This document shows, piece by piece, positions 1 through 32,033 of a stretch of DNA of 32,033 bases. Within the stretch, counting starts at the first letter, position 1; the number at the start of each line of letters is the position of its first letter. Origin of the DNA: Micavibrio sp. (GTDB taxonomy: Bacteria; Pseudomonadota; Alphaproteobacteria; Micavibrionales; Micavibrionaceae); contig JALTAZ010000130.1 in the NCBI GenBank assembly GCA_027075555.1, forward strand, positions 1-32,033, in the 5' to 3' direction. The notes below the pieces were generated by a model, which had not been told where the DNA came from, did not search any database, and saw nothing but the letters and a program-made list of their open reading frames with translations. Made by a program: the position numbers and the translations under genes.

Positions 1-124
1 TTATATATGCAAGATCAATATATATATACAGTTCCTAGTTTTTTTATTTCTGGAACAGAATTTGCGTAGCATTTATTGGGGTGAATATGGCATATATCAC
101 AATTTTTAAGAGAGGCTGACTGAA

Positions 125-3100
125 ATGCATGATAATTCAATAAAATCTTCAAGTTGCGGTGGTGACAAGTGGCATGCTAAATCGAGAGCTTTATTACTAT
201 CTACTACGGCATTTATGGTTGGGTCTTTGCTAGCTTCTTCTGACGCTGTAGCAGATGGTTCTTGGAATTATGATACAGTTTTAGGTGGTAATGTTTCTAA
301 AGTTATTGATGACGTTACTCATACTACTGATATTATTGTTGATGGTGGCAACGGCTTTGTTGAAGGTAACGCCGATATTAAGGCAGGGCATAGCGTTAAC
401 GTAGAAGGCATGAATGGAGCTCGCACCTTTGCATATCGTGATAACCGCGATAATATAACCTCTACATTATCAGGCAATTTAAACTCTAATATTCAAGTTG
501 TTATAATTGATAAGGACGGTTTATTTTTTACCTCTCTTTCTAAAATTGATGTGCAAGGGCTTATCGTGACTTCTGCTGATGTTGCTGTGGCTGATATAAT
601 GGACGGCGGGACGCTTGTTCTTGATAATGTTGGCGATGGTGGTGCGGTAGTTATTGATGGATCAATCACTGTTTCAGAGGCTGGGCTGGCGGCGTTTGTT
701 TCACCATTCATATCAAATAGAGGACTTATAAAAGCCAAGCTTGGTAATGTTGTGATGGCCGCTGGTGACGCAGTTACACTTGATATGTATGGCGATGGGT
801 TGGTTGAGGTTGCAGTTGACGGTGAGCTTGCGGACGCGCTTATTGCTAATGTTGGAAAAATTAAAGCTGCTGGTGGTTTTGTTCAAGTAACTGCTAAAGC
901 TGCAAAAGGTACGCTGGATAATCTAATCAATAATGAGGGTTTAATAACCGTATCTTCTGCGGAAGTTCAGGGCGGTAAAATTATTCTTTCAGGCGGAAAT
1001 AGTGGAACAATAGATAATGATGGAGTTCTAAAGGCATCAGAAGGTGGCTCAATCGACATATCAGGTGAAAGGTTTGAACAAGGTAGTGCTACTCCATCAT
1101 TTGTCTTGGCTGCTTTAGAAGGTGGCGATGCCCCTATCCCGCCTAGAAAACCAGCAATTAGAGGCGGTGACATTACAATAGAAACTGATGGCAGTGTTGA
1201 AATTTACGAGGGCAGGGTTAATGCTAGGGGCGGCGATATAAATATCGATAATGGCGGAGTGTTTTATTCGGCCAATGCTAATACATTGAAGACTAGTGGC
1301 AATGGTACAATTACCTTGAATCAAAGTATGGGATTGGTGTTGCCGGCTCTTAAATTATCATCAATTCAAAATGCTGTTGATGCAGTTGATAATTCAGGAA
1401 ATGGGCGCAACACAATAAATGTAAAAGCAGGTGTTTACGTAGAATCTATTGAAGTTGATCATGATAATATGACGCTTAATGGTGCAAATGCCGGAGCAAA
1501 TGGCAATTCATTTGCGCGCGCAGATGAAACATTTATCTTGCCTCATTCTCCTGCATTTACGGTAACATCTGATAATGTGATTATTGATGGGTTTTCCATA
1601 ATTGGAGATGGTGTAGGAAATGATATAGGCGTAAAAATTGATAGTGCTGATAATGTTAGCGTTGAAAATAACACAATGATTGGTATTGATTTTGGTGTCC
1701 TTGCCGATAATGCGGATTATTTGAAAGTTAGAAATAACAAAATAGAGTTGGCTTTGGTAGATGCCATTCATGTCGATAATAGCGACCATATAGAGCTTGC
1801 TGGAAATTTAATTAATGGTGCAGCAGTTGATGGTATAAAAGTAAGTGGTGGTCACGGCGCAGCCATACATGATAATGAAATTTTAGATTCTGGTGATGAT
1901 GGCATAGATGTTCATGATAATAATAGAGCCAATATATCTGATAATGCCATAGATACAACAGGATTAGATAAACGCGATGGTAACGGTATCCACTTAGTTA
2001 ATAGCGGTAGATCTAGGATAGTAAATAATAATATTTTAAAGGCTGGTGATGATGGCATAGATGCTGAGGGTAATGATAATATTAGAATTCTAAGAAACAG
2101 AGTTAAAGCTTCTGGTGATGATGGTATTCAGGTTTTTGATAGTAACGGAGTTTTGATTAGAAAAAATCATGTAACTTTCAGTGACGATGACGGTGTTTAT
2201 GTAAGTGATTCTGATAATGTAAGAATTGTAAAAAATAGAATATCTAATGCAGATGATGCTGTGCGTGGCAATGATCTTGGAGGCGCTGTTATTTCGCGAA
2301 ACACCATTAGTAATGTAGATGGTGATGGTATTACTGTTGATACTTTTGGAACTTTACAGATTTCTTATAATGATATTTCAGATATTGGCGGATCTGGTCT
2401 ATATATCCATGAGGGGGACTTTGTTTCTGCTTATGATAACTGGATTACTCGCACAGTATATGACGGTATCCATGTCGCTGGAATATATGGTGGGCCATCT
2501 TATCAAAGAAGGGCGTTCGCGTCAGAGTCTTATGGATCGGATGTTGATATATATGGGAATGATGTATCTTTTTCGGGTAGAGATGGTATTTACGTAAATG
2601 ATGCAACATCTACTTATATTGCTAATAATATTATTGATCATGGTACTGATGATGGCATTGATGTTCTTAATACCGAGCTTTCGTATATTGTTGGAAATGC
2701 TGTTGCCATGGTGGGTGATAATGGTATCGGTGTTGATGGTGGCGCATATGCAGGCATATTTGATAATAAAGTTTTGTTAACAGGTGATCAGGGTATTGAT
2801 ATTGATAATATTAATTGGGATTTTGATGGTTCGCTTGTCGCTTTAGATAATCGTGATTACGGATATGGCTGGGCAGTTAATATCGCAGGCAATGAGGTTG
2901 CTTTTACAGGGACAAGTGGCATTGAGGTTCAAAATAGTGGCGCTACTAGAGTTTCTTATAATGATGTAATATTTGCTGGAATGGGGCATGAATTAAGCCA
3001 TCTTATAAATGATATTAATGAGATGGTTTTGGATGGTATAGACGATGATGCTCCAAGAGGTATTGAAGTATCTCGTCAGCTTATCATAGAAGATTATGAG

Positions 3101-4819
3101 CCAAATTTCTCATGGATATGGGGCGATGGTGATGGAATTCACGTTGATAACAGCTATGATAATGGTTACGGTCCTGGTCCTGGGGGTTGGTCAGTTAAAA
3201 TTGATAATAACCGTGTTGCCCGTACAGGCGGTGATGGCATTGAGGTTCATGATGCAGACAGAACATTGATTTATAATAATGTGGTTAGATATGCAGGCAT
3301 TGATGAAACTCGGTGGTATGGCTATCGCAACATGGGAGGGGTGCTAGGGCAAGGTTCGTTTGCATCTGAAGATCGTAGGGATCTTTGGGGTGATCGTAAA
3401 ATGAATAACATTATTCGTAGATATATCCCAAGACCTGATTACATAGTTTGGAGTTATAATGATGGTATTCGCGCGGAGAATATAAATAGTGAATTTTATA
3501 ACGATTATAGTTATCGTCTTTTATCCGCACCTGCTTTTGCTGATCAGATAAGAGATGATGGTGAGGGTTATTATGGTTATGAATATGGTCTTGTAATTAT
3601 TGATAATAAAGTTCGTAAAACCGGCGATGATGGCATAGAGGTTGATGGTGCAGGGCGCACATTGATTGATAATAATTATGTTGATAACGCTGCGCGTAAT
3701 GGCATATTCCTAGCAGGATCAAGAGGGCGAATTAGAGGTCCTGTTTTGCTTAGAGATTCAGAAAGATCATTTGGTTTTTATCGTGATGATTTGCGCCCTG
3801 TAAGTATCAGATCAAGAGTAGATATTACCAATAATGAAGTATCTAATTCTGGTCGTGATGGTGTTTTGGCCATGGATATTTCTGATCTGACAATTTCTGG
3901 CAATAATGTTAGTGATAGTGAAGAACATGGCATACATGTTGGTGGAAGATTTAACAGATATGTTGAATTTCAAGATAATATCTTGATTGATAATGGCGTC
4001 GATGAAGGCTTTGCGCAGGCTCGTTTTGAAAGCGGCAATATTGATATGAGTGATTTGGCAAGGCCAAATATATTTATCAATACTACAGGAATTGCCGCTA
4101 CGGCTCTTCAATTTGATGATATATACCATCCATTTGGTGGAGAAGGTGAAGTAGAATCAGTGGTCTTTGATCGTAGATATTACGGTGGATCAGGTCTTAG
4201 TATAGTCAATGAAACTCTTGGTTCAACTCGCTTTAATGGCTACGCACCAGCAGGTAGCTATTATGTGCGTTTTGAAGATGGATCAATATTAGATCCTGTA
4301 ACTATAGCGCCAATAGTAATTAGTGGTATGAATTCCTCGTTTGATGGTATTGTTCCAAACTCATTCTTAGGCGGAATTCTTCCATCTCCGGTATTAAATT
4401 TTATTGAAGATCGTTTGTATGATGCCGATGATAATATAGTAAATGGTAGAGGACAGATATTTGTTGGCGGCACTATATCACCTGTTCTTGATGATATTCA
4501 GGATTTTTTCCGTTATTTCAGGTTTAGAACAGGTTCTAGCAGTGGGGCCATACTAACAATAAATGGTCTGCCATTTATTGGCGGTGGGGCTGATGGATTA
4601 AATAATATTGCTCCTGCTGCGGGCGATAACTCAGAAGAAGCCTCAGAGCTTGCAGGCATTAGCCCTGCTGCTGGAGGAGATGATAATAATGCGCATGAGG
4701 TGACTTGTGTTTCTGATGCTTTAAACTCTTTAGGCTCTGGATCTGTTACATATAAATTTGGTGGAACATTTGAAGATAGCATTGCTTCGGAATCAAAATG
4801 TACATCTACTAAGATTTAA
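125..4819 (+). CDS. Giant secreted FHA/TPS-like plus NosD-type beta-helix protein
   Basis: This is a 1564-residue exported protein, probably a surface adhesin or matrix protein. A long n-region and a hydrophobic stretch (about residues 22-44, ending near SSDAVADG) look like a signal peptide. Residues of roughly 45-235 resemble the haemagglutination-activity/two-partner-secretion head, for example DKDGLFFTSLSKIDVQGL and GNVVMAAGDAVTLDMYGDG. Gly/Asn-rich beta-helical sequence follows to about 410. From about 415 a pectin-lyase/NosD-like right-handed helix begins (INVKAGVYVESIEVDHDNM), with about twenty rungs of the form N-x-[VI]...GDDGI-[DHE]-V up to about residue 1290. The C-terminal 270 residues are unrecognised and show no CTERM motif, autotransporter barrel or obvious anchor. 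No TpsB transporter lies in the window. An AAGAGAGG ribosome site precedes the ATG. The head-plus-helix architecture is seen; the adhesin role and secretion route are inferred. Confidence 0.8.
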   Translation: MHDNSIKSSSCGGDKWHAKSRALLLSTTAFMVGSLLASSDAVADGSWNYDTVLGGNVSKVIDDVTHTTDIIVDGGNGFVEGNADIKAGHSVNVEGMNGARTFAYRDNRDNITSTLSGNLNSNIQVVIIDKDGLFFTSLSKIDVQGLIVTSADVAVADIMDGGTLVLDNVGDGGAVVIDGSITVSEAGLAAFVSPFISNRGLIKAKLGNVVMAAGDAVTLDMYGDGLVEVAVDGELADALIANVGKIKAAGGFVQVTAKAAKGTLDNLINNEGLITVSSAEVQGGKIILSGGNSGTIDNDGVLKASEGGSIDISGERFEQGSATPSFVLAALEGGDAPIPPRKPAIRGGDITIETDGSVEIYEGRVNARGGDINIDNGGVFYSANANTLKTSGNGTITLNQSMGLVLPALKLSSIQNAVDAVDNSGNGRNTINVKAGVYVESIEVDHDNMTLNGANAGANGNSFARADETFILPHSPAFTVTSDNVIIDGFSIIGDGVGNDIGVKIDSADNVSVENNTMIGIDFGVLADNADYLKVRNNKIELALVDAIHVDNSDHIELAGNLINGAAVDGIKVSGGHGAAIHDNEILDSGDDGIDVHDNNRANISDNAIDTTGLDKRDGNGIHLVNSGRSRIVNNNILKAGDDGIDAEGNDNIRILRNRVKASGDDGIQVFDSNGVLIRKNHVTFSDDDGVYVSDSDNVRIVKNRISNADDAVRGNDLGGAVISRNTISNVDGDGITVDTFGTLQISYNDISDIGGSGLYIHEGDFVSAYDNWITRTVYDGIHVAGIYGGPSYQRRAFASESYGSDVDIYGNDVSFSGRDGIYVNDATSTYIANNIIDHGTDDGIDVLNTELSYIVGNAVAMVGDNGIGVDGGAYAGIFDNKVLLTGDQGIDIDNINWDFDGSLVALDNRDYGYGWAVNIAGNEVAFTGTSGIEVQNSGATRVSYNDVIFAGMGHELSHLINDINEMVLDGIDDDAPRGIEVSRQLIIEDYEPNFSWIWGDGDGIHVDNSYDNGYGPGPGGWSVKIDNNRVARTGGDGIEVHDADRTLIYNNVVRYAGIDETRWYGYRNMGGVLGQGSFASEDRRDLWGDRKMNNIIRRYIPRPDYIVWSYNDGIRAENINSEFYNDYSYRLLSAPAFADQIRDDGEGYYGYEYGLVIIDNKVRKTGDDGIEVDGAGRTLIDNNYVDNAARNGIFLAGSRGRIRGPVLLRDSERSFGFYRDDLRPVSIRSRVDITNNEVSNSGRDGVLAMDISDLTISGNNVSDSEEHGIHVGGRFNRYVEFQDNILIDNGVDEGFAQARFESGNIDMSDLARPNIFINTTGIAATALQFDDIYHPFGGEGEVESVVFDRRYYGGSGLSIVNETLGSTRFNGYAPAGSYYVRFEDGSILDPVTIAPIVISGMNSSFDGIVPNSFLGGILPSPVLNFIEDRLYDADDNIVNGRGQIFVGGTISPVLDDIQDFFRYFRFRTGSSSGAILTINGLPFIGGGADGLNNIAPAAGDNSEEASELAGISPAAGGDDNNAHEVTCVSDALNSLGSGSVTYKFGGTFEDSIASESKCTSTKI
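1890..2063 (+). repeat. In-frame 21-bp direct repeat coding for beta-helix rungs
   Basis: The sequence CTGGTGATGATGGCATAGATG occurs exactly at 1890-1910 and again at 2043-2063, 153 bp (51 codons, about two helix rungs) apart. Near-copies recur at about 2113 and 3623. The spacing keeps frame, so recombination between copies would remove whole rungs without disrupting the reading frame. Confidence 0.85.
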
Positions 4820-4843
4820 TGTCTGGCTATATAACTAATTTTT

Positions 4844-4879
4844 TTAAGCTCTGATATTTTTATTAGGGCTTAACTTTTT
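4844..4879 (+). terminator. Probable intrinsic terminator after the beta-helix gene
   Basis: TTAAGCTCT pairs with AGGGCTTAA (nine pairs, one G-T wobble) around a 12-base loop and is followed by CTTTTTA. It lies 25 bp after the stop of the giant gene and before the 206-residue gene, which suggests the two are separate transcription units. Confidence 0.6.
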
Positions 4880-5033
4880 ATTATAGTTAATTTAGTTTAA
4901 TAAAAAAACTTGCATCAAGGTGGTTAAATACGCTTAGATGAATAAAATTTTTATATAACAGGGGGTTGCACTTGAGCAATTTTCTGTCAATATGAATCGA
5001 GTTGATAAATATCAATAGAGTTAGGTATATAAT

Positions 5034-5654
5034 ATGTATCATGATGATAATTGGAATGATGTAACAGGTGATGAGCTTGCAGGTTTTTTGGAGAAAATCA
5101 ACCCCATAGATGGCAAGTATCGAACATCTCCTGCTAGTACGCAAGTTTCTTGGCGGATGTTACCTTTTTATGAAAGTGTTGCTCTAATACGGGTTAGAGA
5201 CCCCAATTGGGTTAATAAAAAGATGACAGTTTATTATCTTACTGATCAGGGCAATTTATTTAGGTTAAACGGTACGTCTCCCCCGATTCATGAGGTAAAT
5301 AGCAAGGCTCCAATTAAGATCAATGAAGATAATGTATTGGATTACCTTAAGTTTTTTTGCTTTTTTGTGCGTGGCGATGAAGGTCCTTTTTATGTGGCTG
5401 AGGATATTAACGATCCAAATTTGCCACAAGATATGGACGCAACGACAAGGTCTGTGGTTGAGGGGACAATTCGCCCTGCTAGCTTTGAAGGCATGAATGA
5501 GCAAGGGCACTTTCTTTGTGATGCTGTTGTGTTTTATTCAAATGCACTATTTATTGCAAATTTTTCAGTTCAACAAAGTGGCATGATTGAGATGCTTAAT
5601 GATGAGCCTATAGCGGGTGATTTGACATCAAAAGTAGATCAGCCAATTGCATGA
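5034..5654 (+). CDS. Unrecognised 206-residue protein
   Basis: I do not recognise this family. The protein is acidic, has no signal peptide or membrane segment, and is rich in aromatic residues. It appears to be a compact soluble mixed alpha/beta protein. Distinctive stretches are FYESVALIRVRDPNW, MTVYYLTDQGNLFRLNGTSP and a C-terminal half containing AVVFYSNALFIANFSVQQSG. The pattern of strands ending in charged turns could be a beta-rich binding domain, but that is inference. It lies 214 bp downstream of the giant beta-helix gene, behind a probable terminator, and ends in its own strong terminator, so it is probably monocistronic. A weak AGG site sits about nine bases before the ATG. Codon use matches its neighbours. 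A link with the upstream surface protein rests on adjacency alone. Confidence 0.75.
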   Translation: MYHDDNWNDVTGDELAGFLEKINPIDGKYRTSPASTQVSWRMLPFYESVALIRVRDPNWVNKKMTVYYLTDQGNLFRLNGTSPPIHEVNSKAPIKINEDNVLDYLKFFCFFVRGDEGPFYVAEDINDPNLPQDMDATTRSVVEGTIRPASFEGMNEQGHFLCDAVVFYSNALFIANFSVQQSGMIEMLNDEPIAGDLTSKVDQPIA

Positions 5655-5689
5655 CTAAATTATGCACAAAATTTTAGTTATTTATATCA

Positions 5690-5710
5690 GGCCGTGTTTA
5701 CGGCCTTTTT
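5690..5710 (+). terminator. Strong rho-independent terminator
   Basis: GGCCGT-GTTT-ACGGCC is a perfect six-pair GC-rich stem with a four-base loop, directly followed by TTTTT. It separates the unknown 206-residue gene from the rpmH operon. Confidence 0.9.
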
Positions 5711-5741
5711 CATGAATTTAAAATTTTTACAGCCCTTTCAT

Positions 5742-5770
5742 TTGACACTAGCGTGATAAGCAGGTATAAA
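5742..5770 (+). promoter_or_regulatory. Near-consensus sigma-70 promoter of the rpmH operon
   Basis: TTGACA (5742-5747) is followed by a 17-bp spacer and TATAAA (5765-5770). The predicted transcript start is about 80 bases before the rpmH ATG. It is the best promoter match in the window, as expected for a ribosomal protein operon. Confidence 0.85.
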
Positions 5771-5858
5771 CCCCAATCTCCCTAGTGGAAGATTAGAGAA
5801 TTCACATATGTTTTAGAGGTATGGCTTCTAAAGAATATGGCAAAAAAGAGGTGTTCTT

Positions 5859-5999
5859 ATGAAACAAAAACGTACATTTCAACCAAGTCGTTTGGTTCGT
5901 GCTCGTCGCCATGGTTTTCGTGCTCGTATGGCTGATCGTAATGGTCGTGCAATTTTATCTCGTCGCCGTGCCAAGGGGCGCAAGCGCTTAAGCGCTTAA
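5859..5999 (+). CDS. rpmH: 50S ribosomal protein L34
   Basis: This 46-residue gene is absent from the ORF track because of its length. It reads [20 protein letters not shown] and ends [12 protein letters not shown], the canonical highly basic L34 sequence. L34 is a late-assembling protein of the large ribosomal subunit. The ATG is preceded by AAAGAGGTG at good spacing. The stop lies nine bases before rnpA, giving the conserved rpmH-rnpA pair that makes a ribosomal protein and the RNase P protein from one transcript. Confidence 0.98.
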
Positions 6000-6008
6000 T
6001 AATAAGCT

Positions 6009-6392
6009 ATGCGTGTTCCTAAGAAAGATCTGCCAGCTATAAAGGTGCTGACAGATCGTTTTTGCTTCTTGGATATTCAATCAAAAGGTGTTAAATGGGT
6101 CTCACATGCTCTAGTAGTGCAAATAAAGGAAAATAATTTAGGCTATCGGCGCGTTGGATTTACTGTTAGTAAAAAAGTTGATAAATCTGCGGTTAAACGT
6201 AATAGAATAAAAAGGCGGCTGCGTGCTCTTGCCTCTGATGTTATCGGTTTATATGCTAGGGATAGCTGTGATTATATTCTAGTTGGTCGTAAGGCTAGTA
6301 TTTCAAGGTCTTATGATTTAATGATCAATGATTTAAAATGGTGTTTGAAAAAGACTGGATATTATCATAAAACAGAGCATGATAATAAGTAG
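6009..6392 (+). CDS. rnpA: Ribonuclease P protein component
   Basis: This is the protein subunit of RNase P, which helps the RNase P RNA bind precursor tRNA and remove the 5' leader. The 127 residues carry the family signature VGFTVSKKVDKSAVKRNRIK, containing the RNR motif, and a C-terminal DYILVGR strand followed by a helix, all normal for the family. It lies directly between rpmH and yidD in the widely conserved order. The protein is basic with no targeting signal, as expected for a cytoplasmic RNA-binding protein. The ATG at 6009 lacks a strong ribosome site, which suggests coupling to rpmH translation. The rnpB RNA gene is not in this window. Confidence 0.97.
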   Translation: MRVPKKDLPAIKVLTDRFCFLDIQSKGVKWVSHALVVQIKENNLGYRRVGFTVSKKVDKSAVKRNRIKRRLRALASDVIGLYARDSCDYILVGRKASISRSYDLMINDLKWCLKKTGYYHKTEHDNK

Positions 6393-6407
6393 GGGCTAAA
6401 TTTTATT

Positions 6408-6716
6408 GTGATAGCACGGTTTTTCAGGTTGCTGATAAGGATATATTCTTACCTAGTTTCACCCTTTTTAGGGCGTAATTGTCGTTATTATCCTACATGC
6501 TCATGTTATGCAGATAAGGCAATAGAACGACATGGCATAATTAGGGGAGGGTTTCTTGCTGTAATGCGGGTTTTAAGGTGTCATCCTTGGAGTAAGCATA
6601 GCTTTATCGATCCTGTGCCCAAGGAGTTTATTTTGAAAAATAATATAAATAAAAATTATATCAATAAATGCACACTAGGTAAAAATTCTGAATATCATGC
6701 ACAAGACATAACATAA
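6408..6716 (+). CDS. yidD: YidD membrane protein insertion efficiency factor
   Basis: YidD is a small inner-membrane-associated protein that assists insertion of membrane proteins by the Sec/YidC route. Its family core is plain: an amphipathic N-terminal helix (IARFFRLLIRIYSYLVSPFLG), the NCRYYPTCSCYA cysteine motif, and RVLRCHPW. The start codon is GTG at 6408; no ATG is available before the amphipathic helix. At 102 residues it is longer than the roughly 85 of E. coli because of an Asn/Lys-rich tail after about residue 76 with no family resemblance. It lies 15 bp after rnpA and 15 bp before yidC, its functional partner. Confidence 0.95.
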   Translation: MIARFFRLLIRIYSYLVSPFLGRNCRYYPTCSCYADKAIERHGIIRGGFLAVMRVLRCHPWSKHSFIDPVPKEFILKNNINKNYINKCTLGKNSEYHAQDIT

Positions 6717-6731
6717 GGGGCTATATAGACT

Positions 6732-8693
6732 ATGAATAATAATAAGGATCAAATGCATCCACAAGATGTTCGTAATTTAATAATTTTTGCAATAGCTTCT
6801 TTGGCTATCTGGTTTTTGTATGAAACATATATACTTGCTCCACAGGCGAAGGCTTTGAAAGAGGCAAAAGAGGCGCGTGCTGAGTTATTGTTAAATGATC
6901 CAAGCCTAATGAATGAGGTTAAAGAGTTAACTAGGCAAGAGGCTTTGGCTAGATCCGAAAGAATTTATTTTAGTAATGAAGAGGTTTCTGGCTCCATTTC
7001 TTTATCTGGTGGAATTATAGATGATCTAAGTCTAAATAAATATTTTAAGACTTTAGACAAGAAAGAAAAAGTACATATTCTAACACCTGATAATGTAAGG
7101 GGGACAAGATTTGTCAATTATGGCTGGGTTAGCAGGGATAAAGGGGTAAAACTTCCAAATATAGATTCTGTTTGGTCTGTTGAAGGTAATAGTAATTTGC
7201 TTCCTGATGCTCCTGTAACATTAGTTTGGGATAATGGTGAAGGGTTGATTTTTAAGAGAATATTATCACTTGACCATAATTATGTATTTAATATTACCCA
7301 AAAAGTCATAAATAATTCAGGAAAAGATGTTTACTTACACCCATATAGTTTGATTACACAAACTGGCATACCTGAGGGTTCTCATTCAACATGGGTTGCA
7401 TATGAAGGGCCAATGGGCTTCATTGGTAGTACTTTAGAGCATATGGGCTATCGTACTATGGTAAAAGATCCTAATAAAAAGATTGAAGCAGAGAATGGTT
7501 GGATAGGTTTTTCAGATAAATATTGGCTTACTGCCTTAATACCTCAGCAGGGTCAATTGGCTAAATATAGGTTTAAATATACCCCAGATCCTATAAAAAC
7601 TCTTTCTAGTTCTAATAATAAAAAAGGAAAATCTAAACCTAGACAGCATCAGAAATATCAAACCGACTATACAGCATCAGAAATATCAATAAAAAATGGG
7701 GAAAGTGCCGAATATTCTTATCATCTTTATGCCGGAGCGAAGAAAGTTTTGCTTTTAGAAAAATATCAAAAAGAAATGGGTGTTAAAAATTTAGATTTGG
7801 CAGTAGATTTTGGCTGGTTTTGGTTTTTAACTTATCCGTTTTTCCTAGCTTTACATTACATTGGTTTACTGGTTGGTAATATGGGCGTTGCGATTATTAT
7901 TTTAACAATCATATTACGTAGCGCCGTTTTCCCCCTTACTAAGGTTTCATATCATTCCTTTGCCAAGATGAAGGTTGTTGCCCCTCAAATTACTGAATTA
8001 AGGGAAAAATATAATGATGATAAGGAAAAACTACAGGAAGAAATTGTTAAATTATACCAAAAAGAAGGCGTAAACCCCATGTCTGGTTGTTTGCCGATTA
8101 TTGCGCAAATACCAATATTTTTCTCATTTTATAAAGTTGTGTTAACAACTATTGAAATACGTCATGCACCATTTTTTGGCTGGATACAGGATTTGTCTGC
8201 AAAAGATCCAACGTCAATATTTAATTTATTTGGACTGCTTGATTATGACGTGTCTTTTTTGCCTACTATAGGCGTATGGCCATGTTTGATGCTTTTAGTG
8301 TTGTTGATACAAAAAAGGTTAAATCCACCTCCTCAAGATGCTAATCAGCGTTTTATAATGAATATATTTCCATTTTTTATAACCTTTATTATGGCTAATT
8401 TTGCATCGGGATTGGTTATTTACTGGACAATAAGTGCTGCTATGTCAGTTATGCAGCAGGCTTATATAATGCATTCACTTGGCGTTCCTATCTATATTTT
8501 CAATAAAGATAAGTATAAAGAGGAGTTAGAAGAAAAAAGTGAAGAAGGACCCGATGTTCACCCTTTGGTTGAGATGGTTGAGGATGAGGTTGAAAAGGCA
8601 ATGTTTGGTGAAGGTGATCAAACATCTGAACATAAAGAGCCTAAGCCAGTAATTAAGCCTCCAAAACCAAAGAAAAAGAAAAAGAAGAAATAA
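6732..8693 (+). CDS. yidC: Membrane protein insertase YidC
   Basis: YidC inserts and folds inner-membrane proteins, alone or with SecYEG. The N-terminal membrane segment (about residues 14-34) is followed by the large periplasmic P1 domain (about 60-355). The conserved five-segment core starts near [16 protein letters not shown]. The groove arginine lies in [12 protein letters not shown], and the cytoplasmic hairpin and [20 protein letters not shown] are present. At 653 residues it is longer than typical, owing to a Lys/Ser-rich linker in P1 ([13 protein letters not shown]) and a charged C-terminal tail ending in seven lysines, which may bind ribosomes. The linker contains an out-of-frame 28-bp duplication, listed separately. 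It sits in the rpmH operon, with the engB start three bases after the yidC stop. Confidence 0.98.
7643..7689 (+). repeat. Out-of-frame 28-bp-period direct repeat inside yidC
   Basis: ACAGCATCAGAAATATCAA (19 bp) occurs at 7643-7661 and 7671-7689. The period is 28 bp, not a multiple of three, so the copies are read in different frames: QHQKYQ in the first, TASEIS in the second. The second copy falls in what looks like native P1 sequence and the first in a family-atypical linker, so the first copy is likely the duplicate. Confidence 0.85.
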
Positions 8694-8695
8694 AA

Positions 8696-9343
8696 TTGCC
8701 AAAAATAATTGATAATTTTTCTAAAGAAGAGCAAGAGCACGCGCGTAAATTATTTGCTGGAAGTTGTGATTTTATGCTTGGGGTTGCAAGTTTACAGCAA
8801 TTACCTGATGCACAAATACCTGAAATAGCGTTTGCAGGGCGATCTAATGTTGGAAAGTCTTCTTTGCTTAATGCTTTAACTGGGCGTAAGGCATTGGCGC
8901 GTACATCTCATACTCCTGGGCGCACTCAAGAGCTTAATTATTTTAATCTAAGCGATCATCTATATATGGTTGATATGCCAGGTTATGGGTATGCAAAAGT
9001 ATCAAAAGAGAAAATAACAGCATGGACATCATTGATATTTTCCTACCTTAAGGGTAGATCGACGCTACGATGCGTTTTTATTTTAGTGGATTCTAGACAT
9101 GGCATAAAAACCAGCGATAAAGAGCTTATGAAGATGCTAGATAGTTCTGCCGTTTCATATCGTATTGTGCTAACCAAAATTGATAAAGTAAAACGCGAAG
9201 ACTTGGAAAGGCTGTCTAATAAAGTAATAGAAATTTTGAAAGACCATCCCGCAGCTTACCCTGAAATTATAAAGACTAGTAGCTTTAAAAAAGAAGGCAT
9301 TGAAGAATTGCGCCGTATAATTTGTGGCTATGGTTTGATTTAG
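8696..9343 (+). CDS. engB: EngB/YihA-type ribosome biogenesis GTPase
   Basis: This TRAFAC-class GTPase takes part in large ribosomal subunit assembly and is usually essential. All G motifs are visible: GRSNVGKSS (P-loop), SHTPGRTQ (switch I), [10 protein letters not shown] (G3), TKIDK (G4) and TSS (G5). The start is TTG at 8696, with a purine-rich AAGAAGAAA upstream formed by the end of yidC. The next in-frame ATG would remove the [19 protein letters not shown] segment that is typical of alphaproteobacterial members, so the TTG is preferred. At 215 residues it is normal in length. The gene is effectively coupled to yidC and overlaps the convergent downstream gene by four bases. Confidence 0.95.
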
Positions 9344-10020
9344 CGATCTAGAATTATATTATAAAAACTATATGCTGTTGCTGAGTTGTTGCTGACACAA
9401 AGAGAGCTATATCCTTCGCATGCGGCGCAAGATGTAATCGTTAGATCAGAGTTAGTGGCAGTATTTAGCAAAAATTCATCCATATTGCCACTTAATGCGG
9501 GGATATTGACAGATCCTGTAATTTTTTTATTTATTTTTTCGCATACGGATTTCGATATTTGATAAGCGGTTAGTATAACATCTGTTCCTGAGGTTTTTGT
9601 CCATTCAACATTATTAAATTTATCCAAATACCAACCCGAAGGCGGAGTTGATGATATTTGATATGTGGCTTGCTCTGGAATAGTAGCGGCGTTTAGTCCC
9701 CCACCTTGGGGGTGATAAACTTTATGAATATATGGAGCGTTAGAAAAACTGGATTCACTTGGCTTTGTAAAGATAAGATCGTCAATATCTGACCCAGTGA
9801 AGATCATTTGATCAATAATTGATTTTACTTGCGAGGCATATGTTATGAGCTGCATAGCGTATAACTTCGCTTTTGCATCATCAATTTCAGATGTTCCAGA
9901 GTTAAGCGACTGCCTTGATAGCGTAAAACTTAACCCTGCGAATAATGCAATGGCTATTAGAACATATATAAGGGCGTTGCCTTTGGCATTATTATATTTT
10001 TCTTGGAACTTATTGTTCAT
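9340..10020 (-). CDS. Pilin-like membrane-anchored secreted protein
   Basis: This 226-residue protein has a short basic leader of about 14 residues ending in Lys-Gly, then one hydrophobic helix ([20 protein letters not shown]) and an extracytoplasmic domain. That layout resembles type IV pilins and pseudopilins. The Glu normally at mature position 5 is absent and the residue after Gly is Asn, so processing by prepilin peptidase is uncertain. The C-terminal third carries a cysteine cluster ([12 protein letters not shown]) plus an upstream Cys, suggesting disulfides. No pilus assembly gene is in the window. It is convergent with engB, overlapping by four bases, and divergent from rmuC. A minor pseudopilin or a simple type II membrane protein both remain possible. 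Confidence 0.65.
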
Positions 10021-10113
10021 TTTGTTCTCTTTTTGTTTTTTTATTTTTTTATTTTGCTTTATGCTGTGAATCGTTAGTTTAAAATATCAGAGATAATCAA
10101 AGAAGGAAATGAT

Positions 10114-11466
10114 ATGACTAGTTTTTGGTTTGCCCTTGGCGGATTTTTATTAGGCGCTGGGCTTAGTGCATTATTTTTTATTTTTGAGCGGCAAAAACAT
10201 ATTGCTTCTAATGCTGTTGAAGTTGATAGATGTAGGCAATTCAAGGAAAAGGCAGAGCTGCTAGAACAGGAAAATAAAGAGCTAGCTTGTGATATTCAAA
10301 AATTGCGTGAGGACGCTGTAATGCTTGATGTTCAGAAGAAATCTTTTGAGCTGCGAATAGAGCAGATTGAAAAAGATAGGGCTAAACATGAAGAGGTTTT
10401 AATCAGCAAATTTGAAAATCTGTCCAATCAAATTTTTGATCAAAAAAGCGATAGCTTTAAAAAGCAATCACAAGAAACTATTTCAAACTTATTAAATCCC
10501 TTAAAAGAAAAATTGGTAGAGTTCGAAAAGAAGGTTGAGGATTCTTTTGGTGAACAATCAAAAGAGCAATATTCCTTAAAAGAGGAGATTAAAAATATTA
10601 TCGAATCAAATGAGAAAATAACACTACAAGCACAAAGCCTTGCTAATGCCTTAAAAGGCGATAGTAAAGTTCAAGGAGATTGGGGTGAAGTCATATTAGA
10701 AAAAATACTTGAAGATTCAGGTTTACGTAAAAATATTGATTATATTGTTCAAGGTGGTGGTCTTAATTTACGTGATATTGATGATCGTTTGCAAAAACCT
10801 GATGTTATTGTTAAATTACCTGAAAATAAGCATGTGATCATCGATTCTAAAGTATCGCTTACGCATTATGAGAGGTTTTTTTCTGAAACAGATAATGACA
10901 AGAACAGTGTTCATCTTAAACAGTTTTTGGCATCGGTAAAAAAGCATATTGGTGATTTAGAGAAAAGGCGCTACCAAGATATAGAAAAATTAGGAACGCC
11001 TGACTTTGTATTAATGTTTATTCCTATCGAAGCAGCTTATATCTTGGCGGTGCAAGAAGATCCGCAGTTGCAAAATTACGCTTGGAATAAAAAAGTTGTG
11101 CTTGTTTGTCCAACCACTTTATTTGCAACATTAAGAACCATTGCTTCGGTTTGGCGTTTAGAGCTTCAGAATAAAAATGCATTAGAAATCGCGCGTCAAG
11201 GCGGGCAACTCTATGATAAAATAGCAGGATTTGTTGGTGATATGCAGGTTATAGGCAAAAAAATTGATGATGCTAGTAGTGCATATATTAAAGCAATAAA
11301 TAAACTTTCCGATGGTAGAGGAAATATATTAAGCAAGACTGAGAAGTTAAAAGAGCTTGGGGCAAAAACATCTAAATCTTTGCCTCAAGAGCTGTTAGAC
11401 AGAAAATCTCTTGCTAAAGATAGCGAATCTGATTTCACAGAAGACAAAAAGGATCAGGCGGCATGA
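10114..11466 (+). CDS. rmuC: DNA recombination protein RmuC
   Basis: RmuC family proteins limit recombination at inverted repeats and have a nuclease-like core; the biochemical role is poorly defined. The 450-residue protein has an N-terminal membrane helix (FWFALGGFLLGAGLSALFFIF) and a long coiled coil (about residues 30-175). The conserved RmuC domain follows, visible as KGDSKVQGDWGEVILEKILE, KPDVIVKLPENKHVIIDSKVSL, and FVLMFIPIEAAY through CPTTLFATLRTI. The tail after about 410 is charged and probably disordered. AAGAAGGAA precedes the ATG at good spacing. It starts a plus-strand run divergent from the pilin-like gene; def follows after 58 bp. Confidence 0.95.
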   Translation: MTSFWFALGGFLLGAGLSALFFIFERQKHIASNAVEVDRCRQFKEKAELLEQENKELACDIQKLREDAVMLDVQKKSFELRIEQIEKDRAKHEEVLISKFENLSNQIFDQKSDSFKKQSQETISNLLNPLKEKLVEFEKKVEDSFGEQSKEQYSLKEEIKNIIESNEKITLQAQSLANALKGDSKVQGDWGEVILEKILEDSGLRKNIDYIVQGGGLNLRDIDDRLQKPDVIVKLPENKHVIIDSKVSLTHYERFFSETDNDKNSVHLKQFLASVKKHIGDLEKRRYQDIEKLGTPDFVLMFIPIEAAYILAVQEDPQLQNYAWNKKVVLVCPTTLFATLRTIASVWRLELQNKNALEIARQGGQLYDKIAGFVGDMQVIGKKIDDASSAYIKAINKLSDGRGNILSKTEKLKELGAKTSKSLPQELLDRKSLAKDSESDFTEDKKDQAA

Positions 11467-11524
11467 TAATAAATACATTGCTATTACTTGACCAGATTTA
11501 AAAAACATATTATCGGTTTGTTGC

Positions 11525-12052
11525 ATGATAGATTACAAAATTATTACAGTTCCTGACCCTGTTTTAAAACAACAAGCGCAACCAGTTAATAAGGTTGATG
11601 ATGCTATTCGCGTTCAAATGGACGGCATGTTGCGCGCCATGTATGATGCGCCTGGTATAGGTTTGGCCGCAAATCAGGTTAATCTTCTTAACCGTGTTTT
11701 GGTTATGGATTTATCTAGGAGAGATGATGAAGTTTCTGAAGACCCTAGCCCTATTTATATGGCTAATCCTGAAATAATATATGAGTCTGAGGAAATGAGC
11801 GTCATGGAAGAAGGCTGTCTTTCAATTCCTCGCCAATATGCAGATATAGAGCGTCCAGCAATGGTTAGGGTCAAATATTTAGATTATAATGGCAATCATA
11901 GTGAATTAGAAGCAACAGGCTTGCTATCACATTGTGTACAGCATGAAATAGATCATCTAAACGGCGTTTTATTTATTGATTATCTTTCTAGCTTAAAGCG
12001 TAATATGATTTTGAAAAAAGTTAAAAAATTGAAAAAGCAAAATCTATTATAG
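11525..12052 (+). CDS. def: Peptide deformylase
   Basis: This metalloenzyme removes the formyl group from the N-terminal methionine of new proteins. All three signature motifs are present in order: GIGLAANQ (about residues 44-51), EEGCLSIP with the metal-binding Cys, and HEIDH with the two metal-binding His and catalytic Glu. Its 175 residues are normal. It stands 15 bp before fmt, the transformylase that adds the same formyl group, which is the classical def-fmt pair. The ribosome site before the ATG is poor (TCGGTTTGTTGC), so initiation may be weak or leader-dependent. Confidence 0.97.
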   Translation: MIDYKIITVPDPVLKQQAQPVNKVDDAIRVQMDGMLRAMYDAPGIGLAANQVNLLNRVLVMDLSRRDDEVSEDPSPIYMANPEIIYESEEMSVMEEGCLSIPRQYADIERPAMVRVKYLDYNGNHSELEATGLLSHCVQHEIDHLNGVLFIDYLSSLKRNMILKKVKKLKKQNLL

Positions 12053-12067
12053 CCGTAAGGGGGATTT

Positions 12068-13009
12068 ATGGCTGCATCATCTTTAAAAGTTATATTTATG
12101 GGAACTCCTAGTTTTGCGGCGATGGCATTACAATCATTGATCAATAGCAGGCATGAGGTTATATGCGTCTATAGCCAGCCACCCCGCCCTAAAGGTCGTG
12201 GACATAAGGTGCAAAAATCCCCGGTTCATACACTGTCTGATGAAAATAATATTCCAGTTTATACCCCTAAATCTCTTAAAAGTAGGGAAGATAAAGAATT
12301 ATTTGCATCTCATAATGCTGATATAGCGGTGGTCGCTGCTTATGGTTTATTATTACCTGAGGAGGTTTTGAACGCTCCTAAATATGGCTGTTTGAATATT
12401 CATGCTTCGATATTACCACGTTGGCGTGGAGCATCACCTATCCAGCATGCCATATGGAAGGGTGATAATATTTCAGGCGTTACCATCATGCAAATGGATA
12501 AGGGGCTTGATACTGGTGATATGATTGTAAAGTCACAAATTCCCATTGATAATGAAATGGATTCGGCAAAGCTGCATGATGCTTTGGCAGTAATGGGCGC
12601 AGAACTTATAATTGATGTACTAGACGATCTTGCCGACGGTAAAAAAGTTCAATATCAAAAACAAGATAATAAATTAAGTAATTATGCGCCGTTACTAAGA
12701 AAATTAGATGGTAGGATAAGTTGGCAGCAAAGCGCGATTGAGATTGATAGGCAGGTACGTGCTCTTAACCCTTGGCCCGGTGTTTATTCGCTTGTCGGTG
12801 ATAAGAAATTTAAAATATTAAAAACGCAAGTTGTAGATAAGAAGTATGATGAATATGTGGGCACTATAGTAGATAAGGAAGGATTAGTTTCCTGCGGTAA
12901 TAAAAGCATATTAAAGATTATTACAATTCAGCCTGAGGGAAAAAAAGCTATGGATTTTATTTCGGTGCTCAATGGCGGTTATCTTAAAATGGGTGATGTT
13001 TTTTCATGA
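12068..13009 (+). CDS. fmt: Methionyl-tRNA formyltransferase
   Basis: Fmt transfers a formyl group from 10-formyl-tetrahydrofolate to Met-tRNA(fMet) for translation initiation. The N-terminal formyltransferase fold shows VIFMGTPSFAAMAL, and the catalytic region has CLNIHASILPRWRGASPIQ and MDKGLDTGD, including the conserved Asn-His-Asp residues. The C-terminal tRNA-binding domain contains the typical RALNPWPGVYS. The 313-residue length is usual. A strong AAGGGGG site precedes the ATG. The stop overlaps the truA start (ATGA), so truA is translationally coupled. Confidence 0.97.
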   Translation: MAASSLKVIFMGTPSFAAMALQSLINSRHEVICVYSQPPRPKGRGHKVQKSPVHTLSDENNIPVYTPKSLKSREDKELFASHNADIAVVAAYGLLLPEEVLNAPKYGCLNIHASILPRWRGASPIQHAIWKGDNISGVTIMQMDKGLDTGDMIVKSQIPIDNEMDSAKLHDALAVMGAELIIDVLDDLADGKKVQYQKQDNKLSNYAPLLRKLDGRISWQQSAIEIDRQVRALNPWPGVYSLVGDKKFKILKTQVVDKKYDEYVGTIVDKEGLVSCGNKSILKIITIQPEGKKAMDFISVLNGGYLKMGDVFS

Positions 13010-13770
13010 CGCGCTATAAATTAACAATTGAATATAGGGGGAGTGATTATGCAGGCTGGCAGCGGCAAGTTGATGTCCCTTCAATACAACAATCAATAGA
13101 AGAAGCGATTTTTGGTTTTTACAGGAAAGAGGTTTCAATTTGTGTTGCAGGCAGGACGGACGCAGGGGTTCATGCGAGGGGGCAAGTGGCGCATGTTGAC
13201 CTATCCGAATTTTCTAAGCCTATGGATGAGTTTTCTATTATGAAGGCAATCAATGCATATTTAATTCAGCAGCCAATTACCATTGTTAATGTTGAGATTG
13301 TTAATGATGATTTTCATGCGCGTTTTGATGCTGTAAATAAATTATATTGCTATCGCATTATAAATCGTTGTAGCAGTTTATCCTTGGATAATGGTTTGGC
13401 ATGGAATATTGGTAAGAATCTGGATATTAAAGCAATGCAAGAGGGCGCAAATTACCTGTTGGGTTGTCATGATTTTACAACTTTTCGTGACTCTGAGTGT
13501 CAGGCAAATTCACCAATGAAAACATTAGATAGGCTTGATATAAAAACTAAAAATTATGATACATGCGGGGGAAGAGAGATTATAATAGAAACAGAAGGTA
13601 AATCATTTTTGCATCATCAAGTACGTAATATGGTAGGCACTTTATCACTTGTTGGATTAGGTAAGTGGTGTCCAGAAGATGTAAAAATTGCTTTAAGGGC
13701 AAAAGATCGCACTAAAGGAGGTCCTACAGCCCCAGCATGTGGATTATATTTAATGCGGGTGGATTATTAA
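13006..13770 (+). CDS. truA: tRNA pseudouridine(38-40) synthase
   Basis: TruA isomerises uridines 38, 39 and 40 in the tRNA anticodon stem. The catalytic motif AGRTDAGVHARGQVAH with the essential Asp is present. The N-terminal YRGSDYAGWQRQ and the C-terminal KSFLHHQVRNMVGTL match the family, and the 254-residue length is normal. It begins inside the fmt stop (ATGA overlap), and its own TAA is immediately followed by the ATG of the next gene, so def-fmt-truA and the downstream small gene look like one operon devoted mainly to translation. Confidence 0.97.
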   Translation: MTRYKLTIEYRGSDYAGWQRQVDVPSIQQSIEEAIFGFYRKEVSICVAGRTDAGVHARGQVAHVDLSEFSKPMDEFSIMKAINAYLIQQPITIVNVEIVNDDFHARFDAVNKLYCYRIINRCSSLSLDNGLAWNIGKNLDIKAMQEGANYLLGCHDFTTFRDSECQANSPMKTLDRLDIKTKNYDTCGGREIIIETEGKSFLHHQVRNMVGTLSLVGLGKWCPEDVKIALRAKDRTKGGPTAPACGLYLMRVDY

Positions 13771-14097
13771 ATGGATAAGTTGTCATCATATAAGATATGC
13801 GTTTATGTACCTAGTAAATCTTTGAAAAGGTTTATTAAAGCGATAGGTTCGCATATTCCATCATTCTTAGGGGGCTATGATAATGTTTGCTGGTGGAGTG
13901 AAAAGGGAATTGAGCAATATAGAAAAATAGGCAATGATCACGTTGAGATTGCAGCTTCTCACCGCGTTGAAATATCTCTACCTTATGATAAGAGTGTTTT
14001 AAATAATTTTATACAAGATATTATTATCCCTAGTCACCCGTGGGAAGAGCCTGTTATAACTATAACAGAACAAAAAATTGTAAATATTAAAAAATAG
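13771..14097 (+). CDS. Stand-alone NIF3/YqfO C-terminal-type (CutA/PII-like) domain protein
   Basis: This 108-residue protein resembles the insert domain of NIF3/YqfO proteins and their free-standing relatives, which have a CutA/PII-like ferredoxin fold. Supporting patterns are the first strand YKICVYVPSKSLKRFIKAI, a GGYDNVCWW segment equivalent to the GNYD-x-C region, and the terminal SHPWEEPVITI, close to the AHPYEEP motif of the family. The NIF3 metal-binding domains are absent, as in other small family members. Its start directly abuts the truA stop with no spacer, so translation is probably coupled. The function of the isolated domain is not established; trimeric assembly and small-molecule or metal binding are inferences from the fold. 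Confidence 0.7.
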   Translation: MDKLSSYKICVYVPSKSLKRFIKAIGSHIPSFLGGYDNVCWWSEKGIEQYRKIGNDHVEIAASHRVEISLPYDKSVLNNFIQDIIIPSHPWEEPVITITEQKIVNIKK

Positions 14098-14136
14098 TAG
14101 TATTGTATTCAAAATTATGTAAAAAGAAGGTGGGTT

Positions 14137-14844
14137 ATGAAAACATATATAGCTTTAGGTGTGGCTATTTTATCGGGTATTTCCATAGCTTATGCTATAG
14201 CGCAAGAGCAAAAATATTTGGCATCACCGGCACAGCTCCAAAAGGAAATAAATGATAGAAATCGCATAGATCCTATGCAAAACCCGCGTTATGTCAGTTC
14301 TGATAAGGTTATGAAACGTCACATATTAGATAATGCTAGTGGAGTTGTTGGTGAAGTAAAAGATATCATAATTGATGAAAATGGCTTAGTTATTTCGCTA
14401 TATGTTGATTTTGATAGATTACGCTTGGCTGAACCTATTTATATGAATTATAAGGATCTCGATGCAGAAAGTGTTACATCTGGCTATAGGCTGGGTATGA
14501 ATAAAAAGGAGATAGAGGAGCTATATCCTTCTTTATTATCTTCGATAGAAACTGCGGCTGGAGAAGGTGAAGGCGTTAAAAAATATAGTGTTAGAGAGCT
14601 CATCGGTAGTTCTGTTGTAACAAGCGATGGTGATAATATAGGTAATCTCGAAGATATATTATTTGATCAGGAAGGTTCTTATGTAAGGGGTATTTACTTG
14701 AATATAAATTATAAGACGGTGCGTAATAAAGCAATTGCAGTTCCACTGTCAGTTATAAATTTTGAGCCGGATAATGGCAGGATACACGTTATGATTAAGA
14801 AAAAATTTGCTGATCTGATCGTTAAATATGCCAAAGACAGCTAG
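14137..14844 (+). CDS. Exported protein with two PRC-barrel domains
   Basis: This 235-residue protein has a signal peptide (KTYIALGVAILSGISIAYAIA) and two PRC-barrel-like modules. The first spans about residues 55-125 (VVGEVKDIIIDENGLVISLYV). The second spans about 150-225 (GSSVVTSDGDNIGNLEDILFD, then VPLSVINFEPDNGRI). PRC-barrels are small beta-barrels found in photosynthetic reaction centre H, RimM and many envelope stress proteins. Secreted alphaproteobacterial versions are common and mostly uncharacterised. A strong AAGAAGGTGG site precedes the ATG. It ends one base from the convergent dapE. A structural or binding role in the periplasm is inferred; no catalytic residues are evident. Confidence 0.8.
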   Translation: MKTYIALGVAILSGISIAYAIAQEQKYLASPAQLQKEINDRNRIDPMQNPRYVSSDKVMKRHILDNASGVVGEVKDIIIDENGLVISLYVDFDRLRLAEPIYMNYKDLDAESVTSGYRLGMNKKEIEELYPSLLSSIETAAGEGEGVKKYSVRELIGSSVVTSDGDNIGNLEDILFDQEGSYVRGIYLNINYKTVRNKAIAVPLSVINFEPDNGRIHVMIKKKFADLIVKYAKDS

Positions 14845-14845
14845 T

Positions 14846-15994
14846 CTATGATGGTTTTATTTCAGGTATTAATTCTATTACACGTTTAAATATCTTGGTT
14901 AGGTCTTCAAGATCTTTGATACTGGCATTTTCATTTATCTGGTGGATAGTTTTATTTATTCCGCCAAATTCTACAACGGGGCAGTATTTAGAAATAAAAC
15001 GAGCATCAGATGTTCCGCCATTTGTTGTAAATTCCGGTGTATAATTAGTTATATCTTTAACGGCGGTTTTTACTATATCTGACCATGTCCCTGGTTTGCT
15101 CAGGAAGCTTTCTGAACCATAAATTAAATCAAGTTCGTAACTATGTCCTGTATTTTTCAGTATATCGTGAATTTTTCGACCTAGTGTTTTTCCACTCCAT
15201 AAATCGTTAAATCTAATGTTAAAATGGGCTTTTCCACTTTCTGGGATAACATTATCGGCGGTATTGCCAACATCTATTGTTGTTATTTCAAGATTTGTTG
15301 GTGGAAAAAACTCTGATCCTTCATCAAAGCAAAATTCATTTAAAGCACAAAGCATATTAATAAGCCTTGGCATAGGGTTATCTGCCAAATGCTGATAGGC
15401 AACATGTCCTTGCTTTCCTTTTACTTTTAATATTCCAGTTAACGACCCCCTGCGTCCGATTTTAATTTCTTGTCCTAAATAATCGGGGTTAGTTGGCTCA
15501 CCAATAAGGGCAACATCTGGAATATGATTATTTTCTTTCATCCACTCCAAAACTTTTACGCTTCCATTTATGGCAGAACCTTCTTCGTCTCCAGTTATAA
15601 GCAGGCTTATTGATCCTTGGGAAGTATTATTTTCCAGATATTCTGATATCGCAGCAATAAATGCAGCAACCGACCCTTTCATATCACTAGCTCCACGCCC
15701 ATATAAGATCCCATCTTCAATTTGTGGATCAAAGGGGTTAAATTTCCATGCTTCAATTGGTCCTGTTGGCACAACATCAGTATGACCCGCATAGCAAAGA
15801 TGGGGTGCGTTAGTTCCAAGTCTAGCAAATAAATTTAAAACTTTTTCACTATCTTCTCCAAATTCCAATAGATGACATTTAAAGCCAAGGGCTGATAATT
15901 GCTCTGATAAGAAAACCAGTGCGCCCTCATCTTTTGGAGTAACAGAAGGGAAGGAGATAAGTTTTTTTGTAAGTTCAATAACATCATAAATCAT
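14846..15994 (-). CDS. dapE: Succinyl-diaminopimelate desuccinylase
   Basis: DapE, a di-zinc M20-family hydrolase, converts N-succinyl-LL-2,6-diaminopimelate to LL-diaminopimelate and succinate for lysine and peptidoglycan synthesis. Zinc ligands are recognisable in CYAGHTDVVPTG, GRGASDMKGS, TGDEEGSAINGS (catalytic and ligand Glu), GEPTNPD and the late FGGINKTIHQINE histidine. The 382-residue length is usual. It is the last gene of a minus-strand run dapD - HD protein - dapE, so two enzymes of the succinylase branch flank the HD gene. The ATG at 15994 gives the typical N-terminus VIELTKKLISFPSVTPKDEG. Confidence 0.97.
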   Translation of the reverse strand: MIYDVIELTKKLISFPSVTPKDEGALVFLSEQLSALGFKCHLLEFGEDSEKVLNLFARLGTNAPHLCYAGHTDVVPTGPIEAWKFNPFDPQIEDGILYGRGASDMKGSVAAFIAAISEYLENNTSQGSISLLITGDEEGSAINGSVKVLEWMKENNHIPDVALIGEPTNPDYLGQEIKIGRRGSLTGILKVKGKQGHVAYQHLADNPMPRLINMLCALNEFCFDEGSEFFPPTNLEITTIDVGNTADNVIPESGKAHFNIRFNDLWSGKTLGRKIHDILKNTGHSYELDLIYGSESFLSKPGTWSDIVKTAVKDITNYTPEFTTNGGTSDARFISKYCPVVEFGGINKTIHQINENASIKDLEDLTKIFKRVIELIPEIKPS

Positions 15995-16004
15995 AAGCAG
16001 AAGT

Positions 16005-17002
16005 TTATGCTATGGGCTCGTTCTTGTCATCATTAGAATTATCATTAACGGGATATTCTATCTCAACAATTTGTTCTAAATTATCTTGCATATGAGTATC
16101 AGGATATATTTTTCTTATGCGTTCTGCCGGAACAATAAGCGGGTGCAATCCTGAAGGCATGTCCTTGAAAATATTATTAGGCATGGAATAGCATAGCTCA
16201 TCATCATTTGGTAATTTTTTACCTGTATTTACGGTGTGAAATCTTGATACTTTGATTTCTTTTTTTATTACCTCTTCCATTATTTCATATAAAAGCGCTT
16301 GGTTTGGGAATAGTGCGCTTGCTGTGGGTATGTAATCTTCTTGTAGTTGAAGCGTTTTTGCGGTGTAATCATGCATGTTTTTGATATCTTTTACACCTAT
16401 AAGAGTCATAATGTTGTGAGCGCGGTCAAACATCTTTGCAACAGATGCATTTTTGTCTTTTGCCACTGTTTGGTAATATGCGTAATCATGCGCATGACGT
16501 AGATCACCATTTTTCCCATATTTTTTACTAATGGCATCAAAACTTAATTTTAGCTGCTTTATTTTGTAATTTGATTTTATTCCATTATCATTTAGATATT
16601 GTTCAATATAACTTGGTTTTAAGTTAAAATCTTCACCAAGATCATGGCAAAAAATTAGACTCATAACTGATTCGGGGTCATCTATATATAAACCATTTTC
16701 CATCGCACTGATCAGCCATAAGGCTTGTGTAACCTCATGTAGTGCACTTGGGGTAATATCATCTTTTCTGGTTTTACCTTCATTAAGATTAAGCATTAAA
16801 TCTAATAAAATATTGGCTTGATTATAATTTCTGCTTATAAGCCATGATCTAAGATCATCAACCAAATTATCGAAATTCTCAATAACAGTTTTTCTTCGGA
16901 ATCGTAAAGACCTGTTAGCATTAAATGCTTAGAAAAGCTTTGAGCTTTCATAAAGCTATGTCGGGTTGCACCTTTTTTAAAAGAATCTGTTGGCTTTTCC
17001 AT
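16005..17002 (-). CDS. SpoT-like HD-domain phosphohydrolase with apparent -1 frameshift near its start
   Basis: The ORF track shows only 286 codons from a TTG at 16865, but sequence with coding character continues upstream. An ATG at 17002 opens MEKPTDSFKKGATRHSFMKA and runs in another frame to GLYDSEEK, where an A5 run (16889-16893) lies. One extra A, or a one-base backward slip of the Lys tRNA there, joins it to TVIENFDNLVDDLRSW of the main frame, giving 332 residues. The body has the layout of the RelA/SpoT hydrolase half: RKDDITPSALHEV, CHDLGED (HD-xx-ED) and KMFDRAHNIMTL, close to the KLADRLHNMRTL box. No synthetase or regulatory domain is present. A small alarmone hydrolase role is inferred; another nucleotide is possible. 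A sequencing indel, real mutation or programmed slippage cannot be separated here. Confidence 0.6.
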
Positions 17003-17113
17003 ATTTTATTTATCCGAATATCCAATAAGAAAGAGTTATATATATTCTTATATAGCATCAGTTCAGATAAGGCAAAAATATGCAAATATACAAGAATATT
17101 CTAATTTAGAGTT

Positions 17114-17965
17114 TTATTCACGTAACAGATCATTTATGCCAGTTTTACTTCTTGTGCGCTCATCAACGCGCTTTACAATAACTGCGCAAGCAAGGCTTGG
17201 TGCAGGTAATCCATTAGGCATGGTTTTATCAGATGGTAGTGTTCCAGGGATTACAACTGAATATGCTGGTACTCTACCCATGTAAATTTCACCAGTTTGT
17301 CGATCTATAATTTTGGTTGAGGCACCAAGAAATACGCCCATGGAAATAACAGAGCCTTTTTCAACAATTACGCCTTCGGCAACTTCTGATCTTGCGCCGA
17401 TGAAAACATTATCTTCTATAATTACTGGTTCTGCTTGAAGTGGCTCTAAAACTCCGCCAATGCCCACCCCGCCAGAGATATGGCAATTTGCACCAATTTG
17501 TGCGCAAGAGCCAACAGTTGACCAAGTGTCAATCATTGTACCTTCCCCGACGTAAGCTCCAACATTCAAGAAGCAAGGCATTAAAACTGCGTTTGGCGCG
17601 ATATATGCAGAGTGGCGTACGATAGAATCGGGGACGGCTCTAAATCCTGCATCGTTGAATTTTTTTTCGTCCCAGCCAATAAATTTGCTCTCTACCTTAT
17701 CATACCAATTTGCATTTCCAGGACCGCCAGAAATGACATGGTTAGGGTTTAGGCGAAATGATAAAAGCACTGCTTTTTTAAGCCATTGATGAACAATCCA
17801 GCCATTTTCTGATGGGCTGGCAACTCTTGCTTTACCGCTATCTAGCAAATTAAGTGCATCATTAACGGATTCCCGATATTCGCCCTGGGTAGCAGTATTT
17901 ATATTATCTCTATTATCCCAAGCAGCATTTATTGTTGTTTCTAATTGTGCATATATATCAGCCAT
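17114..17965 (-). CDS. dapD: 2,3,4,5-tetrahydropyridine-2,6-dicarboxylate N-succinyltransferase
   Basis: DapD adds succinyl from succinyl-CoA to tetrahydrodipicolinate, the entry to the succinylase branch of diaminopimelate and lysine synthesis. The left-handed beta-helix core is clear ([52 protein letters not shown]). The ORF track begins 17 codons too early at 18016. The ATG at 17965 gives the typical N-terminus [20 protein letters not shown], is preceded by AAGAGA, and makes 283 residues, the family's usual length. It is divergent from the FemAB-like gene with about 50 bp between them, and upstream of the HD gene and dapE on the same strand. Confidence 0.96.
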
Positions 17966-18001
17966 ATTTTTATATCTCTTTTTAAATAAAATAATCATTC
18001 T

Positions 18002-18015
18002 TGTTGAATTCAACA
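18002..18015. promoter_or_regulatory. 14-bp perfect palindrome between dapD and the FemAB-like gene
   Basis: TGTTGAATTCAACA is a perfect inverted repeat lying in the roughly 50-bp divergent region, touching the annotated FemAB ATG. It could be an operator for a dimeric regulator. Palindromes of this size are expected by chance a few times in 32 kb of AT-rich DNA, so position is the only support. Confidence 0.25.
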
Positions 18016-19016
18016 TGAAGTGCGCTCAAAATCAAGCTATCATGAAACAAAAGTCTGTAAAAAATCAAAGTAAATATAGCATTGAGTGGGATAATATACC
18101 TTCTAAGCAGTGGAGGTCATATTTAATGCAAGTTACGCGCCTTAATTTATTGCAGTCTGAGGAATATGCGCTTGCAATGGCAAAAATGAATAAGCAGCGA
18201 ATTAAACGTGGTGTAATTTATTGTGATGGTGAAAAAGCGGGCATTGTTCAGATTTTAGAAGTTGGTATTTTTAAAAATGCTGTTCATGCTGTTCTATTAG
18301 ATCGTGCGCCATTATGGTTTGATGGTTTTGGCAGGTTTAGAGATTTCAAAGGATTCTTAGAGATTTTCTCAAAGCAGTTTCCAAAGCGCCTAGGGCGCAA
18401 AATCCGTTTTATTCCTGAATTTGAAGATAGCTCAAGATCTGTATCAGCAATGAAAGAATATGGCTATAACTCTATAAGCACAGAAGGTTATCAAACCATA
18501 TGGCTCAACCTAAAGCCAGATATAGAAATTTTAAGAAAAAATCTTAATAAGAAATGGCGTAATATGCTTAATCAATCAGAGCGTAGCGCTTTGGAAGTTG
18601 TGTGGAGTGAAGGAGGAGCTAATTTTGCATGGCTTATGACTAACTATGCAAAAGATAGGGCGCAAAGGGGCTATGATGGCCCTTCATTAAAAACTATTAT
18701 TTCTTTATCTGGTGAATTCTCTCGTGGGCAAAATATGCTAATAGGAACAGCAATGTTGGATAGTAAACCAATAGCCGCTATATTAATTTTTATCCACGGT
18801 CGAAGTGCAACCTATCAAATAGGGTACACATCGGATAAGGGGCGAGAGTGTCGCGCTCATCATTTGTTGTTATGGTCGGCTCTAGAGCAGCTAAAAGGAA
18901 GGGATATAGATGAGTTTGATCTTGGAGGCGTCAATAATAAAAGCGCTGAAGGCGTTAGGATTTTTAAAAAAGGTCTTGGCGGAGAAGTCGTTAAAACTCT
19001 TGGTATGTATCATTAG
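18015..19016 (+). CDS. FemAB/GNAT-like peptidoglycan-associated acyl or aminoacyl transferase
   Basis: This 333-residue protein resembles the FemABX branch of the GNAT superfamily, whose best-known members use aminoacyl-tRNA to add residues to peptidoglycan stem peptides. Visible features are [20 protein letters not shown] followed by [10 protein letters not shown], the usual central FemAB pattern. The C-terminal GNAT half has [32 protein letters not shown] and [20 protein letters not shown]. It has no signal peptide, fitting a cytoplasmic enzyme. Start choice is open: ATG 18015 has no clear ribosome site and overlaps the palindrome, and ATG 18042 is equally possible. Divergence from dapD fits a wall-precursor role, but the acceptor and donor are not deducible from sequence. 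Confidence 0.75.
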
Positions 19017-19848
19017 CTTATCTATACTCATTATATCCCCTTCATTTGCTCAAGAGCAAAAAAGCGTTATCCCTTCTTATCATTATCAAGAGGCCAGTTA
19101 TGATGTTTATGCAGGCGGTATAAATGTAGTGCGTGCAAATATGAAGTTGGATTTTAGAGATAAAGGGCGTTACTCAATATTTTTTAATGCACAAACCAAG
19201 GGGTTTTTGGGTGCATTAGTCCCATGGTCGGGGAGTTTTGAGACGCGTGGCTGGGCTTTTATGGATGGTCGTAGGGTTCCTGAAATTCACCAGTCTATTG
19301 CAATGTGGCGCGATGAAAAAGAAACAAAAACATATGACTATGGAAAGGATGGATCTTTTAAGGGTTTGTCTGAGCTTTATACTGGTAAGAAACTAAGGCA
19401 AGTTAAATATGACAAGGAACTTGTTAAAGATACTATCGATGCTCTTACAGCTACAATTTTGATCATGGAAAAAGTATCTGATGGGGGGAAGTGTGAAGGC
19501 GAAAGTGAAGTTTTTGACGGTCGTCGTCGTTATAAGCTGATCTTTCATCATAAGGGTTTTGTTATGCTAAAAAAGACAAGATATAACGCTTATAAGGGGG
19601 TTGCGGCTGAGTGCACAGTTGAAGTTGAGCCTATAGCTGGTGCATGGCATAAAAAACCTCGTGGCTGGCTTTCCATACAAGAGCAGGGGCGTAAACGTGG
19701 CATGATGCCTACTGTCTGGTTGGCGCAGGTGGTTGAAAATGCTGTAGTAGTTCCTGTTAGAGTGCGTGTTAAAACGGCTTATGGAACATTATTTATGCAT
19801 ATGACTAGCTATAAAAGTGGGGATATAGTGTTGAAGGCTGGCAAATAA
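18910..19848 (+). CDS. DUF3108-like periplasmic protein
   Basis: This exported 312-residue protein resembles the DUF3108 family. Patterns include ASYDVYAGGINVVRANMKLD near the N-terminus, a GFLGALVPWSG loop, DTIDALTATILIM, and the closing WLAQVVENAVVVPVRVRVKT, a mostly beta fold. The family is envelope-related but uncharacterised. The gene starts 107 bases inside the FemAB-like gene. ATG 18910 has a strong GGAAGGG site but gives an unusually long signal-peptide n-region. A TTG at 18976 would give a conventional signal peptide ending PSFAQEQ with AAAAAAGG just upstream. Either way the two genes are translationally coupled, pointing to shared envelope work. Confidence 0.75.
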   Translation: MSLILEASIIKALKALGFLKKVLAEKSLKLLVCIISLSILIISPSFAQEQKSVIPSYHYQEASYDVYAGGINVVRANMKLDFRDKGRYSIFFNAQTKGFLGALVPWSGSFETRGWAFMDGRRVPEIHQSIAMWRDEKETKTYDYGKDGSFKGLSELYTGKKLRQVKYDKELVKDTIDALTATILIMEKVSDGGKCEGESEVFDGRRRYKLIFHHKGFVMLKKTRYNAYKGVAAECTVEVEPIAGAWHKKPRGWLSIQEQGRKRGMMPTVWLAQVVENAVVVPVRVRVKTAYGTLFMHMTSYKSGDIVLKAGK

Positions 19849-19898
19849 CTCTATATCCTTCATAGCTTAGATTTTATTTTAATTATTGAAAGATTAAT

Positions 19899-21275
19899 AT
19901 GACAAAGTCAAAGCCCATTGCCGTTGTTATTCTTGCCGCAGGCAAAGGTACGCGTATGAAATCAAAAAAGCCCAAGGTAATGCATGAGCTTTTGGGTTTG
20001 CCAATGATAAATTGGTTGCTTAATACAGTAGAACAACTTGACCCTGAAAGGGTGGTTGTGGTTGTAGGTAAGGGCATGAATGACCTTATTGATACCATAA
20101 AACCTCACAAATATGTTATTCAAAATAAACAACAAGGAACAGGTGATGCATTAAAGGCCGCTCTTCCTGCTTTGAAAGGCTTTTCTGGCGATGTTTTGGT
20201 ATTGCTTGGTGATACTCCGTTAATTGGTGTTTCTACTCTTCGTAATTTAATTTCTACGCGTAATATTGATGCGGTTACTGGTATCTCTGTTTTAGGGGTG
20301 AAAATGCAAAACCCCACGGGATACGGGCGCTTAATTATGGGGCGGAATAATATTTTAAAGGCTATTAGAGAAGAAAAAGATGCAAGCGCTCAGGAAAAGC
20401 AGGAAAATATAGTCAACACCGGAGCTTTTTGTTTGGATTCTCGGCGTATTGAACGCTGGCTTTCTAATTTGAATAATAAAAATGCACAAGGTGAGTATTA
20501 TATAACAGATATACCAGAGCTTGCCGCGCTTGACAAAATCAAAACCAGAGTTGTTATTGCCTCCGATGTTAATGAAGTAATGGGCTGTAATACCCGCATT
20601 GATTTATCAAAATTAGAGCAAGCCGCACAAAACAAAATGCGTGAACATTTCATGATGAATGGCGTTATTATGCAAGACCCTTCTAGTGTTTATTTTCATC
20701 ATGATACGCAAATTGGCGAAGGTACTTTAATAGAGCCAAATGTATATTTCTCCGCTGGTGTTAAGGTTGGCAAAAATACTCATATCAAGGCTTTTTGCCA
20801 TATAGATAATACTGTTATAGGCGATAAAACTACTATAGGACCATTTGCAAGGCTTCGTCCTGGTAGTGAAATAGGCGATGATGTTCGCATTGGGAACTTT
20901 GTTGAGATTAAAAAATCCAAAATAGGGGATCGCAGTAAGATTTCTCATCTAGGTTATGTAGGTGATTGCATTATGGATAGCGATGTTAACTTTAGTTGCG
21001 GGGCTATTACTGTAAATTATGACGGATTTCAAAAGCACCAAACTATAATTGGCAAAGGCGTGATGGTTGGCAGTAATGTTAATCTTGTTGCTCCAGTTAT
21101 TCTTGATGATGGGGCTTTTGTCGCCGCAGGTTCTACTATTACTACTGATGTTCCTGCTGATGCTTTGTCAGTTGAGCGCGGTAGGGCAGAAGTTCGCGCT
21201 GGCTGGGCTGCTTTATATAGAAAACGCAAGGAAAAAGCAAAAAATAATAATAAAGATAAGAAGAAGGAGTCTTGA
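19899..21275 (+). CDS. glmU: Bifunctional UDP-GlcNAc pyrophosphorylase / GlcN-1-P acetyltransferase
   Basis: GlmU acetylates glucosamine-1-phosphate and couples the product to UTP, giving UDP-GlcNAc for peptidoglycan and lipopolysaccharide. The uridyltransferase domain (residues about 1-230) carries VVILAAGKGTRMKSKKPKVM, QQGTGDALKAA and LLGDTPLI. The left-handed beta-helix acetyltransferase domain follows, with RLRPGSEIGDDVRIGNFVEI, SHLGYVGD and FSCGAITVNYDG. Its 458 residues and Lys-rich tail are normal. The glmS gene for the earlier pathway step lies 991 bp downstream, with a TIMP-like gene between them. The stop overlaps that gene's ATG by one base. Confidence 0.98.
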   Translation: MTKSKPIAVVILAAGKGTRMKSKKPKVMHELLGLPMINWLLNTVEQLDPERVVVVVGKGMNDLIDTIKPHKYVIQNKQQGTGDALKAALPALKGFSGDVLVLLGDTPLIGVSTLRNLISTRNIDAVTGISVLGVKMQNPTGYGRLIMGRNNILKAIREEKDASAQEKQENIVNTGAFCLDSRRIERWLSNLNNKNAQGEYYITDIPELAALDKIKTRVVIASDVNEVMGCNTRIDLSKLEQAAQNKMREHFMMNGVIMQDPSSVYFHHDTQIGEGTLIEPNVYFSAGVKVGKNTHIKAFCHIDNTVIGDKTTIGPFARLRPGSEIGDDVRIGNFVEIKKSKIGDRSKISHLGYVGDCIMDSDVNFSCGAITVNYDGFQKHQTIIGKGVMVGSNVNLVAPVILDDGAFVAAGSTITTDVPADALSVERGRAEVRAGWAALYRKRKEKAKNNNKDKKKES

Positions 21276-22156
21276 TGTTAAAGTTTTTTGTTATGGTGAT
21301 GTTTATATTATTTACTCCCTCTTCGCTTATGGCATGTTCATGCTCCGCAGATAGTTTTACAGATAATGCAAGCCGGAAAAATATTAAGAAAGCTGCTTTA
21401 ATATTTGAAGGAAAGACTTTGAATATATCAAAAGCTAAAGGAACTTCTAATTTTTCAGAAGTAAATATCAGGGTTGATAGGATTTATAAAGGTGAGGAAC
21501 AAAATAAAACCATATTAGTTTATGCTGATACTAAAACCAGTTGCGGCATATTGCCTTTGCCTTTGAAAAAACAAAAGTTTTTTATGATCTATAGGGTTGA
21601 TAACAGATATATTCTTGCAAGTGGTTGTGGCGCTTATATATCTGATAATGATATGAGTGCACTTAAAAACGGCGATTATTTATATCACCAACCACAAAAA
21701 TTATCTTTTCCTGAAAATTTTAAGAGCCGAAAAGACTTGGATAAGTGGGCAAGTAATACCACTATTGCAGGCGGGAAAATAACAGAAATTCAGTTCAGGG
21801 GAACAACTATTCTTATGGTATCTCGAAAATTTAGTTCCAAGAAAACTATATCTGATTTATCGTTCTATATCATGCAAAAAGGGGGCGGATACCAGCTTGG
21901 TGGTTTATATCCTTATGTGGTTTATGATGAAATAAAGGTAAAACAAACACCGGAAATTTTATCCTTTGTTACAAAAAGCGATGATATTACTTTATTAGAA
22001 ATAGCCCCGTCAGATATTATGGGTAAAACTTGTTCTCAAAAATCAGATTGTAGAGATAAACAATATTGCTTGAAAAATGATTATTTTGATGTAAATGGAT
22101 TGTGTATGCCCTGCCCTGATGATAATGGTCAATATATGCCCATTCAGTGTAAATAG
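21275..22156 (+). CDS. Secreted TIMP/NTR-like protein with Cys-rich C-terminus
   Basis: This 293-residue exported protein has a signal peptide followed by ACSCSADSFTDN, then ALIFEGKTLN, VNIRVDRIYKGEEQNKTILV, TKTSCG and ASGCGAYI. That order of CxC, a KG-containing strand and later SCG and CG matches the TIMP/netrin-like (NTR) domain found in many bacterial secreted proteins. Residues about 145-235 are unrecognised. The C-terminus has six cysteines in about 40 residues (from CSQKSDCRDKQYC). LMAC is a poor lipobox, so a lipoprotein is less likely than cleavage before the first Cys, but both are open. The ATG at 21275 is chosen over the track's TTG because GAAGGAG is well placed and it overlaps the glmU stop. 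Metalloprotease inhibition is known only for animal TIMPs; here it is speculation. Confidence 0.7.
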   Translation: MLKFFVMVMFILFTPSSLMACSCSADSFTDNASRKNIKKAALIFEGKTLNISKAKGTSNFSEVNIRVDRIYKGEEQNKTILVYADTKTSCGILPLPLKKQKFFMIYRVDNRYILASGCGAYISDNDMSALKNGDYLYHQPQKLSFPENFKSRKDLDKWASNTTIAGGKITEIQFRGTTILMVSRKFSSKKTISDLSFYIMQKGGGYQLGGLYPYVVYDEIKVKQTPEILSFVTKSDDITLLEIAPSDIMGKTCSQKSDCRDKQYCLKNDYFDVNGLCMPCPDDNGQYMPIQCK

Positions 22157-22192
22157 TTATTACTTATGAAATAATTGGTAAAATTTCGTGAT

Positions 22193-22220
22193 TTGAAATA
22201 ATCCTTGTTATGTCTATGAT
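22193..22220 (+). promoter_or_regulatory. Putative sigma-70 promoter of glmS
   Basis: TTGAAA (22193-22198), 16-bp spacer, TATGAT (22215-22220), ending 46 bp before the glmS ATG. It suggests glmS has its own promoter even though it is collinear with glmU. The short leader leaves no room for a glmS ribozyme. Confidence 0.55.
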
Positions 22221-22266
22221 TTATAAGCTGATATACGTTAATTAAGTGAAAGGCAATAATAAATAA

Positions 22267-24096
22267 ATGTGCGGAATATTTGGAATTATTGGAGAGCAGG
22301 AAGTAGCCCCGCTTTTACTTGAAGGGTTAAAACGTCTTGAATATCGTGGCTATGATTCTGCTGGAATTGCTTGTTTATCAAATGGGCATATTGATCGCCG
22401 GCGTGCTCAGGGAAAGCTACATAATCTTGCCGCAAAATTAGAGGCTGATCCGTTAAAGGGAACGGTTGGTATAGGTCATACGCGCTGGGCAACGCATGGT
22501 CTTCCTAATGAACGCAACGCTCACCCGCATGCTAATGATAAATTGGCGGTTGTGCATAATGGTATAATTGAAAATTATGCTGCACTTAAATCAGAGTTGG
22601 AAGATCAAGGCGCAGTGTTTGAAACAGAAACTGATACCGAGGTTATTGTGCATCTGGTTACGCATTATATGAATGAAGGGTTAAAACCCGTAGATGCAGC
22701 AAATAAAGCTATGGATAGGTTAGATGGCGCTTATGCTCTGGTCATAATTTTTGCGGGACATCATGATTTTATCGTTGGGTGCCGTCATGGCACACCTTTG
22801 GCTATTGGCTATGGTGAGGGTGAGATGTTCATGGCATCGGATTCTTACGCGCTTGCTCCACTTACAAAGCGTATATGTTTTCTTGAAGATGGCGATAGAG
22901 TTATAGTCACGCGTAAAGATATTAAAATTTATAATAAAGATGGTGTCGCAGCAAATCGCAATATCCGCATTACTGAACAATCAGGGGCATCAACTGGAAA
23001 AGGCGAATATCGTCATTATATGCTCAAAGAAATATATGAACAGCCCGCAGTAATTGGTGAAACGCTTAACTCTTATGTAAATGCGGGAACGGGGAAAATA
23101 TCAATTCCTGAAGATGTTCTTGATGGTATAGTTAATGCTCCGCGCCTTACTTTAATTGCTTGTGGCACAGCGTATTATGCGTGCATGGTTGCAAAATATT
23201 GGTTTGAGCAAATAGCACGCATACCATGTGAGATTGATGTTGCAAGCGAGTTTAGATATAGAGAAGCGCCAATGCCTGAAGGGGGTGCAGCAATTTTTAT
23301 ATCTCAATCTGGTGAAACGTTAGATACATTGGAGGCTTTGCGCTATTGTAGATCTCAGGGACAAAAAATAATATCTATTATCAATACTATAGAAAGCACA
23401 ATAGAGCGTGAATCTGATTTTGTGCTTCATACTTTGGCGGGTCCGGAAATTGGCGTTGCATCAACCAAAGCATTCACAACGCAGCTAACAACCCTTGCAT
23501 GCATGATATTAGCAGCAGCCCGCAGCAAAGGGTCAATTGATAAAGAAAAAGAGCATGAAATGGCCGACGCCTTGCGCCACGTACCAACGATTGCTGCGGA
23601 TATGTTGCGGCATGATGAGGCAATACATTCCATAGCAAAAGATGTTGCAGATGCAAGGGACGTGCTTTATCTAGGCCGAGGTAGCTTATACCCAATCGCT
23701 CTAGAGGGAGCTTTGAAACTTAAAGAAATTTCATATATTCACGCAGAAGGTTATGCTTCGGGAGAGATGAAACATGGACCTATTGCTTTAATAGATGACA
23801 ATGTTCCTGTTGTTGTTATTGCACCAGAAAATGATCCATTATTTGAAAAAAATGCCTCTAACATTGCAGAAACAGTGGCTAGAGGCGGTAAGATATTTTT
23901 AATATCAGATGTGAAAGGTGCACATTTGCTTAAAAATCAGACAACATGGAGTGTGTCTATGGGGGCAGTTCACCATTTTGTTGCACCTATTTTATACTCT
24001 ATTCCAGTGCAGCTATTGGCTTATCATGTTGCAGTTCTAAAAGGTACAGATGTAGATCAGCCACGCAACTTGGCAAAATCGGTTACAGTTGAATAG
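22267..24096 (+). CDS. glmS: Glutamine--fructose-6-phosphate aminotransferase (isomerizing)
   Basis: GlmS makes glucosamine-6-phosphate from fructose-6-phosphate and glutamine, the first step to UDP-GlcNAc. The protein begins MCGIFGIIG, so Cys is the N-terminal nucleophile after Met removal. The class II glutaminase domain (to about residue 240) shows GHTRWATHG and HNGIIENYA. Two SIS sugar-isomerase domains follow, with FISQSGETLDTLEALRYCR and ASTKAFTTQ. The last residues, DQPRNLAKSVTVE, are the canonical C-terminus. At 609 residues it is complete. It completes a GlcNAc pair with glmU upstream; glmM is not in the window. Confidence 0.98.
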   Translation: MCGIFGIIGEQEVAPLLLEGLKRLEYRGYDSAGIACLSNGHIDRRRAQGKLHNLAAKLEADPLKGTVGIGHTRWATHGLPNERNAHPHANDKLAVVHNGIIENYAALKSELEDQGAVFETETDTEVIVHLVTHYMNEGLKPVDAANKAMDRLDGAYALVIIFAGHHDFIVGCRHGTPLAIGYGEGEMFMASDSYALAPLTKRICFLEDGDRVIVTRKDIKIYNKDGVAANRNIRITEQSGASTGKGEYRHYMLKEIYEQPAVIGETLNSYVNAGTGKISIPEDVLDGIVNAPRLTLIACGTAYYACMVAKYWFEQIARIPCEIDVASEFRYREAPMPEGGAAIFISQSGETLDTLEALRYCRSQGQKIISIINTIESTIERESDFVLHTLAGPEIGVASTKAFTTQLTTLACMILAAARSKGSIDKEKEHEMADALRHVPTIAADMLRHDEAIHSIAKDVADARDVLYLGRGSLYPIALEGALKLKEISYIHAEGYASGEMKHGPIALIDDNVPVVVIAPENDPLFEKNASNIAETVARGGKIFLISDVKGAHLLKNQTTWSVSMGAVHHFVAPILYSIPVQLLAYHVAVLKGTDVDQPRNLAKSVTVE

Positions 24097-24119
24097 CTTA
24101 TTATCCTAGGATTATTGTA

Positions 24120-24887
24120 ATGAAGGATATAAACGGCAAAGTTATATGGATTATCGGTTGTAGCAGTGGTATCGGTTTTGCGTTAGCCAAAGAGTTATCA
24201 GAATTGGGGGCTATTTTAATTTTATCAGCCCGTAGGGAAAATAAGTTAGAAGATTTAAATAATAATCTTGGAGGAAATCATCTTGTTTGTCCAGTAGATG
24301 TTGAAAGCCATAAATCACTTATTAATGCCGTAAATATTATAAAGGAAATTTATCCAAATATTGATAGCGCAATTTTTTTGCCAGCTATATACCTGCCTCA
24401 CGATGGAAATAAGAAGGATATAAAAATCATTCATAAAATGTTAAGTGTTAATATCGGCGGGGCTTTTAATATGGTTGATGTCCTTTTGCCCATATTTGAA
24501 AAGCAAAAATTTGGTCAGATTATTTTATGCGCTTCTGTTGCAGGTTATAGAGGATTACCTATGGGACAGCCTTATTGCGCTAGTAAAGCGGCAATTATTA
24601 GCTATGCTGAGAGTTTAAAAACAGAACTAGAACATAAAAATATTGATGTTAAAGTAATAAATCCTGGTTTTGTTAGGACGCCGCTAACTGATAAGAATGA
24701 TTTTCCTATGCCAATGATAATAGAGCCTGACATTGCTGCAAAAGCAATTATAAGAGGGATAAAATCAAGGGTATTTGAAATTCATTTTCCTAAGAAATTT
24801 ACCTATATAATGAAAATTTTGCACATATTGCCCGCTCCGTTATATTTCTTTATAATGAGAATCATTCAAAAATTTATTAAAAAGTAA
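24120..24887 (+). CDS. Short-chain dehydrogenase/reductase
   Basis: This is a classical-type SDR of 255 residues with the cofactor motif GCSSGIG (13-19), followed by SARRE, which tends to favour NADP. The conserved Asn is at 111, Ser at 139, and Tyr-x-x-x-Lys at 152-156 (YCASK). The usual NNAG strand motif is replaced by FLPAIY, which is atypical. The C-terminal 40 residues are basic and hydrophobic (FTYIMKILHILPAPLYFFIM), suggesting membrane association and a lipid-like substrate. TAGGA precedes the ATG and the glmS stop is 24 bp upstream. The substrate cannot be read from sequence. Confidence 0.88.
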   Translation: MKDINGKVIWIIGCSSGIGFALAKELSELGAILILSARRENKLEDLNNNLGGNHLVCPVDVESHKSLINAVNIIKEIYPNIDSAIFLPAIYLPHDGNKKDIKIIHKMLSVNIGGAFNMVDVLLPIFEKQKFGQIILCASVAGYRGLPMGQPYCASKAAIISYAESLKTELEHKNIDVKVINPGFVRTPLTDKNDFPMPMIIEPDIAAKAIIRGIKSRVFEIHFPKKFTYIMKILHILPAPLYFFIMRIIQKFIKK

Positions 24888-24915
24888 TTTTGCGTTTCTT
24901 AATTACTCCAAAGAA

Positions 24916-24945
24916 AAATGCTGGGTAAATATTTACCTAGCATTT
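24916..24945. terminator. Bidirectional terminator between convergent genes
   Basis: AAATGCTGGGTAAAT and ATTTACCTAGCATTT form an almost perfect 15-pair inverted repeat (one G-T wobble on the plus-strand RNA), flanked by A-rich and T-rich sequence. It sits between the SDR gene and the convergent CTERM protein gene. Confidence 0.75.
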
Positions 24946-24973
24946 AAATCTTTATTAAACTTATGTAATATAG

Positions 24974-25630
24974 CTAAGCTATCATAGCTACTCTATCTTC
25001 TTGCTTAGATTTTCTTTTGCGATATCCAACAAGAACTGCAAGGCTAATAACAAACATCGGCAAAGCAGCAGGAACAGGAACTGCTGAAACTTCGTAAGAT
25101 ATAGAAAAGTTCTTAGACCCTATTACAGTTCCTAGGAAAGTTGAAACAAAATCCAACGTTCCTGCAGATAGGTTTTTGATAATTGTTGTACCTGTTTGTG
25201 ATCCTTGTATCTCTGCGCTAGCAAACGCAAGAGCCGTAGAGGCAGAGCCATCAACACTACCCTCAGCAGCGGAAAAATTAGAGCCAACACCGTCAACACC
25301 AACCGCAAAACCTTCAAAAAGCTGCCCGCCATTTTCATATGAATAATCAGAAGTAGCAGATAAAAGTGCAGGGGTTCCAATATTACCATCAAAATTATAG
25401 CTAAATGTAACCATACCACCAGTTGGAAGAGTTCCATTTATTACATTTAGCACAGTATCACCAATTATAGATGCCCCAGTAATTGTACCTGTTTGCCCAA
25501 TAACAAGAGGATCTGGTGACATATTCACATATGGGCCTGTAAAATCGACACCAACCGCAGAAGCAGGCTTTGCCCCTATAACCGATACAAATATCATACC
25601 CGCAACCATCAAAAGATTTTGAATCTTCAT
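24974..25630 (-). CDS. VPLPA/PEP-CTERM-type sorted exoprotein
   Basis: This 218-residue secreted protein is the likely substrate of the exosortase encoded nearby. It has an N-terminal signal peptide (KIQNLLMVAGMIFVSVIGAK, cleaved near PASA), then a Gly/Ser/Thr/Ala-rich beta-type region with no cysteines. A tripartite C-terminal sorting signal follows: VPVPAALPMF, a hydrophobic helix and a basic RKRKSKQ cluster. The motif is closest to the VPLPA variant known from alphaproteobacteria. The ORF track begins six codons early at a TTG; the ATG at 25630 has GAGG about nine bases upstream. Unusually, about eleven residues follow the basic cluster. It is convergent with the SDR gene and divergent from the PrsT-like gene. 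Confidence 0.85.
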   Translation of the reverse strand: MKIQNLLMVAGMIFVSVIGAKPASAVGVDFTGPYVNMSPDPLVIGQTGTITGASIIGDTVLNVINGTLPTGGMVTFSYNFDGNIGTPALLSATSDYSYENGGQLFEGFAVGVDGVGSNFSAAEGSVDGSASTALAFASAEIQGSQTGTTIIKNLSAGTLDFVSTFLGTVIGSKNFSISYEVSAVPVPAALPMFVISLAVLVGYRKRKSKQEDRVAMIA

Positions 25631-25672
25631 TTCTTTATCCTCAATCAAAATAACCTATTAAGCTAGTGGTCT

Positions 25673-25700
25673 ATCATAGGTAAAATATAAGCGCAATCAA
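25673..25700 (-). promoter_or_regulatory. Putative sigma-70 promoter of the CTERM protein gene
   Basis: Read on the minus strand, TTGATT, a 16-bp spacer and TATGAT lie about 42 bp upstream of the CTERM gene ATG. The rest of the 196-bp divergent region up to prsT is AT-rich and shows no confident plus-strand promoter. No GG-N10-GC sigma-54 element was found. Confidence 0.5.
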
Positions 25701-25826
25701 TATTTCAATAAATCTTTATATATCTATAAGGACGTTGGTAATTAAATTTATGGGTTCTGGTAAAATATATAATAATGATCTATATGATACATCAAATTAA
25801 ACAATGATAATATTTATGGAGATCTC

Positions 25827-28220
25827 ATGACATTGCGTAGGTTTTGGCTTATCACTATAAGCGTAATGATCAGCTTTACTCTTGTTGCTTGTAACTCGCC
25901 AGAGGAAAAAGAGAAGAAATATATAAGCCGTGGCGATAGTTTTTTTGAACAACAAGACTATATTAAGGCTCGCCTTGAATATCGCAATGCTGCTCGTATA
26001 TCTCCTGCTGATCCTGAGATATTACATAAGCTAGGTCTTGTAGATGAAATGCAAGGAAATATAGGAAGTGCATTAAAAGCCTATTTAGTAGCAGAGCAAC
26101 AAGACCCCAATTTTATTCCCGCAGTTATAAGGTTATCTCAGTTCTATTTAACAGTAGGGCAATATGATCAGGTAGAAAAACGTATTGATCATGTTTTATC
26201 GATTGATCCTAAAAACTCCACGGCTCATGCTTTAAAAGCATCACTTTTACTTAAAAATAAGAAATTTGATGAAGCCAAAGCAGAAGTCGAAGCCGCTCTT
26301 AAACTTGATTCAAAAAATATAGTTGCATTCTCTGTTCTTGCGGGCATTTACCTAGCCCTTGAAAAATATGATAAAGCCATAAAAACTCTAGATAGGGGGA
26401 TAGAGCGCAACCCCAAGGATTTATCGTTATTATTGCTTAAAGCGGCAGTATATTCCGAAGCTAGAAATTATTCTAAGGTGATTGATACCTATAAGTCAGT
26501 ATTCAAGCTTAGACCTGATGATATAACTATGCGTTTTGACCTTGCTGAAATATTATCTAAGGAAGGATATGAGAAAGAAGCGGAGCAGGTTCTTAGAGAT
26601 ACTGTTAAAAAATTTCCTGATAATATATTAGCTAAGCGCAAGCTTTCATTGGCAATGGAGAAATGGGCAGGAATATCACAAGCGGAAAAAGAAATCCGTT
26701 CTTATATAGAAAAAAGCCCAGATCAGAAAATTTTATATTTATGGTTGGCTGACTTGTATATAAGGGGCGATCTTGCTGATAAAGCTATTCAAACATTAGA
26801 AAATGTTATTAGTGCCAATGTAGATGAAGGTATTAGCCTTAATGCTAGTACGTCTTTGGCTGGAATAAAATTAAATCAAGGTGACGCGGCCTTTGCATCA
26901 AAACTGATTGCTGAGGTTTTGGCTAAAGATATAAATAACAAAGAAGCCCTTTTTGTTCGTGCCAGTTTGGCATTTTCTCAAGGTGATTATCAGAGCGCAG
27001 TATCTGATCTAAGGACGATAATACGTGATAACCCGAAAGACACAAAGGCCTTTCGTATTTTAGCAGAAGCATTTATAATCCAAGGATATAACGACCTTGC
27101 CATAGATACGCTACAGCAATCAATTGAAGCTGATCCTACAAATTTAACAACTTATATTCGTTTAGCGCAGCTATATATATTAAGAAAGGATATAGAGCGT
27201 GCACGTGAAATCTTATCTATGGTAACAAAAACTGATCCTAAAAACCTAATAGGCTGGGAGAGTATGGCGCGATTGGCAATTAAAGAACAGGATTGGAAAA
27301 GTGCTAATTATGCTATAGAAAGGCTTTCATCTATAGATGCTAAAGATAGCCTTATATTATTTTTACGTGGGCAAATTAAGGAGGCTCAAGGCGATAAGAA
27401 AGAAGCGATGAGAATTTATAAGCAAGTTATAGATAAAAACCCTTCATCATCTTTATCAGAACATGCATTATCTGCGCTGCTATTGATTGCTGAGGAGCTT
27501 AACCAGCTATCAGAGATTTCTAAATATATAGATTCTCTTGATACTAAAACGGCAACTATTCCAACCGTAAGTGGTAAGTTATTACTTATGCTTGGCAAAA
27601 CAAATGAGGCTATATCTGCTTTTAACAGGGCTATAAAAAGCAGTCCTAGTACACAATTGCCATATATTTATTTGGCAAAAATATATATTAGAAATGGTGA
27701 TCTTGATAAAGCTATAGAAATATTGAAACAGGCAAGTAAAGCCATTCCTACAGAAATAAATGCTTTGATGATGATGGCAGATGTCTTTTCTAAGCAAGGT
27801 CAAATTGCGAAGGCTATCAATATATATAATAGACTTTTATCAGAAAATCCTGAACTTGATGCCGCGGCAAATAATTTGGCTCAGCTTATCGCCGATTATC
27901 AAAGCGATGATAAAAAGGCTATGGCAAAAGCTAAGATAGCCGCAGAGCGTTTTATTACTTCTGATAATCCATATTATTTAGATACTTTGGGCTGGGTTTA
28001 TACTCGTCAGGGAAATTACGCACAAGCCAAGCCAATTTTAGAGCGTTCACTATTCCTTGTGGATTTTCCTCTACCGCAAATGCAATATCATTATGGGTAT
28101 TTGCTTTTTAAAATGGGTGATCTTGATAAAGCTATAGAAATATTGCAAGAAGCAGCAAAAGGAAATGATAAATACCCTGCCTTTAATGAGGCTAAAAACC
28201 TACTTAATAGAATTAAATAA
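25827..28220 (+). CDS. PrsT-like TPR-repeat lipoprotein of the exosortase system
   Basis: This 797-residue lipoprotein has a signal sequence ending in the lipobox LVAC (Cys22). About twenty tetratricopeptide-type helical pairs follow, for example YDKAIKTLDRGIERNPKD and YNDLAIDTLQQSIEADPTN. It matches the layout of PrsT, the TPR lipoprotein repeatedly found with exosortases and thought to support export or assembly of exopolysaccharide or sorted proteins. Known family association supports the call; the molecular role is not established. It lies between the CTERM substrate and the convergent exosortase gene, six bases from the latter. GGAGA precedes the ATG. A 30-bp exact in-frame repeat near its end is listed separately. 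Confidence 0.87.
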   Translation: MTLRRFWLITISVMISFTLVACNSPEEKEKKYISRGDSFFEQQDYIKARLEYRNAARISPADPEILHKLGLVDEMQGNIGSALKAYLVAEQQDPNFIPAVIRLSQFYLTVGQYDQVEKRIDHVLSIDPKNSTAHALKASLLLKNKKFDEAKAEVEAALKLDSKNIVAFSVLAGIYLALEKYDKAIKTLDRGIERNPKDLSLLLLKAAVYSEARNYSKVIDTYKSVFKLRPDDITMRFDLAEILSKEGYEKEAEQVLRDTVKKFPDNILAKRKLSLAMEKWAGISQAEKEIRSYIEKSPDQKILYLWLADLYIRGDLADKAIQTLENVISANVDEGISLNASTSLAGIKLNQGDAAFASKLIAEVLAKDINNKEALFVRASLAFSQGDYQSAVSDLRTIIRDNPKDTKAFRILAEAFIIQGYNDLAIDTLQQSIEADPTNLTTYIRLAQLYILRKDIERAREILSMVTKTDPKNLIGWESMARLAIKEQDWKSANYAIERLSSIDAKDSLILFLRGQIKEAQGDKKEAMRIYKQVIDKNPSSSLSEHALSALLLIAEELNQLSEISKYIDSLDTKTATIPTVSGKLLLMLGKTNEAISAFNRAIKSSPSTQLPYIYLAKIYIRNGDLDKAIEILKQASKAIPTEINALMMMADVFSKQGQIAKAINIYNRLLSENPELDAAANNLAQLIADYQSDDKKAMAKAKIAAERFITSDNPYYLDTLGWVYTRQGNYAQAKPILERSLFLVDFPLPQMQYHYGYLLFKMGDLDKAIEILQEAAKGNDKYPAFNEAKNLLNRIK
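27696..28145 (+). repeat. 30-bp exact in-frame direct repeat within the TPR array
   Basis: A 30-base sequence beginning GGTGATCTTGATAAAGCTAT is identical at 27696-27725 and 28116-28145, both encoding GDLDKAIEIL. The 420-bp distance equals 140 codons, about four TPR units, so exchange between copies would keep frame. Confidence 0.85.
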
Positions 28221-28226
28221 CTATGA

Positions 28227-29759
28227 TTATTGAGGGATATATTGCCTGATTTTAGGATATGCTGCTTTTATAAGGCTTTTTATTCTTTTATCTGCTTTAT
28301 CTACGTTTTCATAGTCCAATATAGGGGTGGTTAAGCGCACTAATGCACCGTCAGTACGTTGTTTGGTTATTGAATCAACTAAAAGATACCATTTTGCTCC
28401 ATATTGATCATTGATAATACGTCCGCGTTGATCAAACCAATAATACATAAGAAGCGACTGGTCATCTTTGTCAATAACCATACGTGTTACAGGAATTGAT
28501 TGGTTTTCCAGATCAACGGGAATTACTTCACGCTTTGTGATTTTCCAGCCGCCTCCAGGCAGGCAATTAGAAGGTGAGTGCGCAGAAGTTCCAACGCGTT
28601 GAGAGTTATAATATGCTATATACAAGTTTACAGGCTCTTGATCTTGGCTTTTCTTATAATCAGCGATGAAATAATCGCTGAGTTTAAGTGTTTTTAATAT
28701 ATTAGGTTCAAGTTGGCTTTGTCTACCATGCCAATCTCCTAGGTTTAGTGGAAAAAAAGCAAATTGTGGGTGCGACGGTGTAATCTCTTTCCGGTCATTT
28801 ATATCATAGATTATTGTAAATAATGATAGCATTATAGTTATTACAAAAATTATGATCGATGGAGCTTTGAGTTTAGGCTTTCCTGTAATAATAGAACCAG
28901 AAGCAAGCCCGATATATTCATGGCGCAAGCGACCCTTATTAGAACCTATATTAGTTAATATCCAGACTTCTATCATCAAAATTGCAACGCATATGGCAAA
29001 AATCATCCAGCCCTCAAGGTCATGTATTAGACCTTCTGCCATTTCACTTCCACCCCAATTAACCAATATACCGACAATGGCAATACGAAGCGAGTTCATG
29101 ACAATAGTTATCGGGATAGCAGATAGGAATATAACAACGCGTTTCCACATTTTATCATCTAATAAAAAAGCAATAAGAAAGCTAAAGCTCATAAGTGGGA
29201 ATAGATAACGCAGACCGCTACATGCTTCTACTACTTGCAGCTTTTGAGTTCCTAAATCTATTATATTACCATCTTGAAAAACCGATATTCCAAATGTTTG
29301 TAACATAAAGACCCCTAGGGAAGATGATATAAGCTGTAGCTCTGCGGAAAGCTCCATATAAATGAGCTTTGGCAGGGGAATAGCAAAGATTAGATATATA
29401 AATGCAGGGGTTAGATTAATTGCAAACCCTAGCCCAAAAAATGATATTGTTATACCTATAAGCGCGATTACAAAACCGTAATATGAAGGCGTTGCAAAGG
29501 CTGATAGCTGAGATATTATCAATAATAAAAATCCTACAATAACCAGCGGAAGTCCAAGCCACGATGGCTTTGTCTTGGGTTTTTTCTCGGTAAGAATATG
29601 CCAGCCAATAAGTACAGATAAAAATGGAATAATGTATCCGTGGCTATATTCTTTTGTGTTCCATGCTTCTAAGAGTCCTTTTAAACTAGGGAAAAATCCT
29701 GCCAATACCAATATTAAGCTAATGGTAAATATAGACCAAAATATAGTTTGTGTTTTCAT
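28227..29759 (-). CDS. xrtD: Fused exosortase-EpsI protein (XrtD-like)
   Basis: This is a multi-pass inner-membrane cysteine transpeptidase that cuts and sorts CTERM proteins. The N-terminal exosortase domain (about residues 1-290) has many membrane segments and the catalytic triad: Cys180 (VEACSGLRYLFPL), Arg225 (MNSLRIAIVG) and His246 (LIHDLEGW). The C-terminal part (about 310-505) is the EpsI domain, with HSPSNCLPGGGWKI and later LLMYYWFDQRGRI. The 510-residue fusion and the VPVPA-type substrate nearby point to the XrtD (VPLPA-specific) class rather than XrtA, but the subtype is inferred. It is convergent with prsT and divergent from the glycosyltransferase gene. Confidence 0.9.
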   Translation of the reverse strand: MKTQTIFWSIFTISLILVLAGFFPSLKGLLEAWNTKEYSHGYIIPFLSVLIGWHILTEKKPKTKPSWLGLPLVIVGFLLLIISQLSAFATPSYYGFVIALIGITISFFGLGFAINLTPAFIYLIFAIPLPKLIYMELSAELQLISSSLGVFMLQTFGISVFQDGNIIDLGTQKLQVVEACSGLRYLFPLMSFSFLIAFLLDDKMWKRVVIFLSAIPITIVMNSLRIAIVGILVNWGGSEMAEGLIHDLEGWMIFAICVAILMIEVWILTNIGSNKGRLRHEYIGLASGSIITGKPKLKAPSIIIFVITIMLSLFTIIYDINDRKEITPSHPQFAFFPLNLGDWHGRQSQLEPNILKTLKLSDYFIADYKKSQDQEPVNLYIAYYNSQRVGTSAHSPSNCLPGGGWKITKREVIPVDLENQSIPVTRMVIDKDDQSLLMYYWFDQRGRIINDQYGAKWYLLVDSITKQRTDGALVRLTTPILDYENVDKADKRIKSLIKAAYPKIRQYIPQ

Positions 29760-29886
29760 CAGTAGGCTTGCATTTCAAATAAATAGGACTTAATAAAGGC
29801 AGACACTAAATGACCCGTCCTAACAATGCAAGAACGTTGATTTGGTTGTTTGTAACAAGGCTTAGTAATGTAAGGTAAATAGCAAG

Positions 29887-30963
29887 ATGAAAGTTCTACA
29901 TGTTTGTGAAACCTTATTAGGTGGAACAGGAACATATTTAAATGAATTATTACCTGCCATGCAAAAAGAGATGGGGGATAGTGAAATATTTATATTAGCT
30001 CCTGAAAATCATAAGGAAGCTATACCCGATATTAAAAAATCAGTTTTCTGGTTTTCTCGCCCCACTCGTAAATTGGGTATATTTAACTTGGCAAAGGAAT
30101 ATATCAGGGTTATGCGTAAGATCAGGCCTGATATAGTTCATGCCCACTCTACTTTTGCAGGATTTATCGTAAGGCTATTATCGCCATTTTTTAGAGCAAA
30201 GGTAATATATTGTCCTCATGGTTTTGCAACGAATATGAAGCAATCTAAACTGCAAAAATCAATTATAGTAATAGTTGAGAAGATATTATCTTTTTTTTGC
30301 AGCAAGATAATTTGTATTTCTAATCATGAAAAGCAAGTTGGTTTAGACATTGGTATATCTGAATCTAAGCTAGTTACCATATATAATGGTATTTCCAAAA
30401 CCCCACCAAAATTCACTCTTGTTCCTTGGGAAGATACACGTTTGAAGCTCTTATTCGTGGGCAGGTTTGACACTCAAAAGGGTATTGATATTTTGCTTGA
30501 AGCTGTTTCTGATATGGAAAATAATGTTGTATTATATGTTATTGGTGGTTCTGTTATTAGTGGTAATGAAATAGACTTTTCCAAGTATAAAAATGTTAAG
30601 GCACTGGGCTGGCGTACTTCCTCAGAAATAGCAGCCTATATGAGTGCAAGTGATGCTGTTGTTATTCCCTCCTTGTGGGAGGGGTTTGGCTTAGTAGCGA
30701 TTGAGGCAATGCGAGTTTCAAAGCCTGTTATAGCTTCTAGAGTTGGGGGGTTAGCAGAAATTGTAATTGATAAGGAAACAGGTTTTCTTATTCCCCCTGA
30801 TGATGCAACTGCTTTGGCGAGATGCATATCATCTGTTAATAAAAAAGATCTTATCAAAATAGGTAATAATGGTAAAAATAGATTTTTGTCTAAATTCACT
30901 AGCGATCGAATGATTATAAATACATTGTCCCTTTATGATGAAGTCTCAACTAATACACATTAA
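29887..30963 (+). CDS. GT4-family glycosyltransferase
   Basis: This 358-residue GT-B enzyme has an N-terminal Rossmann domain starting VLHVCETLLGGTGTYLNELL, with HAHSTFAGFIVRLLSPFF. The C-terminal nucleotide-sugar domain has LLFVGRFDTQKGIDILLEAV, and the family signature PSLWEGFGLVAIEAM (E-x7-E) is followed by VIASRVGGLAEIV. It transfers a sugar from an activated donor in the cytoplasm; donor and acceptor cannot be told from sequence. Location beside an exosortase and before an acyltransferase fits exopolysaccharide synthesis. The ATG follows TAAGGTAAATAGCAAG. It begins a plus-strand run with the next three genes at very short spacings. Confidence 0.93.
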   Translation: MKVLHVCETLLGGTGTYLNELLPAMQKEMGDSEIFILAPENHKEAIPDIKKSVFWFSRPTRKLGIFNLAKEYIRVMRKIRPDIVHAHSTFAGFIVRLLSPFFRAKVIYCPHGFATNMKQSKLQKSIIVIVEKILSFFCSKIICISNHEKQVGLDIGISESKLVTIYNGISKTPPKFTLVPWEDTRLKLLFVGRFDTQKGIDILLEAVSDMENNVVLYVIGGSVISGNEIDFSKYKNVKALGWRTSSEIAAYMSASDAVVIPSLWEGFGLVAIEAMRVSKPVIASRVGGLAEIVIDKETGFLIPPDDATALARCISSVNKKDLIKIGNNGKNRFLSKFTSDRMIINTLSLYDEVSTNTH

Positions 30964-30986
30964 CTTATTATTTTGGTATTAATTAT

Positions 30987-31532
30987 ATGAAAAAAGATAA
31001 ATATTGTTTTTGGAAACTGGTTAAATCAGATGCGCTAAAATACAACGATAATTTAAATATTATTTCTGTTTTTGTGTTATTGTTCTTGCAGCCTGGTTTT
31101 CAGTTGTCGCTTTCCATTAGATTACAGCAACTCGTTCAAAGGGTTCCTATTATAGGCAAAATGTTGCAGAAATTAATATGGTATATAACTTGTGTTGTAA
31201 CTAGCTGCTATTGTAGTTCTTATGCCTCATATGGAAGTGGTCTATATTTCCCCCATCCTTGTGGCATTGTCATAGGTGACAATGTTATTATAGGCGAAAA
31301 TGTAACTATATATCAGGGTGTGACTATAGGAACAAAAAGTTATGATGTTAGAGAATATCCCATTATAAGTAATAATGTTGTTATATATGCCGGTGCAAAG
31401 ATATTTGGATCTATTTGTATTGGGCGCTCATCTATTATTGGTGCAAATGCTGTGGTATTTAAAAATATACCAGATGATTCCTTAGCCATGGGAGTGCCTG
31501 CCAAAATTGTAAATAAGCAAACATCAACATAA
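30987..31532 (+). CDS. CysE/serine-acetyltransferase-like hexapeptide acyltransferase
   Basis: This 181-residue protein has a hydrophobic N-terminal part with NIISVFVLLFLQPGFQLSLS and a C-terminal left-handed beta-helix of hexapeptide repeats. Visible are YFPHPCGIVIGDNVIIGENV, TIYQGVTIG, GAKIFGSICIG and AMGVPAKIVNK, with the His-Pro resembling the family's catalytic His region. It is shorter than housekeeping CysE and lacks that enzyme's full helical N-domain, as in the versions found in polysaccharide clusters. O-acetylation of an exopolysaccharide sugar is therefore more likely than cysteine synthesis, but this is inferred. It lies 23 bp after the glycosyltransferase gene. Confidence 0.85.
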   Translation: MKKDKYCFWKLVKSDALKYNDNLNIISVFVLLFLQPGFQLSLSIRLQQLVQRVPIIGKMLQKLIWYITCVVTSCYCSSYASYGSGLYFPHPCGIVIGDNVIIGENVTIYQGVTIGTKSYDVREYPIISNNVVIYAGAKIFGSICIGRSSIIGANAVVFKNIPDDSLAMGVPAKIVNKQTST

Positions 31533-31627
31533 TGGCGCCTTGCTTTTTTATGAAAAACACGTTATATAAGGAATTATTAATATTTGTATGTCATAATGTT
31601 CATGAGCTTATATATGTGGGGTATAGA

Positions 31628-31882
31628 ATGCATCCAGATGAACTGCTCCAAGCTTTGGAGAATAGTGGAATAGAAGTTTTAGATAATAACGAAACCATAG
31701 ATAATTTATCTAGAGGGTATGAATGCTGCTCCCTTCTTGGTGATATGAATAGCGGAATTATTGCAAATCAATTTACACAAGAAATGCCAAATCCTAGTGA
31801 TAATACGGTTGAGGCACTTTCCATGGACTCAACTCTACCAGATTTTTCACCACCAACTAATGAAACACCGGGGCTTGGATGA
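31628..31882 (+). CDS. Unrecognised small acidic protein
   Basis: I do not recognise this family. From ATG 31628 it is 84 residues: a helical N-terminus (MHPDELLQALENSGIEVL), a central SRGYECCSLLGDMNSG with adjacent cysteines, then a Pro/Ser/Thr/Asn-rich disordered tail. The ORF track starts at 31532, overlapping the acyltransferase stop. The extra 32 residues are hydrophobic and less protein-like, while GTGGGG lies a few bases before 31628, so the shorter form is preferred, though the longer is not excluded. The stop overlaps the next gene's ATG (ATGA). Size and coupling suggest a small accessory or regulatory protein of the polysaccharide locus. Confidence 0.6.
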   Translation: MHPDELLQALENSGIEVLDNNETIDNLSRGYECCSLLGDMNSGIIANQFTQEMPNPSDNTVEALSMDSTLPDFSPPTNETPGLG

Positions 31883-32033
31883 ATATAGAGTTAGGCGTAC
31901 TTCATGATGGTAATATAATGATGGTAAGTGATACGCCTCTTCCTGATATTGTTTGTCGAGTTGAATATTATCGTGAGCAACGTATCTTCATGGTCGTTTA
32001 TGGTGATGAAGAACAAACAGAAGAAATGATGCA
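31879..32033 (+). CDS. Unrecognised protein, 5' end only
   Basis: The first 51 codons are present before the window ends. It opens MNIELGVLHDGNIMMVSDTP and continues with a strand-rich segment (IVCRVEYYREQRIFMVVYGD) and an acidic stretch. There is no signal peptide. The ATG overlaps the preceding stop (ATGA), so it is translationally coupled to the small acidic protein. The family cannot be judged from this fragment. The N-terminus looks like a beta-rich cytoplasmic domain. Confidence 0.6.
   Translation, partial: MNIELGVLHDGNIMMVSDTPLPDIVCRVEYYREQRIFMVVYGDEEQTEEMM

Follow-up and report, generated by a model that had tools for sequence, protein, structure and literature searches.

Introduction

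Small alarmone hydrolases (SAHs), such as the enzyme from P. aeruginosa (6yvc/6z3o) and metazoan MESH1 (3nr1), are stand-alone HD-domain proteins that lack a synthetase and carry HDxxED and DRxHN-type motifs. The SAH of Xanthomonas is known to hydrolyze (p)ppGpp, (pp)pApp or NADPH (PMC9765508). Programmed -1 frameshifting occurs at Z_ZZN tetramers in IS elements; in E. coli, the A_AA.A tetramer remains near background without a stimulator and gives the weakest response among the six tetramers that respond to a pseudoknot (PMC4066793). Slippage during transcription usually starts from about nine A residues (PMC1088944). According to the authors of GeneTack, a programmed frameshift needs a conserved site, while a homology-validated frameshift found as a singleton represents a sequencing error or a recent indel (PMC3711429).

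Here we analyze a stretch of 32,033 nucleotides of a Micavibrio sp. genome (contig JALTAZ010000130.1), referred to as the window, in which a probable SAH-like gene changes frame at a run of five A residues.

A probable orphan SAH-like hydrolase

The main frame of the gene (16005..16888, minus strand) encodes a small-alarmone-hydrolase-like HD domain. The AlphaFold model of the 294-amino-acid main-frame protein has a pLDDT of 88.7, and the top 15 Foldseek matches in the PDB were all alarmone hydrolases (probability 1.00), the best of them being the P. aeruginosa SAH with a target-normalised TM-score of 0.71-0.75 at 15-18% identity. A profile built from the family matched Rel enzymes over the HD motifs (best E-value 1.7e-6). 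Both the HDxxED and the DRxHN-type motifs are present; H51, HDLGED 82-87, D155 and N159 are kept (numbered in the 294-residue reading), and R41, H51, H82, D83, E86, D155 and N159 are invariant in 14 sequences, that of the window included. The downstream catalytic domain is thus intact and SpoT/Rel-like, in support of an earlier note on this DNA that had described it as intact and SpoT-like.

With the known SAHs, the protein shares its predicted fold, its motifs and the stand-alone HD domain without a synthetase. It differs from them in its low identity (about 15-18%), its larger size (about 330 amino acids, with N- and C-terminal extensions), its status as a predicted hydrolase and its gene's position between dapD and dapE. 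To the hydrolase domain of Rel/SpoT proteins (HD_4) it is tied by the profile match of its family over the HD motifs, but it possesses neither the synthetase nor the regulatory domains of these enzymes. The genome encodes a single synthetase domain (PF04607), which belongs to a separate Rel protein of 763 amino acids and not to the SAH-like protein; likewise, an HD_4 search of the genome retrieved this Rel alone and did not match the SAH-like gene. No Pfam or NCBIfam family matches the protein, and among the PHROGs it was matched by PHROG 15275, a family of unknown function (E-value 3.5e-11). Since one ordinary 763-amino-acid Rel is encoded elsewhere in the genome, the gene probably represents, to judge from sequence and structural model, an orphan and divergent SAH-like alarmone hydrolase.

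Position of the frame break

The gene lies mid-contig on the minus strand between an upstream dapD-like gene (17114..18016, minus strand) and a downstream dapE-like gene (14846..15994, minus strand), both of them conserved neighbors; we take these names from what is established about the two families. Its 5' coding segment (MEKPTDSFKKGATRHSFMKAQSFSKHLMLTGLYDSEE; 16894..17002, minus strand) is read in a frame that opens with an ATG at 17002-17000 and continues out of register to a TAA at 16837-16835, giving 55 codons in total. The main HD frame is set one base back from this ATG frame and is open from a point 5' of the A5 run to the stop codon at 16005-16007. The two frames meet at GAAGAAAAACTG, whose A5 run occupies positions 16889-16893 (minus strand). 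A mechanical ORF finder starts the gene only beyond the run, at a TTG (16863..16865, minus strand) that is preceded by no good Shine-Dalgarno (SD) sequence. The positions given in the earlier note for the ATG, the A5 run and the TTG are all correct, and so is its arithmetic that a step back of one base joins the two frames, but the joined product is one residue longer at this point than that of any relative.

The true start of the gene

Searching the genus and family, we found homologues in 16 genomes, that of the window among them, out of 104 in the family; a single-sequence scan of genome contigs found no relative, and no hits came from viral contigs when these were scanned for an exact pattern. 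In all relatives examined, a single frame runs without interruption through the position of the break, and the ten of them that can be aligned through the junction follow the pattern G-L-Y-x-S-E-x-D-V-x-x-N-F. The peptide encoded by the upstream frame, SFMKAQSFSKHLMLTGLYDSEE, resembles the N-termini of the relatives: by tblastn it is 48-53% identical to three relatives in the genus, close to the 40-56% found for the main domain. When the 37-amino-acid upstream peptide was aligned with the N-termini of L002, L003, L004 and L008, scores of 64-80 were obtained, whereas the shuffle maxima lay at 37-45 and none of 1000 shuffles reached the real scores; the alignments to the N-termini of other relatives were weaker (rows L012 and L013 were left out of this test). 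The earlier note's proposal of a continuous, plausible N-terminus is borne out by these scores. Instead of beginning at the TTG and showing no similarity 5' of it, which by the earlier note's own criterion would have refuted its proposal, the homologues extend beyond this codon in the 5' direction, where they resemble not only the upstream peptide but also the main-frame stretch VIENFDN. Since the relatives possess an uninterrupted frame and most of their N-termini match far above shuffles, the upstream ATG frame encodes the genuine N-terminus. The natural start of the family is not the TTG at 16865, an artefact of the ORF caller that could at most be usable for re-initiation.

Nature and age of the change

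Conservation of the N-terminus was not accompanied by conservation of the frameshift, which occurs in none of the ten alignable relatives and is, among the genomes seen, private to that of the window. The gap between the Tyr and Val codons at the junction measures 15 nt in ten out of ten alignable relatives and 17 nt in the window, a net difference of +2 nt or, equivalently, one base lost and one codon gained. Loss of a single A as the cause does not fit these lengths. An A5 run at the junction position is absent from every relative. A -1 slip would return the ribosome to the right frame, but its product carries one extra residue and loses an Asp conserved without exception in nine relatives from the genus and a neighboring genus.

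The downstream frame of the window contains no further stop codons and no second indel. Outside the junction, the window differs at only two of 53 otherwise invariant residues, and several intact copies differ at more. Accelerated evolution of the catalytic part was not found, and the window's protein is roughly as similar to those of the relatives as these are among themselves: measured against the relative G009, the HD protein of the window has an identity of 0.486 and those of the genomes G005 and G003 have 0.494 each, while in the same comparison DapE of the window reaches 0.739 versus 0.790 and 0.780. An old pseudogene was rejected on the absence of stops and of excess change at invariant sites, so that old decay is unlikely, as the earlier note had argued from the intact catalytic domain. 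Given the lack of relaxed evolution in these comparisons, any loss of the gene would be recent. Phase variation was rejected as well, as the site has no long tandem repeat.

Frame integrity elsewhere in the assembly

We compared about 495 kb of the window's assembly with 2.0 Mb of G009 (266 orthologue pairs, about 90,000 aligned amino acids), window by window for frame, and recovered the known case as a positive control. Two further genes were flagged. One flag (L054) was rejected as a frameshift, because the start of the reference ORF had been placed too far 5', over a conserved leader; the other was a clean gene split. The SAH-like gene and this split are thus the only real frame breaks in the 266 pairs. 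The split gene (L048:5352-6424) is response-regulator-like; it forms one ORF in G009 but here falls into two that are read in different frames, and the second of these has its own ATG right after the first stop. The leader at L054 (14524-14634) lies 5' of a pilin-like gene with a type IV prepilin N-terminus; despite being apparently non-coding, it shows strong conservation in the comparison of G000 with G009.

Origin of the frame break

Of all the copies examined, only that of the window is out of frame. The break is therefore most likely due either to an ordinary mutation of recent date or to an error of assembly, and not to a built-in frameshift switch. We favor a genuine, recent, lineage-specific indel in an orphan, divergent SAH-like gene, to which we assign a probability of about 0.52; this figure and the standing of the three other readings are matters of judgement and were not computed. 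Genus and family relatives read through the junction in one frame with homologous N-termini, their uniform 15-nt gap contrasts with the window's 17 nt, the assembly is otherwise clean in the frame check, the site is not near a contig end, and members of the genus can do without the gene, as G008 lacks it and has dapD and dapE adjacent and G001 and G010 yielded no match. The undamaged downstream frame does not favor this reading, as it is expected equally of a functional gene that has been wrongly assembled. Ranked second, and clearly the less probable of the two though a serious contender, is an artefact of consensus or assembly: an intact gene in the living organism, with a false indel or a junction between mixed strains in the contig. 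The change may also belong to a minor allele. The absence of any decay in the N-terminal and downstream parts and the draft state of the genome (161 contigs) speak for an artefact, and so does the expectation of the GeneTack authors that homology-validated singleton frameshifts are mostly sequencing errors (PMC3711429). The present case resembles those singletons in that its frame transition is validated by homology and confined to one genome, and differs from them in having, as far as we found, no earlier annotation. Against such an artefact stand the near absence of coding indels elsewhere in the assembly, with one other real break in about 495 kb and 266 orthologue pairs, the shortness of the A run (just five residues), and the net change of +2 nt, which is unlike the single-base error expected at a homopolymer. 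In the sequence, the net +2 nt change at the A-rich site breaks the frame 37 codons after the start. If the indel is real, most ribosomes that set out from the ATG would terminate once they had read 55 codons, and full-length protein would therefore be lost or cut to trace leakage or re-initiation. We infer both the presence of the change in the living cell, and not just in the consensus, and its effect on expression.

A real break might still permit an N-terminally truncated enzyme to be made, if ribosomes initiate internally or re-initiate after termination close to the TTG at 16865. The catalytic domain starts 3' of the break with nearly all invariant residues kept, and the stop of the upstream frame (16837-16835) is just 28 nt beyond the TTG. 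We nevertheless consider this improbable: a convincing SD sequence before the TTG was not found, the TTG corresponds to residue 9 and would fall within the first predicted helix (H6-19), and the N-terminal segment is still well conserved and so has not long been free to drift. Least probable by far is programmed -1 slippage at A_AAA as a device that sets the level of the enzyme, one of the readings raised in the earlier note, which our data do not support. In its favor, the tRNA for Lys would be able to re-pair, the frame 3' of the site is intact and open, and an AU hairpin of 7 bp follows; folding of the first 123 nt downstream is also slightly stronger than that of shuffled sequences (z = -1.97). 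The larger 301-nt region, however, folds no better than shuffles (z = -0.65), and stimulators of the SD-like kinds listed in PMC4066793 are absent from the 30 nt upstream. Like the Z_ZZN sites of IS elements, the window has a slippery A_AAA in the right register, but this is an isolated tetramer and not part of a heptamer, is the weakest of the responsive motifs, shows no strong stimulator, and is unconserved, the break being common to no relative. Slippage would join the frames, but given the net difference of +2 nt from the relatives its product would depart from the protein length of the family, being one residue longer than all others, and would also lack the near-invariant Asp. We give equally little credence to the idea that the chromosomal hydrolase of this species is expressed only via -1 slippage or coupled re-initiation at its broken 5' end, with the lineage-specific frameshift now throttling an alarmone turnover that is tied to the lysine/DAP gene pair. 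Transcriptional slippage was rejected, since the run of five A residues falls short of the usual nine or so (PMC1088944).

Distribution and dapD-dapE context

As a singleton break of a sort found in many genomes, the frameshift itself is of little consequence. The lasting point is that the broken gene belongs to a divergent family, SAH-like and without a match in Pfam or NCBIfam, whose members lie between dapD and dapE throughout the Micavibrio-related alphaproteobacteria. This arrangement was found in 12 of 12 relatives with both flanks visible (12 of the 13 loci L172-L184; L177 ends before dapD could be seen). One of these relatives (L183) is a genome titled Micavibrio aeruginosavorus. In G001 and G010, dapE adjoins other genes. 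If the protein is active, the diaminopimelate/lysine gene cluster would contain a hydrolase of alarmones or nucleotides, which predicts that this pathway is connected to the stringent response. Alarmone turnover may in this way be coupled to lysine/DAP synthesis, and one apparent loss in the genus (G008), with two further possible losses, together with one broken copy would allow a comparative test of this coupling.

Several copies depart from the common form. Very diverged HD proteins are encoded between dapD and dapE in G007 (L164) and G006 (L167), with best E-values of 0.017 and 8e-5, respectively, to the window's protein, hinting at rapid evolution at this site. In G004 (L006:60-2069), two HD units are fused in tandem in a protein of 677 amino acids, and the catalytic motif has been lost from the second, where VHGLGKNF replaces AHDLGEDH, suggesting a pseudo-hydrolase partner domain. 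A relative with 27% identity is encoded on a viral contig of 524 kb (IMGVR_UViG_3300037418_001546; L185:3001-3540), and SAH-like genes may also occur in large phages.
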